NCBI RefSeq assembly: GCF_003730195.1
Contig: NZ_QWGG01000001.1
Location: forward strand, 868,001 to 932,000
Reading direction: 5' to 3'
Source of the DNA: Halosimplex salinum
GTDB lineage: Archaea > Halobacteriota > Halobacteria > Halobacteriales > Haloarculaceae
DNA: 64,000 bases
The notes beneath the pieces were generated by a model. The model saw only the letters and a list, made by a program, of their open reading frames with translations, did no database searches and was not told where the DNA came from. Of this stretch, positions 1 through 64,000 are shown one piece after another (positions within the stretch are counted from its first letter, which is position 1; each line of letters begins with the position of its first letter). Position numbers and translations under genes: made by a program.

Positions 1-60
1 AACGTCGTTTCTGAATCACAGAATAGGTGTCTAGCATCCGCGAGCGGAGCGAGCGGTTCA

Positions 61-96
61 CCGCATCGAGGCCGGAGGCCGAGATGCGGCCTTTTT
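61..96 (+). terminator. Hairpin followed by a T run, probable rightward terminator
   Basis: The arm CCGCATC at 61-67 pairs with GATGCGG at 83-89. Inside it GGCC at 70-73 pairs with GGCC at 77-80 around a GGA loop. CCTTTTT follows at 90-96. This stem plus T run would end transcription entering from the left edge. The gene it would serve lies outside the window. Confidence 0.5.
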
Positions 97-104
97 CACC
101 CATG

Positions 105-167
105 TTTTTGCCGCGAGAGGTACCCGGAGGCGCGCGGAGCGCGCCGAGGATACCCGAGCGGCAAAAA
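105..167 (-). terminator. Long imperfect stem-loop with T runs on both strands, probable terminator of the thermosome gene
   Basis: Ten-base arms at 105-114 and 158-167 (TTTTTGCCGC / GCGGCAAAAA) are perfectly complementary. The core at 129-145 is a perfect 7-bp GC stem, GGCGCGC and GCGCGCC, around a GGA loop. The segments between arm and core (GGTACCC versus rc GGGTATCC) also pair partly. Read leftward, the structure follows the thermosome stop within about 10 bases and ends in a T run, which fits termination on that strand. The symmetry means it could act in both directions. Confidence 0.5.
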
Positions 168-174
168 GATGGTC

Positions 175-1869
175 TTACATCATGCCGCCCATGCCGCCGC
201 CCATCCCGCCCATGCCGCCGGGCGGGCCGCCTGCGCCGCCGTCTTCCTCTTCGTCGTCGCCGACGGAAAGGTCGCCCGCAGAGATCACGTCGTCGATGCG
301 GAGGATCATCGTCGCCGCGTCGACGGCGGAGTCGACGGCCGTCGTCTTCACGCGGAGGGGTTCGACGACGCCGTCCTCGAACATGTCGACGAGGTCGGCC
401 GTGTCGGCGTCGATACCGACGTTGACGTCGCCCGCGTCGTGGCGGGCGGTCATGTCGACCAGCGCGTCGATGGCGTCGTGGCCCGCGTTCTCGGCGAGCG
501 TTCGGGGTCCGTCCTCGAACGACTCGGCGAACGCTTCGACGGCCAGCTGTTCGCGACCCTCGACGGAGTCGGCCTCCTCGCGGAGCGCGAGCGAGGCTTC
601 GATCTCCGGGGCACCGCCGCCCGGGAGGACTGCGCCGTCCTCGACTGCGGCGGAGACCACGCCGATGCTGTCGACGACTGCGCGCTCGACCTCGTCGAGG
701 ACGTGTTCGGTACCGCCTCGGAGGAGGATCGTGCCGACGCCCTCGGTCGGGAGGTCGCCGAACACCGTCGTGCTCTCGTGGTCCGCCTGCCGACGGACGG
801 TCATGTCGCGGATGACTCGCTCGGAGACGCTACCGGCGTAGCCGAGGTGGTCGGCGGTGAGCAGGTCGAGGTCGCCGACGCGCTCGGCGCCCGTCGCCTG
901 GGCGAGCCGCTGGCGCTTCTCGTCTTCGACGCGGCGGTAGGCGGTGACGCCCGCCTCGGCCAGCAGGTCGGCCGCGTACTCGTCGATGCCGCCGTCGGCG
1001 ACGACGACGTCCGCACCGGCGTCGAGGATCTTGTCGATCTTGTCGGAGAGTTCGGACTGCTCTCGCTCGACGAAGCCCTGGAGGTCGTCCATGCTCCCGA
1101 CCGTGGCCTCTGCGCCGACGTTCGTCTTCGAGACCTCGATGTCGCCCTCGTAGATGAGGACGTCCGCGTCCTCGCGCGAACGCGGCATGTTCTGGTTGAC
1201 CGGTTCGATGTCGAAGAGGACGCCGTCGACGAACTCCGAGTCGTCGATGGAACCGCCGTAGAACTGGCGGACGACGACGGAGTCCTGGTCGACGGTGCCG
1301 TCGTCGCGGACGGCGGCCTGGACGGCCGAGACGACCATCGAAGAGAGGAGATCCTTGGCGGTCTCGGCGCCCTTGCCCGTCATCGCCGTGCCCGCGATCT
1401 GTTCGAGCACGTCGATGTCGTCCGGTTCGACCTCGGTCGCCATGTCCTCGAAGACGTCGATGACCGTCTCCGCGGCGTGGCGGTAGCCCGCCACGATGGA
1501 GGTGGGGTGGATGTCGTCGTCGAGCAGGTCCTCCGCGTTCGAGAGGAGCGCGCCCGCCAGGATGACGGCGGAGGTCGTCCCGTCGCCGACTTCGGCTTCC
1601 TGTGTCGTCGCGACGTCGATGACCATGTCCGCCGCCGGGTGGTCGACGTCCATCTCTTCGAGGAGGGTCACGCCGTCGTTCGTGATGACGACGTTCCCGC
1701 CCTGGTCGACGAGCATCTTGTCCATCCCGCGCGGACCGAGCGTCGTCCGGATCGTCTCCGCCACTGCGCGACCTGCCTCGAGGTTCATGGACCTGGCGTC
1801 CTCGCCCGACGTCCGCTGCGATTCGTCGGAGAGGACCACCATCGGTCCGTCCGCCATTTGTCGTGCCAT
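175..1869 (-). CDS. Thermosome (group II chaperonin) subunit
   Basis: Subunit of the archaeal CCT-like double-ring chaperonin that folds cytosolic proteins using ATP. The 564-residue protein has the family's usual length. It shows the N-terminal block [12 protein letters not shown], the nucleotide-binding GDGTT motif near residue 95, the [11 protein letters not shown] block of the equatorial domain, and a Gly/Met-rich tail ending GGMGGMM. I start at the ATG of MARQMADGP because a TATA-like element (1895-1902) lies 27 bases upstream, so the further-upstream in-frame ATG would fall at or before the transcript start. Haloarchaea usually carry two or three paralogues. Here many positions differ from the commoner CCT1/CCT2 sequences (for example [15 protein letters not shown]), so it may be the third, divergent subunit. 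It has no functional link to the sugar genes. Confidence 0.95.
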
Positions 1870-1894
1870 GTGTACGCACAACCGCGTCTGGCGG

Positions 1895-1902
1895 AAATAA
1901 GA
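1895..1902 (-). promoter_or_regulatory. TATA-like element of the thermosome gene
   Basis: On the minus strand TCTTATTT lies 27-33 bases before the chosen ATG, with a purine-rich GGAAAGCAAA stretch just upstream (BRE-like). The spacing predicts a leaderless or nearly leaderless transcript. Confidence 0.5.
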
Positions 1903-2055
1903 TTTGCTTTCCGAACGCAGTCGGTCCGCGTTCGGACGCCCCGAGGTCGACGGCGGGAGAGACGACTACCGGCGGTGGGCGTCCGGTAGGATCACCGGCC
2001 GCAGCGTAGCGACTCTGCGCGTCGAGAACGGTGAGAAACGGGTCTGTGGACCGGT

Positions 2056-3222
2056 TCAGTCGCCGACGCCGGTCGATTCCTGGCCGTACTCGTCGTCCGG
2101 GCCGGCGAGTTCCGTGCTGTTCCAGTACTCGTGAGATTCGAGCGCACGGAAACAGGAGACGTCCGACTCGCCGGCCGTGTCGAACAGTTCGGGCTCCTCC
2201 CGCGTACAGACCTCACGGGCCTCCGGGCAGCGGGTGTGGAACTTGCAGCCCGACGGCGGGTCCTCCGGGTCCGGGACGTCCACTTCCCGGACGGGCGGGT
2301 CCTCCTGGATACGCTGTCTGGCGAGGTCCGGGTCGACGGTCGGCGTCGACCACTTGAGCACCTTCGTGTACGGGTGCGTCGGGTTGCCGAGGATCTCGTC
2401 CGGCGGACCGATCTCGACGATTTCGCCGAGATACATGATCGCGATCCGACCGCCCGCGCGTTTGGCGAGGTAGCGCGCGTTCGCCAGGTCGTGACTGATG
2501 AAGATGTAGGACGTGCTGAACGTGTCCTGCAGGTCGAGGATGAGGTCCATCATCCCGACGCGGAGGCTCACGTCCAGCGCGCTGATCGCCTCGTCCGCGA
2601 GGATGACGTCCGGGTTCATCAGCAGGGCGCGGCCCAGCGCCACGCGCTGTTTCTCGCCGCCCGAGAGCTGGTGGGGGTACCGCTCGGCGTAGTCCTCCGG
2701 CGGCATCATGTCCACGTACTCCAGGAACCGGTAGATGGTGTCTTCGCGCTCCTTCGGGCCGAGCTCCGTCCGCCACTTCTTCAGCGGGTCCGAGAGGATC
2801 GCCTTCACCCGTCGCGAGGAGTTCAGCGCGTTCGCCGGGTCCTGGTGGATGATCTGCATGGACCGACGGATGTCGTTGAACTCGATGTCCGCGTCCCTGG
2901 GGTTGTTCTTCGCCTCCCAGATGTCCTGGCCGCGATACTTGATCGAGCCGTCCGTCGGGTTCTCCAGGCCGATCGCGGTCTTGCCGAGCGTGGTCTTGCC
3001 GCACCCGGACTCGCCGACCAGCACGACGATGTCGTTCTCGTAGAGGTCGAAGCTGACGCCGTCGACCGCCTGCACCTTCTTGTCGGTCAGCGCCCGCTTG
3101 ACGATGCCACCGGGCTTGTAGTGGACTTTCACGTCCTCGACCGAGAGGACCGGGTCGTCGCTGGGCTCCGTCGTGGTTGTGTCGTCCGGTGCGATGTCGT
3201 CCGCGGGATCGTCTGTACTCAT
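2056..3222 (-). CDS. Opp/Dpp-type ABC transporter ATP-binding protein (OppF/DppF-like)
   Basis: Second ATPase of an oligopeptide-type importer. In archaea and Thermotoga this transporter class often carries oligosaccharides. Over 388 residues it has Walker A GESGCGKTT (70-78), the ABC signature LSGGEKQR (186-193), Walker B VILADE (206-211) and the switch His in IFISHD. The C-terminal extension with the cysteine block CKFHTRCPEAREVC is typical of Opp/Dpp ATPases. It is the last gene of a four-gene minus-strand operon and starts 3 bases after the preceding ATPase gene. The substrate cannot be read from the ATPase. The nearby lipoprotein binding proteins and the xylanase island suggest oligosaccharides (inference). 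Confidence 0.9.
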   Translation of the reverse strand: MSTDDPADDIAPDDTTTTEPSDDPVLSVEDVKVHYKPGGIVKRALTDKKVQAVDGVSFDLYENDIVVLVGESGCGKTTLGKTAIGLENPTDGSIKYRGQDIWEAKNNPRDADIEFNDIRRSMQIIHQDPANALNSSRRVKAILSDPLKKWRTELGPKEREDTIYRFLEYVDMMPPEDYAERYPHQLSGGEKQRVALGRALLMNPDVILADEAISALDVSLRVGMMDLILDLQDTFSTSYIFISHDLANARYLAKRAGGRIAIMYLGEIVEIGPPDEILGNPTHPYTKVLKWSTPTVDPDLARQRIQEDPPVREVDVPDPEDPPSGCKFHTRCPEAREVCTREEPELFDTAGESDVSCFRALESHEYWNSTELAGPDDEYGQESTGVGD

Positions 3223-3225
3223 AGG

Positions 3226-4359
3226 TTAGTCCTCCGTGCTCCCGTGGTCGAGGATGTACGACAGCTCGCTTCGGGCCTGATCCGTGTAGAAACACGCTGC
3301 GTCGTGGTCCTCGCCGGCGCTCACGAGGTCCGGGTCTTCTATCTCACACCGGTCGTCCGCGATCGGACAGCGCGGGTGGAACGAACACCCCGTCGGGATG
3401 TTCACCGGGTCGGGACGGGCGCCCTCGATGGGCTGCATCGAGTCGATGTCCGAGTCGATGCTCGGCACCGACCGAAGGAGCGCCCGCGTGTAGGGATGTG
3501 CCGCGTCTTTCAGCAGCGACCGCGTCTCGCCCACCTCGACGAACTCGAAGGCGTAGAGGACGCCGATACGGTCCGAGAGGCCGGCGACCAGCGGCAGGTC
3601 GTGCGTGATGAAGACGATCGTGAGCTCGAACTCGTCGCGCAGTTCGCGCAGCATCGAGATGATCGACCGCTGCATCAGCAGGTCGAGCGCCGCGGTCGGC
3701 TCGTCCATCACGAGCACTTCCGGTTCGAGCACGAGCGCGAGCGCGATGAGCGCTCGCTGCTTCATCCCGCCCGAGAGCTCGTGCGGGTAGGAGTTCATCA
3801 CGCGGTCCGGGTCGAGGTGCAGCGCCTCGAAGAGGTCCCGGACGTGCTCCATCCGCTCGTCGAGCACCGCGTTGTGGGCCTGGATCGTCTCGTGGAAGTG
3901 GCCCTTGATCTTCATGGTGGGGTTGAAGGAGTTCATCGCGCCCTGGAACACCATAGAGACCTCCTCCCAGCGGAACGACTGGAGTTCGCCGTCGCTCATG
4001 TCGAGCACGTCGACGGAGTCGTCGCCGACGGCGTCGTACGAGCCGATCTGGTCCGTGCTCGGGGTGCCGTCGTCCTCGGTCTCCCGTGGGTAGTAGGTCA
4101 CGTCGCCGGAGAGGTGACCCGGGTCCTCGACGGCGTCCATCAGCGCGGCGGCGAACATCGACTTGCCCGACCCCGACTCGCCGACGATCGCGAGGATCTC
4201 CTCACGACGGACGTCCATGTCGACGTCGTTCAGGACCCACGCCTGCCCGCGGGACATCCCGAACTGTACTCGTGCGTCCCGTACCTCCATGACGATGTCC
4301 TCGTCGGCATCGTCGGTCTCGTCGTCGCCTGTCGTCTGGTTCTGTTGTCCGATAGCCAT
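3226..4359 (-). CDS. Opp/Dpp-type ABC transporter ATP-binding protein (OppD/DppD-like)
   Basis: First ATPase of the importer, 377 residues. Walker A is GESGSGKS (60-67), the signature is LSGGMKQR and Walker B is LVMDEP, followed by the H-loop in FITHD. The C-terminal oligopeptide-transporter domain contains CSFHPRCPIADDRC. Between Walker A and the signature there is an expanded acidic stretch (about residues 85-125), which looks like a halophilic insertion. It lies 42 bases after the permease-C gene and directly before the second ATPase, so the four genes are probably one transcript. Confidence 0.9.
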   Translation of the reverse strand: MAIGQQNQTTGDDETDDADEDIVMEVRDARVQFGMSRGQAWVLNDVDMDVRREEILAIVGESGSGKSMFAAALMDAVEDPGHLSGDVTYYPRETEDDGTPSTDQIGSYDAVGDDSVDVLDMSDGELQSFRWEEVSMVFQGAMNSFNPTMKIKGHFHETIQAHNAVLDERMEHVRDLFEALHLDPDRVMNSYPHELSGGMKQRALIALALVLEPEVLVMDEPTAALDLLMQRSIISMLRELRDEFELTIVFITHDLPLVAGLSDRIGVLYAFEFVEVGETRSLLKDAAHPYTRALLRSVPSIDSDIDSMQPIEGARPDPVNIPTGCSFHPRCPIADDRCEIEDPDLVSAGEDHDAACFYTDQARSELSYILDHGSTED

Positions 4360-4401
4360 GTCAGCACACCTCCGCTCGTCGAGTCGATTCGAGTGGCGCC
4401 A

Positions 4402-5427
4402 TTAGAGCCCACCCGCGTCTTCCTGTTCGTCTTCCGGGACCGTCTCGGAGTGGCGAGCGAGGAGCCGCGGGTTGAACACGCGGTCCAGCCCCTGCGAGAA
4501 CAGGATGAGCGAGAAGCTCACGCCCGAGATAGCCAGCAGCGGGAACAGGAGCCAGTGGCCCGCGCGTCCGGGCGCGGCCACGGCGTTCCCCTGCCGGTAG
4601 GCCAGCTGCATCATGACGCCCCAGTTCAGCGAACTGAACGGGAGGACGCCGATGAAGTACAGCGCGACCGACTGGAAGATGACCGCGACCGCGGCGCCCG
4701 CCGCCGAGATGAGCACGAACGGCGCCACCTTCGGCACCAGTTCCTGCCCGACGATCGTCGGCGTCGAGAGCCCGATAGAGCGCGCGGCCTCGACGAAGTC
4801 CTCGTCACGCAACGCGAGCACCTGCGACCGAAGCATCCGGGCCAGTCCCGGCCACTGGTCGATCGCGATGATGGTCCCGACGATGAACGGCTCCTTGGGC
4901 GAGAAGATCGCCGCGAGCACGATGATGAGCGGGAGACCGGGGAGCGTGATGAACACGTCCGCCATCGTCATCAGGATGGTGTCGATGACCCCGCCCTTGT
5001 AGCCCGCGATCATCCCGACCAGCACCGCGACGCCGACGGAGAAGACGATCCCCGCCAGCGCCATCTTCATCATCGCGGGTGTCGAGTGCACGAGCGCCTT
5101 GAAGATGCCCTGACCGAGGTTGTCCGTCCCGAGCGGCATCGACCAGTCGACGAACGGCTTCAGGTAGTAGGGCCCCTCGTTGATCTGGGGCGGCGGGACG
5201 AGAACGACGCCGACCGTCCCCATGAGCAGGTAGAAGAGGACGCCGGCCCCGCCGATGCGGGTCCGCCAGTCGCTCCACGCGACCCGGAACGGCGTGGCGA
5301 CGTAGAAGTCGAACGCGCGTCGCGCACGTTCGGCCGGCGGCGTCCTGCGTCGCTCGGCCTCCTCGTCGGTGCCGAAGATGCTTTCCTGCGTGACGCCTCC
5401 GTCGCTCTTTGGTGTTTTCTCGGACAT
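4402..5427 (-). CDS. Opp/Dpp-type ABC transporter permease (DppC-like)
   Basis: Membrane permease subunit of 341 residues with a charged cytoplasmic N-terminus (about 1-55). The first hydrophobic helix reads GAGVLFYLLMGTVGVVLV, and a BPD_transp_1 domain with about five more helices follows. The EAA-type loop is visible as EAARSIGLS. The N-terminal extension before the first helix is typical of DppC-type rather than DppB-type subunits. Its start is 2 bases after the stop of the DppB-like gene, indicating tight coupling. Confidence 0.9.
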   Translation of the reverse strand: MSEKTPKSDGGVTQESIFGTDEEAERRRTPPAERARRAFDFYVATPFRVAWSDWRTRIGGAGVLFYLLMGTVGVVLVPPPQINEGPYYLKPFVDWSMPLGTDNLGQGIFKALVHSTPAMMKMALAGIVFSVGVAVLVGMIAGYKGGVIDTILMTMADVFITLPGLPLIIVLAAIFSPKEPFIVGTIIAIDQWPGLARMLRSQVLALRDEDFVEAARSIGLSTPTIVGQELVPKVAPFVLISAAGAAVAVIFQSVALYFIGVLPFSSLNWGVMMQLAYRQGNAVAAPGRAGHWLLFPLLAISGVSFSLILFSQGLDRVFNPRLLARHSETVPEDEQEDAGGL

Positions 5428-5429
5428 CG

Positions 5430-6452
5430 TTAGAAGCTCTCCCTCGTTGCGCCGGTGCCGGCACGCGGGTCGATGAGTCCGTACGTGAAGTCAGCGACCA
5501 TGATAGCCGTCACCGTGATCCCGGAGAAGAACACGAACGCGGCCATCACCAGGGGGTAGTCCTGGTTGACCGCCGCCTCCAGGAGGAACCAGCCCACGCC
5601 GTGGTACTGGAAGATGACCTCCGTGATGACGTTCGAACTGAACATCCCCGCGATGCCCAGCATGAAGCCGGTGTAGATGGGGAGGATCGAGTTACGCGTC
5701 AGGTACCGCGACAGGATGCGGTTCGTGCTCAGTCCGCGCAGGCGGGCCGACCGGAGGTAGTCGGCGCCGATGACCCGGACCGAGAGCGCCCGCATCCCGA
5801 TGGCCCCGCCGGCGAAGCCGACGATGAAGTTCGACGCGATGGGCAGCGCGGCGTGACGCGCGATGCCCGTCATGAACTCGAGGTTGAACCCGGGCTGGGC
5901 CGCCGGCGGCGCCCGGCCGCCAGTCGGGAAGATGCCCCACTGGAAGGCGAGCACCGAGAGCATCACGATGGCGGCCACGTAGTACGGGATCGACCGCATC
6001 ACGAGCACGAACACCGTCAGCCCCGAGTCGATCTTCGTCCCCTCGTGCCAGGCCATGAACACGCCCACCGCGATGGTCGCGGTGAAGCCCAGCAGGAGCC
6101 CGTAGACGCTCAGGAAGATCGACCACGGCATCGCACGAAAGAGGATGTCGAAGACCGGGTCCTGGAACAGGATGGACTCGCCGAAGTCCTGGTAGAGGAC
6201 GATGTCCCGGAGCCACTCGTAGAACGAGATCGGGATCGGCTGGTCGGGGTTGATCCCCGTCAGTTGCTCGGCCATCTCCGCGACCTGTCTCGTGTCCACC
6301 TGCTGGCCGCGGTCCTGCATCCGCTGGATGCGGTCCTGCATGATCTGCTCCACCGGCCCACCCGGGACGAGTCTGTACAGCGCGAACGTGATGAACATCC
6401 CCACGACGAACGTCACGATCGCTTGCGCGAATCGACGTATGTAATAGTTCAT
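5430..6452 (-). CDS. Opp/Dpp-type ABC transporter permease (DppB-like)
   Basis: First permease subunit and first gene of the transporter operon, 340 residues from the ATG of MNYYIRRFAQ. The hydrophobic helix FVVGMFITFALYRLVPGG at the very N-terminus is the DppB hallmark. A long periplasmic-type loop (about residues 40-110) precedes the transmembrane domain. The loop RLRGLSTNRI matches the position of the EAA motif. The frame extends 58 codons upstream, but those codons are Arg/Cys-rich and unlike haloarchaeal coding sequence, so I use the inner ATG. No binding-protein gene is in the operon; candidates lie at 12170, 14138, 58256 and 60624. Confidence 0.9.
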   Translation of the reverse strand: MNYYIRRFAQAIVTFVVGMFITFALYRLVPGGPVEQIMQDRIQRMQDRGQQVDTRQVAEMAEQLTGINPDQPIPISFYEWLRDIVLYQDFGESILFQDPVFDILFRAMPWSIFLSVYGLLLGFTATIAVGVFMAWHEGTKIDSGLTVFVLVMRSIPYYVAAIVMLSVLAFQWGIFPTGGRAPPAAQPGFNLEFMTGIARHAALPIASNFIVGFAGGAIGMRALSVRVIGADYLRSARLRGLSTNRILSRYLTRNSILPIYTGFMLGIAGMFSSNVITEVIFQYHGVGWFLLEAAVNQDYPLVMAAFVFFSGITVTAIMVADFTYGLIDPRAGTGATRESF

Positions 6453-6490
6453 AGTGTGTGTTGGTGTCTCACAGCATCTTATATCTTCGG

Positions 6491-7213
6491 TCAGATCGCG
6501 GTGACCGTGCTGTAGACGATGTACAGCACGTATCCGGCGGTCGGGACCGCCGCGACTTTGTACGCCTCGTCCATCGTCAGGTCGCGGACATCTTTGATCG
6601 CGTGTGCGCCGATGTAGCCGGCCCACACCGCGAACACGGCACCCAGAGCCGTCGCGGCGACGACGACGATCTCACCGCTGGCCAGCGACCAGATGGCCGC
6701 TGCGACCTGGTCCGCGATCCGCGTCTGGAGGTCCAGGTCGTCGGGCTGGACGTCCAGGCCGTTGTACGCCACGACCATCGCGACCGTGTGCACGAGGTTC
6801 GCGATCAGGATCGGGAACAGCGCCCACGCCATCCGTTTCATCGTCACGTACGTCGTCCCAACCGTCGTGTACAGCCAGCCCACCGCGTACATCCCGAAGC
6901 CGTACCAGATCCACAGGATGAACGCGCCGATCAGCGGCTCGACGACGCGTTGCTGGAGCTGGAAGTTGACGTCGTCGTTTACCACGACGGCGTCGATCGT
7001 CTCGAGTTGCAACAAGAGCTCCTGGAGCATCAGGTAGTTGCCGATCAGCCCCACGAGTCCCGTCACGAGGACCAGTGCGAACTCCGACTTGATGCCGCGC
7101 GAGCCGATGTATTCCTCGTAGAACGTCTCCGGGTCGGTCAACAGCGTTCGGTACAGACCCAGCGTTCTGCTGATGTACGAACCCGGGTCGCGAACGGCGT
7201 TTGAAACTCCCAT
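6491..7213 (-). CDS. Yip1-like integral membrane protein
   Basis: A 240-residue protein with a soluble N-terminal third containing DPETFYEEY, then about five transmembrane helices (for example FALVLVTGLVGLIGNYLML, PILIANLVHTVAMVV and the last one ending YVLYIVYSTVTAI). The layout and motif style match the Yip1 domain found in many haloarchaeal membrane proteins of unknown role. It lies 38 bases upstream of the transporter operon on the same strand and 21 bases after the MoxR gene, so it may be cotranscribed with either. I cannot assign a function. A role in membrane trafficking should not be carried over from the eukaryotic namesake. Confidence 0.7.
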   Translation of the reverse strand: MGVSNAVRDPGSYISRTLGLYRTLLTDPETFYEEYIGSRGIKSEFALVLVTGLVGLIGNYLMLQELLLQLETIDAVVVNDDVNFQLQQRVVEPLIGAFILWIWYGFGMYAVGWLYTTVGTTYVTMKRMAWALFPILIANLVHTVAMVVAYNGLDVQPDDLDLQTRIADQVAAAIWSLASGEIVVVAATALGAVFAVWAGYIGAHAIKDVRDLTMDEAYKVAAVPTAGYVLYIVYSTVTAI

Positions 7214-7234
7214 AAGTTGATCCTCCAGTCAGCC

Positions 7235-8209
7235 TTACGCCGGTGCCTCGATGGTCGGGACGGGAATCTCGTCGAGCACGTCCTGAACGATCTCCGACTT
7301 GTCGACGTCGTTGACCTGCGACTCAGCGGTCAGACCCAGCCTGTGCGCGATGACCGACTGGGACACCGTCTTCACGTCGTCCGGTGTGACGTAGTTGCGG
7401 CCCTCGATGACCGCCTGTGCGCGGGTCGTCTCGAACAGTCGCTGGGTCCCGCGGGGGCTGATCCCCGTCTCGACGCGGTGGTCGTCGCGAGTCGCTCGCG
7501 ACACCGCGACGATGTACTCCAGCATGTCCTCGGTGACCGTCACCGTGTCCGGGACCGCCTGCAGGTTCATGACGCGCTGGTGGTCGAGCACCTGCCCGAC
7601 CGACGGCGTCGTCGACGTCCGGTCGTTGCGGCGTCGGAGCAGTTCGACCTCGCCGTCCACGTCGGGGTAGCCGATACTGGACTTGACGTTGAATCGGTCG
7701 ATCTGCGCTTCCGGCAGCGGGAAGGTCCCCTCCTGCTCGACCGGGTTCTGCGTCGCGATGACGAAGAACGGCTCGGGCAGCTGGCGCGTGTCACCCTCGG
7801 TGGTGACCTGGCCCTCGCCCATGGCCTCGAGCAGCGCCGCCTGCGTCTTCGGCGGCGCGCGGTTGATCTCGTCGGCGAGGACGATGTTCGCGAAGATCGG
7901 CCCTTTGTTGAACTCGAACTCGCCCTCCTGCTCGTTGTAGATGTAGGTCCCCGTCACGTCGTTGGGGAGCAGGTCCGGCGTGAACTGGATACGGGAGAAC
8001 GACAGGCCGAGCGCCGTCGCGAAACTGTTCGCCGTCAGCGTCTTGCCTGTTCCGGGTACGTCCTCCAGCAGGACGTGCCCCTTCGAGAGCAGCCCCACCA
8101 GAACTGTCTCGAGGAACTCCTCCTCGATGATGACCGACGACTGTATCTCGTCGATCACTGCATCCAACTCGTCACTGGCCTCCTGGATGGATAGGTCGGT
8201 CTGTGCCAT
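7235..8209 (-). CDS. MoxR-family AAA+ ATPase
   Basis: A 324-residue AAA+ chaperone-like ATPase. Walker A is VPGTGKT (51-57), Walker B is VLADEINRAPP (110-120), sensor 1 lies in FVIATQNP, and the helical lid carries SPRGTQRLFE. MoxR proteins are thought to help fold or activate partner proteins that often carry VWA or DUF58 domains. Exactly such a partner, a DUF58 protein, lies upstream in the same direction. I start at MAQTDLS because the 20 codons before it are basic and unlike the rest. Confidence 0.92.
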   Translation of the reverse strand: MAQTDLSIQEASDELDAVIDEIQSSVIIEEEFLETVLVGLLSKGHVLLEDVPGTGKTLTANSFATALGLSFSRIQFTPDLLPNDVTGTYIYNEQEGEFEFNKGPIFANIVLADEINRAPPKTQAALLEAMGEGQVTTEGDTRQLPEPFFVIATQNPVEQEGTFPLPEAQIDRFNVKSSIGYPDVDGEVELLRRRNDRTSTTPSVGQVLDHQRVMNLQAVPDTVTVTEDMLEYIVAVSRATRDDHRVETGISPRGTQRLFETTRAQAVIEGRNYVTPDDVKTVSQSVIAHRLGLTAESQVNDVDKSEIVQDVLDEIPVPTIEAPA

Positions 8210-8406
8210 GGTAAGATAGCCCGTGCTGTTCCTCTTAACCCTGACGGTGTTAGAGCGATTTCGCCGCACGAAAACTGACTAACAGTACAGGTAGGACGGC
8301 GGTCTGACGGGGTCGGCGGCCGGAACTGGCGGCGGATATCAGGTCGCCGACGGATCGGTCGCCCGGTTCGAGCGCGCCCGAAGCGGCGGGGAAGTCGGCC
8401 GGCCCG

Positions 8407-8937
8407 TTACTGCCGGATCGACCAGATGAGGAACAGCGCTGACAGGAGCAGCAGTGCGAGCGCCGGGATCGTCAGTGCGCCCAGCGGGACCAGGAAGATC
8501 CCGTAGGAGAGCCCCGCCGCGACGACGCCGACGAAGATGGTCGCCGCCGCGTGGACGGACTCGCCGCGCTGGGTCTCCGTCTGGTCGGAGAGCTGTCGGC
8601 CGACGCTGAAGGCGTTCGACCCGAGGTCGAACGAGATTATCGTCGCGAGGCTCGCGAACAGGAGGAACTCCGGCACGTCGGCGAAGAAGCCGGAGACGAT
8701 GACGCCGACGAAGACGATGCCCGTGCCGATCGCCGTGAGTCGCTCCGACTCGAAGACGAACAGGCCGCCGGCGACGCCGGCCAGGCCGAACAGGCCGACC
8801 AGCGCCGCGACCGGGGCGAGTAGCCCGGTGACCACGACCGCCACCAGCGCGGCGGCGACCGCGACCGAACTACTGAATCGTGCCGGCGAGTGCGTTACCT
8901 CGACCGCTGCCGTATCGTCGTCTGTCTCGAAGCTCAT
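8407..8937 (-). CDS. Haloarchaeal MoxR-locus membrane protein (DUF7519-like)
   Basis: A 176-residue hydrophobic protein with about five helices (for example VAVAAALVAVVVTGLLAPVA and the C-terminal ALALLLLSALFLIW). It has a short acidic N-terminus and no catalytic motif that I recognise. Its ATG shares one base with the stop of the DUF58 gene (TAATG on the minus strand), so translation of the two is probably coupled. Small membrane proteins of this kind recur beside MoxR and DUF58 genes in haloarchaea. The DUF7519 label is from memory of that context and is the weak part. Confidence 0.6.
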   Translation of the reverse strand: MSFETDDDTAAVEVTHSPARFSSSVAVAAALVAVVVTGLLAPVAALVGLFGLAGVAGGLFVFESERLTAIGTGIVFVGVIVSGFFADVPEFLLFASLATIISFDLGSNAFSVGRQLSDQTETQRGESVHAAATIFVGVVAAGLSYGIFLVPLGALTIPALALLLLSALFLIWSIRQ

Positions 8938-10955
8938 TATGCCCACCTCGTCTGTGCTTTCTCGATCTCGAGCGAGAGCTGCTCGTCGGGGTCCCAGTTC
9001 ATGACGCGGATCCCGCGTTCGCGGAGGTACCGCACCCGCGCCGTCCGTTCGATACGCGTGAGTCGCTGCCCGACCGTCTCGTCGACGGTCACGTCGGGGC
9101 TGATCACCGTGACCAGGTGCCCCTCGGAGTCGAGCCTGCGCGCCACCTCCGCCGCGTAGTCGTCGGCGAGCGGCGAGAACAGGAAGATCTGCGAGGTGCT
9201 CGGCAGGCGTCGGCGCACGTGCGTCATCGGGTCGATGTACTGACTCTCGTGGTCCTGACGCTCGGGCGGCCGCGGCGACAGCGCGGGGTGCTGTGCGAAC
9301 AGCATCCGCGCGTTCTCCAGGTGCGAACTCCCCGCGCCGGGCGCGTACCAGCAGGGGACGGTGTCGAACGCCGCGACGCCGACGAGGTTCCCCTGGTCGT
9401 ACAGCGCGCCGAACACGTCACTCGCGGCGTGGACCGACAGGTCCACCGCGTGCGGTTTGTCGACGCCGTCGGAGATGTACGCGCTCTGGCGGGTGTCGAA
9501 CAGGATGGTGACCGTCGCGGCCTTCTCCTGTCGGAAGTCGATCGTCGCGAGGTCGCCCGTGCTCGCGACCTGCTTCCAGTTGATGCGGTTCATCGGGTCG
9601 CCGGGCCGGTACTCGCGCACCGAGTGGAACTCCAGCCCGGAGCCGCCCTGCTTGGTGTCGACGTCGCCGGCGTACTGCGTCGTCTGCGCGCGGACCGGCA
9701 CGTCGTTGGTGACGCGGAGCGGCGGGATGACGCGCATCTCCGCCTCGGGCGTGACGAGCGAGGTCCGCTCGACGCCACCGCTGAAGTCACGGGCGACGAC
9801 GAGGAGCGGCCACTCGTACTCGCCGCGTTCGACCCGAACGGTGTACTCGATCTGCGCCTGCGCGCCGGCCTGCAGTGCCGTGTGGAGTCGCGGCACGCCG
9901 TCGGTGACGACGAACGCGTCCGGCACCGCGTCGACCAGTCGCAGGTCCGGCAGCATCGACCCGCTCTCGTTTCGAACCGTCAGCGTCACGTCGACGAGAT
10001 CGCCCGGTTCGGGGTCGTCGGTGTCGTACTCGCGTTCGACGACCAGCCCTTCCGTCCGGGGCACGGCGGACACGCGCGCGTAGATTGTGTACGCGATGCC
10101 GACCGTCCCGGCGAGCAGGAGCCCGGAGTTGAACGTTGTGGCGCCGAGGCCGATCGCGACGAGCGCGAACGCCGTGACGCCCAGCCAGCGGTTGGTGTGC
10201 TGGAGCGCGACGTCCTCGAACGGTTCCGTCGTGTCGAAGGACGGGACCGACGAGTGGGTCTCGTTCCAGTTGGTCTCGACGACGTCGTCGCCGTCCTCGT
10301 CGTCCCCGGAGGCACCGAAGATCCGTTCTCTCAGCGAGCGCTGCTGGGTCTCCTCGGTGTCGACCGTGTGACTCACGTCGACGTCGCCGACCTCGATGAG
10401 TTCCTCGACGGTCGCGCGGAACTGGTTCTCGAAGGAGGCCACGTCGTCGGTGCCCGACAGCAGCGACTCCGAGAGACCCGCCTCCTGTGCGGCCGTCCGC
10501 TCGCCCTGGAAGAACGACGCCGCCTGTTCGTTCGCGGTCCACTCGCCGGACTCGAGGATCCTGCGGGCCTCCTCGACCGAGCAGTCCTCGCGGTTGCGGA
10601 TGACCGCGACCGCGAGGTTCTCGAGGCGCTCCTCCAGGTGTTCGCGGTTCTCGCTGACGCCCTGGCGGAGCGTCGTCATCTCGTAGAGCATCCGGTCGAC
10701 GTCCTCGCCCGGCATCGGATTGCCGGCCGGCCGTTCGGGGTTGGGCGTGACCGTCTCCTCGACGTCGCCCCTGAGCCGTCGGCGGACGACCCCGAGCCCC
10801 GTGATGGCCGCGAGCAGTCCGACGAGGAAGATCGCTTCCTGCCCGATCGGCAGGCCGCTCCCCGCGCCCGGTACCGCTATCAGTGCGACGGCGCCGACGA
10901 ACAGCACCGCGCCGATGATTATCAGCAGTCGATTGAGTACAGTTTCAATATCCAT
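8937..10955 (-). CDS. DUF58 membrane protein with an N-terminal DUF7269-like extension
   Basis: A 672-residue protein read from the ATG at 10955; a GTG at 10961 is also possible. Residues 1-60 contain two membrane helices. Residues 65-250 form a soluble, acidic, partly helical region resembling the DUF7269 proteins that are usually separate genes in such loci. Two more helices follow (about 260-295), then an extracellular-type beta domain (about 310-420). The DUF58 core carries YRPGDPMNRINWK near residue 450. The C-terminal part is a VWA-like fold lacking a complete MIDAS motif. It overlaps the upstream gene by 11 bases and the downstream gene by 1, so this is an operon. Probable function with MoxR: assembly or stress homeostasis at the envelope (inference). 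Confidence 0.8.
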   Translation of the reverse strand: MDIETVLNRLLIIIGAVLFVGAVALIAVPGAGSGLPIGQEAIFLVGLLAAITGLGVVRRRLRGDVEETVTPNPERPAGNPMPGEDVDRMLYEMTTLRQGVSENREHLEERLENLAVAVIRNREDCSVEEARRILESGEWTANEQAASFFQGERTAAQEAGLSESLLSGTDDVASFENQFRATVEELIEVGDVDVSHTVDTEETQQRSLRERIFGASGDDEDGDDVVETNWNETHSSVPSFDTTEPFEDVALQHTNRWLGVTAFALVAIGLGATTFNSGLLLAGTVGIAYTIYARVSAVPRTEGLVVEREYDTDDPEPGDLVDVTLTVRNESGSMLPDLRLVDAVPDAFVVTDGVPRLHTALQAGAQAQIEYTVRVERGEYEWPLLVVARDFSGGVERTSLVTPEAEMRVIPPLRVTNDVPVRAQTTQYAGDVDTKQGGSGLEFHSVREYRPGDPMNRINWKQVASTGDLATIDFRQEKAATVTILFDTRQSAYISDGVDKPHAVDLSVHAASDVFGALYDQGNLVGVAAFDTVPCWYAPGAGSSHLENARMLFAQHPALSPRPPERQDHESQYIDPMTHVRRRLPSTSQIFLFSPLADDYAAEVARRLDSEGHLVTVISPDVTVDETVGQRLTRIERTARVRYLRERGIRVMNWDPDEQLSLEIEKAQTRWA

Positions 10956-11952
10956 CGTCACCCTCCGTGTCGTCGCCGACCGCCGACGGTCCGCCGGCGG
11001 TCGTGCCGCCGTACTCCTCTTCGATGTTGCGGAACACGTCTATCGCGAGCTGTTCGCGGCTCTCGGCGTCGCGCTTCCCGTAGCGCACCTCCTCGAACAG
11101 TCGGGTCAGTTCGGTCACGTCGTCCGTGCCGAGTCCGACCTCGATCGCCGCGTCGGCGAACTCGCCGGGCGTCGCGCTGTCGGGGTTGGGCACGTCGAGC
11201 ATGCTCGTCATCTCCCACCAGGCGCGGTACACTTCGTTGTCGACGTCGACGTTGTGCTCCTCGAGTCGGTCAGCGGCGCGACCCGCCGCCTCCGCCAGGT
11301 CCATCACGTCGGCACCCTCGGCGGCCTCGGGTTCTTCCTCTTCCATCGTGGTGATCTGCTGGTCACTGGAGGCTCGCAGCAACACGGCGGCGGTCGCCAC
11401 CAGCACGACGCCGAACACGCCGAGGATGACCGCCGGCGGGATGTCCAACCCCGCGACCGGTGGGCCGCTCGTGTTGTTGGTCCCAACGTTGACCGCCTGG
11501 TCACCCAGCCCCGGTCCACCGACGGTCGCGCAGTCGGTCCCCAGGAAATACCCCAGGAGCGCCGGGGGCGCGATGGCGTAGAGGCCGAGGAACGCCGCGC
11601 CGAACGAGTAGCGGCGTTTGACGAGGTACACCATGAACGCGAACACGCCGAAGTACGCGATCCCGCCGTACCAGGTGGTCAGCGGTTTGATGCACGTCGT
11701 GAACTCGATCGCTTCCTCCGACTGGCTCTCGCTGCTCCTGTTGATGCTTCCGCCCCCGCTGCCGTCGTCACCGCCGCCCCCACCCTGGTTTTCGCGTGGG
11801 TTCTGCGACGGGTCCTGCGGGGCTTCCCCACCTGTCGGAGCCCCTGTATCGACGGTCGCCGTGATCGTCGCGGCGCCCACCGCGATGGCGGCCATCGCGA
11901 CGAGCCCTATCACGACGAACCGCAGGGCTTCCTGTGACACATAATCATCCAT
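10945..11952 (-). CDS. DUF4129-domain membrane protein
   Basis: A 335-residue protein from the ATG of MDDYVSQEAL. An N-terminal helix (FVVIGLVAMAAIAVGAATI) is followed by an extracytoplasmic Gly/Asp/Ser-rich linker (about 40-80), three further helices, and a cytoplasmic C-terminal domain. That domain contains NEVYRAWWEM, TPGEFADAAIEVG and LTRLFEEVRYG, the usual DUF4129 pattern. It is first in the MoxR/DUF58 operon. In many genomes a transglutaminase-like gene belongs to this set; none is present here. A TATA-like element (about 11974-11982) supports the inner start. Confidence 0.85.
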   Translation of the reverse strand: MDDYVSQEALRFVVIGLVAMAAIAVGAATITATVDTGAPTGGEAPQDPSQNPRENQGGGGGDDGSGGGSINRSSESQSEEAIEFTTCIKPLTTWYGGIAYFGVFAFMVYLVKRRYSFGAAFLGLYAIAPPALLGYFLGTDCATVGGPGLGDQAVNVGTNNTSGPPVAGLDIPPAVILGVFGVVLVATAAVLLRASSDQQITTMEEEEPEAAEGADVMDLAEAAGRAADRLEEHNVDVDNEVYRAWWEMTSMLDVPNPDSATPGEFADAAIEVGLGTDDVTELTRLFEEVRYGKRDAESREQLAIDVFRNIEEEYGGTTAGGPSAVGDDTEGDDGY

Positions 11953-11973
11953 ACTACGACTTGTACGATCCAC

Positions 11974-11982
11974 ACTATATGT
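11974..11982 (-). promoter_or_regulatory. TATA-like element of the DUF4129/DUF58 operon
   Basis: On the minus strand ACATATAGT lies about 22-30 bases before the DUF4129 start codon, inside the 217-bp divergent gap shared with the binding-protein gene at 12170. Confidence 0.45.
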
Positions 11983-12169
11983 TTTTTCCGCTTGGACGAG
12001 CCAAGCAGCCCCAGTTATTTCCGCCATTCAGGCGGTGTCTCGCCACGGGCGGGCCACCCGAGAGAACGGTTCCCATCCCCGTACGGCCGGGCGGAACCAC
12101 GGAACCGGCGGCTCAGTGGCGCTCACCGACGGAGCCCTTAAGTCCGGTCGCCCGCTACGCTCTCGCCGA

Positions 12170-13987
12170 ATGGACCCAGGTGTGGACGGGCGACGTGACG
12201 ACGGGCGGGGGACAGGGCTGACACGCCGGCAGTATCTCACCGCGCTCGGTGCCGGCGGACTGGTCAGTTCGCTGGCGGGCTGTGGCGAACCCAACGACAT
12301 CGTGGACTCGCCGCAGGTGTTCGGGTACCAGTTCCCCTACGACGCCGAGAGCGTCCACCTCGGCCCCTGGTCGGCCTCCGACCCGCTCGGTTTCTACCCG
12401 ATACTCCACGAGGCTATGTCTCACAAGACTCCCGGACAGGGGCGGCGACTCGGCGACGTCGTCGACTCCGTCGACTCCGACGGGTCGACCGCGGACGTCG
12501 CCCTCGCGGAGGGGTTCTCCTGGTGGTCGGGGGACCCAGTCACCGCACGGGACGTGTGGATCGAAGACCGCATCCAGTCGTTCGTCACCGAGCGGCCGAC
12601 GCCGGACGTCGAACTCCTCGACGACTATCGGCTCCGCTACGAGTTCGACCGGCCGCTCGACAGACCGCTCGTCCTCTCGACCGTGGCGAGCGGTGCCGTC
12701 CGAACCCACGCCGACACGTACGAACCCTGGCTCGATCGACTCAGGGACGCCGGGACCGAGGACGAACGGGCGGAGATCATCTCGGACCTCCGCGGCAATA
12801 GCCGGGGACTCCAGGAGATAGCCGACGAGGGACTGGGCTGTGGCCCCTACGAGCTGGTGGAAGTGTCGATAAACCGGCTGATGTTCGAGCGATTCGACGA
12901 CCACCCCCGCGCCGACGAGATATCGATCCCGCGGCTCTGGTTCCCGGTCGTCCAGGAGGTCTCGATAGAGAACCTCATCAAGAAGGGGTGGCTCGACGGC
13001 GGGAACGGTCTGCTCCGCAACGAGCGAGGGTCGCCGCCGGAGCATCTCGAACAGCTCGCCCGGTTTCGCGTCAACTCCGGGACGAAGCTCGTCCTCGACT
13101 GGCGCAACGACCACCTCGCTCGACCCGGAGTCCGTCGAGCGATCCTCTCGGCGCTCCCGGTCGACGATGTCGTCGAAGTCGCGAGCTGGGGCGAGCCGAC
13201 CCGACTGCAGACCGGGCTCGCCGCACCCGGTGACCGTCGGTGGCTCCCGGAAGCGCTCCGCGACAAACTCCACGAGTACCCGATCGAGGCCGACGAGGAC
13301 CGCGCCGCGGAGTACATGCGCGCGGCCGGGTACACGCGTGACGGGAACGACAGGTGGCGCGGGCCCGACGACCGACTCGCGACGATACAGATGGGGACGC
13401 CCGTGTGGAACAACTTCGTCTCCGCCAGCGAGGTCGTCTCCGAGACGCTCGAACGGTTCGGGTTCGACGTGTCGATCGACCGCGTCTCGAACACCAACAT
13501 CCACTACGATATCACGAATCACACGTACGACCTCATGCTCTGGCGCTTCGACGGCTGGCCCTACTCCGTCTACGACGTGTCCAGCGACGCCGCCACGTCG
13601 ATCGGGTACGGCGTCTCCGGCCCCGACGAGGTGCTGTCCAGTCAGGGGAAACCCGTCGAACCGTCGGTCCCGGAGACGCCCGGCGAGGTCGACGCGTCCG
13701 ACGCTGACCGACACACAGTCGACCTCTTCGACGCCTGGCGCGACATCCAGCGGCCCAGCGACCGGGCGACCACCGTCGACGCGATATCGACCTTCGCGAC
13801 CTGGTGGAACGACGCCCTCCCCGACATCTATCTCGGCACCAGCGTGGGCGGTCTCTGGGGGAACACCCGCGACTTCGAGTGGCCCGAGTACGACAGCGAC
13901 ACGGAGTACGGGGCCGCCGGTCCCGGGAACCAGCCGGTGTTTCACCTGCTGAAACAGGGTGTCGTCGAGCCGGCGGCCGACGAGTAA
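12170..13987 (+). CDS. Tat-exported lipoprotein solute-binding protein, SBP_bac_5 (Opp/Dpp) family
   Basis: A 605-residue extracellular binding protein for an oligopeptide/oligosaccharide ABC importer. The leader has twin arginines at 19-20 (LTRRQYLTALGAG) and a lipobox LAGC with Cys38, so it should be exported folded and lipid-anchored. The mature part has the two-lobed family-5 pattern with blocks such as VTARDVWIEDRIQSF, GCGPYELVE and RPGVRRAILSALPVDDVVE. It is the shortest of the four such proteins in the window and has no Thr/Pro or Asp-rich linker after the lipobox. I start at MDPGVDGRRDD since upstream codons lack haloarchaeal character. It is a candidate partner of the permease operon at 2056-6452, though the ligand is unknown. 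Confidence 0.85.
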   Translation: MDPGVDGRRDDGRGTGLTRRQYLTALGAGGLVSSLAGCGEPNDIVDSPQVFGYQFPYDAESVHLGPWSASDPLGFYPILHEAMSHKTPGQGRRLGDVVDSVDSDGSTADVALAEGFSWWSGDPVTARDVWIEDRIQSFVTERPTPDVELLDDYRLRYEFDRPLDRPLVLSTVASGAVRTHADTYEPWLDRLRDAGTEDERAEIISDLRGNSRGLQEIADEGLGCGPYELVEVSINRLMFERFDDHPRADEISIPRLWFPVVQEVSIENLIKKGWLDGGNGLLRNERGSPPEHLEQLARFRVNSGTKLVLDWRNDHLARPGVRRAILSALPVDDVVEVASWGEPTRLQTGLAAPGDRRWLPEALRDKLHEYPIEADEDRAAEYMRAAGYTRDGNDRWRGPDDRLATIQMGTPVWNNFVSASEVVSETLERFGFDVSIDRVSNTNIHYDITNHTYDLMLWRFDGWPYSVYDVSSDAATSIGYGVSGPDEVLSSQGKPVEPSVPETPGEVDASDADRHTVDLFDAWRDIQRPSDRATTVDAISTFATWWNDALPDIYLGTSVGGLWGNTRDFEWPEYDSDTEYGAAGPGNQPVFHLLKQGVVEPAADE

Positions 13988-14137
13988 CGTCCGATTTTCG
14001 AGGCGCGTCGCGGCTGGAACGACGGTCCCGCGAGACGCCCAGACGACGTGACGGGCGCGTAGCTACGCGACGTGAGAAACGGAGAAGCCCCGCGTCCGGG
14101 GTAGTCGTCGACCCGCGCCGAGTCCGAGTTCGAGCGC

Positions 14138-16300
14138 TTACTGCGGCGGCTCGAAGTCCTCGTCGGTGCTGGCCTGTGCGATGCCGCCGAGCACGAGCAC
14201 GTCCTCGATACCGAACGAGCGCTCGTAGTCGAAGGCGCGCGCGCCCGGATCCGGCCAGTCGAAGTCGCGCACGTCGCCGTACGCGCCCATCAGGTACTGG
14301 TGGAACGGGAAGTGCGGGACGTAGAAGTTGTAGTACTTCGCGCAGGTCCGGTAGAGCTCCTGCAGGTCCTCCTCGCTGTTCCCCGGCTGACGGATCGCGT
14401 TGACCGTCTCGACGAGGTTGACCTCGGTCGCGTTCTCGAGGTCCGGCGCCGCGCCCGCTTCGTCGGGCGCTTCGAAGGCACCGGCCTCGTCGGGCACCAT
14501 CTGCGTGATCGGCTTGCCCTGCGTGTCCACTTCGTCTTCGGGGTCGGCGTCGAACGGGCTCGCGGCGGTCGGACTGCCGGCGACGAGCGCCTCGTCCCAC
14601 CACGCACCGCGGTCGTGGTAGTACTGGAAGATGTACGGGTCGCCGTGCCAGAAGATGGTCGAATCGTAGTTGAGTCCGCCGTTCGGGTCGATGTTGTTCG
14701 ACCAGGTGGACCAGCCCTGCGTGCTGAGATTGACACCGAAGCCCCAGCTCGTCAGGTTCGCACGGATCGTCTGGGCGGCCTGGACGTGCGCCGTGATGTC
14801 GGACGTCGCGACGATGTCGATCGAAGCGGCGTTGCCCTGCGGGTCGACCCACTGACCGCCCTGCTTCGAGTAGCCCGCCTTCTCCATGTAGCGGGTCGCT
14901 CGCTCTTTGTTGGAGGACCGGGAGTAGGTGTGGAGGTTGTCGAGGAACTCGTCCGAGAACGTGCTCTCGGACTGGGCGTCGAGCATGAACGTGTCGTGCT
15001 CGAGAACTTGCGAGCCGCCCTCGCCCCAGCCGTTGGCGCTGACCGCGTTCCAGTCGATGGCCTCGACCAGTGCGCGGCGGACCCACAGCCGTTCGAGGTG
15101 GGGGTTGTTCCAGTTGAGCTTCCACATGTCGCCACCCGTGGCGCGCAGCCAGCGAGTGAACTCCTGGATGTGGTCCGGGAGCGCGTCCCGGTTGATGTTC
15201 GCCCCGGGCGTGATAGCGCCGTCGTCGAGGTCGAGCACGCCCTCCGTGGTGAGGGTGTCGCGTCGGTCGCCCTCGGCCCAGTAGAGGGCGAGTTTCTCGA
15301 CGTTCGTGTGCCCGGCGTTCGGGTGGTCCGGGTTGAGAGTGAGGACGACTTTCTCCGAGCCCACGTCGTCCATCGATTCGAGCCGGTAGGGACCGGAGCC
15401 GGCGAGCATCTCGTCGGTGCCGCCCTCCATCGCCATCCGGTCGAGGCTGATCCGGTCGCTCGTCAGGTCGTCCGTGACGCTACTGGCCTGGTCGGAGCTG
15501 CTGGCGTCGCGGTAGCGCTCGAGGTACGGCTCGGTGAAGTCCGGGTGGATCGGCGGGTTGCCGTCCACCGGGCCGGCCTCGGATTCGAGGACCGCACGAC
15601 CCGTCGGATCGGGTTCCTGGTCGGGCACTTCGCCCTTGTCCATCCACTGGTGGAGCGTCCACTGACTCTCTGCGTTCTGGTTGAACGTCGCACCCTCGGC
15701 GAACTTGTTCCCACCCTGGAACCAGTCGACGTGGTTGTGCTTCTCACGGGCGACCGCGTCGAACGGGTCGCCGTTCCAGTATTTCGCGCGCTCGTCGTGG
15801 TGGTCCCGCCAGTCGTACGGCGGAGACACCTCGTAGTCCGCGATCCACGTCATGATCTCGATCTCGTCGTGGTCCGGCTTGTGCGGGGCCTGCACCGTCG
15901 TCCCGCTGTACGAGGTGTTCGTCGTGTGGACGTTGCGGAGTCCGTGGATGTCCGACATCCACAGGTCGCCCGCCGTGTTGTCCTGGGGCGTCCACGGGTT
16001 CCAGTTGAACACGTCCGGCGAGTTGGCGATCGCGTAGTTGATCGTGTCGGTGACCGCCTGCCGGTCGGTCTCCACGTCCGTCTCCGTCCCACCGTCACCG
16101 CCGCCGTCGCCGTCGCCGTCACCGTCACCGTCGCTGCCGCCGCTCGGGGTCGGGGTGGGGGTGTCGTCACCGGACCCGTCCGGTGTGGATCCGCTGTCTT
16201 CCCCACAGCCCGCCAACCCGGCGGCTCCCATTCCAGCCAGTATCTGTGCATACTGGCGTCGCGATAACTCCTTGTCACGGATGCTGTCAGGCTTCCGCAT
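14138..16300 (-). CDS. Tat-exported lipoprotein solute-binding protein, SBP_bac_5 family, paralogue of the one at 60624
   Basis: A 720-residue surface binding protein. Twin arginines at 14-15 (LSRRQYAQIL) and a lipobox with Cys32 are followed by a long Asp/Gly/Ser/Thr-rich linker (about 33-78), which would extend it from the membrane. The mature domain shares long blocks with the protein encoded at 60624-62753, including NSPDVFNWNPWTPQDNT, TPHKPDHDEIE-type text and VRRALVEAIDWNAVSANGWGE. The two leaders also align residue for residue. It is transcribed from its own TATA element (16323-16331) and is not in the permease operon. It probably binds oligosaccharides, because family-5 proteins beside glycosidases in archaea and Thermotoga do so (inference). 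Confidence 0.87.
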   Translation of the reverse strand: MRKPDSIRDKELSRRQYAQILAGMGAAGLAGCGEDSGSTPDGSGDDTPTPTPSGGSDGDGDGDGDGGGDGGTETDVETDRQAVTDTINYAIANSPDVFNWNPWTPQDNTAGDLWMSDIHGLRNVHTTNTSYSGTTVQAPHKPDHDEIEIMTWIADYEVSPPYDWRDHHDERAKYWNGDPFDAVAREKHNHVDWFQGGNKFAEGATFNQNAESQWTLHQWMDKGEVPDQEPDPTGRAVLESEAGPVDGNPPIHPDFTEPYLERYRDASSSDQASSVTDDLTSDRISLDRMAMEGGTDEMLAGSGPYRLESMDDVGSEKVVLTLNPDHPNAGHTNVEKLALYWAEGDRRDTLTTEGVLDLDDGAITPGANINRDALPDHIQEFTRWLRATGGDMWKLNWNNPHLERLWVRRALVEAIDWNAVSANGWGEGGSQVLEHDTFMLDAQSESTFSDEFLDNLHTYSRSSNKERATRYMEKAGYSKQGGQWVDPQGNAASIDIVATSDITAHVQAAQTIRANLTSWGFGVNLSTQGWSTWSNNIDPNGGLNYDSTIFWHGDPYIFQYYHDRGAWWDEALVAGSPTAASPFDADPEDEVDTQGKPITQMVPDEAGAFEAPDEAGAAPDLENATEVNLVETVNAIRQPGNSEEDLQELYRTCAKYYNFYVPHFPFHQYLMGAYGDVRDFDWPDPGARAFDYERSFGIEDVLVLGGIAQASTDEDFEPPQ

Positions 16301-16322
16301 ACCACTACCCTTCTGCCATTTG

Positions 16323-16357
16323 TATATAAAACTTCCCTATTATTTCACACTGTAATC
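16323..16357 (-). promoter_or_regulatory. Promoter region of the binding-protein gene at 14138
   Basis: On the minus strand TTTTATATA (16323-16331) lies 23-31 bases before the ATG. Immediately upstream, on the plus strand, are ATTATTTCA (16339-16347) and TGTAATC (16351-16357). A similar pair occurs upstream of the GH11 gene at 34574 (36241-36265). Confidence 0.5.
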
Positions 16358-16464
16358 GAATATCATCTATTCTGTTGACGAGTTCTCTGAGGGGGTGGTC
16401 AGATCGGTTACAGAATGGTGGCCAGTCGGTTCAGGCGGGGGACGGACAGCCCACGCAAGCGCAA

Positions 16465-16486
16465 GTTTCAAATACGTGTGTGAAAC
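16465..16486 (+). promoter_or_regulatory. Inverted repeat over the putative promoter of the small membrane protein gene
   Basis: GTTTCA at 16465-16470 and TGAAAC at 16481-16486 are perfect complements separated by 10 bases. The left arm covers the TATA position (about 28 bases before the ATG at 16498), so a dimeric regulator bound here would block transcription. No regulator is tied to it by the sequence. Confidence 0.4.
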
Positions 16487-16497
16487 AGTCTATCGCA

Positions 16498-16875
16498 ATG
16501 AGGCAGGCTATCGAACGAGCCCAGCAGGAGGCGACAGGTGCGAGGGCGTACACGCTCGCGCTGTACTACTTCGTCACGGGGAACATCTCGCTGATGATCG
16601 TGTTGATGGGAGTGGCGTGTATCGCCCTCGGTGCGACGCTCGTCAACGGGACGCCGGCGATCGTCATCGGCGGCGAAGGCGGCCCGATCGCGCTGCTGGA
16701 CGGGATCCCCGAACAGCACCGAACGTTCAAGCCCGTGGAGGGGACCGTCCTCGCGCACAAGGTCCTCGCCGGGATGATGGGCATCTTCGGGACGACGCTG
16801 GTCCTCCTCGGGACGACCATCTACGGGTTCCTGTTCGCGAACAAACTGTACGCCCGCGCGACCACGTCGGCCTGA
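16498..16875 (+). CDS. Small two-helix membrane protein, unknown function
   Basis: A 125-residue protein with a short charged N-terminus (MRQAIERAQQE). One hydrophobic helix (about residues 22-48, ISLMIVLMGVACIALGATLV) is followed by an extracytoplasmic-type loop of about 35 residues (IGGEGGPIALLDGIPEQHRTF) and a second helix (GMMGIFGTTLVLLGTTIYGFLF). I do not recognise a family. The frame continues 41 codons upstream, but the inverted repeat and TATA position at 16465-16486 point to the inner ATG. It is divergent from the binding-protein gene and convergent with the next small membrane protein. Confidence 0.65.
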   Translation: MRQAIERAQQEATGARAYTLALYYFVTGNISLMIVLMGVACIALGATLVNGTPAIVIGGEGGPIALLDGIPEQHRTFKPVEGTVLAHKVLAGMMGIFGTTLVLLGTTIYGFLFANKLYARATTSA

Positions 16876-16987
16876 CGGCCACCCCGATTCTCCGTTTCGA
16901 CCTCGATTCGAAAGCGACGCGTCCGTCGCCCGACCGACTCACAACGGGTGCTATCGGACGCTCCCGACACGGGCGGTCACCTGCCGA

Positions 16988-17299
16988 TCACATCTCGCGT
17001 TCGCGACAGAACCAGAGGACGCTCCCGCTCGCGAGCGCGAAGGCGCTGCTGCCGATCACGTTGAGCACCGCCACGACGAACAGCGACGAGTCCTGTTCCA
17101 CGACGACGAGGTACGGGAGCTGGAGGAACAGGAACACGACCGCGATCGTGAACACGGCCAGGATCTTCCGAGACCGGGCACAGAGCGCCTCCGCCAGCAC
17201 CTCCCGGCTCTCCCTCGCGTCCGCCTCGTTCGCGTCCGCCGACTCGCTCACGTCCGACCCCCTCCGCGTCCCGCCGACCACTCGATACTCATAGCCCAT
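16988..17299 (-). CDS. Small membrane protein, unknown function
   Basis: A 103-residue protein read from the ATG of MGYEYRVVGG; a GTG 11 codons upstream is an alternative. The first 40 residues are soluble and Glu/Ala-rich (SESADANEADARESREVLAEAL). Two helices follow (ILAVFTIAVVFLFLQLPYLVVV and LFVVAVLNVIGSSAFALASG), and the protein ends with the charged tail CREREM. No family is recognised. It has codon use typical of the window, so it is probably real, but its expression and role are unknown. Confidence 0.55.
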   Translation of the reverse strand: MGYEYRVVGGTRRGSDVSESADANEADARESREVLAEALCARSRKILAVFTIAVVFLFLQLPYLVVVEQDSSLFVVAVLNVIGSSAFALASGSVLWFCREREM

Positions 17300-17642
17300 C
17301 GGTTGGTCGCCGCCGTGAAAAAGCGTTCCCACGACGGGGGCGGGAAGTTCGACGACCGCCGTCCGATATCAGCCGAGAGAACGAATCGCACACCCATTCG
17401 CGCGCGCGTGCCCGACTGTTAGATCTGTCCATATATCTGAACGACAGATGGACGATATTCGAGATCTGCCGACAGAATCGAACGCATCTGAGAACAGTCA
17501 GGGCGGCTGAAGATCCCGCCCTCTGTATCACGTTCGATAATTATCGTGACTCGGTCGCACGGTCCGTCGCCGGAGCCAGATCAAATAGCCGCGAGTCGGA
17601 ACGAGGGCGTTTTCACACTCGCAAACGCGGAGATCCGGGCGT
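17300..17642. other. Intergenic region with an AT-richer inverted repeat
   Basis: This 343-bp gap lies between the GH3 stop and the small membrane protein start. GTCCAT-(ATAT)-CTG at 17427-17439 faces CAGATGGAC at 17445-17453, giving a 9-bp stem with a four-base bulge. It could be an operator for the minus-strand membrane protein gene or part of the GH3 3' end. No reading frame with coding character was seen. Confidence 0.35.
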
Positions 17643-20006
17643 TCAGACGCCGTCGACGGACGTCTCGGTCACGTACCGTCGGGCGGTTCGCGGCACGGCC
17701 TTCGTGTCCGTCACGGACACGGTCTCGGACTCGGCGACCTCCGTCGCGGAGTGAGCGACGCGGAGCTCGTAGTCGCCCGCCTCGACGGCGAGGTTCATGT
17801 CGCGGTCGTGGTAGGCGAACTGGCTGGCGCCGAGCTCGAAGGTCACGCGCTTGGATTCGCCGGCGTCCAGGGCGACGCGCTGGAAGCCTTTGAGCTCCTG
17901 GACCGGGCGGGCCTGGTCCGGGTTCTCGGCGGAGACGTACAGCTGGACGACGTCGCTCCCGGCGCGGTCGGCCGTGTTCTCGACGGTGACGCTCGCGGTG
18001 AGCGTCCCCGAGGGATCGACCTCCACGTCGGAGACGTCGAGGTCGGAGTACTCGAACTCCGCGTAGCTCAGGCCGTGGCCGAACGGGTAGACGGGCTGGC
18101 CGTCGTCGTAGACGTAGTCCTCGGTGAACGTGTTGGGTTTGCGGCTGTAGTGGATCGGGAGCTGACCGACGGACTTGGGCATCGAGACCGGCAGGTGGCC
18201 GCCGGAGTCGTGGCCCTCGAACACGACGTCGACGATGGCGTTGCCGGCTTCCTCGCCGGGGAGCCACGCCTGGACGACCGCGTCGGCGTTCGCGTCGATC
18301 TCCGGGATCGCGTGCGGTTTCCCGCTGACGAGGACGACGACGACGGGCGTGTCCGTCTCCTGGACCCGTGCGACGAGTTCCTCCTGGACGCCGGGCAGGC
18401 GCAGGTCCGTCACGTCACAGCCCTCGCCGCTGGTCGGGACCATCGGCTGCTCTGCCTTCACGCCCTCGGCGTCGGAGAAGTCGACGGCCGAGCGCGCGCC
18501 GACGAACGCCAGCGCCACGTCGGCGCCTTCGGCGGCGTCGACGGCGCGTTCGATCTTGTCGGTCGAGTTGCCCGTGGCGGTACAGCCCTGCGCGTAGTTC
18601 ACGTCGGCGTCGACGCGCTTCTCGACCGCGGCCAGCGGCGTGTCGGCCTCGAACTCGTACTCCTCTTCGGGGTAGTGGGCGGCGTAGGCGTAGTCGCCGA
18701 GCATCCCCTTCTTGTCGTCGGCCTTCGGGCCGACCACGGCGACGGAGTCGGCGCCGTCGAGCGGCAGGAGGTCGTCCTCGTTCTTGAGGACGACCAGCGA
18801 GTCGCGGGCGGCCTCGCGGGCCAGGTCCGCCGCGCTCTCGTCCTCGTAGGGCTCGGTCGCGCTGTCGACGTCGACCGTCGGGTCCTCGAACAGCCCCTTC
18901 TCGAACTTCGCGCGCAGGACCCGGCGGACGGACTCGTCCAGGGTCTCCTCGGCGAGTTCGCCTCGGCGGACGGCCTCGGGCAGGTACTCGTAGCAGTCCG
19001 TGTTGGGGAGTTCCACGTCGATACCGGCCTCGACGGCGGCGACCCCCGCTTCGCGCTGGGTCGCGGCGACGCCGTGCTCGGCCTTCAGGAAGTCGACGCT
19101 GAAGTAGTCGGAGACGACGTGGCCGTCGAAGCCCCACTCGCCGCGGAGCGTGTCGGTCAGCAGTCGCTCGTCTTTCGCGCAGGGGACGCCGTCGATGTCG
19201 TGGTAGGCGTTCATGACCGACTCGGCGTCGGCCTCCTGGATCGCGGCCTCGAACGGGAACATGTGGACCTCGCGCAGCTGACGTTCGCTGACGTTGACCG
19301 ACGAGCGGTTCTTCCCGCCCTCGCCGACGCCGTGGCCGACGAAGTGTTTGAGCGTCGCGGAGATGCCGTCGGCCGGCGAGTCGCCCTGCAGGCCGGAGAC
19401 GTACGCGCAGGCCATCTGGGCGACGAGATACGGGTCCTCGCCGTAGGTCTCCTCGACGCGGCCCCAGCGCAGGTCTCGCGCCACGTCGAGGACCGGCGAG
19501 AGCGCGTGGGCCGTGCCGATCGCTTCGAGCTGGTCGCCGATGGTGTCCGTGACGGCCTCGAGCAGGTCTGGGTCCCACGTGCTGGCCATGCCGATGCCCT
19601 GCGGGAAGGTGGTGCCCTCCGGGCCCATGTAGCCGCTGAGGCACTCCTCGTGGGGGATCGCGGGAACCCCGAGCCGCGTCTCCTCGGTGAGGAGCGTCTG
19701 GAGTTCGTTCGTGATCTCGGCCGCGCGCTCGGGCGGGAGACTCCCCTCGCCGCCGATGCGGGTGAGGTGTCCGATGCCGTCCGCGAGCAGTTCCTCGGCC
19801 ACGTCTCGGTTGAGCTCGCCGTCCTCGATCAGCGCGGTTCCGCCGTCGCCCTCGGTCTCGGCCTCGTCCGCGATGTTCCGGCTGGGACTGACCGAGCCCA
19901 GCTGGGCGGCCTTCTCCTCGACCGTCATCCGGGAGAGCAGATCCTCGATACGTCGCGATGTCGGTGCCGTCGGGTCTCGATAGACTGCGTCAGAGTCCGC
20001 TGTCAT
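17643..20006 (-). CDS. Glycoside hydrolase family 3 beta-glycosidase (beta-xylosidase or beta-glucosidase)
   Basis: A 787-residue retaining exo-glycosidase with no signal peptide, so cytoplasmic. The GH3 N-terminal barrel contains HALSPVLDVARDLRWGR, the KHF motif (220-222) and the nucleophile block HVVSDYFSVD, in which Asp300 is the predicted nucleophile. The alpha/beta sandwich domain covers about 420-640. The C-terminal Fn3-like domain shows DVVQLYVSAENPDQARPVQELKGFQRV. GH3 enzymes with this full layout are mostly beta-xylosidases or beta-glucosidases, and context (ten xylan-related neighbours) favours xylo-oligosaccharides. The start is MTADSDAVYR: a TATA element (20032-20039) sits 26 bases upstream, and the longer frame upstream runs through DNA repeats. 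Confidence 0.92.
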   Translation of the reverse strand: MTADSDAVYRDPTAPTSRRIEDLLSRMTVEEKAAQLGSVSPSRNIADEAETEGDGGTALIEDGELNRDVAEELLADGIGHLTRIGGEGSLPPERAAEITNELQTLLTEETRLGVPAIPHEECLSGYMGPEGTTFPQGIGMASTWDPDLLEAVTDTIGDQLEAIGTAHALSPVLDVARDLRWGRVEETYGEDPYLVAQMACAYVSGLQGDSPADGISATLKHFVGHGVGEGGKNRSSVNVSERQLREVHMFPFEAAIQEADAESVMNAYHDIDGVPCAKDERLLTDTLRGEWGFDGHVVSDYFSVDFLKAEHGVAATQREAGVAAVEAGIDVELPNTDCYEYLPEAVRRGELAEETLDESVRRVLRAKFEKGLFEDPTVDVDSATEPYEDESAADLAREAARDSLVVLKNEDDLLPLDGADSVAVVGPKADDKKGMLGDYAYAAHYPEEEYEFEADTPLAAVEKRVDADVNYAQGCTATGNSTDKIERAVDAAEGADVALAFVGARSAVDFSDAEGVKAEQPMVPTSGEGCDVTDLRLPGVQEELVARVQETDTPVVVVLVSGKPHAIPEIDANADAVVQAWLPGEEAGNAIVDVVFEGHDSGGHLPVSMPKSVGQLPIHYSRKPNTFTEDYVYDDGQPVYPFGHGLSYAEFEYSDLDVSDVEVDPSGTLTASVTVENTADRAGSDVVQLYVSAENPDQARPVQELKGFQRVALDAGESKRVTFELGASQFAYHDRDMNLAVEAGDYELRVAHSATEVAESETVSVTDTKAVPRTARRYVTETSVDGV

Positions 20007-20031
20007 TACGACTGCGAGGTGGTGATCCCGG

Positions 20032-20039
20032 ATATTAAT
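20032..20039 (-). promoter_or_regulatory. TATA element of the GH3 gene
   Basis: On the minus strand ATTAATAT lies 26-33 bases before the ATG, predicting a leaderless transcript. The direct repeats at 20041-20153 begin immediately upstream of it. Confidence 0.6.
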
Positions 20040-20040
20040 G

Positions 20041-20153
20041 GTTCCGACGGGAGTCTCACGCCCGGTAATCGACGGCGCTCGACGGTGTCTCACAGACGGG
20101 AGCGGCCAGCGCTCGACGGGGTCTCACAGGCGGGAGTCGACAGCGCTCGATGG
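20041..20153. repeat. 34-bp direct repeats abutting the GH3 promoter
   Basis: Two well-matched 34-bp units lie at 20075-20108 and 20109-20142, both starting GCGCTCGACGG and continuing GTCTCACAG.CGGGAG. An 11-base partial copy follows (20143-20153), and a degenerate copy precedes them (20041-20074, containing CCGACGGGAGTCTCAC). They fill the space between the TATA box and the 3' region of the upstream GH10 gene. The position suggests repeated regulator-binding sites. Replication slippage without function is the alternative. Confidence 0.65.
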
Positions 20154-20230
20154 ACGTCGTGAACGAGCGTGGACGCGAAAATATGTCGAAACGGGCGAGG
20201 GGTACGTCTGATGGTGACGGGTGGCCGTCG

Positions 20231-23200
20231 TCAGGCGTCGTCTTCGTCGTCGTCCATCAGATACTTCGTGACACTGGCGAGGCCGCCGAGCGTCGCGACG
20301 GTCGAGACGATACCAAGCCCCGCTCCGTCACCGGAGGTCGTCCCCGTGGCGGGCGCGTCCTCTTCGGCCTCGGGCGCCGTCGTCATCGGTTCGGGCCCCG
20401 AGTCCGTCGGAGTCGGCGTCCCGGTGGGCGACGCGGTCGGCGTTGCTGTCTCGGTTGCCGTCGGGGTCGGCGTCGGTGAATCGGTCGGTGTGGCCGTCGG
20501 CGTCGCCGTCTCGGTTGCCGTCGGCGTCGGTGAATCGGTCGGCGTCGCCGTCGGCGAATCCGTTGGTGTGGCCGTCGGCGTCGACGTGCTGGACCCCTCG
20601 ACGACCACGTCCACGGTGTCCTGGTCGGTGTTCCCGCTCGAATCGGTCACCTCCAGGCGGAAGTCGAGCTCCCGGGTCTCGTCGACCTCGGGTGCCGTGA
20701 ACGACGCTCTCGCCGTCTTCTTGCCCGTGAGCGAGACCGCCGGATCGTCGGTGGTCGAGTCGTACATCTGGAACCACTCGTAGTCGAGGCCCTTGCCGGT
20801 CGAGCCGCCGCCGTCGAGCGTCACGCGCTCGCCGGGCCGGACTCGCTGGTCGGAGCCGGCGTCGGCGGTCGGGCCGCTCGAGCCGCCGCCGTCCCCTTCG
20901 CCCTCGCCGCTCTCGCCGTCGGAGACGTCGCCGTCCAGCGATATCTCCAGCGAGGTCCCGCCGTCGGACAGCGTCGTCGTCGTCGAGACCAGCTGTTCCT
21001 CGTAGCTCACGTCGACCGCGTACTCGCCCCTGAAGCCGCGGAGCGAGTAGGCGCCGGAGGCGTCGGTCGTGCCGGACTCCTCGGTCCACCACTGGTCGAA
21101 GACGAGGTCGCGATACCTGTCGAGGGCGGGTTTCTCCTCCCAGCCCGCCGCGTAGAACGGCGCGTCGTCGCGCCAGTGGAGGGTGTCGATGAGCCCCCAG
21201 ACGACGAACTCGTCGACGGCCGGGTGACTGAAGACCGTCTTGAGGAACTGATAGAAGAAGGTCGCCTTGTCCTCCTCCGGCCACGTGTCGTCGGACATGT
21301 CGAACTCCGTGATCCGGAGGCGAACGTCGTTCTCCGCGTACCTGTCGAGCGCCGTCATGACCTCCGAGGGCAGCAGGCTCGAGCTCTGGCTGAAGTGACT
21401 CTGCAGCCCGACGAAGTCGAGCCCGGCGTCCGTGTCCTTGATCGTCTGGATCTGCTGTTCGTAGCTGTCGCGGCGCCCCGAGTAGGGCCCCTCGATCGTG
21501 TTGTAGTCGTTGATGCCCAGTAGCTGGTCGTCGGGACCGGCGTCTCGGGCGGTGCTGAACCACTCGCCGAACACCGGGGCGTCGACCGGTTCGACCTCGT
21601 CGCCGTGGATCGCTCTGACGAACCCGGGCACGGGGATGACCTCGTTGACGACTTCCCACTCGTCGACGCGGTCGCCGTAGTAGCTGATGATGTCCTCGAC
21701 GTGCGCAGTCGTCTCGTTGCGGACGTACTCGGAGTCCGCCTCCGAGGGGACGACCTCCTCGGCCTCGGAGTCCCAGCCCATCGCGTCGACGATGTCGTCC
21801 GGGACTGCCGCAGCGCTGACGTCGGCCCACAGGCAGACGTGGCCGCGGACGTACCAGTCCTGGTCCTCCATCCAGTCGACGGCCGCGTCGGCGGTGTCCT
21901 GGTTGCCCTCCCAGAGGTTCCACTTGTGGTAGTTCTCCAGGACGCCGGTGTTGAACAGTTCCTTGCGGTTCTCCCGGTAGGGGTCGCCCTCCTCGGTGTT
22001 CTGGAGCTCCGGCGCGCTGACCATCGACCCGAAGCCGAACTCGTGTTCCTGCATCGCGACGGACACGTCAGCGCCTTCGACGGGGTCGCCGTCCTCGTCG
22101 ACGACCTCGACGGTCATCTCCGCCGTTCGGTGCTCCTGGATGCGCTGGTCGGCCTCGTCCTCCCAGCCCGGGTCGGCCGACTGCTCCCATTGCGGCAACG
22201 CCTCGACCGAGTTGTTGCCCTCGAAGTTGAACACCGCGAGCCCACCGATGTCGACGGTCTGTGCCTGTGCGGCGAGCCAGATCTCCGTCCACCAGTTCCC
22301 GGCCTCGTAGCTCGCGTCGAACGAGATCGGGAAGAAGTATCGCTGCCACTCGCTGTTGAGCGGCGGCCCCGGGTTTATCACGTAGTTCCCGTAGGTGCTG
22401 TTCTCGCTGACTTTGTACGTTATCTGGCCGTCGCCGTCGGGCGCACGCAGGTACGCCACGCCCAGCAAGACGTCGCCCTCGGAGACGCCTTCGTTCTCGA
22501 TAACTCCCTTGAGGTTGACGCTGTAGGCGTTCGTGCCCGCCTCCGAGACCTCGACGCGGGTCGCCTGCGAGAACGGGACGTCGTCGCCGACCTCGAGCGA
22601 CGAGCGCGTGGCCTTGTCGACTTCGCCGCCGTCGAGCGCGAAGTTCGCGAACGCGTCGGCCTCGTTGTTCGCGTAGAGGAGGCGTCCGGGGGCTAGCTGC
22701 AGTTCCTGCAGATAGTCGATCAGGCCCGAGTAGTAGGGGTCGTCAGTCTGGGGCCACTCCTCGGGGCCGTCACCGCCGCTGCCGCCGCCGATCTCGCTGG
22801 CCGGCCCGGCCGGCAGGTCGTCGACGGTCACGTCGGCGTCGGAGTAGTCCAGCAGGGCCAGCCCACCGATGTCGATGGTCTGTTCTTCGTAGGCCAGCCA
22901 GAACTCCGTCCACCAGTTGCCGGCGTCGGCGCCGGCGCCGAACCGGATCGGGAAGTAGTACCGGTCCCACTCCGAGCCGATCGACGGGCTCGTCGAGTTC
23001 GCCCAGTTGTCGAACCCGTCGCTGGCCTCCTGAGCGGCGTAGGTGACCTGTGCGCCCCCGTCGGGACCGCGCAGATACGCCACGCCCAGGAACACGTCGC
23101 CCTGTTCGACGGGCATATCCTGAACGTCGGCGCGGAGGTTCGCGTTGTAGTCGTTCTCCTGACTCCCGTTGATCGAGACACGCGAGGCCTGCGCGAACGG

Positions 23201-24673
23201 GACGCCGTCGCCGCTCACGTCGATGCCGTCGACGGTCCCGTACTCGCCGACGCCGAACTGGTAGGCGTCCCACGTGCCCGACTCGGTGTTGCTGTAGACG
23301 AAGCCCGGTTCGGGGAGCCCGAGCGCCGTCAGGTCGTCCGAGAGCGTCCGGTAGTACGGACCGGTGAGCGACGCCGCCCCGGAGGGGAGGTCGCCGACCG
23401 AAGCGCCCGTCCCGGAGAAGTCGAGCAGTGCGAACCCGCCGACGTCGACGGTCTGCTGTTTGAAGCCCAGCTGGAGCTGGACGTACGCGTTGCCCGCGTC
23501 GGTGTCGTTGCTGAACTCGATCGGGAAGTAGTGCCGTTCCCACTCCGCGGCGATGGTCGGGCTGGTGTTCCCCGCGGCGTCGTTGCCGTACTCGCCGGCG
23601 TCGACCGCGGCGAAACTCGCCGCGGGGCTCTCCGACGAGGACCGCAGGTACGCCACCGCCAGCATCACGTCGCCCGACGAGATGGAGTCCGGGATGTTAC
23701 CCCTGAACTGGACGTCCCAGTCGTTCTCCGGGTCCGACGTGACGTCGAAGCGCGTCGCCTCCGAGAACGGGACGCCGTCGCCGCTTACGTCGAGCGAGTC
23801 GGTCGTCCCGTTCGGGTTCTCGGTGAACACGGCGTCGGAACTGCGGACGCCGGATTCGGTCGTGCCGAACTCGAACTCCGGTTCGGGCAGTCCCATCCCG
23901 GTGACGTCGCTCCGCAGCGTCTCGTAGTACGGTCCGAGCGTTCCGCCCGCCGCGCCAGAGGGGAGATTCCCTGCGTCGGCGTTCGTCCCGAAGTCGAGCA
24001 GGGCGAACCCGCCCACGTCGACGGTCTGCTGTTGCTGGCCCAGCTGGAACTGGACGTACGCGTTACCCGCGTCGGTGTCGTTGCTGAACTCGACGGGGAA
24101 GTAGTGCCGTTCCCACTCCGCGGCGATCGCCGGCGAACTGTTCCCCGCGGCGTCGTTGCCGTACTCGCCGGCGTCGACCGCGACGAAACTCGCCGCGGGG
24201 CTCTCCGACGAGGACCGCAGGTACGCCACCGCCAGCATCACGTCGCCCGACGAGAACGACTCGTCGATGTCCGCTCGGAACTGGACGTCCCAGTCGTTCT
24301 CCGGGTCCGACGTGACGTCGAAGCGCGTCGCCTCCGAGAACGGGACGCCGTCGCCGCTCACGTCGAGCGATTCGGTCGTCCCGTTCGAATTCTCCGTGAA
24401 CACGGCGTCGGAGCTCATCGTCCCCGACTCGGTGTTGTCGAACACGAACTCCGCCGCCGGGAGTCCGAGTCCGTTCTGCAGGTCGTCGACGAGCGTCTGG
24501 TAGTACGCGTCACCGCCCGACGCCCACTCGCTCGGCGTGTCCGCGCGAACGTCGTCTGCTGTTATCGTTCCGATGCCACCCGCGGCCCCGACCGCTCCCA
24601 CCGACTGCAGGAAGGGTCGGCGACCCACCCGAAGACGGTCGTCCCCACGACCGTCTCTGTCAGGGTCTCGCAT
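20231..24673 (-). CDS. Large secreted GH10 xylanase with four N-terminal binding-type modules, PKD domain and C-terminal anchor
   Basis: A 1480-residue extracellular endo-1,4-beta-xylanase. A Tat leader (VGRRPFLQSVGA, twin Arg 18-19) has no lipobox. Four homologous ~185-residue modules follow (about 55-243, 247-436, 438-626, 645-826), each with VPFS.A.R, GDV.L.VAYLR and QT.D.GG.A..DF blocks. They resemble jelly-roll carbohydrate-binding modules that precede GH10 in other lineages. A short beta segment (840-880) then leads into the GH10 barrel (about 885-1200) with acid/base Glu1011 in EVVNE and nucleophile Glu1123 in ITEFD. After it come a small beta domain (1200-1246), a PKD domain (about 1265-1358), a Thr/Pro-rich, probably glycosylated stalk, and a C-terminal hydrophobic helix with acidic tail. 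That tail resembles archaeosortase (PGF-CTERM-type) anchors. First of four tandem GH10 genes from the left. Confidence 0.93.
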   Translation of the reverse strand: MRDPDRDGRGDDRLRVGRRPFLQSVGAVGAAGGIGTITADDVRADTPSEWASGGDAYYQTLVDDLQNGLGLPAAEFVFDNTESGTMSSDAVFTENSNGTTESLDVSGDGVPFSEATRFDVTSDPENDWDVQFRADIDESFSSGDVMLAVAYLRSSSESPAASFVAVDAGEYGNDAAGNSSPAIAAEWERHYFPVEFSNDTDAGNAYVQFQLGQQQQTVDVGGFALLDFGTNADAGNLPSGAAGGTLGPYYETLRSDVTGMGLPEPEFEFGTTESGVRSSDAVFTENPNGTTDSLDVSGDGVPFSEATRFDVTSDPENDWDVQFRGNIPDSISSGDVMLAVAYLRSSSESPAASFAAVDAGEYGNDAAGNTSPTIAAEWERHYFPIEFSNDTDAGNAYVQLQLGFKQQTVDVGGFALLDFSGTGASVGDLPSGAASLTGPYYRTLSDDLTALGLPEPGFVYSNTESGTWDAYQFGVGEYGTVDGIDVSGDGVPFAQASRVSINGSQENDYNANLRADVQDMPVEQGDVFLGVAYLRGPDGGAQVTYAAQEASDGFDNWANSTSPSIGSEWDRYYFPIRFGAGADAGNWWTEFWLAYEEQTIDIGGLALLDYSDADVTVDDLPAGPASEIGGGSGGDGPEEWPQTDDPYYSGLIDYLQELQLAPGRLLYANNEADAFANFALDGGEVDKATRSSLEVGDDVPFSQATRVEVSEAGTNAYSVNLKGVIENEGVSEGDVLLGVAYLRAPDGDGQITYKVSENSTYGNYVINPGPPLNSEWQRYFFPISFDASYEAGNWWTEIWLAAQAQTVDIGGLAVFNFEGNNSVEALPQWEQSADPGWEDEADQRIQEHRTAEMTVEVVDEDGDPVEGADVSVAMQEHEFGFGSMVSAPELQNTEEGDPYRENRKELFNTGVLENYHKWNLWEGNQDTADAAVDWMEDQDWYVRGHVCLWADVSAAAVPDDIVDAMGWDSEAEEVVPSEADSEYVRNETTAHVEDIISYYGDRVDEWEVVNEVIPVPGFVRAIHGDEVEPVDAPVFGEWFSTARDAGPDDQLLGINDYNTIEGPYSGRRDSYEQQIQTIKDTDAGLDFVGLQSHFSQSSSLLPSEVMTALDRYAENDVRLRITEFDMSDDTWPEEDKATFFYQFLKTVFSHPAVDEFVVWGLIDTLHWRDDAPFYAAGWEEKPALDRYRDLVFDQWWTEESGTTDASGAYSLRGFRGEYAVDVSYEEQLVSTTTTLSDGGTSLEISLDGDVSDGESGEGEGDGGGSSGPTADAGSDQRVRPGERVTLDGGGSTGKGLDYEWFQMYDSTTDDPAVSLTGKKTARASFTAPEVDETRELDFRLEVTDSSGNTDQDTVDVVVEGSSTSTPTATPTDSPTATPTDSPTPTATETATPTATPTDSPTPTPTATETATPTASPTGTPTPTDSGPEPMTTAPEAEEDAPATGTTSGDGAGLGIVSTVATLGGLASVTKYLMDDDEDDA
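23366..24511 (-). repeat. Near-identical tandem copies of modules 1 and 2 in the large GH10 gene
   Basis: The DNA for module 1 (about 23938-24511) and module 2 (about 23366-23935) is nearly the same at a 573-bp offset. For example, the stretches encoding GDVMLAVAYLRSSSESPAAS are identical apart from rare bases. Modules 3 and 4 of the same protein are far more diverged, so this pair arose by recent duplication or is kept alike by gene conversion. Confidence 0.85.
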
Positions 24674-24884
24674 AGATGCAGGCGTAACTCCCCAATTTGA
24701 TCCACAAAAGTGTTTCTATAACATACTGATAATTGCGGACAGAGTCCCGATCACTGTCAGGATAGCCGGAAACGGTTGCCGATACGGTCGTGATTCGGCG
24801 TCGGAGCGCGACCGAACGGGGGCGCGTCGGCGTGAGGGCGGCCCGCGTTCCGCCGAATTGGCGCCACCGCGTCTCAGGCGCGGT

Positions 24885-26990
24885 TTACTCGGGGCTGAGT
24901 TCCACGGTGGCCGGGTCGTCGCCGAGCGTGACGGTCTCGGTGACCTCCTGCCCGTCGACGACGGCGGTGACCTCGTACTCTCCCTTGAACCCGGTCGTGC
25001 TGTAGGCGCCGTTGGTGTCGGTGGCCCCGGTCTTCTCGGTCCACCACTCGTCGAACACCAGGTCGCGATACGCCTCCAGCGGCGCTTTCTCGCCCCAGCC
25101 CTCGGTGAAGAAGGGCGCGTCGCCCTGCCAGTGGGTGGGGGAGTAGATGCCCCAGACGAGGAACTCCTCGACCGCCGGGTGGCTGAAGACGGTCTTGAGG
25201 AACCGGTGGAAGAACGTCCCCTTGTTCTCCTCGTTCCACCCCTCGTCGGCCATGTCGAACTCCGTGATCCGGAGGTCGACGTCGTACTGCGCGTAGCGGT
25301 CGAGTCCGCTCATGATCTCCTCTGGGGTGAGGGTCTCGCTCTGGCTGAAGTGACACTGGAGCCCGACGAAGTCGAGGCCGGCGTCGCCATCGTTCAGGTA
25401 CTGGATCTGGCGCTCGTACCGGCTCCGTTCGCTCTCGTAGGGGCCGACGAAGACGTTGTAGTCGTTGATCCCGAGCGGCATCCCGTCGGGAGCGGCCTCG
25501 CGAGCCGCGGAGAACCACTCTCGAAGGATCGGCGCTTCGACTGGGTCGGGATCCTCCATCGTGGTGTCGTCGGTCGCGGCGATGCCGTTGACGGCCTTGA
25601 CGAAGCCGGGCTGGTGGATGACCTCGTTGAGGACCTCCCACTCGATCAGGTCGTCGCCGTAGTCCTCGATGACCGTTTCGACGTGCGCCATCGTCTGTTC
25701 GCGCACGTACTCGGGGTCGAGGTCTGGGTCGGTGACGCCGGCGTCCTCCCACGTCCGGCCCATGGCCCGGACCACGTCTTCGGGGACGGCCCACCCGGAG
25801 ACGTCGGCCCACAGGGCGGCGTGGCCGCGCACGTCTATCCCCCGGCCGCGGAGCCACTCGGTCGCCCCGTCCGAGATGAACTCCTCGTCCTGCCAGAAGC
25901 GCCACTTGTGGTGGTTCGTCAGCGTCGCCGTGTTGAACAGGTCCTTGACGTTCTCGCGGTACGGGTCGCCCTGCTCGGTCTCCTCGAGGAGGTGCTTCGC
26001 GTCGACGCCCGTCCCGAAGCCGAACTCGTGTTCCTGCATCGCGACCTCGACGTCGGTGGCCACGACCGGGCTCCCCTCCGCGTCGGTCACCTCGACGGTC
26101 AGCTCGCTCGTCCGGTGGTCCGCGATGCGCTCGTCGGCCGCGGCCTCCCAGTCGCCGTCGTCGTCGCTCGTCGGTTCGGTCGCCGGCCCGCTCGGCAGGT
26201 TGCTCAGCGAGACGTTCTTGTCGAAGTCGATCAGCGCCAGTCCGCCGACGTCGATCGTCTGCGGGCCGAATCCGAGGAAGAACTCCGTCCACCACGCGCC
26301 CGCCTCGGAGTCGTAGTCGAACTGGATCGGGACGTAGTAGCGGATCCACTCGTCCACCGGCTGCATGTCCTCGACCCCGCGGACCATGTTCGTGGACTCG
26401 TTCGCCTCGTCTTTCGAGACGTACCGGAGCGTCGGCTGGTTCTCGCTCTCTTCCGGTCCGCGCAGATACAACACGCCCAGGAGCAGGTCTCCCTCCGAGA
26501 CGTCGCGGTCCTGGACGGTCGCCTTCATCGTCACGTTCCACGCGTTCTCGGTCTCCTCCGTGACCTCGACGCGAGCGGCGGCGGAGAACGGCACGTCGTC
26601 GCCGCTCACGTCGAGCGGTTCCGCCGTCCCCGCGTCCGACTGGACGCGATACGCCGACAGCGCCTCGGCCTCGGTATCTCCGTAGACGAACTCGCCGCCG
26701 GGCAGCCCCATCTCCCGCCCGAGCGTCGTCGCCAGCGAACCGTAGTAGTCGTCCCTGACGTCGGGCCAGCCGGCGGGCACCGACGCCGGCGTCCCGTTCG
26801 GATGGGGAGTCGGCGTGGGCGTCGGCTCGTCCGTCGCGGTCTCCATCGCCGTCGGTTCGCCCTCGTCGCCGAGCATCCCCTGACAGCCAGCGAGGCCCGC
26901 CGCGGCGAGCGTAGTCAGCAGCGAACGCCTGCCGAGCGTCCCGTTCTTCGCACCCTCGTCGTCTTCGGGTGTGCCGTCACCGTTTTGCAT
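24885..26990 (-). CDS. Tat lipoprotein GH10 xylanase with one binding-type module
   Basis: A 701-residue extracellular xylanase anchored by lipid. Twin Arg 21-22 (LGRRSLLTTLAAAG) and a lipobox Cys36 precede a Thr/Pro linker (about 50-66). One module of the family seen in its neighbour covers about 82-268. The GH10 barrel (about 320-640) has acid/base Glu456 in VLNE and nucleophile Glu577 in ITEFD. A ~50-residue beta domain closes the protein (GAYSTTGFKGEYEVTAVV). The segment just before the barrel (VEVAMQEHEFGFGTGVD) is the one that characterises plant-type and Bacteroidetes-type GH10 enzymes. A TATA element (27021-27027) lies about 31 bases upstream, so it has its own promoter. Confidence 0.93.
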   Translation of the reverse strand: MQNGDGTPEDDEGAKNGTLGRRSLLTTLAAAGLAGCQGMLGDEGEPTAMETATDEPTPTPTPHPNGTPASVPAGWPDVRDDYYGSLATTLGREMGLPGGEFVYGDTEAEALSAYRVQSDAGTAEPLDVSGDDVPFSAAARVEVTEETENAWNVTMKATVQDRDVSEGDLLLGVLYLRGPEESENQPTLRYVSKDEANESTNMVRGVEDMQPVDEWIRYYVPIQFDYDSEAGAWWTEFFLGFGPQTIDVGGLALIDFDKNVSLSNLPSGPATEPTSDDDGDWEAAADERIADHRTSELTVEVTDAEGSPVVATDVEVAMQEHEFGFGTGVDAKHLLEETEQGDPYRENVKDLFNTATLTNHHKWRFWQDEEFISDGATEWLRGRGIDVRGHAALWADVSGWAVPEDVVRAMGRTWEDAGVTDPDLDPEYVREQTMAHVETVIEDYGDDLIEWEVLNEVIHQPGFVKAVNGIAATDDTTMEDPDPVEAPILREWFSAAREAAPDGMPLGINDYNVFVGPYESERSRYERQIQYLNDGDAGLDFVGLQCHFSQSETLTPEEIMSGLDRYAQYDVDLRITEFDMADEGWNEENKGTFFHRFLKTVFSHPAVEEFLVWGIYSPTHWQGDAPFFTEGWGEKAPLEAYRDLVFDEWWTEKTGATDTNGAYSTTGFKGEYEVTAVVDGQEVTETVTLGDDPATVELSPE

Positions 26991-27020
26991 TGATCTGGTA
27001 AAAAAGAGGCAAGTAACTGA

Positions 27021-27030
27021 ATATAAACGT
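27021..27030 (-). promoter_or_regulatory. TATA element of the GH10 lipoprotein gene at 24885
   Basis: On the minus strand ACGTTTATAT lies 31-40 bases before the start codon. A similar AACG-T-TATA arrangement precedes the next GH10 gene (29254-29268). Confidence 0.5.
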
Positions 27031-27121
27031 TCGTTTCTCCGCCAGAACCTCAGTAATCTTACGGAACGATCGTGTGATTAGAGGACGAACGGCGGCAGAC
27101 GCGACCGGCAGTGCGGACCGA

Positions 27122-29227
27122 TCAGGCGTCCGGCGAGAGTTCGACGGTGGTCGAGTCGTCGCCGAGCGTGACGGTCTCGGTGACGTCCTCGCCGTCGACG
27201 ACGGCGGTGACCTCGTACTCCCCTTTGAACCCGGTCGTGGTGAACCTGCCATCGGCGTCGGTCGTCCCGGACTCCTCGGTCCACCACTCGTCGAAGACGA
27301 GGTCCCGGTACTCGTCGAGAGCGGGCTTCTCCTCCCAGCCCTCCGCGAAGAAGGCGGCGTCGTCCCGCCAGTGGATCGGGCTGTAGATGCCCCAGACCAG
27401 GAACTGCTCGACGGCCGGGTGGCTGAACGTCGCCTTCAGGAACTGTCGGAAGAAGGTCGCCTTGTCCTCCTCGGGCCACCCGTCGTCGCTCATGTCGAAC
27501 TCGGTGATCCGGAGCGACACGTCGTTCTCGGCGTAGCGGTCGAGCCCCTCCAGCACCTGCTCGGGCGTCAGCGACGACCCCTGATCGAAGTGACACTGGA
27601 GTCCGACGAAGTCGAGGCCCGAGTCGGAGTCGTCCAGGTACCGGATCTGGCGCTCGTACTGGTCGCGAGTGCTCACGTACGGCCCGGTAAGCGTGTTGTA
27701 ATCGTTGATCCCGAGCGGCATCCCCTCGGGCGCGGCCCCACGGGCTTCGGAGAACCACTCCCGGAGGATCGGCGCTTCGACGGGGTCGGGGTCCTCGAGC
27801 GTGGAGTCCTCGGTCCCGGCGACGCCGTTGACCGCTTTGACGAGGCCGGGTTCGTGGATGACTTCGTTGACGACCTCCCACTCGACGATGTCGTCGCCGT
27901 AGTACTCGATGATGTCCGAGACGTGCTCCAGCGTCCGCTCGCGCACGTACTCCGGGTCGAGTTCGGGGTCGGTGACGCCGTTGTCCTCCCACTCCACGCC
28001 CATTGCGCTGACCACGTCCGGCGGGACGGCCCACGCGGAGACGCTGGCCCAGAGACAGACGTGCCCGCGCACGTCGAGGCCCTGGTCGAGGAGCCACTCG
28101 GTCGCCCCGTCCGAGAGGTCGCGGTTCTCCTCCCAGAAGCGCCACTTGTGGTGATTTCCGAGGACGGCGAGGTTGAACAGGTCCTTGACGTTCTCGCGGT
28201 AGGGGTCGCCCGGTTCGGTCTCCGCGAGCAGGTGGTTCGCGCTGACGGCGGTTCCGAAGCCGAACTCGTGTTCCCGCATCGCGACCTCGACGTCCGCCGC
28301 GTCGACGGCGTTCCCGTCGGCGTCGGTCACGTCGACGGTCAACTCGCTCGTCCGGTGGTCCGCGATGCGCTCGTCGGCCGCGGCCTCCCAGTCGCCGTCG
28401 TCGGTCCCACCATCGCCGCCGATCTCGCTGGCCGGGCCGCTGGGAAGCTCGTCGACGGACACGCCCTGCCCAAAGTCGATCAGCGCGATGCCGCCGATGT
28501 CGACCGTCTGCGGGCCGTATCCGAGGAACAGTTCCAGGCGCCACGTTCCGGCGTTCGCGTCGTAGTCGAACTGGATCGGGACGTAGTAGCGGGTCCACTC
28601 GGCGGAGGGCTGGACCTCCGGCGTCGAGCGAACCATGTTCGTATCGAGGTTGTCCTGATCCTTCGAGACGAACTGTACCGTCGGCTCGTTCTCGCTCTCC
28701 TCGGGACCTCGCAGGTAGACGACGCCCAGGAGCACGTCGCCGGAGTTCACCTCGGACCTCGTGGCGGTGCCTATCATCGTCACGTCCCACACGTTCTCCG
28801 TCTCCTCGGTGACGGTCACCCGAACGGCCGAGGAGAACGGCTGGCTCTCGTCCACGTCGATCTCCGAGGTCTCGGCCGCCGCTGCGCCGGCGCTGAAGGC
28901 GGCCATCGTACCCGCTTCGTAGTTCGCGTAGACGAACTCCCCGGCGGGCAGTCCCAGTTCCCCACCGAGGGTCCTCGCGAGCCCTCCGTAGTAGGGGTCG
29001 CGCGTCTCCGGCCAGCCCGTGGGGACAGAGACCGGAGTTCCCGACGGTGTCGCTGGCGGACCGCCGCCGTCGTCGCCGTCGCCACCGTCCGGCGCGTCCG
29101 TGTTCGAGTCCCCGCTGTCCCCTGGACAGCCCGCGAGCCCCGCCGCCGCGAGCGTTCCCAGAAGCGACCGCCGACCGAACGAGACCCCGTCACCGTCGTC
29201 ACCACCGTAGTTCGCGTCGTCTGACAT
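27122..29227 (-). CDS. Tat lipoprotein GH10 xylanase with one binding-type module (close paralogue of the preceding gene)
   Basis: A 701-residue lipid-anchored xylanase starting at MSDDANYGGD. Twin Arg 19-20 (FGRRSLLGTLAAAG) and Cys34 of the lipobox are followed by an Asp/Gly-rich linker (about 36-60). One module (about 79-265) precedes the GH10 barrel with acid/base Glu455 (VVNE) and nucleophile Glu576 (ITEFD), and the same ~50-residue C-terminal beta domain closes it. It matches the gene at 24885 in length and in long blocks (GDPYRENVKDLFN, DPDPVEAPILREWFS), so the pair is a tandem duplication. In the module, the usual WWTE is replaced by WRLE, which may alter ligand binding. An in-frame start 9 codons upstream is less likely given the TATA position. 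Confidence 0.93.
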   Translation of the reverse strand: MSDDANYGGDDGDGVSFGRRSLLGTLAAAGLAGCPGDSGDSNTDAPDGGDGDDGGGPPATPSGTPVSVPTGWPETRDPYYGGLARTLGGELGLPAGEFVYANYEAGTMAAFSAGAAAAETSEIDVDESQPFSSAVRVTVTEETENVWDVTMIGTATRSEVNSGDVLLGVVYLRGPEESENEPTVQFVSKDQDNLDTNMVRSTPEVQPSAEWTRYYVPIQFDYDANAGTWRLELFLGYGPQTVDIGGIALIDFGQGVSVDELPSGPASEIGGDGGTDDGDWEAAADERIADHRTSELTVDVTDADGNAVDAADVEVAMREHEFGFGTAVSANHLLAETEPGDPYRENVKDLFNLAVLGNHHKWRFWEENRDLSDGATEWLLDQGLDVRGHVCLWASVSAWAVPPDVVSAMGVEWEDNGVTDPELDPEYVRERTLEHVSDIIEYYGDDIVEWEVVNEVIHEPGLVKAVNGVAGTEDSTLEDPDPVEAPILREWFSEARGAAPEGMPLGINDYNTLTGPYVSTRDQYERQIRYLDDSDSGLDFVGLQCHFDQGSSLTPEQVLEGLDRYAENDVSLRITEFDMSDDGWPEEDKATFFRQFLKATFSHPAVEQFLVWGIYSPIHWRDDAAFFAEGWEEKPALDEYRDLVFDEWWTEESGTTDADGRFTTTGFKGEYEVTAVVDGEDVTETVTLGDDSTTVELSPDA

Positions 29228-29253
29228 CGAAGTACCTGTACAGAGATCGATCA

Positions 29254-29265
29254 TATATAAAAAAC
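29254..29265 (-). promoter_or_regulatory. TATA element of the GH10 lipoprotein gene at 27122
   Basis: On the minus strand TTTTTTATATAT lies 27-38 bases before the ATG at 29227, the expected spacing for a leaderless haloarchaeal transcript. Confidence 0.6.
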
Positions 29266-29326
29266 GTTTAGATCCCGACCGGTCCCGCGTGACGGTGCGC
29301 TACCGCCGGGAACCGGTGGGCTCCAG

Positions 29327-32191
29327 TCAGGCCTCGGAGTCGTCTCCGTCGCCGCGGAACCGCGAGAGCGCACCGGCGCCGGCGAGACCCGTCAGTGCGG
29401 TGAGGACGCCCAGTCCCGGCCCGTCGCCGGACGTTGTGTCGGCGTCCGTCCCGGCGCCGCCCGCGCCGTCGTCGGTCGCGGTCCCGGTGCCACCCATCCC
29501 GGCGTCTGTCGCGGTGTCGGTGCCGTCCGTCCCGGAATCTGTCGCGGTGTCGGTCCCGTTCGTCCCGTCGTCGGTGTCGGTGGCGGTGGCGCTCCCGCCG
29601 TCGCCGCCGACCTGCACCTCGACGCTGTCCCCGCCCGCCGAGAGGGTCGCCGTCGCCGTCGTCTCCGCGTCGTCGGTCGAGACGGTGACCTCGTACTCGC
29701 CGTGGTGACCGGTCGCGGCGAACTGGCCGTCGGCGCCGGTGGTCCCGCTCTCCTCGGTCCACCACTGGTCGAAGACGAGGTCGCGGTACCTGTCGAGGGC
29801 GGGTTTCTCCTCCCAACCGGCCGAGAAGAAGACGGCGTCGTCGCGCCAGTGGAGTTCGTCGTTGATGCCCCAGACGAGGAACTGGTCGACGGCCGGGTGA
29901 CTGTAGACCGTCTTGAGGAACTGGTAGAAGAAGTCGGCCTTGTCCGCCTCCGGCCACGTGTCGTCGGACATGTCGAACTCCGTGATCCGGAGGCGCACGT
30001 CGTCGTCGGCGTAGCGGTCGAGCCCCTGCATCACCTCGCTCGGGAGCAACGCGGAGCTCTGGCTGAAGTGGCTCTGCACGCCGGCGAAGTCCAGCCCGGC
30101 GTCGGTGTCCCGGACGTACTGGATCTGGGTCTCGTACTGGTCCCGGGTGCCGCTGTAGGGGCCGACGAGCGTGTTGTAGTCGTTGATGCCCAGCGGCTGA
30201 CCGTCGGGGCCCGCCTCGCGGGCCGTTCCGAACCACTCGTCGAGGACCGGCGCTTCGACGGGGTTCACGTCGTCACCGTGGATCGCCCGGACGAATCCGG
30301 GGACGTGCGTGAGTTCGTTGATGACCTCCCACTCGTCGATGCGGTCGCCGTAGTAGCCGATGATGTCCTCGACGTGCGCGGTCGTCTCAGTGCGGACGTA
30401 CTCCGAATCGGCCTCGCTGGGGACGACCTCGCCGGCGTCGTCGTCCCAGCCCATCGCGTCGACGACGTCGTCGGGCACGGCGGCCGAATCGATACTGGCC
30501 CACAGCGCGACGTGACCGCGGACGTACCAGTCCTGGTCCTCCATCCAGTCGACGGCCGCGTCGGCGGAGTCCTGCCCCCTCTCCCAGAAGGCCCACTTGT
30601 GGTAGTTCTCGAGGACGCCGGTGTTGAACAGCTCCTTGCGGTGCTCCCGGTAGGGGTCGCCCTCCTCCGTGTTCTCGACGAGATGGGGCGCGTTGACCAT
30701 CGTCCCGAAGCGGAACTCGTGTTCGACCATCGAGACGGAGACGTCGGCGCCCTCGATCGGGTCGCCGCTCTCGTCGACGGCCGAAACGGTCAGCTCCGAG
30801 GTGCGGTTCTCCTCGATGCGCTGGTCGGCCTGCTCCTCCCAGTCGTCGGCGGGCGACTCCTCCCAGACGGGGAGGTCGCCGACGTCGTCGTTCCCGCCGA
30901 AGTCGATCAGCGCGAGGCCGCCGACGTCGACGGTCTGGACCTTCGCGCCGAGCCAGATCTCGGTCCACCAGTCGCCGGGTTCGCCGTCGACGCCGAACTC
31001 GACGGGGAAGTAGTATCGCTCCCACTCGCTGCCGACCGACGGGGCGCCCTTCGTCACGTAGTTCTGGGCGACGTTGTCCGTCTCGCTGGCCTTGTAGGTG
31101 ACCTGTGCGCTCTCCTCGTCGGGCGTGCGCAGGTAGGCGACGCCGAGCAACACGTCGCCGGACTGGACGGCGCGGTCGGCGACGGTCCCGAGGAAGTTGA
31201 CGCTGTAGTTGTTCTCGACTTCCTCGGTGACGTCCAGCCGCGCGGCCTCGTCGAAGGGGACGTCGGCGTCGGAGACGTCTAGCGACGACCGCTCGGCGGC
31301 CTCCGTCGTCCCGCCGAGGGTGTACGTCGACAGCGTGTCGGCCGGGTTGTCGGCGTAGACGAACTCACCAGGGCCCAGGTCCATGCCGTCGAGTTCGTCG
31401 ATCAGCGACGAGTAGTAGGCGTCCTCGACCTCGGGCCACGCGTCGGGACCCTCGTTGCTCCCGCCGGAGTCGTCGCCGCCGCCGGCCTCGGCCTGACTGG
31501 CAGCTCCGGACGGCAGGTCTCCGACGGCGACGTCGGTGTCGGAGTAGTCCAGGAGCGCGAGCCCGCCGACGTCGACGGTCTGGGTGCCGTAGGCGAGCCA
31601 GAACTCGGTCCACCAGTCGCCGGCATCGGCGCCGGTGCCGTACTCGATAGGGAAGTAGTACCGCTCCCACTCCGAGCCGAACGTCGGCTGGCTGTCGCTG
31701 GCGACCTCGTTGGAGTACTCGGCGGCGTAGCGGGCGTGGTAGTTGACCTCCGCCTCGCCCTCCGGTGCGCGCAGATAGGCGACGCCCAGCAGGACGTCGC
31801 CCTCGGCGGCGGCCGAGTCGCTCACGTCGGCCCGGAGATTGACGTCGTAGTCGTTGTCGGTCTCCTCGGGAATCTCGACGCGGGAGGCGTGACCGAACGG
31901 CCGGTCCTCGACGTCCAGCCCGGAGACGTTCGCGAACTCCTCGGTGCCGCCGAACTGGTACGCGTCCCAGGTGTCGCTCTCGTTGTCCGCGTAGACGAAC
32001 GACGGCTCGGGCAGTCCCATCTCGGTGAGATCGGAGACGAGCGTCCCGTAGTACCCGTCCTCCTGTGCGCCGGCGATGCCGGCGACGCCCGCCGCGCCGA
32101 GCCCGGCGAGCCCGCTCATGAACGGGCGGCGGGACAGCGAGAACCGCTCGTCCGAGTCGTCGCGCTGGTCGAACCGGTCTTCGGATGACAT
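29327..32191 (-). CDS. Secreted GH10 xylanase with two binding-type modules and C-terminal anchor
   Basis: A 954-residue extracellular xylanase from MSSEDRFDQR. The Tat leader (LSRRPFMSGLAG, twin Arg 21-22) ends near AGAQ with no lipobox. Two modules (about 46-230 and 258-442) precede the GH10 barrel, with acid/base Glu626 in INE and nucleophile Glu738 in ITEFD. A short beta domain follows. A Thr/Asp/Gly-rich stalk with repeated DGT/TAT units then leads to GPGLGVLTALTGLAGAG, a hydrophobic helix with a charged tail that resembles archaeosortase-processed C-termini. It is most similar to the 1480-residue enzyme (shared GVLENYHKW and VDWMEDQDWYVRGHV blocks). Thus the four genes form two pairs, lipoprotein and stalk-anchored. 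It is divergent from the GH67 gene across 203 bp. Confidence 0.93.
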   Translation of the reverse strand: MSSEDRFDQRDDSDERFSLSRRPFMSGLAGLGAAGVAGIAGAQEDGYYGTLVSDLTEMGLPEPSFVYADNESDTWDAYQFGGTEEFANVSGLDVEDRPFGHASRVEIPEETDNDYDVNLRADVSDSAAAEGDVLLGVAYLRAPEGEAEVNYHARYAAEYSNEVASDSQPTFGSEWERYYFPIEYGTGADAGDWWTEFWLAYGTQTVDVGGLALLDYSDTDVAVGDLPSGAASQAEAGGGDDSGGSNEGPDAWPEVEDAYYSSLIDELDGMDLGPGEFVYADNPADTLSTYTLGGTTEAAERSSLDVSDADVPFDEAARLDVTEEVENNYSVNFLGTVADRAVQSGDVLLGVAYLRTPDEESAQVTYKASETDNVAQNYVTKGAPSVGSEWERYYFPVEFGVDGEPGDWWTEIWLGAKVQTVDVGGLALIDFGGNDDVGDLPVWEESPADDWEEQADQRIEENRTSELTVSAVDESGDPIEGADVSVSMVEHEFRFGTMVNAPHLVENTEEGDPYREHRKELFNTGVLENYHKWAFWERGQDSADAAVDWMEDQDWYVRGHVALWASIDSAAVPDDVVDAMGWDDDAGEVVPSEADSEYVRTETTAHVEDIIGYYGDRIDEWEVINELTHVPGFVRAIHGDDVNPVEAPVLDEWFGTAREAGPDGQPLGINDYNTLVGPYSGTRDQYETQIQYVRDTDAGLDFAGVQSHFSQSSALLPSEVMQGLDRYADDDVRLRITEFDMSDDTWPEADKADFFYQFLKTVYSHPAVDQFLVWGINDELHWRDDAVFFSAGWEEKPALDRYRDLVFDQWWTEESGTTGADGQFAATGHHGEYEVTVSTDDAETTATATLSAGGDSVEVQVGGDGGSATATDTDDGTNGTDTATDSGTDGTDTATDAGMGGTGTATDDGAGGAGTDADTTSGDGPGLGVLTALTGLAGAGALSRFRGDGDDSEA

Positions 32192-32394
32192 GTGATTGTC
32201 CGGTAGGAAAGACACGTCAAAAGGATTTCCTTCGAGAGCGCAGTTCGACACGCCGTCGCGATGCGGTCTCGCGGTTCGACCCCGCGGGGCGCGTCACCTC
32301 CCGTGCCGACCGCAGCGGCGCTCCTGTGGACGGCTCTGCCCGCGTTCGCCCCCTCCGCCAGCGTTTTGGTGGGTGCCGAGAAAGCGGGTCACGT

Positions 32395-34467
32395 ATGCCA
32401 ACGTACGACGACTGCTGGCTCCGGTACGAGGAGGTCACCGACGAGGACCTCCGGGCCTCGTACCGCCGACTGTGTTCTCACGCCTACGTCTCCGAGGAGT
32501 CGCGCGAACTCGGCGCGGTCCGCGAGGAACTGCGCCGCGGCCTCGGCGGCCTGCTCGGTCGGGACCCCCATCTGTGGCAACACCCACCCCGTACGACCGA
32601 CGGATTCCTCGCCATCGGCACGCCCTCCGACATGGACGTGGTGGCACAGGCCGTCGACGAGGACCGCGTCGCCGACCTCGCCGAGGACGGCTACGTGATC
32701 ACCACGGGCGAGTGGGAGGGGAGCGATACGCTCGTCGTCTCCGCGTCGTCCGACAGCGGCCTCGTCTACGGAACCTTCCATCTCCTGCGCCTGCTCGCGA
32801 CTCGCCAACCGATCGAGGACGTCCACCTCGTCGAGGAACCCGCCTCGCCCGACCGCCTTATCAACCACTGGGACAACCCGTTCCGCGGGTCGGTGGAGCG
32901 GGGCTACGCCGGGCAGTCCATCTTCGACTTCGAACGGCTGCCGGACCTGCGCGAGCGCTACCGCGACTACGCCCGCCTGCTGGCCTCCGTCGGGATCAAC
33001 GGCATCGTCCTGAACAACGTCAACACCCAGATCCCCGGCCGCGACAGCGCCAGCGAGGCCATGGAGGAACTGGCAGGCTGGCGGCTCCTCGAATCTCGCT
33101 ATCTGGAGAAACTCACCGGACTCGCCTCAGTGTTCCGGCGCTACGGGATCCAGACGTACCTCTCGATCAACTTCGGCGCCCCGGAGAAGGTCGGCGACCT
33201 CGACACCTCGGACCCGAACGACCCGGACGTCGAGCAGTGGTGGGCCGAGAAAGCGGACGAGGTGTACGACCTGATCCCCGATTTCGGCGGGTTCCTCGTC
33301 AAGGCCGACTCCGAGGGCCAGCCGGGGCCGTACAACTACGACGCCGACCACGTCGACGGCGCGAACGTCCTCGCGCGTGCGCTCGAACCCCACGGCGGTC
33401 GCGTCTGGTGGCGCGCGTTCGTCTACGGGTCGCACAAGGACCGCGCCGTCCAGCAGTACGACACCTTCGAACCGCTCGACGGCGAGTTCCACGACAACGT
33501 CACCGTCCAGGTGAAGAACGGCCCCATCGACTTCCAGCCCCGCGAGCCCGTCTCGCCGGTGTTCGGACAGATGCCGGACACCGATCTCGGACTCGAACTC
33601 CAGATCACCGGCGAGTACACCGGCCAGCACGTCCACGCCTGCTACCACGTCCCGATGTGGAAAGAGGTCCTCGAGTTCGACACCGACCCCGAGGGCCACG
33701 GCAGGAAAGTGAAGGATCTCTTCACCGACGAGGGGACCGGGATGGCCGGCGTCGGCGGGCCCGGCGAGGACCGGAGCTGGACCGGTCACTACCTCGCGCA
33801 AGCGAACCTCTACGGGTACGGCCGACTCGCGTGGGATCCCGACCTCGAAACCGAGGAGATCACCGACGAGTGGGTGCGCCAGACGTTCGGGCACGAGCGG
33901 AGCGTGGTCGAGACGGTCACCGGGATCATGCACGACACCTGGCCGGCGGTCATCGACTACTCGACGGGCGGCATCGGCCTGATGCACATGATGTACAACG
34001 GGAGCGCCTACCTCGAAAATCACTACGACCCCGGGCCCGAGGAGTGGCCGGGCTACACCGGCGCGACCGCGGACGGCATCGGCAAGGACCGCAACTCGAA
34101 GGGGAACGGCTACGCCCAGCAGTACCCCGACGCGCTCGCCGAAATGTACGACGACCCTGAGTCCTGCCCGAAGGAACTGCTCCTGTTCTTCCACCACCTC
34201 CCGTGGGACTACGAACTCGATGACGGTCGCACCGTCATCCAGACGCTGTACGACAACTGCTTCGCCGGCGTCGAGGAGACCCAGCGCCTCCGCGACGAGT
34301 GGCGAACGCTCGAGGGCGAGGTCGACGCGGAGCGCTACCGCCACGTCGCCGAGCGGTTCGACGAACAGGTCGAACACGCACGCGTGTGGCGTGACCGACT
34401 GTGCGAGTTCTTCTACGACCACTCGGAGATCCCCGACGAGCAGGGCCGAGTCCCCGCCGACGACTGA
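32395..34467 (+). CDS. GH67 alpha-glucuronidase
   Basis: A 690-residue enzyme that removes (4-O-methyl-)D-glucuronic acid from the non-reducing end of glucuronoxylo-oligosaccharides. It has the usual family length and no signal peptide, hence acts in the cytoplasm after import. The N-terminal domain (1-145) is followed by the barrel. Predicted catalytic acid is Glu307 in VKADSEGQPGP; the paired carboxylates are Asp379 (KNGPIDFQ) and Glu407 (GEYTGQ), matching the family's known triad. The C-terminal helical domain contains the substrate-contacting WTGHYLAQANLYGYGRLAW segment. The start is at MPTYDDCWLR; the 70 codons before it are Arg-rich and unlike coding DNA. Its product, a uronate, would feed the isomerase and dehydratase genes at 46275 and 42840. 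Confidence 0.94.
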   Translation: MPTYDDCWLRYEEVTDEDLRASYRRLCSHAYVSEESRELGAVREELRRGLGGLLGRDPHLWQHPPRTTDGFLAIGTPSDMDVVAQAVDEDRVADLAEDGYVITTGEWEGSDTLVVSASSDSGLVYGTFHLLRLLATRQPIEDVHLVEEPASPDRLINHWDNPFRGSVERGYAGQSIFDFERLPDLRERYRDYARLLASVGINGIVLNNVNTQIPGRDSASEAMEELAGWRLLESRYLEKLTGLASVFRRYGIQTYLSINFGAPEKVGDLDTSDPNDPDVEQWWAEKADEVYDLIPDFGGFLVKADSEGQPGPYNYDADHVDGANVLARALEPHGGRVWWRAFVYGSHKDRAVQQYDTFEPLDGEFHDNVTVQVKNGPIDFQPREPVSPVFGQMPDTDLGLELQITGEYTGQHVHACYHVPMWKEVLEFDTDPEGHGRKVKDLFTDEGTGMAGVGGPGEDRSWTGHYLAQANLYGYGRLAWDPDLETEEITDEWVRQTFGHERSVVETVTGIMHDTWPAVIDYSTGGIGLMHMMYNGSAYLENHYDPGPEEWPGYTGATADGIGKDRNSKGNGYAQQYPDALAEMYDDPESCPKELLLFFHHLPWDYELDDGRTVIQTLYDNCFAGVEETQRLRDEWRTLEGEVDAERYRHVAERFDEQVEHARVWRDRLCEFFYDHSEIPDEQGRVPADD

Positions 34468-34573
34468 GCGCCCCCGCTCTCCACTCGGGCGACGGTCGCC
34501 GTCTCCGGCCTCGGGCGACGCGAAAAATTCGAAACGGGTGTGTGGAGGACGAGCCGGGGACGAGAGGCCCCGA

Positions 34574-36181
34574 TCAGGAGACGTCGACGGTCACCGTGTC
34601 GGTCGTCGTGGTCCCTTCGTTGTCGGTCGCGTCGAGTTCGACCGTGTACGAGCCGGCCGAGTCGTAGGTGGTGTCAACGTACCAGCCCTGGCCGGTCTCG
34701 CCGTTGCCGAGAGTCCACGAGAGCGATTCGATCCAGTTGCCGTCATCGGTCGTATCGGTGACGCGGAAGGCGACCCGCTCGCCGACCGACGTCGAGGTCG
34801 TGTCCGGGTCGATCTCCGCGACCAGATCGCCACTCGAACCGTCGCTACCGTCGCTGCCGTCGCTTCCATCACTGCCGTCACTACCATCGCTGCCGTCGCT
34901 GCCGTCGTTACCGGATCCGTCCAGCGAGAACTCGAGGTAGTTGAGGTCCCACCAGCTCTCGTCCATCGAGACGCGGATCACCTGCTGGCCGGCGTCGAGC
35001 GAGACACCAGAGGTCGACACCGTCTCCCAGGAGTCCCAGCCCCCGGTGGCGCCGAAGTCCACGGTCCCGCTGACGTCCTGTCCGTCGACCTCGAGGTGGA
35101 AGGATCCGCCGCCCGAGTCGGAGGCGACCAGCGCGTCGAGCGTGTAGTCGCCCGACTGTTCGACGTCGACGGTGTACTCCACCCATTCGCCGGACTCGAT
35201 GTAACCGATGCTGTAGCCGGTACCGCCGCTGTTCGAGGAGATGTCGACCGCCTCGTCGGTGCGCATCGCACCGCCCTCGTTCTCGGACGTGTTGTCGCTG
35301 TAGGCGACACCGGAGCCGCCCTCGTCGTACTCCTCGGCCGGGATCTGGCCGGGGACCGCGTGGGGCGTGCCGTTGTAGGGCTGCTGGCTTCCGCTTCCAC
35401 CACCGCCATCGCCACCGTCATCGCCGCCACCGCCTCCACCGCCGTCGTCTCCACCGCCGGAACTCCCGATGGTGACGTCGGAGCTCCCGGTGGACTGGTA
35501 GGCCTCGGTGGCCATGATCTGGTAGTCGTGGCTGCCCATGTCCATGCCGTTGCTCTCCCAGGCGTCGAAGTGGTTCCCCGTCGTGATGGTCCCGCTCGTC
35601 CGCCCGTTCTGCCGGATGCTCCAGTACTGTTCGAAGGTCGCCGTGCCCTCGATGGACGGCGCGTCCTCCCGCAGGGACGTGTAGATGTCGTACGTCCCGC
35701 CGTCGGAATCGACTGTGCCCTGGAACTCGTCTCCTGGTTGGTAGGGGCCGTGGTCCTCGACGATGTAGTACTCGACGAGCGGATCGGTCGTCCACCCGTA
35801 GAGAGCGAGGTAGCCGTTGCTGCCCGGGTCGAACGTGGACGCCGTGTACTCGACGTTCCGGCGCGACCCGGTCTCCCAGCCCAGGCCACAGACCATGCTG
35901 TTCGTGTTGTTCCACTCCATGCTGTACTCGCCGGCTTCCCCCAGCGTCATCTCCACCGACCCCTCCTCGTCGGTCCAGAACGAGTAGAAGTACCCGTCGT
36001 GGGTGCCTGTCTGGTTCGACGTGATCGTCTCGCCGTGGGCGGCGACCGGGCTCGCCGCGGCGCCGAGGCCGAGTCCCGTTGCCGTCGCAGCTCCCACCGC
36101 TTTCATGTACTCGCGTCGGCCGAGTCCGCCTCGCCGTTCGTCGAACGATTCCTCGCCGTCGATGTCGCTATCTCTTGGCAT
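34574..36181 (-). CDS. Secreted GH11 xylanase with CBM6-like and PKD domains
   Basis: A 535-residue extracellular xylanase. The Tat leader ([12 protein letters not shown]) ends near AHG with no lipobox. The GH11 jelly-roll (about 52-238) has nucleophile Glu137 in PLVEYYIVE and acid/base Glu226 in MATEAYQS. A Gly/Asp linker is followed by a CBM6-like module (about 268-420, starting [18 protein letters not shown] and ending YLEFSLDG). A (Gly-Ser-Asp)n linker (about 424-450) leads to a PKD domain (453-535). GH11 is mostly bacterial and fungal, and GH11 genes in archaea are uncommon. The downstream GH67 gene is convergent; the GH11 paralogue at 36449 lies upstream on the same strand. The promoter is AT-rich, with TATA at 36221-36228. 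Confidence 0.94.
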
Positions 36182-36220
36182 GCTAGTACATCCCCCGCAT
36201 TCGTACCTCGCAGGAAGTGG

Positions 36221-36265
36221 GTATAAACATTTGCAGTTTTGATTACAGTTTATATAATTATTTCA
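36221..36265 (-). promoter_or_regulatory. Promoter and upstream element of the GH11 gene at 34574
   Basis: On the minus strand TGTTTATAC (about 36221-36229) lies about 40 bases before the ATG, suggesting a short 5' leader. Plus-strand GATTACA (36241-36247) and ATTATTTCA (36257-36265) recur, as TGTAATC and ATTATTTCA, upstream of the binding-protein gene at 14138. Confidence 0.45.
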
Positions 36266-36448
36266 ACATAGATTACATCAAACCCGCAGTGTCGACGCGG
36301 ATCAGCGAGGCAGTCAGTCGGGGCTCGCCGCTGTGGGGTGACGAGCGACGGAGCAGCGAGCCGTGGTCTGACCGAAAAGCCGGGCAGACCGTTCAGCTCG
36401 GTCGCGAACTACGGAGTCGCTCCCGCGTGGGAGACGCTCGACCGACGC

Positions 36449-37651
36449 TCAGACCGATTCGAAGGTCCAGAGCTGGTTGCTGTTGCCGGACCAGCTGTAC
36501 TGCTGGACGTTGGCGCCGTCACTGCCCGAGGAGCCCTCGACCTCGACGGCCATGTCGCTGTGGACGGGCTGGATGTGGTACTGTCCGCCGCCCTGGTCGT
36601 GGAGTGCGAACCGCTGGTTGTCGTTGCCGTAGTCGGTGTACTGCTGGACGTTGGCGCCGTCGCTCGTCGAGGCGCCGGACACGTCGAGCACCTTCCCGCT
36701 GTTGACGTTCTCGATCTTGTAGACGCCGTTCCCGGTGTCGGTGACGTTCCACTGCTGGTTCGAGCCGCCCCAGTAGGAGTACTGCTGGACGTTCGCACCG
36801 TCGTCGGTGGACTCGCCGGTCACGTCCAGCCCCTTGCCGCTGTTGACGTTCTGGATGCTGTAGGTGCCGCTGGCGACGGACCCCGAGGAGCCGCTGTCGT
36901 CGCTGCCGTCGTCGCCACCACCGCCACCGCCGCCGCCGGAGCTACCGACTGTGACGCTGGAGCTCCCGCTGCTCTCGTAGCCCTCGGTGGCCAGGATCTG
37001 GTAGTCGTGGTTGCCCATGTCCATCCCGTTGCTCGCCCACGCGTCGAAGTGGTTCCCCGTCGTGATGGTGCCGCTCGTGCGCGTGTTCTGGCGGACGCTC
37101 CAGTACTGCGGGAACGTCGCCGTCCCCTCGATGGACGGGGCGTTCTCCCGCAGGGACTCGTAGATGTCGTACGTCCCGCCGTCGGTGTTGACGGTCCCCC
37201 TGTACTCGTGCTCGGGTCGGTAGCTGCCGTGGTCCTCGATGATGTAGTACTCGACGAGCGGATCGGTCGTCCACCCGTACAGGCACAGGTAGCCGTTGCT
37301 GCCCGGGTTGAACGAGGACGCCGAGTAGTCCACGTTCCGACGCGAACCGGTCTCCCAGCCCTTGCCGCAGACGAAGTTGCCCGTGTTCGACCAGTCGACG
37401 CTGTAGTTACCGTCTGACTCCAGGGTCATGGTGACCGTCCCCTCGGAGTCGGTCCAGAACGAGTACCACCACCCGTTGTGGGTGCCGGTCTCGTTCGAGG
37501 TGACGTCCCGTGCCGCGGCGGCCGGGGACGCCATCGCCCCCACGCCGATGCCCGTCGCCGCAGCCGCGCCCACCGCTTTCATGTAGTCGCGGCGTCCGAT
37601 GCTGTCAGACTCCGATCCATCACTGCCGTTATCGCTGGTATTGCGTACCAT
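36449..37651 (-). CDS. Secreted GH11 xylanase with CBM13 (ricin-type) module
   Basis: A 400-residue extracellular xylanase from [10 protein letters not shown]. The Tat leader ([15 protein letters not shown]) ends near AAA with no lipobox. The GH11 domain (about 50-236) has nucleophile Glu134 (PLVEYYIIE) and acid/base Glu223 ([10 protein letters not shown]). A Gly/Asp/Ser linker precedes a beta-trefoil CBM13 (about 262-400). Its three repeats each contain DGANVQQY and end in QxW-type motifs (NQQW, NQRF, NQLW). The catalytic domain closely matches that of the gene at 34574, but the binding part is entirely different, so the two arose by duplication plus module exchange. TATA (37691-37698) lies about 40 bases upstream of the ATG. 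Confidence 0.94.
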
Positions 37652-37690
37652 TCTCACACTACCGCGTCTACCCCCCACTCGACGTGCATG

Positions 37691-37698
37691 TATAAAAA
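37691..37698 (-). promoter_or_regulatory. TATA element of the GH11 gene at 36449
   Basis: On the minus strand a TTTTTATA run lies 40-47 bases before the ATG, in a strongly AT-rich stretch (37690-37745) that stands out from the GC-rich surroundings. A leader of about 15 bases is implied. Confidence 0.5.
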
Positions 37699-37894
37699 TT
37701 AGCAATTATAACCAAGGTTAAAATAGAATACAACCCAAAAACATGTTATTGAGAACTACGTTTTCGAGATACATATCCGCGCTCGGGCGGAGCAGAGCCG
37801 GGACCGAACCGGTGTCTCGAACGGTTAGAGAGAAGAGGAGGCGACTGCCCGCGTGGATCGGTACGGGGACCCCCGGGTCCGCGGACCCGGAGCG

Positions 37895-39349
37895 TTACAG
37901 GTCGAACGTATCGGTCTTCGCCAGCACGTCGGAGTCGTCGACGTTCCAGTCGTCGAGGTACTCCAGTTCCGCGGCGAACAGTTCGCCGAAGAGGTCGCGT
38001 GACTCGTCGGGGGTGAGCGTCTGGACCTGCGAGTCGACGGAGAAGCCCTGGAAGGCGTAGTCCACGTCGCCGGTGCGTGCGGCCTCGATGACGGTCTCGA
38101 TAGTGTCGACGTGGTCCTGAACCATGTTGCGGACCGGCCGGGGGAAGCCGCCGGCGTTGACGGGCTTGACCTGGTTGTCGCGGACGACGGCGTTGGTCTC
38201 GACGACCGGGCCCTGCTCGATGTCGGAGATCTGGCCGGAGTTGGGGAGGTTGACGTTCGTGACGTACGGGCCGTCACCGGTCAGGCCTTCGAGGATGTCG
38301 AGGAACTCCTCGCCGGAGGACTCGAGTTCGAACTCGCGTTCGCCCTGGAGCCACGCTTCGACGTTCGTGGTCTGCTTGGACTCGGCGGGCGACCAGTGTT
38401 TCGCGCGGTAGTCCGCGTCGGTGCGGCGGACGCCCCAGTGGTTCAGCGACTCCTGTTCGTCGGCGATGAAGGAGGTCGCGTACTCGACGAGGTGGCGGTC
38501 GCCGGCGGCCGGGAGGACGCCGAAGCGCCGGAACAGCTCCCACGTGACCTGCCAGTTGTCGTTGAACACGCTGTCGTCCTTCAGGTCGTCGTAGGTGTAG
38601 CGCTTGCTCGCGCGCTCGCCGTCCTTCAGCTCCTCCAGCAGCGGCCAGAGGTCGACCCCCTTGCAGCGAGCCTCGTCGACCCACGTGAAGTGGTTGACGC
38701 CCTTGACGTTCACCTCGACGTCGGCGCGCTCGGCGTCCATACCGAGTTCCTCCTCTGCGAGCATCGCGAGGTGCCAGCGGGTGCCCAGCACCTCGTGGCA
38801 GAGACCGAGGGCGTTGATGTCGGGGTACTCGTCGTAGAGCGCTCGCGTGACGAAGTGGACCGGGTTGGTGTAGTTGAACACCCAGGCGTCCGGGCAGTGT
38901 TCGCGGATCGCCGCGGCGAAGCGTCGGAAGACGGGGATGGTGCGCATCGCACGGAAGATGCCGCCCGGGCCGATAGTGGCGCCGACGGCCCCGTAGATGC
39001 CGTACTCTCGGGGGATGCGGAGGTCGTGGACGAACGTCTCGCGCGGGTCGTACTGCGTCGAGAGGATGACGGCGTCGGCGCCCGCGAGGGCGTCGCCGAG
39101 GGACTCGACCGCTTCGTAGGACCACTCGGCGGTGGCGTCCTCGACCTCCTGGACCCAGTTGCCGAACTCGGCGTTGGTCTCCGCGGCGTCGTGGTTCGTG
39201 TCGTAGAGCCGTACGTGGCCGTCGAACTCCGAGAGGGCGAGGTCCTGGATCAGGTTCGGCGCCCACTGGCGGCTCCCGCCGCCGATGTAGGCGATCTCGA
39301 GGTCGTCCCGGTCTATCGGCTGCTCGGCAGTTGTCGCGTTGGTTGCCAT
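37895..39349 (-). CDS. GH4 family NAD- and metal-dependent alpha-glycosidase
   Basis: A 484-residue cytoplasmic enzyme. GH4 hydrolases work by NAD-dependent oxidation, elimination and reduction, and need Mn2+. The Rossmann dinucleotide loop IAYIGGGSRQW is at 19-29. The metal-binding Cys184 lies in LCHEV and His220 in GVNHFTW; NYTNPVHF lies between. The family includes alpha-glucosidases, alpha-galactosidases, alpha-glucuronidases and alpha-galacturonidases. From memory, the CHEV tetrapeptide is linked to the alpha-glucosidase subgroup, but this is weak evidence, and an action on uronic or galactosyl side chains fits the locus as well. It is probably the last gene of an operon with GH95 (80-base gap) and the isomerase-like gene. 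The start is at MATNATTAEQ. Confidence 0.85.
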   Translation of the reverse strand: MATNATTAEQPIDRDDLEIAYIGGGSRQWAPNLIQDLALSEFDGHVRLYDTNHDAAETNAEFGNWVQEVEDATAEWSYEAVESLGDALAGADAVILSTQYDPRETFVHDLRIPREYGIYGAVGATIGPGGIFRAMRTIPVFRRFAAAIREHCPDAWVFNYTNPVHFVTRALYDEYPDINALGLCHEVLGTRWHLAMLAEEELGMDAERADVEVNVKGVNHFTWVDEARCKGVDLWPLLEELKDGERASKRYTYDDLKDDSVFNDNWQVTWELFRRFGVLPAAGDRHLVEYATSFIADEQESLNHWGVRRTDADYRAKHWSPAESKQTTNVEAWLQGEREFELESSGEEFLDILEGLTGDGPYVTNVNLPNSGQISDIEQGPVVETNAVVRDNQVKPVNAGGFPRPVRNMVQDHVDTIETVIEAARTGDVDYAFQGFSVDSQVQTLTPDESRDLFGELFAAELEYLDDWNVDDSDVLAKTDTFDL

Positions 39350-39429
39350 CGACTGTGGGTACGCATCCCGAGGGTTAAGCGCTGGGGTCCCGGCGAGTCG
39401 GTCCGTCTCGACGGCGCCCAATCTCGCGG

Positions 39430-41847
39430 TTACCGGTCCGAGAGGACGACGGCGTAGGACTCGTCCGCCGAGGCGTCGAACGCGACCACGTCGCCTTCAC
39501 GGGTCGTCTCGACGGCGCCCCCCTCGGTCGGCTCGACGGCGGCGATCCCGTCCCCCTCGACGCTGACGCGACACCGCCCGTCCCGCTCGGCTCGGATCGT
39601 CGCCGCATCGAGCGATCCGTCGCGCCACGCGATGTCCACCTCGAACCCGCCGCGGGCGCGGAGGCCGGAGACGGAGCCCTCGTCCCACCCCTCGGGGAGT
39701 GCGGGGAGGAGGCGGATCACTCCGCCGTGGCTCTGGACGAGCGCCTCGGCGATCCCGGCGGTGCCGCCGAAGTTGCCGTCGATCTGGAAGGGCGGGTGGG
39801 AGTCGAGCAGCGAGTCGTACGTCGAGTCCGCGAGGAGTTTCCGGACGTGCTCGTCGACCCGCTCGCCGTCGCCGAGCCGCGCGAACAGGGCTATCGTCCA
39901 CGCGCAGGACCAGCCCGTGTGCCCGCCGCCGTTGTCGAGTCGGCGCTCCAGCGTGGCGCGGACCGCGTCGTCGATTTCCTCCTCGTCGAGCGCGAGTTCC
40001 ACTTCGTCGTGGAGCACGTCCGCCGGGTAGTATCCGACGAGGTGCGAGACGTGGCGATGTCCCGGATTCACCTCCTCGTAGTCACGGATCCACTCCCGGA
40101 TCCCCCCGTGTTCGCGCACGCCCATCGGCGGAAGCCGGTCGAGCGCATCCGCCAGTTCGGCGGCGAACTCGGCGTCCCGGTCGAGGGTCTCGGCGGCCTC
40201 GATGCAGTGCCCGAACAGGTCCCGCGTGAGCTGGATATCCATCGTCGGCATGACACAGGTGGTCGCCTCTTGGCCGTCGGCGGTGCGGAACTGGTTCTCC
40301 GGCGAGGCCGAGGGCGCGGTGACGAGCCACCCCTCTTCGGGGTGTTCGACGAGGAAATCGAGCAGGAAGACGGCCGCTTCGCGGAGGATCGGGTAGATCC
40401 GTTCGAGGTCCGCGCGGTCGCCGGAGAACGCGTATCGCTCCCACAGGTTCTGGCAGAGCCAGGCGCCGCCCATCGGCCAGTGTCCCCAGTGGGCGTCGGC
40501 GGTCTGAGCGCTCGTCCCCCAGCGGTCGCTGTGGAGGTGAGCGCAGAATCCCTCGCAGCCGTAGCGCTCGCGGGCCGTCCCGCGGCCGGACTCGCGGAGG
40601 TCGCCGACGTACTCCACGAGCGGGTCGGCACACTCGGCGAGGTTGGTCACCTCGGCGTGCCAGTAGTTCATCTCCAGGTTGACGTCCAGGGTGTAGTCGC
40701 AGTCCCACGGGGGACGATACTCCTCGTTCCAGATCCCCTGGAGGTTCGCCGGGAGCGCCCCCGGTCGGGAGGACCCCAGCAGGAGGTACCGTCCGTACTG
40801 GAAGTACTGCTGAACGAGGTGTGGGTCCCGTTCGCCGTCACGCACTCGTGCGAGGCGTTCGTCCGTCGGGGCGTCGACCGGCTCGCCCAGATCGAGGTCC
40901 ACCCGTTCCATCCGTTCGCGGTGGTCGGCGACGTGGCGCTCGCGGAGGGCGGCGTAGTCGTCGCCGGCGACCGCGGCGAGAGTCTCGCGGCAGTCGGCCG
41001 TCGGGTCGCCGTCCGACGGCGCGACTCCCGCCGCGACGACGACCGTCACCGCGTCGGCGTCCGCGACGACGATGCCGTCGGCTTCGTCCGCGTCCGCACT
41101 CGAACCGTCGCCGTCACCCTCGCCGTCTCCCGCTCCGAGGGATGGCGCGCCTTCGTCGTCGGCGGCTGCGACGGTACCGCCCTCCGCGCGGACCCGCGCT
41201 CGCCCCTCGAATCTGGGGCCCCAGCCGCCGGGTTCGACCGACTCGTCGTCGCCCGGCACGTCGATCACCTGCCCGCGGAGAACGACCGTGTCGTCGACGA
41301 CCGTCGCGCTGGCCGACCGCTCGCGGTCCAGCCGGACCCGCGCGTCGACGGTCCCCGAGTCGCCTGCCTCGATCCGAACCGCGAGCACGCCGTCCGGCGC
41401 GCTCGCGAAGCACTCGCGCTCGAAGCGCGTCCCGTCGACCGAGTACGCCACCCGCGAGAGCCCGTCGCGGAGGTCGAGGCTCCGCCGGTACTCGGCGGGG
41501 TCGTCGTGGCCCGGGCAGTCGATCAGGAGGTCGCCGAGCGGCTGGTAGGGCGCCACTCCGTGCGGCTCACTGACGAAGTACTCGTTACACAGGCGCTGGG
41601 CGCGCTCGAACTCCCCGTCCCAGAGGCACTCGCGCACGGCGTCGAGGTCGTCGGAGCCGCCCTCCGGGGTCCGGTCGGCGTAGTCGCCGGCCCACAGGCG
41701 GTCGTCGTTGAGCGCCACGCGCTCGCGGGCCGGGCGCCCGTGAACCATCCCGCCGAGGCGGCCGTTGCCGACCGGGAGCGCCTCGACCCATTCGTCGGCG
41801 GGCGCGTCGTACCACAGCCTGTCGTCGTGGCGGTCGGACCCGGACAT
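39430..41847 (-). CDS. GH95 alpha-L-fucosidase-type glycosidase
   Basis: An 805-residue inverting exo-glycosidase without a signal peptide. The N-terminal super-beta-sandwich (1-320) opens with [21 protein letters not shown], the family's signature start. The helical barrel contains [28 protein letters not shown] (Asn390 and Asn394 region) and PSASPEN with Glu517 as likely general acid. GYYPADVLH-type text and the C-terminal block [15 protein letters not shown] follow. Known members are alpha-1,2-L-fucosidases and alpha-L-galactosidases, both able to act on xyloglucan or pectic side chains. An insertion at about 227-258 is almost entirely Asp, Glu, Gly, Ser and Ala, a halophile-type acidic loop. 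Its start is 1 base from the stop of the isomerase-like gene, implying translational coupling. Confidence 0.9.
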
Positions 41848-41848
41848 C

Positions 41849-42646
41849 TCAGTCCATCGCGAGTGTGTTTCGGATACCCTGCTCCAGCGTCGTCCCGTCG
41901 CTGGTCGCGAAGAACTCCATGCCGACGTAGCCGTCGTAGCCCGCGTCGTCGAGCGCGTCGAAGACGTTCCCGTAGGCCATCTCGCCGCTCCCGGGCTCGT
42001 AGCGACCGGGGTTGTCCGCGACGTGGACGTGCCCCACCTGGTCGACGTTGTCGGTGAGGTTGCGGATCACGTCGCCCTCCGTGACCTGCTGGTGGTAGGC
42101 GTCGAAGAGGACTTTCACTCGCGGGCTCCCGACCGACCGGACGATGTCGAACGCCTCGCGGGAGGATTCGAGGAAGTAGCCGGGGTGGTCGACGACGGTG
42201 TTCAGGGGTTCGACGACGACGGTGACCCCCGCGTCCTCGGCGGCCGGCGCGATCCGTTCGAGGACGCGTTCGAGCGAGCGCCGTTGCGTGTCGCGGGCGA
42301 ACCCGCCCTGGTCGGGACCGACCGTGAGAATGAGACAGTCGGCGCCGACCCGTTCGGCGCCCTCGATGGAGCGTTCCACGTCCTCGACGACGGTCTGTCG
42401 GTCGTAGGGATTGACCGCCGCGGGCGCGTCGCGGTCGTCGATGTTCGACCCGGCGCCGGCCGCGAGGATGCCGGCCACGTCGACGTCGTGGGCGTCGGCG
42501 GCCGCCCGGACCGCGTCGAGGTCCGCGCCCTCCCAGTCGAAGAACTCGACGGCGTCGACGCCGAGCTCGGCGGCCGTCTCGATAGCCTCGGCGACGGACT
42601 GTCCGTCGTCGGCGACGATGCCGGCGTTGACGGCGAAATCGACCAT
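41849..42646 (-). CDS. Hydroxypyruvate isomerase-like / sugar-phosphate isomerase-epimerase family protein
   Basis: A 265-residue TIM-barrel protein of the xylose-isomerase-like superfamily (AP endonuclease 2 fold). Metal-ligand blocks are visible as VVVEPLNTV (Glu), [10 protein letters not shown] (Asp and His), [10 protein letters not shown] (His) and GYVGMEFF (Glu). The sequence is closest in style to Hyi/OtnI-type hydroxypyruvate or 2-oxo-sugar-acid isomerases, but exact substrates in this superfamily cannot be called by eye. It is first in an operon with GH95 and GH4, so it may process the monosaccharide they release. The frame runs 111 codons upstream across the divergent promoter of the dehydratase gene; those codons are not credible, so the inner ATG is used. 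Confidence 0.8.
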
Positions 42647-42809
42647 CAGGCGACCCCCGGTACGGTCGCTGTGGCGGTCGTGGCGAGCGCGCGGTGCGTC
42701 GGCGGCGATGCGGTGCGTTGCATACCCCCACGAAACAGGGGCTGGGTCTTCAAACCACGCCCCGGCGTCCGGATCGAGCGGATCGCGAATCGACGGGCGG
42801 TGAGCACCA

Positions 42810-42816
42810 TTTATAT
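42810..42816 (+). promoter_or_regulatory. TATA element of the mannonate dehydratase gene
   Basis: TTTATAT lies 24-30 bases before the ATG at 42840, within the 193-bp divergent gap shared with the isomerase-like gene. Confidence 0.6.
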
Positions 42817-42839
42817 CGGTGAGTCCGGTACGGGGGAGT

Positions 42840-43910
42840 ATGGCTACGGAAGGTAGCGAGACGAGTACGTCCCTGGACGATCTGCCGATGCGGGTCGGGG
42901 CGGGCCAGTTCATGGATCCCGCGCCGGAGCGACTGCGATACATCAAGCAACTCGGCGGGGACGACGTCCTGCTGAACATGTACCAGGTCGACGACCCCGA
43001 CTACGAACACATGCCCGACGACGAGCGGGTCCCACTGGAGGGCGACGGCGAGTGGTCCGTCGAGAACCTCCGCGAGGTCCGCGAACGCGTCGAGGCCGAG
43101 GGCATGCGACTCAACGCCATCGAGAACGTGCCCGTCTCCTTCTACGAGGACGTGATGTTGAACGGGCCGAAACGAGACGAGCAACTGACGAAACTCAAGC
43201 GGACGATCCGGAACATGGGCGAGGCGGGCATCCCGATCTTCGGCTACCACTGGGCCCCCGCGGGCGTCTGGCGGACCGGGTGGGGCGAGACACGCGGCGG
43301 CGCCGAAGTCTCCGTCTTCGACGCAGAAGCGTCGAACGCCGACGAACTCACGCACGACCGCGAGTACTCGGAAGCCGAACTGTGGGAGAACTACGAGTAC
43401 TTCCTCGACGAGGTCCTGCCGGTCGCGGAGGAGGCGGGCGTTACGCTCGCGCTCCACCCGAGCGACCCGCCGATGAAGCGCCTGGGCGGCGTCCCGCAAC
43501 TGTTCCGGAACTTCGAGAACTTCAAGCGGGCGATGGACTACCGCGACAGCGACTACCACGGCCTCGACCTCTGTCTCGGCTGCTGGTCGGAGATGGGCGA
43601 ACCCCTCGACGAAGTGATCCGGTACTTCGGCGAGCGCGACGAGATCGTCTACGTCCACTTCCGCGACGTGTCCGGGACGGTCCCCACGTTCTCGGAGGAC
43701 TTCGTCGACGAGGGCAACTACGACGAGTACCAGCTCCTGACGCTCCTCGACGACGTGGGCTTCTCCGGCATGATGATCCCGGACCACACTCCCCATCTTG
43801 AGGGCGACACCGACTGGGAACACCGCGGCCGAGCCTACACCATCGGCTACCTCCGCGGCATGCTGAAGGCGATGCGGTCGGAGCGAGCGGCGGCCGCCCC
43901 TCACAGGTAG
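42840..43910 (+). CDS. uxuA: Mannonate dehydratase (UxuA family)
   Basis: A 356-residue enzyme of the UxuA family, which dehydrates D-mannonate to 2-keto-3-deoxy-D-gluconate in glucuronate breakdown. The TIM barrel shows the family blocks IENVPVSFYEDVMLNG, IPIFGYHWAPAGVWRT, TLALHPSDPPMKRLGGVPQLFRN in pieces, CLGCWSEMG (Cys, metal site), VYVHFRDVSG (His) and MMIPDHTPHLEGD. Haloarchaeal and bacterial UxuA are about 350-400 residues, so length is normal. The start is the ATG at 42840, placed by TATA spacing (leaderless). It is expected to act after uronate isomerase (46275) and a fructuronate reductase, which is not evident in the window. Confidence 0.9.
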   Translation: MATEGSETSTSLDDLPMRVGAGQFMDPAPERLRYIKQLGGDDVLLNMYQVDDPDYEHMPDDERVPLEGDGEWSVENLREVRERVEAEGMRLNAIENVPVSFYEDVMLNGPKRDEQLTKLKRTIRNMGEAGIPIFGYHWAPAGVWRTGWGETRGGAEVSVFDAEASNADELTHDREYSEAELWENYEYFLDEVLPVAEEAGVTLALHPSDPPMKRLGGVPQLFRNFENFKRAMDYRDSDYHGLDLCLGCWSEMGEPLDEVIRYFGERDEIVYVHFRDVSGTVPTFSEDFVDEGNYDEYQLLTLLDDVGFSGMMIPDHTPHLEGDTDWEHRGRAYTIGYLRGMLKAMRSERAAAAPHR

Positions 43911-44153
43911 ACGCTCTCCCGTTTCTCACCGTCCCGTTCGACGTGCGACTCCGACCAGCCCGCGCGATCCCTTCTCACGACGAGCGGATACCACGCCCAG
44001 TCCGCCCGCTCGCTTCGCCTCTCTCGATTGCCACGTGACGATTTCACACGACGGATCCACTATCGTTGGAAACCCCTAGTTACCAATAATCATTATAAAC
44101 GAAGGCGTGCAGCGCCCGTGAAAGCTCGCCAAGAGGACGCGCGCGTGACAAAT

Positions 44154-44163
44154 TACCATGGTA
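44154..44163. promoter_or_regulatory. Perfect palindrome, candidate operator
   Basis: TACCATGGTA is centred about 100 bases before the IclR start. IclR-family dimers bind palindromes and often regulate themselves, so this is a candidate site. No second copy was found by eye at the other promoters of the locus. Confidence 0.35.
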
Positions 44164-44228
44164 TCGAGCGCGCCTAAGATTACATCAGTAGGGGCGTAAT
44201 CAGGGGCGGGATTTCCAACATCAGTAGA

Positions 44229-44236
44229 TTTTATCA
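44229..44236 (+). promoter_or_regulatory. TATA element of the IclR gene
   Basis: TTTTATCA lies 23-30 bases before the ATG at 44259, the leaderless spacing seen across the window. Confidence 0.5.
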
Positions 44237-44258
44237 TCGGGGAATCGTACACTGTGGT

Positions 44259-45032
44259 ATGGACATCACGCGGCAGGACGACAGCGACAAACAGGTGAAG
44301 TCGGTCCGGCGGGCGTTCGACGTGGTCGGCGTCGTGCGAGCGGAAGGGACGGTCCGTATCGCCGACGTGGCGTCGGCGCTGGACATCCCGACGAGCACCG
44401 CCCACGTCCACCTCAAGACGCTCGAAGCCGCCGGGTACGTCGTCCAGGACGCGGACGGCTACAGACTGAGCTACCGGTTCCTCCGCGACGGCGTGACCGT
44501 CCGGGACCGGGAAAACGTCTACAACGCCACGAAGTCGGAGGTCGAAGCCCTCGCCGAAGAGACCGGCGAGGTCGCCAACCTCGGCGTCGAGGAGAACGGA
44601 CAGCGGGTCATCCTCTACCAGGCCGAAGGGACGGAAGCCGTCCACGACAACGCCCCGATCGGCGAGTACACCGAGATGCACTGGACGGCGCTCGGGAAGG
44701 CGATGCTCGCACACCTCCCCGTCGGCTACGTCGACCAGATCGTCGACACCTACGGCCTGCCACGCGCCCGGCCGAACACGATTACCGACCGGGACCGCCT
44801 GGACGAGGAACTGGCCACCATCCGCGACCGCAACTACGCCGTCGAGGACGAGGAGCGCCGCGAGGGGATCCGCTCGCTCGCCAGCCCCATCGTCGTCGAC
44901 GACACCGTCGTCGGCGCCGTCTCCGTCACCGGCCCGAAAGAGCGCTTCGACGACGACCGCATCCAGCAGGAACTGCTCCCCGAACTCCGAAACACCGTCA
45001 ACGTCGTCGAAGTGAAGTACGCCTACGACTGA
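44259..45032 (+). CDS. IclR-family transcriptional regulator
   Basis: A 257-residue regulator. The winged helix-turn-helix (about 13-75) reads KSVRRAFDVVGVV then RIADVASALDIPTSTAHVHLKTLEAAGYV. The IclR effector-binding domain (about 80-255) contains MHWTALGKAMLAHLP, REGIRSLASPIV and GAVSVTGP, the usual ligand-site elements. IclR proteins bind small carbon metabolites. A haloarchaeal member, XacR of Haloferax, controls xylose and arabinose catabolism, so this one may control some or all of the hemicellulose genes (inference). It sits between the dehydratase and the uronate isomerase genes and is the only recognisable DNA-binding regulator in the window. Confidence 0.9.
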   Translation: MDITRQDDSDKQVKSVRRAFDVVGVVRAEGTVRIADVASALDIPTSTAHVHLKTLEAAGYVVQDADGYRLSYRFLRDGVTVRDRENVYNATKSEVEALAEETGEVANLGVEENGQRVILYQAEGTEAVHDNAPIGEYTEMHWTALGKAMLAHLPVGYVDQIVDTYGLPRARPNTITDRDRLDEELATIRDRNYAVEDEERREGIRSLASPIVVDDTVVGAVSVTGPKERFDDDRIQQELLPELRNTVNVVEVKYAYD

Positions 45033-45079
45033 GACCGAACCGCGACCGACTCGTTATCGCCGGACCCGACCGCGGTCGC

Positions 45080-46162
45080 TCACTCGCTGTCGAAGTGCGG
45101 GATGATCGTCTCCTCGTAGTGCGAGACGGTCTCCTCGAAGTCGCCCACCGGGATGAGCACGACGTTGTCCAGTCCCGCTTCGACCCAGCGTTCGAGGTCG
45201 TCGATCGCTTCCTCGGGCGTCCCGGAGATCGTCACCTCGTCGACGGCCTCGTCCGGGATGCGCTCGGCGGCGTTCAGCAGTCGCTCCTCCTGCTCCTCGT
45301 CGAACGCCATCTCGAACATGATCGGCGTGTCCTCGGCGATGTCCTCGTAGCCCATCTTATCGAGCAGCGGCGGGCGCAGCGCGAGGCTCGTGCGGTTGCG
45401 CTCGATAGCGGCCTCGCGGGCCGCGTCGCCGTCCTCCGAGACGGTGGTCGGGATCATCACCGCGCGGTCGATGTCGTCCGGGTCGCGCCCGCGGTCCTCG
45501 GCCACGTCCAGCACGCGCTGGAGGTCCGCCTCGTACTGCTCCGGCGCGTGGATCCACGGGAACCACCCGTCGGCGAGTGCGCCGGTGAACCCGCGCATGC
45601 TCGGCCCGTAGCCGCCGACCCACATCGGCGGACGGGGCTCCTGCACGGGTTTCAGACCCATGTGGGCGGCGTCGAGCTGGTAGAAGTCGCCGTCGAAGTC
45701 GAAGGGGTCCGCCGCGGTCGACGCCCAGAGCCTGTCGATCACTTTGAACGCCTCGCTGAACCGACCGAACGGGTCGTCCCAGTCGATGTCCTCGATCGGC
45801 GTGAAGTTGAACGCCTCGCCGGCGCCGATGCCGAGGCCGAACCGCCCGTCGCTCATCTGGTCGAGGGTGACCCCGATGTGGGCGAGTTCGGTCGGATGGC
45901 GCCGCACGGAGTCGGTCACGCCCGGCATGAGCATCGCCTCGTCGGTCCGCTGGGCGATGGCCCCGAGCACGGAGAACGCCTCCCACGGCGGGTCGACGAG
46001 GAACTCCTCGGACCCGGTCGGGTGGAAGAGGTGGTCCGGCACGGTGATGATGTCGAAGCCCGCCTCCTCCGCGCGGACCGCGTCGTCGATGCTACCCTGC
46101 ACGTCGCCGTACGTGACGACCTGGCACCCGAAGTTCAGGTCCTCCGGATCTCTGTCACTCAT
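45080..46162 (-). CDS. LLM-class (luciferase-like) flavin/F420-dependent oxidoreductase
   Basis: A 360-residue TIM-barrel oxidoreductase. Family features include NFGCQVVTYGD, EEAGFDIITVPDHLF, TDEAMLMPGVTDSVRRHPTELAH in pieces, DQMSDGRFGLGIGAGEAFNF and PPMWVGGYGPSMRGF. Haloarchaea make coenzyme F420, and most of their LLM proteins use it. The substrate is unknown. It is divergent from uronate isomerase across 112 bp and sits in the sugar-acid part of the locus, so a sugar or sugar-acid oxidoreductase role is conceivable but unproven. The start at MSDRDPEDL is chosen because the 38 upstream codons overlap the opposite promoter. Confidence 0.85.
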   Translation of the reverse strand: MSDRDPEDLNFGCQVVTYGDVQGSIDDAVRAEEAGFDIITVPDHLFHPTGSEEFLVDPPWEAFSVLGAIAQRTDEAMLMPGVTDSVRRHPTELAHIGVTLDQMSDGRFGLGIGAGEAFNFTPIEDIDWDDPFGRFSEAFKVIDRLWASTAADPFDFDGDFYQLDAAHMGLKPVQEPRPPMWVGGYGPSMRGFTGALADGWFPWIHAPEQYEADLQRVLDVAEDRGRDPDDIDRAVMIPTTVSEDGDAAREAAIERNRTSLALRPPLLDKMGYEDIAEDTPIMFEMAFDEEQEERLLNAAERIPDEAVDEVTISGTPEEAIDDLERWVEAGLDNVVLIPVGDFEETVSHYEETIIPHFDSE

Positions 46163-46240
46163 GCTCGGGCCATCGGGCGATCGGAGTAAATAGCTACCCA
46201 TATTTTCCGCCGTACGGTGTCTCCACTCGCGGACAGCTAC

Positions 46241-46247
46241 TTTTATT
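46241..46247 (+). promoter_or_regulatory. TATA element of the uronate isomerase gene
   Basis: TTTTATT lies 28-34 bases before the ATG at 46275. Confidence 0.5.
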
Positions 46248-46274
46248 GCCGAATCGCGGGTAGCTGCGCGTGAC

Positions 46275-47639
46275 ATGAGCTTCCTCGACGAAACCTATCT
46301 GCTCGAGACCGAGGCCGCCGAGACGCTGTACGAGACCATCGAGGACCGGCCGATCCTCGACCCGCACACCCACGCCGACGTCGTCGAGATAGTCGAGAAC
46401 GAGGGGTGGTCGGACATCTGGGAGGTCCAGGGTGCGACCGACCACTACGTCTGGTCGATGATGCGAAAGCGCGGCGTCGACGAGGAACTGATCACGGGCG
46501 ACGCCTCGAATCGCGAGAGGTGGGACGCCTTCGCCGAGGTCGTCCCCGAGATGGCCGGCAACCCCGTCTACGAGTGGCTCCATCTCGACCTGCGGCGCCG
46601 ATTCGGCATCGACGAGCCCGTTTCCGCCGAGACGGCCGACGATATCTGGACGGAGACGAAGTCCCAGCTGGAGGGCGACGACATGCGGCCGCAGGAGGTC
46701 CTGCGGGAGATGAACGTCGAAGTCGTGGGGACGACGGACGACCCCACTGACGACCTCGCCTCTCACGAACGCGCCGCAGCGGAGGTCGAGGGCGTCACGC
46801 TTCGACCGACGTGGCGGGGCGACCGCGCCGTCAACGTCCAGAACGCCGACTTCGACGAGTTCGTCGACGATCTCGAGGAGGCGACCGACTACGACCCCGA
46901 CGACTTCGACGGCTTCCGTACCGCGCTGGAAGCGACCCACGACCACTTCGCCGAGCGGGGCTGTGTCGCCTGCGACATCGGTATCGAGGAGCCCGTCTCG
47001 CGGCCGGTGAGCGACGAGCGCGCTCGGGAGATCTTCGACAGACGCCGCGCGGGTGAGCAGCTGAGCGAGCGCGAGATCGAGGACTTCCAGGCGTACATGC
47101 TGGAGTTCGTGACCGAACTGAACGTCGAGAAGGACTGGGTCACCCAGCTGCACATGGGTCCGGTCCGCCACTACCGACAGGAGCTCTACGAGACGATCGG
47201 TCCGGCGGCGGGCGGCACGGCGACGACGGGCGATCTGAACCTCACCGAGGGACTGCGCCACCTCGTCAACCGCTTCGACGGCGAGGGCGAGATCGTCCTC
47301 TACGTCGTCGACCCGACCCACTACCCCTCGATCACTACCGTCGCGCGGGCGTTCCCGAACGTCAGCGTCGGCCCCGCGTGGTGGTACAACGACAGCCCGT
47401 TCGGGATGGACCACCAGCTCGACTACGTCGGGAGCGTCGACCTGCTCGCCAACCACGCCGGGATGGTCAGCGACTCCCGGAAACTCCTCTCGTTCGACTC
47501 CCGATTCGAGATGTTCCGCCGGACGTTGGCCAACGTCGTCGGGAAGAAGGTAGAGCGCGGCCAGATGCCCCTCGACGTGGCCGAGGATCTGGTCGACCAC
47601 GTCGCCTACGAGCGACCGAAGGAACTGTACGGGTTCTGA
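46275..47639 (+). CDS. uxaC: Uronate isomerase (UxaC family)
   Basis: A 454-residue member of the amidohydrolase-fold uronate isomerases, which convert D-glucuronate to D-fructuronate or D-galacturonate to D-tagaturonate. Visible blocks are ILDPHTHAD (metal-binding His31 and His33), TTDDPTDDL, TLRPTWRGDRAVNV, WVTQLHMGPVRHYR (His) and GPAWWYNDSPFGM. The length is slightly below the 460-490 usual for bacterial UxaC, with no missing core block that I can see. It fits directly downstream of GH67 activity. The D-xylose dehydrogenase gene follows 78 bases later with its own TATA, so the two are adjacent but may be separate transcripts. Confidence 0.9.
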   Translation: MSFLDETYLLETEAAETLYETIEDRPILDPHTHADVVEIVENEGWSDIWEVQGATDHYVWSMMRKRGVDEELITGDASNRERWDAFAEVVPEMAGNPVYEWLHLDLRRRFGIDEPVSAETADDIWTETKSQLEGDDMRPQEVLREMNVEVVGTTDDPTDDLASHERAAAEVEGVTLRPTWRGDRAVNVQNADFDEFVDDLEEATDYDPDDFDGFRTALEATHDHFAERGCVACDIGIEEPVSRPVSDERAREIFDRRRAGEQLSEREIEDFQAYMLEFVTELNVEKDWVTQLHMGPVRHYRQELYETIGPAAGGTATTGDLNLTEGLRHLVNRFDGEGEIVLYVVDPTHYPSITTVARAFPNVSVGPAWWYNDSPFGMDHQLDYVGSVDLLANHAGMVSDSRKLLSFDSRFEMFRRTLANVVGKKVERGQMPLDVAEDLVDHVAYERPKELYGF

Positions 47640-47687
47640 GTCGCCGCCTGCCGGGGGGCGCCAGCGGGCGATGCCGCGACCGTCTCT

Positions 47688-47695
47688 CTTTTAAT
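47688..47695 (+). promoter_or_regulatory. TATA element of the D-xylose dehydrogenase gene
   Basis: CTTTTAAT lies 23-30 bases before the ATG at 47718, in the gap after uronate isomerase. Confidence 0.45.
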
Positions 47696-47717
47696 CCGTG
47701 CCGCTGTGAGTCGGAGT

Positions 47718-48785
47718 ATGGACATCGAAGTCCCGAGTACGTTCGACGAGCGAGACTGGGCGCGCCCGGTCGACGGCGGTCCCGTTCGGTTCGCCGTGAT
47801 CGGTCTCGGCTGGTTCGGCCCGGACGTGGCGATCCCCGCCATCGAGGAATCCGACTACTGCGTGACCACGACCGTCGTCAGCGGCGACCGCGAGAAGGCC
47901 GAGCGCGTCGCCGACGAGAAAGGCGTCGACCACGCGCTCACCTACGACGACTACGCCGACGGCGAGGCCGCCGACGCCTACGACGCCGTCTACGTCGTCA
48001 CCCCCAACGGTCTCCACCTCCCGCACGTCGAGACGGCCGCGGACCTCGGCAAGGACGTCCTCTGCGAGAAACCGCTGGAGGCGACGGCCGAGCGCGCCCG
48101 CAAGTGCGTCGAAGTCTGCGAGGAAGCGGGCGTCGATCTGATGACCGCCTACCGGATGCAGACCACCAACTCGATCAGGTGGGTCCGTGACCTCGTGCAG
48201 GACGGGGTTATCGGCGACCCTGTACACACGCGCGGCGCGTTCTCGTACAACCTGATCGCGGCCGGCGAGGACATGGACCAGTGGCGCCTGAACCCCGACC
48301 TCGCGGGCGGCGGTCCGCTCATGGACCTGGGCGTCTACCCGCTCAACACGTCGCGGTTCGTCCTCGACGAGGACCCGACGGCGGTCCACGCCTCGACCGT
48401 CGAGGGGCCGTCCGAGTTCGACGGGCTGGAGCAGTACTGCGCGTTCACGATGGAGTTTCCCAGCGGCGTCGTCGCCGAGTGCGACACCGGCTATCAGGTC
48501 GCCGGCGACAACTACTTCGAGGTCGGCGGCACCCACGGCCGGATCCGCGTCGACGTCCCGTTCAACGTCGACGCCGACCGCAAGATTACGATCCGGGGGA
48601 GCGGCGAGGAGACCGTCGTCGAACCCGACGAACCCTCCGAGATGGTCGAGGAGTTCGACTACTTCGCGACCGGCGTCCTGACCGACATGGACATCGCTCC
48701 CGACGGCGAGCACGGCCTGTTCGACATGCGACTGACCGAAGCGATCTACGAGTCGGGCGAGAACGGCGGTCTGGTCGACCTGTAG
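47718..48785 (+). CDS. Gfo/Idh/MocA dehydrogenase, probable D-xylose 1-dehydrogenase (NADP)
   Basis: A 355-residue oxidoreductase. The Rossmann loop VIGLGWFG is at 28-34, the conserved EKP motif is at 117-119 (Lys118), and GGPLMDLGVYPLNTSRF carries the family's catalytic GVYxxN-type segment. The N-terminus (FDERDWARPV then PVRFAVIGLGW) resembles the characterised Haloarcula D-xylose dehydrogenase, which starts the oxidative route xylose to xylonate to 2-oxoglutarate. Later enzymes of that route (xylonate dehydratase, KDX dehydratase, KGSA dehydrogenase) are not in the window. Because the uronate branch lacks an obvious fructuronate reductase, a second activity there should not be excluded. 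The start is the inner ATG, supported by TATA at 47688. Confidence 0.87.
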   Translation: MDIEVPSTFDERDWARPVDGGPVRFAVIGLGWFGPDVAIPAIEESDYCVTTTVVSGDREKAERVADEKGVDHALTYDDYADGEAADAYDAVYVVTPNGLHLPHVETAADLGKDVLCEKPLEATAERARKCVEVCEEAGVDLMTAYRMQTTNSIRWVRDLVQDGVIGDPVHTRGAFSYNLIAAGEDMDQWRLNPDLAGGGPLMDLGVYPLNTSRFVLDEDPTAVHASTVEGPSEFDGLEQYCAFTMEFPSGVVAECDTGYQVAGDNYFEVGGTHGRIRVDVPFNVDADRKITIRGSGEETVVEPDEPSEMVEEFDYFATGVLTDMDIAPDGEHGLFDMRLTEAIYESGENGGLVDL

Positions 48786-48807
48786 GAAAGCGTCGACTGC
48801 GGCGATT

Positions 48808-49794
48808 CTAGTTCGGTTCGTACGTCTCCAGCGTGTCTTTGATCGCGTGATAGGCGGGTTTGGGGTCGTTGCCCGAGTCGAACAGGAGCGGGTCCCCGGT
48901 GAGCGACTCGAACCAGTTCGGGATCCACGAGTCGGAGTCGCGGACACCCCAGACGATCAGGGTGTCGACGCCCTCGTCCAGACACACTTCGGTGATATCG
49001 CGGTAGAAGTCGGCCTGCTGCTCCCAGCGGGCCTCCTGGTCGCCGGGGTCGTCCTCCGGCAGGTAGGCCACGTCCATCTCCGTGATCTCCACGTCGAGGC
49101 CGAGCTCCTTGAACCGGCGGATGTTCTCGGCGACCGACTCGATACCGGGCTTCTCGTGCAGGGCGTGCATCTGGAGGCCGACGCCGTCGATGGGGACGCC
49201 GCGGTCGAGCATCCGTTCGACGAGGTCGTAGATGGCGTCCGACTTCTCGTTGACGCCGTCGGCGCCGTAGTCGTTGTAGTACAGGTCCGTGTCGGGGGCG
49301 ACCTCGTTGGCCCACTCGAAGGCCCTGTCGAGGTACTCCTCGCCCATGGCCTCGTACCAGAGGTTCTCGCGCATCGTCCCGTCGTCGGCGACTGCCTCGT
49401 TCACGACGTCCCACGTGTCGACCTTGCTCCGGTAGCGCCCGGCGGCCGTGTGGACGTGCTCGCGCAGGAAGTCCTCGAGCTGGCCGTCCGTGTAGTCCCA
49501 CTCCTGGAACCAGGTCGGGGTCTGGTTGTGCCAGGCCAGCGTGTGGGCGCGGACCGTCTGGTCGTGCTCGCGAGCGTAGTTCACGACCGCGTCGGCGTCC
49601 GAGAAGTCGTAGGTGTCCTCCGACGGCCGGAGCGGCCCCATCTTCAGGGCGTTCTCGGCGGTGACGTAGTTAAACTCGTTGCGAAGGATCTTCTTGTACG
49701 AGGCGTCCGTCCGAAGGGGCTGTGCCGCGACCGCGGCACCGATCTGGAAGTCCCGCTCCGCAGCCACGTCTCGCAGTCTGTCTCCGTCTGCCAT
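48808..49794 (-). CDS. Cytoplasmic GH10 xylanase
   Basis: A 328-residue single-domain GH10 enzyme with no signal peptide and no binding module. The barrel shows TAENALKMG, HTLAWHNQTP, acid/base Glu133 in WDVVNE, NDYG, LQMHA and nucleophile Glu239 in ITEMD, and ends with LLFDSGNDPKPAYHAI. It belongs to the compact GH10 type (as in intracellular bacterial XynA-like enzymes), clearly separate from the four modular secreted paralogues at 20231-32191. The last two use ITEFD and a different N-terminal lead-in. It probably cleaves imported xylo-oligosaccharides. The gene ends 22 bases from the convergent dehydrogenase gene and is divergent from the GH31 gene. Confidence 0.93.
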   Translation of the reverse strand: MADGDRLRDVAAERDFQIGAAVAAQPLRTDASYKKILRNEFNYVTAENALKMGPLRPSEDTYDFSDADAVVNYAREHDQTVRAHTLAWHNQTPTWFQEWDYTDGQLEDFLREHVHTAAGRYRSKVDTWDVVNEAVADDGTMRENLWYEAMGEEYLDRAFEWANEVAPDTDLYYNDYGADGVNEKSDAIYDLVERMLDRGVPIDGVGLQMHALHEKPGIESVAENIRRFKELGLDVEITEMDVAYLPEDDPGDQEARWEQQADFYRDITEVCLDEGVDTLIVWGVRDSDSWIPNWFESLTGDPLLFDSGNDPKPAYHAIKDTLETYEPN

Positions 49795-49817
49795 GTGACG
49801 AACAGGTGAGCACAACC

Positions 49818-49826
49818 GGATAAAGA
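49818..49826 (-). promoter_or_regulatory. TATA element of the cytoplasmic GH10 gene
   Basis: On the minus strand TCTTTATCC lies 24-32 bases before the ATG at 49794, in the 156-bp divergent gap with the GH31 gene. Confidence 0.5.
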
Positions 49827-49950
49827 TACCGGGCTATTCTCCCCGATGATTCCGACCGTTCCCACCGATACCGGTCGTTCTCTCCGACACCGGCGGGTCG
49901 TGCGAGCACGTGACAGGAAACCTAAAGAGGGACCCGTCTGAGGATGGCGC

Positions 49951-52419
49951 ATGCACGTCGACACCCTCCGACGGGACGCCGACGGCCCGCTGTTCGCGGC
50001 GGGCGACAGTCGCATCAAACTGCAGGTCCTCGCCGACGACATCGTTCGCCTCGTCTACACCGACGGCGAGGAGGTACCCGACCCCGAGAGCCCGGTAATC
50101 GTCGAACAGGACCCGACCGACGAGTGGACGCTCGTCGAGCGCGAGACGGAGTTCGAACTCCAGACCGCCGCGATGCGAGTCGAACTCGACCGCGAGACGG
50201 GGGCACTCACGTGGCGCGACGCCGACGGCCGGCGCCTCGTCGGTGAACCGGCCGACGGCGGCAAGTCCCTCGTCCCGGTCTCGCCCGAGAACCTGACCGT
50301 CGGGGACAGCGAGGTCGTGAGTCCCCGCGACTCGCTCGACCGCGAGGCGTACTCGACCCGACTGGACCTCGAATTTTCCGACGACGAAGCGATCCTCGGC
50401 CTCGGCCAGCACGACGGCGGCGTCGCCAACTACCGCGGCGAGGAGCAGGTCCTCTACCAGGGCAACACCAAGGTCGCCATGCCCGCCATCCTCTCCACGC
50501 GGGGCTACGGGATGCTGTGGAACACGGGGTCGCTGACCACGTTCCACGACGACCAGCACGGGTCGTACGTCTGGACGGAGTGCGACGACGCGCTGGACGT
50601 GTTCGTCGTCGCGGGAGAGCCCGACGACGTGATCGCCGGGTTCCGACAGCTCACCGGCGAGTCGACGATGCTCCCGAAGTGGTCGTACGGCTACGTCCAG
50701 TCCAAGGAGCGCTACGAGACCGGCGAGGAACTGATCGACGTGGTCGAGGAGTACCGCGAGCGCGAGATTCCCATCGACTGCATCGTGCAGGACTGGCAGT
50801 ACTGGCCCGACACGACCGACGACGACCCCAACTTCGAGGACTGGGGCGGCCCGCAGGGCGACTGGGGCCAGTGGGGTCAGAAATCCTTCCACGAGGGCCG
50901 CTACCCCGATCCGTCGGCGACCATCGACGGTCTCCACGAGCGAAACGTCCGGCTGATGGTCTCCATCTGGCCGAACATGCTCGCGGGCGAGAACTACCGC
51001 GAGATGCGCGACGCGGGGCACATCCTCGACGACGCCACCCTGCCCGCGCCGGGCAACGAACAGCGCTACTACGACGCCTTCTCCGAGGAGGCCCGCGACA
51101 TCTACTGGGACCAGGCCGACGAGGGGCTGTTCTCCCACGGCGTCGACGCGTGGTGGTGTGACTCGACGGAGCCGTACGACCCGACGTGGACGCTCCCGAC
51201 CTGCCCGGACCCGTTCAAACTCGCCCAGCACACCACGGACGCGTTCAAGCACGTGTTCGACCCGGGGTACCTCAACAGCTACTCGCTCCACCAGGCGAAG
51301 GGGATGTACGAGGGCCAGCGGGCGAAGACCGACGAGAAGCGCGTCATCAACCTCACGCGGTCGGGCTACCCCGGTCAGCAGCGCTACGGCGCGATCACGT
51401 GGTCCGGCGACATCGAGGCGACGTGGGAGCGCTACCGCACGCAGATCACCGACGGCCTGCAGTTCACCGCCGCCGGCAACCCCAAGTGGACGCTCGACGT
51501 GGGCGCCTTCTTCGTCGGCGACGGCCCGTCGTGGATCACCGACGGCGACTTCGACGACGGCGTCGACGACCTGGGCTACCGAGAGCTGTACGTCCGCTGG
51601 TTCCAGTACGGCGCTTTCCTGCCGATGTTCCGGTCGCACGGGACCGACACCCCACGCGAGATGTGGCGCTTCGGCGAACCCGGCGACCGCACCTACGACA
51701 CGCTCGTCAAGTTCGACCGCCTGCGCTACCGGCTGATGCCGTACATCTACTCGCTGGCGGGCTGGGAGACCCACCGCGACTACACGATGTATCGCCACCT
51801 CGCGCTGGAGTTCCCGGACGACGAGGACGCCCACGAGGTCGGCGACCAGTTCATGTTCGGCCCCTCCCTGCTCGTCTGCCCGGTCACCGAACCGATGTAC
51901 TACGGCCCCGACTCGGAGGAACTGGACGGGAAGGCCGAGGCCCGCGAGGTCTACCTCCCCGAAGGCACCGACTGGTACGACTTCTGGACGGGCGAGCGCT
52001 ACGACGGCGGGCAGACGATTCTCGCCGACGCGCCCCTCGAGAAACTGCCGCTGTTCGTGAAGGCCGGCAGCGTCCTTCCGATGGGTCCCGCGGTCCAGCA
52101 CACCGGCGAGCGGCCCGACGCGCCGTGGCAACTGCGCGTCTATCCGGGGCAGGACGGCGAGTTCGACGCCTACGAGGACGCCGGCGACGGCTACGACTAC
52201 GAGGACGGCGACTACGCCTTCACGCCCATCCGCTGGGACGACGCCGCCAGCGAGTTGACGGTGGGGGACCGGAAGGGATCGTTCCCGGAACTCGTCGCGG
52301 AGCGCGACTTCGAGGTCGTCGTGGTCGGCGAGGGTGAGGGCGTCGGCGTCGAGAAATCCGACCCCGACACGGTCGTCGAATACGACGGGAGCCGTCGCGC
52401 GGTGACGGTCGACCGCTGA
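49951..52419 (+). CDS. GH31 alpha-glycosidase, probable alpha-xylosidase
   Basis: An 822-residue retaining enzyme with no signal peptide. The N-terminal beta-sandwich (1-230) contains ILGLGQHDGGVANYRG. The barrel has IVQDWQYWP, nucleophile Asp404 in DAWWCDSTEP and acid/base Asp487 in TWSGDIEATW, with RSHGTDTPREMW near the end. C-terminal beta domains follow, the last resembling DUF5110 (RVYPGQDGEFDAYEDAGDGYDY in pieces). The insert between DWQYW and the nucleophile (FEDWGGPQGDWGQWG) resembles bacterial GH31 enzymes from plant-polysaccharide loci. GH31 includes alpha-glucosidases and alpha-xylosidases; the locus favours an alpha-xylosidase acting on xyloglucan oligosaccharides (inference). The GH51 gene follows 75 bases later. 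Confidence 0.9.
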   Translation: MHVDTLRRDADGPLFAAGDSRIKLQVLADDIVRLVYTDGEEVPDPESPVIVEQDPTDEWTLVERETEFELQTAAMRVELDRETGALTWRDADGRRLVGEPADGGKSLVPVSPENLTVGDSEVVSPRDSLDREAYSTRLDLEFSDDEAILGLGQHDGGVANYRGEEQVLYQGNTKVAMPAILSTRGYGMLWNTGSLTTFHDDQHGSYVWTECDDALDVFVVAGEPDDVIAGFRQLTGESTMLPKWSYGYVQSKERYETGEELIDVVEEYREREIPIDCIVQDWQYWPDTTDDDPNFEDWGGPQGDWGQWGQKSFHEGRYPDPSATIDGLHERNVRLMVSIWPNMLAGENYREMRDAGHILDDATLPAPGNEQRYYDAFSEEARDIYWDQADEGLFSHGVDAWWCDSTEPYDPTWTLPTCPDPFKLAQHTTDAFKHVFDPGYLNSYSLHQAKGMYEGQRAKTDEKRVINLTRSGYPGQQRYGAITWSGDIEATWERYRTQITDGLQFTAAGNPKWTLDVGAFFVGDGPSWITDGDFDDGVDDLGYRELYVRWFQYGAFLPMFRSHGTDTPREMWRFGEPGDRTYDTLVKFDRLRYRLMPYIYSLAGWETHRDYTMYRHLALEFPDDEDAHEVGDQFMFGPSLLVCPVTEPMYYGPDSEELDGKAEAREVYLPEGTDWYDFWTGERYDGGQTILADAPLEKLPLFVKAGSVLPMGPAVQHTGERPDAPWQLRVYPGQDGEFDAYEDAGDGYDYEDGDYAFTPIRWDDAASELTVGDRKGSFPELVAERDFEVVVVGEGEGVGVEKSDPDTVVEYDGSRRAVTVDR

Positions 52420-52460
52420 TCGAACGGCTCGGACCTGGTTCCGACCCCTCGAACGAACTG

Positions 52461-52467
52461 TTTATTC
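52461..52467 (+). promoter_or_regulatory. TATA-like element of the GH51 gene
   Basis: TTTATTC lies 28-34 bases before the ATG at 52495, so GH51 can be transcribed on its own as well as with GH31. Confidence 0.45.
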
Positions 52468-52494
52468 CGGTCCGTGACGCGTGTGTCAGCGTCG

Positions 52495-53976
52495 ATGACA
52501 CACGATACCGTCCGCGTCCACCGCTGCGAGGAGATCGACCGCGTCAACCCCGAGATCCACGGCCACTTCGCCGAACATCTCGGCCGCTGTGTCTACGGGG
52601 GGATCTGGATCGGTGACGACGACCGGGTCCCGACGACCGACGGGATCCGCGAGGACACCGTCGAACTCCTCTCCGACCTCGGGGTGCACCAGCTCCGGTG
52701 GCCGGGTGGGTGTTTCGCGGACGCGTACCACTGGCGCGACGGGGTCGGCCCCCGCGAGGAGCGCCCGCGACGCGCGAACGACTTCTGGGCGCAGGGCCGC
52801 GAGGAGGCGTTCGTGGAGTCGAACGCCTTCGGGACGGAGGAGTTCGTGCGCTTTTGCGACCTCGTGGACGCAGAACCGTTCCTCGCCGCGAACGTCGGCT
52901 CGGGCGACCCACGGGAGGCGAGAGACTGGGTCGAGTACTGCAACCGCGACGACGACACGACGCTCGCACGGGAACGGGCCGAGAACGGCTCCGAGGACCC
53001 CCACGACGTGACCTACTGGGGCGTCGGCAACGAGAACTGGGGTTGCGGCGGGAAGTTCGACCCCGAGACGTACGCCAACGAGTTCCGCCGGTTCGCCCAC
53101 TTCATGCGGGTGGCCGGCGCCGAAGAGACGATCGCGTGCGGCCACATCGACGAGGACTGGAACCGGCGGTTCCTCGCCGAACTCACGGAACCCGACCTCG
53201 TGGACCACCTCTCGATCCACCGCTACTTCGGGCGCTGGGACGGCGACTGCGGGAGCGCCACCGACTTCGACGACGAGCAGTACTACCGGTTGTTCGCCGA
53301 GTCGCTGAAGGTCGGCCGGGCGATCGACAGCGCGGCCGCCACCATCGACACGTACGCGTCGACCGACGACGTGGGCATCGCGGTCGACGAGTGGGGCGCC
53401 TGGCATCCGGAGGCCGACAGCGAGAACGGGCTCCAACAGGAGAACAGCGTCCGAGACGCCGTCGCCGCAGCCGGCGTCCTCGACGACTTCACCCACCGCG
53501 CGGACCTAGTGTCGATGGCTAACCTCGCTCAGACCGTGAACGTCCTCCAGTGCGTCGTCCAGACCGACGAGGAGGCCGCGTGGCCGACGCCCACGTACCG
53601 GGTACTGGACCTGTACAGCCCCCACGTCGGCGCGACGGCGGTCCGGACGGCCGTCGACACCGGCGCGGTCGAGACGGACCTGTGGGACGTTCCGCTCGTC
53701 AGCGTGTCGGCCACCGCCGACGACGACGGCACGTACGTCACCCTCAGCAACCGCTCGCTCGACGAGGAACGGACGGTCAGCGTCGCCGTCGACGGCGAGG
53801 TCGAGGCCGTGACGGGCGAACTCCTGTTCGCCGAGCACGACCCCGCCGACTACTCCACCCGCGAGAACGCCGACGGGTTCGCGTCGGCCGACCTCGACGC
53901 GACGACCGCCGACGGTGACGTAGTCCTCGACCTGCCGCCCAGCAGCGTCGCGGGCCTGTCGGTCGAGACGGTCTGA
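52495..53976 (+). CDS. GH51 alpha-L-arabinofuranosidase
   Basis: A 493-residue cytoplasmic exo-enzyme that removes arabinofuranosyl side chains from arabinoxylan or arabinan oligosaccharides. The N-terminal block INPEIHGHFAEHLGRCVYGGIW-type sequence (here RVNPEIHGHFAEHLGRC) and the barrel segments RWPGGCFADAYHWRDGVG are diagnostic. Acid/base is Glu180 in GVGNENWG, and nucleophile is Glu299 in VDEWGAWH. A C-terminal beta domain (about 395-493) closes it. Length is typical of the family. The upstream in-frame Met 7 codons earlier is less likely because of the TATA spacing. It follows GH31 and precedes an LLM-type oxidoreductase on the same strand. Confidence 0.94.
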   Translation: MTHDTVRVHRCEEIDRVNPEIHGHFAEHLGRCVYGGIWIGDDDRVPTTDGIREDTVELLSDLGVHQLRWPGGCFADAYHWRDGVGPREERPRRANDFWAQGREEAFVESNAFGTEEFVRFCDLVDAEPFLAANVGSGDPREARDWVEYCNRDDDTTLARERAENGSEDPHDVTYWGVGNENWGCGGKFDPETYANEFRRFAHFMRVAGAEETIACGHIDEDWNRRFLAELTEPDLVDHLSIHRYFGRWDGDCGSATDFDDEQYYRLFAESLKVGRAIDSAAATIDTYASTDDVGIAVDEWGAWHPEADSENGLQQENSVRDAVAAAGVLDDFTHRADLVSMANLAQTVNVLQCVVQTDEEAAWPTPTYRVLDLYSPHVGATAVRTAVDTGAVETDLWDVPLVSVSATADDDGTYVTLSNRSLDEERTVSVAVDGEVEAVTGELLFAEHDPADYSTRENADGFASADLDATTADGDVVLDLPPSSVAGLSVETV

Positions 53977-54112
53977 GACGACTCGGGCGGCCCGACTCTC
54001 GACCGACGCGTCGCGCAGCCGCTCGAATCCGCGGCGACTCGGTCGACCGACACGCTCCGAACCGCCCACGGCCGACCCCGACACTCAAGGGAGTGCCGCC
54101 CGCCCGTCCTGT

Positions 54113-55120
54113 ATGCAATTCGACTGGATGGTCGCGTGCTACGCCGGTGCGGGGGTCCACAGGGACACCCCGCTGCTCGACAGCCTCGACCGCGACACGC
54201 TGATGCGAGGCGTGGACGCCGCCGTCGACGCCGGACTCGAGGGGCTCTGGGCACCCGACCACTTCATGCTCGGCCCGAAACACCAGGAGTTCGAGGTGTG
54301 GACGCTCCTCTCGGCACTGGCCGAACGAACCCACGGAACCGACCTCGATATCGGTCCGCTCGTCGGCTCGATCACCTACCGCAACCCCGCCCTGCTGGCG
54401 AAGATGGTGACGACCGTCGACCACCTCTCCGGCGGCCGCGCTCGCCTCGGGCTCGGCTGCGGGTGGCACCGCGAGGAACACGAGGCCTACGACTTCGAGT
54501 TCCCGCCCGTGAACCAGCGCATCGACATGCTCGACGAGGGCCTGCAGGTCGTGAAGGCGATGTTCACCGAGGCCGAACCCGCCTTCTCGGGCGAGCACTA
54601 CGAGATCGAGGACGCGTTCAACGAGCCCAAGCCGATTCAGGACCCCTATCCACCGATCGTCGTCGGCGGCGCCGGGCCGCGGATGCTGCGAGTCGCCGCT
54701 CGTCACGCCGACGAGTGGAACGTGGAGATCTCGGGCCGAGCGCGCGGCAAGCCGATCGAGTTCAAGGTCCGCAAGTTCGACGAGTACCTCGAGGAGGCGG
54801 GCCGGGACCCCGACGACGTCGAGCGGTCGTGGCTCGCCCACTGTCTCGTCCGCGAGGACGAGGCGGGACTCGACCGGCTCTGCGACGAGATATTCCCGCT
54901 CCCGTGGGGCGAGGAGGAGGACGTCGACGACGAGTTGAGCACACCCGCGGAGGCTCGCGAGAAGGGCGACTTCCTGATCGGGACCCCCGGCGAAGTGGTC
55001 GAACAGATCGAGGGCGTTCGCGAGTTGGGGTTCGACAAGCTCCAGCTCATGTTCCTCGACTACCCCGACACGCGCGGGATGGAACTGTTCGGCGACGAAG
55101 TGGCACCCGAACTGCGCTGA
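54113..55120 (+). CDS. LLM-class F420/flavin-dependent oxidoreductase
   Basis: A 335-residue luciferase-like TIM barrel. Family blocks include GLWAPDHFMLGP, LDIGPLVGSITYRNPALLAK, DHLSGGRARLGLGCGWHREEHEAYDF and PIVVGGAGPRMLRVAARHADEWN. It is only distantly similar to the other LLM protein (45080-46162), so the two are not recent duplicates. The substrate is unknown. It is 136 bases after GH51 on the same strand and convergent with GH9, with a low-complexity hexamer array in the gap. A role in sugar oxidation has no direct support here. Confidence 0.85.
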   Translation: MQFDWMVACYAGAGVHRDTPLLDSLDRDTLMRGVDAAVDAGLEGLWAPDHFMLGPKHQEFEVWTLLSALAERTHGTDLDIGPLVGSITYRNPALLAKMVTTVDHLSGGRARLGLGCGWHREEHEAYDFEFPPVNQRIDMLDEGLQVVKAMFTEAEPAFSGEHYEIEDAFNEPKPIQDPYPPIVVGGAGPRMLRVAARHADEWNVEISGRARGKPIEFKVRKFDEYLEEAGRDPDDVERSWLAHCLVREDEAGLDRLCDEIFPLPWGEEEDVDDELSTPAEAREKGDFLIGTPGEVVEQIEGVRELGFDKLQLMFLDYPDTRGMELFGDEVAPELR

Positions 55121-55131
55121 AGCGGCCAGCG

Positions 55132-55176
55132 CCGGAGCCGGACCCGGACCCGGAGTCGGAGCCGGAGCCGGACCCG
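55132..55176. repeat. Hexanucleotide array between convergent genes
   Basis: Seven successive 6-base units of CCGGAG or CCGGAC (one reads TCGGAG) plus a partial unit fill nearly the whole 57-bp gap between the LLM stop and the GH9 stop. In one frame they would read as alternating Pro and acidic or Ser residues, but they lie outside both genes. Confidence 0.8.
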
Positions 55177-55177
55177 C

Positions 55178-56902
55178 TCAGTCGATCATCGTCGTCGCGT
55201 GACCGAGTATCAGGAACGCCGGTGCGGTGTAGTCGATGGCCCACTCGTTGGCGGAGAAGGAGGCCGTCGCGTCGACGTAGCACTTCGCGGGCGGGGCGTC
55301 CGTTCGCTCGATGTACTCGGCGAGTTGTTCGTCGTCGCCGTTGCGGTTGGCGCCGCTGACGACCATCCCCGGAATGTAGGTCCCGGTCCCCTCGATCAGC
55401 CGGTCGTGGGGGTTCTGCGTCGGGTAGGTACCCTGTCCCGTCACGTAGCTGTAACCGGTCGGCGTCCGACCGAGCGCGTAGTGCAACTGGTCGAGCGCGC
55501 CCGCGACGTAGCGCTCGTCTGGACTGACCTCGTTCGCCAGCAACAGCAGCCCGCCCTTCGAGAGCGCGAGTTTCGTCGACGCCCAGTGGTAGTCCTCGGT
55601 GTCGAGCGCGTCACGGTAACCGTCGGCCTCGATCTCCGCGACGAGGGCGTCGGCGTAGTCGAGGAAGGTGGATTCGAGCCCCTCTCGCCGGGCCGGATCG
55701 GCAGCATCGCTCGTGAGATACGCCCACTGGCCGAGCGAGAGCGTGTCGTCCCAGACGGGCGCGCGTACGGGCGCGTCGAACAGGTCTCCTAGTTCGGATT
55801 CGAGATAGTCGGCGTATCGGGGTTCGCCAGTGGTCTTCAGCAGTTCGCTCGCGGCCCAGAACCGCTCCTCGGCGTCGGTCTCCTTGCGGTAGGGGCCGGA
55901 GCCGCCGCCCTGGCCCTCGTCGAAGCGGAAGGACGGGTCCGGGTTGGCTTCGAGGTAGTCGTGGGCGTCGCGGGCGTTCGACAGGGCGCGCTCGGCGAAC
56001 TCGGCGTCGAAGTCTGCGTACACGCGTGCGGCCATCGCCATCGACGCGGCGTACTGGGCGGTCCCGAACGTCGAGAGGCCGAACACGAAGCGGTCGCGAG
56101 TGTCCGCCGTCGGCGGGGTGTCGAGATCCGGCCACGCTTCGCCCGCCACCTTGTGGTAGACGGCGCCGTCGGGTCGTTGCATCCGTTCGAGCCACTCCAG
56201 TTCGAACTTCGCCTCGACGAGCAGGTCCGGCAGTCCCGCCTCGCGGTCGGCCGACGAGAGCCCCGTCGGAACGTCGCACTGCCCGGCACGGAACGCGTCG
56301 GGATACCGCTCGTACGCCAGGAGCATCTGGCCGACGGTGACCGCGCCCGGCGGCACGTACTTCCCGTAGTCGCCGGCGTCGTACCACCCGCCCGAGACGT
56401 CGAGCACGCCGCCCTCGTCGCGGAACTCGTCGCCGAAGTACAGACGCGCCTCGGCGTCCTGCGTGTGACCGGCGTCGATATCGAGCCCGGTGACCGGATC
56501 GTCGATGGCGGTGTCCGACCGCTTCAACGAGTAGAGACGGACTGCGTCGACCAGCGTCCCCTCGTACACGTCGGCGCTCACGCGAAAGGGGACCGACTCC
56601 CCGGCGGTCTCCGCCAGTTCGCCGTCCGCGTCCGTGCCACGGCCCACGGCGACGCGGTACTCCCCGCGAGCGGTCAGGTCGGAGAAGTCGGCACGACGCA
56701 CGGTTTCGCCCGCGTCCGGGTCGTCGATGGGGTCGGAAAGCGTCCCGGAGAGCGCGATACCGTCCTCGTCGGTATCTCTGACGACGAACCGATCGGCCTC
56801 GACCGCCGCGATGGCGTGTTTGGGTGCGTTCGGGAGGTATCCCACCTGGTCGACGTGGACCCGCTGGGGCGGCCGGTCGGATCCCGGCGTGGAGTCAGTC
56901 AT
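55178..56902 (-). CDS. Cytoplasmic GH9 beta-glucanase
   Basis: A 574-residue inverting enzyme. An N-terminal Ig-like CelD_N domain (about 12-110, starting VHVDQVGYLPNAPKHA) precedes the (alpha/alpha)6 barrel. The general-base aspartates lie in GGWYDAGDYGKY (Asp175 and Asp178), and the general acid is probably Glu553 in NEWAIDY at the extreme C-terminus. There is no signal peptide or anchor, so it should act inside the cell on imported oligosaccharides. Members with this CelD_N layout include endoglucanases and exo-glucosidases or cellobiosidases; the exact specificity cannot be read. In this locus the natural partner substrate is a glucan backbone such as that of xyloglucan. The start is MTDSTPGSDR; the 64 codons upstream overlap the divergent ThuA-like gene. 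Confidence 0.9.
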   Translation of the reverse strand: MTDSTPGSDRPPQRVHVDQVGYLPNAPKHAIAAVEADRFVVRDTDEDGIALSGTLSDPIDDPDAGETVRRADFSDLTARGEYRVAVGRGTDADGELAETAGESVPFRVSADVYEGTLVDAVRLYSLKRSDTAIDDPVTGLDIDAGHTQDAEARLYFGDEFRDEGGVLDVSGGWYDAGDYGKYVPPGAVTVGQMLLAYERYPDAFRAGQCDVPTGLSSADREAGLPDLLVEAKFELEWLERMQRPDGAVYHKVAGEAWPDLDTPPTADTRDRFVFGLSTFGTAQYAASMAMAARVYADFDAEFAERALSNARDAHDYLEANPDPSFRFDEGQGGGSGPYRKETDAEERFWAASELLKTTGEPRYADYLESELGDLFDAPVRAPVWDDTLSLGQWAYLTSDAADPARREGLESTFLDYADALVAEIEADGYRDALDTEDYHWASTKLALSKGGLLLLANEVSPDERYVAGALDQLHYALGRTPTGYSYVTGQGTYPTQNPHDRLIEGTGTYIPGMVVSGANRNGDDEQLAEYIERTDAPPAKCYVDATASFSANEWAIDYTAPAFLILGHATTMID

Positions 56903-57081
56903 GATGGCGTTCACTTCCGTCGGCCGACAAAAAAGCGCGCGGTTGGTCGTGGAACTCTCCGGGTCCGGGTTCCGGTCCGGGACGGCGAGGCGGGGCGTGG
57001 AGCGGCCGGATAAGTCGACCGCCCGCGAACAGTCTTTCCGGTATCCGAATCCGCATGCGTGCGGGCGGCGACAGTCTCGAC

Positions 57082-57831
57082 ATGCCCGACACACGCGTCA
57101 CGGTCTGGAACGAGTTCGTGCACGAGCAGGAGAACGACACGGTCGCGGAGCTCTACCCCGACGGTATCCACGGCGCCATCGCCGACGCGCTGGCCGAGCG
57201 CGGCTTCGACACGGAGACCGCCACTCTCCAGGAGCCCGAACACGGTCTCACCGAGGACGTACTCGACGAGACCGACGTGTTGACCTGGTGGGGGCACACG
57301 GCTCACGACGATGTCGAAGACGAGATCGCCGAGCGAGTCATCGAACACGTCCGCGACGGGATGGGCCTCATCGTCCTCCACTCGGGACACTTCTCGAAGG
57401 TGTTCCGCGGGCTGATGGGGACGACCTGTTCGCTCAAGTGGCGCGAGGCCGCAGAGCGCGAGCGCCTGTGGGTCATCGAGCCGAGCCACCCCATCGCCGA
57501 CGGCATCGACGACTGCATCGAACTCGACGAGGCGGAGATGTACGGCGAGCGCTTCGATATCCCTCAGCCCGAGACGCTCGTGTTCAACTCCTGGTTCGAG
57601 GGCGGCGAAGTGTTCCGCTCGGGCTGTACGTACCGCCGCGGCAGCGGCCGGATCTTCTACTTCCGACCGGGTCACGAGACGTATCCGATCTACCACAACG
57701 AGGAGATTCTGCACGTGCTGGCCAACGCCGTCGAGTGGGCCGCCCCGAGCGACGACCCGGCGACGTCCAGCGGTGGGAACGCCGAACCGCGAGAAGACAT
57801 CGATACCTCCGACGAGCGAAGCGTCCACTGA
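57082..57831 (+). CDS. ThuA-like trehalose-utilisation domain protein
   Basis: A 249-residue protein with the glutamine-amidotransferase-like fold of the ThuA family. The core reads [49 protein letters not shown] and [21 protein letters not shown]. ThuA proteins occur in sugar-utilisation operons (trehalose in rhizobia) and have been linked to conversion of 3-keto sugars, but the biochemistry is still thin. An ATG 9 codons upstream (57055) is equally open; MPDTRVTVW begins like most homologues. It is divergent from GH9 and the only member of its family here. In other genomes such proteins often accompany Gfo/Idh/MocA dehydrogenases and isomerase-like barrels, and both are nearby. Confidence 0.85.
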
Positions 57832-57933
57832 TCCGCGAGCGGGGCCGTCGACTCGGTGATCGTCGACACGTTCGACAGTCGACTCGGTTGGTCGTCGACC
57901 GGCCGACCGTCGTCCAACCCAGCCGCCGACCGC

Positions 57934-58185
57934 CTACTCCTCGACGGTCGGCGGGGTGATCGTCTCCTCTTCTTCGTCCTCGTCGTCCTCGTCGTCCTCG
58001 TACTGCGGTGCGATCTGCCACTTGAAGTAGACGGTCCACCCCAGCGACGTGACGCCGAACAGTCCGACGACGAGCGGGTTGAGCGGGGGCGTTCCGGGCG
58101 TCGAGAGCCAGAGCGCGCTGAACATCACCCCGAAGGTGTAGATGAACACCGCACCGTCGGTCGACTCGATTTCCATGTCGCTCAC
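57934..58185 (-). CDS. Small two-helix membrane protein, unknown function
   Basis: An 83-residue protein with two hydrophobic helices (VFIYTFGVMFSALWL and PLVVGLFGVTSLGWTVYFKW) and a very acidic C-terminal tail (DDEDDEDEEEE). No family is recognised. Met4 is an alternative start. The acidic tail and clean helix pattern argue for a real gene. It lies between ThuA-like and binding-protein genes without an evident link to either. Confidence 0.6.
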   Translation of the reverse strand: MSDMEIESTDGAVFIYTFGVMFSALWLSTPGTPPLNPLVVGLFGVTSLGWTVYFKWQIAPQYEDDEDDEDEEEETITPPTVEE

Positions 58186-58255
58186 TTCGTGCGCGCGTGC
58201 TTAGAACTGGCGTTCGCGCCCGGCCCCCGCGGAGCGAGGCGCCCGAACCCCGCAG

Positions 58256-60376
58256 TCACTCGGTGGTCGGGCCGAGCGTCCCCGCCTGTACGTGGTAGTG
58301 CTGGGGCGCGGTCGGTCGGCCGCGACTCATCCTGAGCGACAACTCGTCGTCCGATGCGAGGGCGACCTTCGAGCGATTCGTCCACAGTCCCACGCGGTCC
58401 TGCACGAACACGACGTTCGGGAGCGCGTAGTTGTACCAGCGAGCACAGCGGCGCGCCGCCTCGCGGAACCCCGCCTCGCCGGTGTCGGGGGCGCGGAGGC
58501 GCTCCACTTCCGAACAGGGCGAGACCGTCTCGCCCGCGTCGTCGAACTCGTAGGTCGCGCCGCCGTCGGCGTAGTCGACGCCGTCGACCGCGAGCGCGCC
58601 AGGGTCTTCGGGGAGCGTGACCGACTCGGGCACCGACGCCAGGGGTGGGTCGTCTCGACAGCTGCCCAGCGGGTTCCCCGCGACGGCGATCGGTGGTATT
58701 GCCGTCCAACCCTCGCCCGCCGCAAACCAGTCGTTGTAGTACGTCGTCGGCGACCACCCGCCCGGAACGTCCGTCAGGAGGAGGTCGAACGCCCCGCGAC
58801 GGATATTGTCCTCGTAATCGAGACCGCCGCCCAGCAACTGACGGATCTCGATAGCCACGCCGAACGACTCGAGACCGGCGACGAGGGTCTCGATCTCGGC
58901 GATCTCCGGGGAGAAAACGGTGAGCGTCAGCGACAGCGTCGACCCCTCGGGGCTCGTCCACAGGCCGTCGACGCGCTCGTAGCCGGCCCGTCGAAGCCAC
59001 GTCGCCGCCCGCTCGTAGTCGGCGGCCAGCGGGTAGTCGTACAGGGAATCGAGGAACCCGGGTTCGAACACCGTCTCGGGGGTGGTCCCGAGCATCCCCG
59101 TCCACGTCGACGGCGCCATCGTCCCCTTCCCGTACTGGTTCAGGCGCATGCGAGCGAGCGGCGCCGCGGCGGCGATGGCGCGGCGCACCCACAGTCGTCG
59201 GAGGTGCTCGTTCTCCCAGTTGAAGGTGAGTTGCAGGCCGCCGCCGGCGGGGTTGGGCCAGGTGGCGAGTTGCTCGACGTCGTCGGGGACGTCAGCCGCG
59301 AAGAAGTCGCCCTTCGCCTCGGCGATGACGCCCGTCCCGAAGTCCACCTCCTCGCCGCTGAGGTAGTCCCGAGGGTCGTAGAACGACCCCGACGGCCGTC
59401 CGCCGTTCGACGAGTTGACCTGCGGTTCGTCGGCGCCCACGGCCCCGCCGACGATCCGGAGCGTGCGCCTATCCGAGGCTCCGGGGTAGTCCGACCGGGG
59501 CTCCGCGTAGACGACTTCCGCGTTCGTCCGGAGGTTGTGAGGGACCTCGATCCCCTCGTCGGTCACGTCGTCCGCCGACCGGACCTCGTAGCGGCCGGTG
59601 CCGTACCCCTCCTCGACGAACGTCTCGATACGCAGCTTTCCCCGGCGGTAGTCGAGGTACGTCTCCTGGACGGCGTCCCGGGTCGTCGCGTCCTCGAAGC
59701 GCTCGACCCACGGTTCGCTATAGGACGGGGGGAGCGGCGGCAAACCGGGGTGGACGCGCCCGCCGGCCGCCTCGGCGTTCGTCGGCCCGCGACGGAACGC
59801 CCGCCGGTACTCGGTGCCGTCGAGGAGGTCACCGCCGAACTCCGCCTCCTGGAAGGCGCCGTTCGTCTCGAGCCAGCCGATCCGGTCCGCGAGGTAGTAC
59901 GGCCGGCCGTCGAGCGGTTCGCCGTTCCAGTAGGTCAGGCGGTCGTCGAAGGAGAGCCGCACCGCCTCGCCGTCCTCGACGGCGTAGTCGTCGACCGCGC
60001 AGGGGACCGATAGCTCCCGCCCGCCGACTGATGTTGTGTGCCCGCTCGTGTAGTACTCCCCCGAGGGCCCGTGGACGGGCAGGACCAGACTGTGGAGGAA
60101 CCCGAGGAAGTGCGCCCGCCCGGTCGGCGTCCCCATGTTCGGCCCCATATCGAGCGACGTCGGGTGGGCGTGGGTCATGACGGAGACCACGTTCGTCCCG
60201 GCCCGGTCGGGCGCCGTGGTCTGGTCACTCCCGTCTGTCTCGTTCGAACAACCGGTCAGCCCCGCCGACGCCGCGAGGCCGGTCAGTGAGACGAACCGCC
60301 GCCTGTTCAGTCGTCCGCCAGAATCGGACTCGCCGCCGTTCCGAACGTCGTCCCGCCGGTTGGAGTCACCCACCAT
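58256..60376 (-). CDS. Tat-exported lipoprotein solute-binding protein, SBP_bac_5 family
   Basis: A 706-residue surface binding protein from MVGDSNRRDD. The leader shows LNRRRFVSLTGLAAS (Arg 25-27) and a lipobox LTGC with Cys43. The mature domain has family-5 blocks such as LSFDDRLTYWNGEPLDG, YGTGRYEVRSADD and HLRRLWVRRAIAAAAPL. It is diverged from the two near-identical paralogues at 14138 and 60624, so it may bind a different oligosaccharide. The frame continues 208 codons upstream, but this is the antisense of the neighbouring binding-protein gene. It is divergent from that gene across 247 bp and has no permease gene beside it. Confidence 0.85.
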   Translation of the reverse strand: MVGDSNRRDDVRNGGESDSGGRLNRRRFVSLTGLAASAGLTGCSNETDGSDQTTAPDRAGTNVVSVMTHAHPTSLDMGPNMGTPTGRAHFLGFLHSLVLPVHGPSGEYYTSGHTTSVGGRELSVPCAVDDYAVEDGEAVRLSFDDRLTYWNGEPLDGRPYYLADRIGWLETNGAFQEAEFGGDLLDGTEYRRAFRRGPTNAEAAGGRVHPGLPPLPPSYSEPWVERFEDATTRDAVQETYLDYRRGKLRIETFVEEGYGTGRYEVRSADDVTDEGIEVPHNLRTNAEVVYAEPRSDYPGASDRRTLRIVGGAVGADEPQVNSSNGGRPSGSFYDPRDYLSGEEVDFGTGVIAEAKGDFFAADVPDDVEQLATWPNPAGGGLQLTFNWENEHLRRLWVRRAIAAAAPLARMRLNQYGKGTMAPSTWTGMLGTTPETVFEPGFLDSLYDYPLAADYERAATWLRRAGYERVDGLWTSPEGSTLSLTLTVFSPEIAEIETLVAGLESFGVAIEIRQLLGGGLDYEDNIRRGAFDLLLTDVPGGWSPTTYYNDWFAAGEGWTAIPPIAVAGNPLGSCRDDPPLASVPESVTLPEDPGALAVDGVDYADGGATYEFDDAGETVSPCSEVERLRAPDTGEAGFREAARRCARWYNYALPNVVFVQDRVGLWTNRSKVALASDDELSLRMSRGRPTAPQHYHVQAGTLGPTTE

Positions 60377-60623
60377 CACGCATGGACAATAGTGACAACC
60401 AACCATAGGGTTTTGGTCGCTCGACGAGTAGACGGCCTCGCGAGCGCGAGTAAACCTGTCTCGAGCGCGACAGACGGCCGAGTTCAGATTCAGATACTGG
60501 GCCGACCTGTCCGCAGTAGAGGCATCACAGCCTTTCAGACGCGCGACAGTATCGTTTGTTCGCCCCGTCCATATCGCGTAATTTTCAATTATGGTTTTAT
60601 ACCCCGGATTGGTGGGTTGTGGT
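60377..60623. other. Divergent promoter region between two binding-protein genes
   Basis: This 247-bp gap holds TTTTATACC (60595-60603), 21-29 bases before the plus-strand ATG at 60624. ATTTTCAATTATGG lies just before it. No equally clear TATA box is seen for the minus-strand gene. No coding sequence was recognised. Confidence 0.5.
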
Positions 60624-62753
60624 ATGCGTCCCAATAGCATAGACGATAGTACAGGACTGTCTCGGCGACAGTACGCGCAGGTACTGGCCGGGATGGGCGT
60701 CGCCGGACTGGCCGGGTGTCCGAGTGACAGCGGTAGCGGCGGCGAGACGCCGGAGGACGGAGGTGCGGACACCGAGACGCCCGCCGATAGCGGGGGCGAG
60801 GACCCGACCGCGACCCCGACAGACGACTCGTCGGAAGCTACCGCGACCGACCGACAGGCGGTGACCGACTCGATTGCCGTCGGGATCGCCAACTCGCCGG
60901 ACGTGTTCAACTGGAACCCGTGGACGCCACAGGACAACACCATCGGCGACCTCTGGATGACGGAACTGTACGGACTGAGCAACGTCCACACGGGAGACAA
61001 CTCCTACAGCGGGGCGGCGATCCCGACCCCACACAAGCCCGACCACGACGAGATCGAGGTGATGACCTGGATCGAGGACCACGAAGTAGAGCCACCGTAC
61101 GACTGGCGCCAGCACTACGACGACCGCTCGGAGTTCTGGAACGGCGACCCGTTCGACGCCGACGCCCTCGTCACCCACAACCACGTCCAGTACTTCCACG
61201 ACGGGAACAAGTTCGCCGAGGGAGCGACGTACAACCAGGAGGCCGAAGACCAGTGGACGCGCCACGGCTGGTTCGACAAGGGCGAAGTGCCCGACCAGGA
61301 CCCGAACCCGGTCTCGACTCCCGTTCTGGAGACGGAGGCGTCGCGGCTCAACTTCAACCCGCCGACTCACCCCGACTTCACCCAGCCGTACGTCGAGAAG
61401 TACCAGGACGCGAGTTCGACGGACCAGGTCGAGTCGGTCACGAACGACCTCGGGAGCGACCGCATCTCGCTCCAGCGGATCCAGGAGAACGGCTGGGGGA
61501 GCGGGCCGTACGTCCTCGAGTCGATGGACGACGTCGGGTCGGAGAAGGCGGTCTTGCACCTCGACCCGGACCACCCGAACGCCGAGCACACGAACGTCGA
61601 GAAGCTCGAACTGTACTGGGCGGAGGGCGACCGGCTCCAGACGCTCCAGACCAACGGGGAGATAGACGTGAATCCCGGGCCGGTCACCGAGACGTCTACC
61701 CTCAATCGGGAGGCGCTCCCCGACCACATGCAGGAGCTGTCCCGGTGGCTCAACACGACTCGCGGCGACATGTGGAAACTCAACTGGCACAACCCGCACC
61801 TCCAGCGGCTGTGGGTGCGCCGGGCGATGGTCGAGGCCATCGACTGGAACGCCGTCAGCGCCAACGGCTGGGGCGAGGACTCCGCGATCGTGACCGAACA
61901 CGACACGTTCCTGCTCGACGCCGAGTCCGAGAGAGTGTTCTCACAGGAGTTCCTCGACAGCCTCCACACCTACTCGCGGGAGTCGGACACCGAGACCGCC
62001 GACGAGTACATGCGGCGCGCCGGCTACTCGCGACAGGGCGGTCAGTGGGTCGACCCGCAGGGGAACACCGCGGCGATCGACCTGAGCGCACGGTCGGGAA
62101 GCACGTCCAACGTCCAGGCCGGGCAGACGATCCGGGAGAACCTCGCGAGCTGGGGCTTCGGCGTGAACTTCACCACCCAGGGCTGGTCCACGTGGTCGAA
62201 CAGCCTCAAACCGAACCAGCTCAACTACGACTCCACCCTCTTCTGGTCGGACACCGCCACGGTCTACGGCAAGTACAACGACCGGGGCGCGTGGTGGGGC
62301 GAGGCGCTCCTCGGCGGCAGTCCGTCCGCCGACAGCCCCTTCCGCCTGACCGACGACGACGAGGTGGACACCCAGAACAAACCCGTCCACGTCGAACTCC
62401 CGGAGGAGGTCGGCTCGATCGAAGCGCCCGACCAGGCCGGTCGTGATCCCGACCTCGAGAACGGACGCGAGGTCGACATGCTCGAAGTCGTCGATGCGAT
62501 CCGACAGCCGGGCAACTCCGACGAGGAGCTCCAGGAGCTCTACCGCACCTGCGCGCAGTACTACAACTTCTACGTCCCCCACTTCGTGTTCCAGCAGTTG
62601 CTCGCCGGGTCGTGGGGCAACGTGCGGGACTTCGAGTGGCCCGAGCCGGACGCCCAGGCGCTCGACTACGAGCGCTTCGCCGGCATCGAGAACGCAGTCG
62701 TTCTCAGCGGTATCACGCAAGCGAGCACGGACGAGGACTTCCCGTCGCCGTAA
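60624..62753 (+). CDS. Tat-exported lipoprotein solute-binding protein, SBP_bac_5 family, paralogue of the one at 14138
   Basis: A 709-residue surface binding protein from MRPNSIDDST. Twin Arg 14-15 and lipobox Cys32 fall at exactly the same positions as in the paralogue at 14138-16300, followed by a Thr/Glu/Asp/Pro-rich linker (about 33-75). Nearly every block is shared: NSPDVFNWNPWTPQDNT, DWRQHYDDRSEFWNGDPFD, VRRAMVEAIDWNAVSANGWGE and LYRTCAQYYNFYVPHF. The two genes lie 45 kb apart at the two ends of the carbohydrate region, which suggests one was copied. A leaderless TATA box at 60595 supports the start. Probably an oligosaccharide-binding subunit for an Opp-type importer (inference). Confidence 0.87.
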   Translation: MRPNSIDDSTGLSRRQYAQVLAGMGVAGLAGCPSDSGSGGETPEDGGADTETPADSGGEDPTATPTDDSSEATATDRQAVTDSIAVGIANSPDVFNWNPWTPQDNTIGDLWMTELYGLSNVHTGDNSYSGAAIPTPHKPDHDEIEVMTWIEDHEVEPPYDWRQHYDDRSEFWNGDPFDADALVTHNHVQYFHDGNKFAEGATYNQEAEDQWTRHGWFDKGEVPDQDPNPVSTPVLETEASRLNFNPPTHPDFTQPYVEKYQDASSTDQVESVTNDLGSDRISLQRIQENGWGSGPYVLESMDDVGSEKAVLHLDPDHPNAEHTNVEKLELYWAEGDRLQTLQTNGEIDVNPGPVTETSTLNREALPDHMQELSRWLNTTRGDMWKLNWHNPHLQRLWVRRAMVEAIDWNAVSANGWGEDSAIVTEHDTFLLDAESERVFSQEFLDSLHTYSRESDTETADEYMRRAGYSRQGGQWVDPQGNTAAIDLSARSGSTSNVQAGQTIRENLASWGFGVNFTTQGWSTWSNSLKPNQLNYDSTLFWSDTATVYGKYNDRGAWWGEALLGGSPSADSPFRLTDDDEVDTQNKPVHVELPEEVGSIEAPDQAGRDPDLENGREVDMLEVVDAIRQPGNSDEELQELYRTCAQYYNFYVPHFVFQQLLAGSWGNVRDFEWPEPDAQALDYERFAGIENAVVLSGITQASTDEDFPSP

Positions 62754-62823
62754 CGGGACTCACTCGCTGTCAGGCCCGTTTCTCGCTTTCGACCGACCCC
62801 TCGCGAGCCGTTCGTGTGGTAAC

Positions 62824-62830
62824 GTTTATC
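62824..62830 (+). promoter_or_regulatory. TATA element of the GH2 gene
   Basis: GTTTATC lies 25-31 bases before the ATG at 62855. Confidence 0.5.
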
Positions 62831-62854
62831 CTGCACCGCGAGCGGGTGGTCAGT

Positions 62855-64000
62855 ATGCACAGGACGTTCGAGACGACGACGGAACGACGCCAGCGGACCC
62901 TCGACGGACAGTGGGAGTTCGTCACCGACCCCGACGACGAGGGCCGCGAGGCCGAGTATCACGAAGCGTTCCCCTCGGAGGACGCCGACCGTATCGCGGT
63001 CCCGAGTTCCTGGAACGCTCGGACGGCGTACGCCGACTACGTCGGCCCGGCCTGGTACCGGCGGACCCTCGAACTCACCGAGTCCGAATCGCTGCTGGTC
63101 ACCTTCCACGGCGTCGGCCGCGAGGCGACCGTGTACCTCGACGGAGCGGAACTCGTCAGCCACGAGGGGGCCTACACGCCCTTCGACGCGCTCGCCCGCG
63201 ACCTCGCACCCGGCGAACACGAACTCGTCGTCCGCGCCGACAACACGCGCACCGAGACGACCGTCCCGCACGACGACGTGGACTGGTTCCCGTACGGTGG
63301 CATCCACCGCGAAGTCGTCGTAGAGACGGTCCCGGACGTGTACGTACGGGATCTCGCCGTCGACTACGAACTCGACGGCGACGACGCGACCGTGGAGGCC
63401 GAAGTGACGGTGCACAACGCCGGCGCGCTGACAGCCGAACCGGAACTGGCCGTCTCCGTCGGCGACGAGACCGCCGTCGACGACGTCGAGGTAGACGGCA
63501 TGGACGCGCTGACGACCACGCTGTCGCTCACGCTGACCGACGTGGACCGCTGGACGCTCGACGACCCGACGCTGTACGACGTAGAAGCGCGACTCCGGGG
63601 CGAGCAGGCCGCGGCGCGCGACGGCGAGGTGTTCACCGACGACCGGCGGGACCGGATCGGTTTCCGGGAGGTCGCCGTCGACGGCCGCGACATCCTGCTC
63701 AACGGCGACCCCGTGACGATCGCGGGGGTCAACCGCCACGAGGACCACCCGGACTGGGGGGCCGCCCAGCCGCTGGGGATCCAGCAGCGCGACCTCGAGA
63801 TCGTCGAACGCGCGAACTGCAACGCGGTCAGGTGCTCACACTACCCGAACCACCCGCGGTTTCTCGACCTCTGCGACGAGGCGGGCGTCCTCGTGATCGA
63901 GGAACTCCCCCTGTGGCAGGTCGACCGCGGGACGATGACGGCCAGTATCGAATCTGCCCAGCGGACGCTCATCGAGATGCTGGAGCGCGACCGCCACCAC
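62855..64000 (+). CDS. GH2 beta-glycosidase, 5' part, cut by the window end
   Basis: The frame opens at MHRTFETTTERRQ and stays open for 382 codons to the last base, so the 3' end lies outside the window. The sugar-binding jelly-roll (about 1-160) contains LDGQWEFVTDP and WYRRTLEL. An Ig-like domain follows (about 160-265). The barrel starts with GFREVAVDGRDILLNG, GVNRHEDHPDWG, CNAVRCSHYPNHPRFLDLCDEAG and VIEELPLW, the classic GH2 series. The acid/base and nucleophile glutamates would lie downstream and are not seen. The sequence style is closest to beta-glucuronidase or beta-galactosidase type GH2, but the specificity is open. There is no signal peptide, so it is cytoplasmic. It follows the binding-protein gene by 101 bases. 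Confidence 0.9.
   Translation, partial: MHRTFETTTERRQRTLDGQWEFVTDPDDEGREAEYHEAFPSEDADRIAVPSSWNARTAYADYVGPAWYRRTLELTESESLLVTFHGVGREATVYLDGAELVSHEGAYTPFDALARDLAPGEHELVVRADNTRTETTVPHDDVDWFPYGGIHREVVVETVPDVYVRDLAVDYELDGDDATVEAEVTVHNAGALTAEPELAVSVGDETAVDDVEVDGMDALTTTLSLTLTDVDRWTLDDPTLYDVEARLRGEQAAARDGEVFTDDRRDRIGFREVAVDGRDILLNGDPVTIAGVNRHEDHPDWGAAQPLGIQQRDLEIVERANCNAVRCSHYPNHPRFLDLCDEAGVLVIEELPLWQVDRGTMTASIESAQRTLIEMLERDRHH

Follow-up and report, generated by a model that had tools for sequence, protein, structure and literature searches.

A divergent, putatively xylan-tethering CBM4-like module in four tandem GH10 enzymes of the haloarchaeon Halosimplex salinum

The window analysed here, a stretch of 64,000 nucleotides from Halosimplex salinum, carries on its minus strand (20231-32191) four tandem genes for GH10 enzymes, which we call X1 to X4. 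All four products belong to GH10, scoring 102-121 bits against a PF00331 cut-off of 22.1, and both catalytic glutamates are intact in each of the four catalytic domains, within the motifs WEV(V/L/I)NE and ITEFD. X1 is an open reading frame of 1480 aa (20231-24673) with a Tat-like motif, RRPFL, found by reading. Its product consists of four copies of the module that concerns us here, an Ig-like linker, the GH10 domain (21119-22048; Pfam E=9e-35; acid/base Glu1011 in WEVVNE, nucleophile Glu1123 in ITEFD), a K319L-like PKD domain (20600-20860; PF22352, E=7.1e-12), a Thr/Pro/Ser-rich stalk and a C-terminal hydrophobic segment with a putative PGF-CTERM-like anchor (GAGLGIVSTVATLGGLASVTKYL; 20234-20368), recognised by eye and from the hydrophobicity of orthologues. 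X4 (29327-32191; 954 aa), also predicted to be Tat-exported, has two modules, a GH10 domain (29789-30730; Glu626, Glu738) and a putative C-terminal hydrophobic anchor, which on reading is again PGF-CTERM-like (GPGLGVLTALTGLAGAGALSRF; 29330-29464). Neither of these two C-terminal ends gave an HMM match.

The remaining two genes encode predicted Tat lipoproteins with one module each, identified from their reading frames and Pfam matches. X2 (24885-26990; 701 aa) has its GH10 domain at 25113-26033 (Glu456, Glu577) and a Tat signal with lipobox at 26883-26933 (GRRSLLTTLAAAGLAGC); the lipobox, LAGC36, was assigned by reading, and its match to Pfam LPAM_1 (E=0.025) is under the cut-off. X3 (27122-29254; 710 aa) has its GH10 domain at 27311-28273 (Glu464, Glu585), and a Tat signal with lipobox at 29126-29176 (GRRSLLGTLAAAGLAGC) is evident from the sequence; the closest solved relatives of its catalytic part are xylanases. 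In the arrangement that we propose, Tat would export all four enzymes and the cell surface would hold them, with an N-terminal lipid as the tether of X2 and X3 and, probably, the C-terminal hydrophobic segment behind the stalk as that of X1 and X4. We also saw an association of several modules with a C-terminal rather than a lipid anchor, which we discounted because the genes concerned are orthologues.

Around these genes, between positions 4402 and 53976, the window holds further sugar-cleaving genes (GH3, a GH67 alpha-glucuronidase, GH4, GH95, GH31 and a GH51-type arabinofuranosidase), two GH11 xylanases with binding domains of their own (CBM6-type, with a PKD domain, in one; a ricin-type lectin in the other), the glucuronate isomerase UxaC, a xylose-isomerase-like protein, a further single-domain GH10, and transporter parts (an ABC permease and SBP_bac_5). 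This region is, on its predicted gene content, a near-complete locus for the breakdown of glucuronoarabinoxylan; its closest named relatives are found in Halosimplex species. A sixth GH10 of the source genome lies elsewhere (L095, G000:C24:187100-188071) in a frame of 904 aa, and has no module. Among the carriers of the module are strain HArc-gm2 and the AArc-m2/3/4 group, for both of which growth on xylan and arabinoxylan has been reported (PMC9726719).

The first-pass annotation of this DNA counted four, one, one and two copies of a module of about 185 residues in the four enzymes, a count that our analysis bears out; a search of the whole source genome found no copies beyond these eight. 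In X1 they lie at 23948-24514 (m1, aa 54-242), 23372-23938 (m2, aa 246-434), 22799-23365 (m3, aa 437-625) and 22181-22744 (m4, aa 644-831); X2 carries its copy at 26181-26756 (aa 79-270) and X3 at 28430-29002 (aa 85-275); those of X4 are at 31499-32065 (m1, aa 43-231) and 30857-31426 (m2, aa 256-445). The motifs originally quoted, PFS.A.R, GDV.LGVAYLR, W.RYYFP and QT.D.GG.ALLDF, were all found in the copies. BLASTP between copies of different genes gave E=1e-47 and 8e-34 for two pairs, so that their likeness is not due to chance. They do form one homologous module, but its length is 188-192 aa and the copies are heterogeneous: X1-m2 is 82% identical to X1-m1, the others only 35-42%, and a WWTE strand present in most copies is absent from X1-m1 and X1-m2, while X3 has WRLELF in its place. 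The suggestion that the module is salt-adapted holds for the haloarchaeal copies, which are acidic (mean pI 4.07), but not for five bacterial relatives (mean pI 6.97). Acidic composition is the usual bias of haloarchaeal proteins.

No model in Pfam, NCBIfam or PHROG describes the module. None of the eight window copies matches Pfam PF02018 (CBM_4_9) even at E=10, and one planctomycete relative scores 16 bits (E=0.016), short of the cut-off of 25.9. We found no earlier description in the literature searched, which takes in only a minority of subscription papers. To this extent the first description, of a CBM-like domain in a xylan context that occupies the place of a CBM22 or CBM4_9 and has no Pfam or NCBIfam name, is supported. 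Relatives were drawn from named genomes and 391 haloarchaeal genomes, and gave an alignment of 75 copies (A2), on which an AlphaFold2 model of X4-m1 was built. The model is confident (pLDDT 93.9, pTM 0.90) and predicts a beta-sandwich whose N-terminal part is short and helical. Compared with the PDB by Foldseek, its first eight matches are all CBM4 domains (E 9e-9 to 3e-7, TMq 0.49-0.63), CBM22 following after them. The other model, for a relative from Cytophagales, was built on bacterial sequences and again has CBM4 in ranks 1-8; the predicted CBM4-type sandwich is thus common to two separate models. CBM22 (4xup, 2w5f), a xylan-binding module of xylanases, has the superfamily fold and the same position N-terminal to GH10; we rejected membership of that family since it ranks behind CBM4 by fold with both models and gave no profile match. 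Further down the Foldseek lists came beta-sandwich domains from insecticidal proteins and phage tailspikes, which we took to be chance or low-value matches.

Profile comparisons point in the same direction. Searched against the PDB, the A2 profile, which is dominated by haloarchaeal sequences, finds CBM4-2 of Rhodothermus marinus Xyn10A best (3jxs, E=7e-4); addition of bacterial relatives improves this match to E=2.7e-5 and then 1.3e-5, with other CBM4s next, so that CBM4 is the best match of all three profiles. The eight window copies alone make a profile that matches CBM4 3p6b weakly (E=0.86). Pore-forming-toxin chains matched by the A2 profile at E 0.3-0.65 were put down to chance or low value. 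In hhalign, the module alignment against an alignment of 30 PF02018 domains extracted in this analysis scored 44.8 (probability 91), compared with at most 16.5 for 60 column shuffles and 12.9 for the reversed alignment. PF02018 (2.5e-12) and the module profile (1.9e-6) also pick out one and the same genome region (G791).

Profiles and predicted structure together place the module on a distant branch of the CBM4/CBM_4_9 group, nearest to CBM4-2. This weakens the claim of a wholly unclassified family, against which the fold comparison, profile search and HMM-HMM comparison all speak. A match to a known CBM family exists largely at the superfamily level, but falls below the Pfam cut-off, and we have for that reason not filed the module as a member of PF02018. 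One could argue instead that it constitutes a CBM family of its own, a lineage apart from CBM4 that shares just the beta-sandwich fold and has been overlooked in little-studied haloarchaeal and planctomycete enzymes. The missing Pfam and NCBIfam matches fit such a lineage, as do an identity to CBM4 structures of only 12-16% and an extra conserved N-terminal region with helices (YY..L...L....LP.G.FVY...E) that lies outside the profile match to CBM4-2. The comparison with CBM4 structures also gave TM-scores of about 0.6 and, in some cases, a high rmsd. However, both the profile search and the HMM-HMM comparison single out CBM4 and PF02018, not the fold in general, and the binding-site aromatic of the module lines up with that of CBM4. 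We consider a separate lineage possible, though on the whole unlikely.

Comparison with known CBM4s illustrates both the likeness and the distance. The module resembles CBM4-2 (1k42, 2y64, 3jxs) in predicted fold, in its GH10 partner and in the tandem position of the CBMs, and W69 and the strand order of CBM4-2 have their match in it, but the two are only 13-18% identical, CBM4-2 comprises 166 aa, as against about 190 with the extra N-terminal helical region, and the module, unlike CBM4-2, falls below the Pfam CBM_4_9 cut-off. The CBM4s of Clostridium thermocellum CelK and CbhA (3p6b, 3k4z) are among its top fold matches, and its profile matches them weakly around PF..A.R...N.W; they sit on cellulases, however, whereas the module sits on xylanases.

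The HMMER alignment sets W69 of CBM4-2, a ligand contact, opposite the N-x-W/Y aromatic at module position 73. This position holds an aromatic residue in 85% of the 75 copies; each of the eight window copies has W or Y there. A second aromatic, in the region of CBM4-2 F110 and Y257 of the termite-gut GH10 Pm25, is less constant: position 121, in a loop that aligns poorly, is aromatic in ∼59% of copies, and the window copies vary here, not all having kept it. In Pm25, alanine mutants of Y213 and Y378, within a K-Y-D-x-Q motif, abolish xylan binding (PMC7848910). Position 73 may be equivalent to these tyrosines, a similarity of motif that we read by eye rather than from a computed alignment.

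Our preferred reading is that the module is very probably a divergent CBM4-like branch that putatively tethers xylan to surface-anchored xylanases. Most likely a groove in one of the sandwich faces would take up beta-1,4-xylan as single chains, contacted by the W/Y at position 73 and nearby polar residues, and the modules would thereby catch (glucurono/arabino)xylan and keep it near the GH10 active site. The beta-sandwich fold is common to many domains that do not bind xylan, so the ligand cannot be read from it. Specificity might be broad or directed to another glycan, such as beta-glucan, xyloglucan or cellulose, and the copies of a single enzyme might each take a different chain. Members of CBM4 bind several beta-glucans besides xylan (PMC6539836), GH10 is reported to be abundant in cellulose-growing haloarchaea including Halosimplex (PMC10267330), and the X1 copies differ in their predicted binding region. 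Against this, GH10 and GH43 are the only partners that we found for the module, and the locus is one for xylan; we think another or broader ligand somewhat improbable.

The difference just mentioned divides the X1 array into two pairs. In the predicted binding region m1 and m2 have W73, Q154 and Q156, compared with Y73, W151, W152, E154 and W156 in m3 and m4, and AYVQFQ or AYVQLQ where m3 and m4 have WWTE(F/I)W; the array is therefore mixed. In the module tree, X1-m3 pairs with X4-m1 and X1-m4 with X4-m2, which argues for a two-module core common to X1 and X4. By sequence divergence X1-m1 and X1-m2 are apparent recent duplicates, with a dS (0.33) below that between species (0.50-0.71); their dN is 0.12, and a dN/dS of about 0.4 is consistent with purifying selection. 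Relatives of X1 hold three or four modules. It was proposed at the outset that copy number tunes avidity. This is plausible, because in Pm25 the two CBM4s in tandem hold xylan more tightly than each does singly (PMC7848910), but too simple an account of an array that mixes two module types and may join specificities beyond raising avidity alone. Pm25 shares with X1 and X4 the repetition of CBM4s, although its (bacterial) CBM4s are inserted within the barrel and the window modules are N-terminal.

The module is mobile. We found it in 23 of 391 sampled haloarchaeal genomes; in samples of 198 genomes per phylum it is rare, with four of Planctomycetota and three of Bacteroidota. It accompanies GH10 in all three groups. 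In three genomes of one haloarchaeal genus it lies C-terminal to GH43 and ahead of a dockerin-like domain, an architecture established by Pfam in L052 and by similarity of architecture in L053 and L055. The GH43-linked copies fall inside the GH10-adjacent copies in the tree, and this looks like a transfer of the domain from GH10 to GH43. Dockerin-like ends occur on haloarchaeal GH43 and GH10 enzymes (L052:307-2400, L090:3907-6192, L015:5842-8025), with ends similar by eye in L053, L055 and L038.

The module also stands alone. Halosimplex-group genomes encode it as predicted Tat lipoproteins (L084:1117-2082, L088:4447-5391), a Natronoglomus protein (L010:84-1256) adds a PGF-CTERM-like end, and Cytophagales (L016) and Planctomycetota (L101) have it in short secreted proteins. 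The gene next to the stand-alone lipoprotein encodes a separate GH10 lipoprotein lacking the module. We rejected a frameshifted GH10 as the origin of this pair, since the neighbour has a start, a Tat signal and a lipobox of its own and two Halosimplex-group genomes show the same arrangement. The archaeal stand-alone proteins pair a single module with an anchor, lack a catalytic domain, and are possible archaeal counterparts of surface glycan-binding proteins. A more far-reaching proposal, which we hold doubtful, is that a separate CBM family of haloarchaea, Planctomycetota and Bacteroidota forms, through functionally different array copies and stand-alone anchored copies, an archaeal surface xylan-capture layer; if true, it would be comparable to bacterial surface glycan-binding proteins. 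A mainly structural role, as a spacer or stabiliser that keeps the catalytic domain off the cell surface and binds no sugar, would suit the module's place between signal or anchor and catalytic domain in GH10 members and the lowered salt tolerance and turnover of XynRA2 once its CBM4_9 is removed (PMC6539836). Such a role is very improbable, given that the module follows the catalytic domain in GH43 proteins, that the stand-alone Tat lipoproteins would have nothing to space, and that the aromatic at position 73 is conserved.

The module described here is unannotated, mobile and CBM4-like rather than wholly new. XynRA2, a halotolerant GH10 of Roseithermus that works at 4-5 M NaCl, likewise has a CBM4-type module (PMC6539836), but in one copy that InterPro recognises. 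Pfam and NCBIfam are blind to the module, so the binding parts are probably missing from the annotation of many xylanases in haloarchaea and Planctomycetota; a name for it would help to annotate how archaea break down plant polysaccharides, and putative archaeal stand-alone glycan-binding lipoproteins appear to come with it. The window modules are candidate salt-stable binding modules, and the natural series of one to four copies on related enzymes suits study of copy number against avidity.

Two further GH10 proteins came to light among the relatives. One, of 1167-1173 aa with one divergent module, adjoins the cluster in relatives (L086:243-3758, L087, L088, L089) and is apparently missing from the source genome; the L086 copy has two PKD domains. 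The other, from Planctomycetota (L097:313-2985), combines a FecR domain, a weak zf-HC2 match, a relative of the module and GH10, and is possibly a membrane sensor-xylanase.
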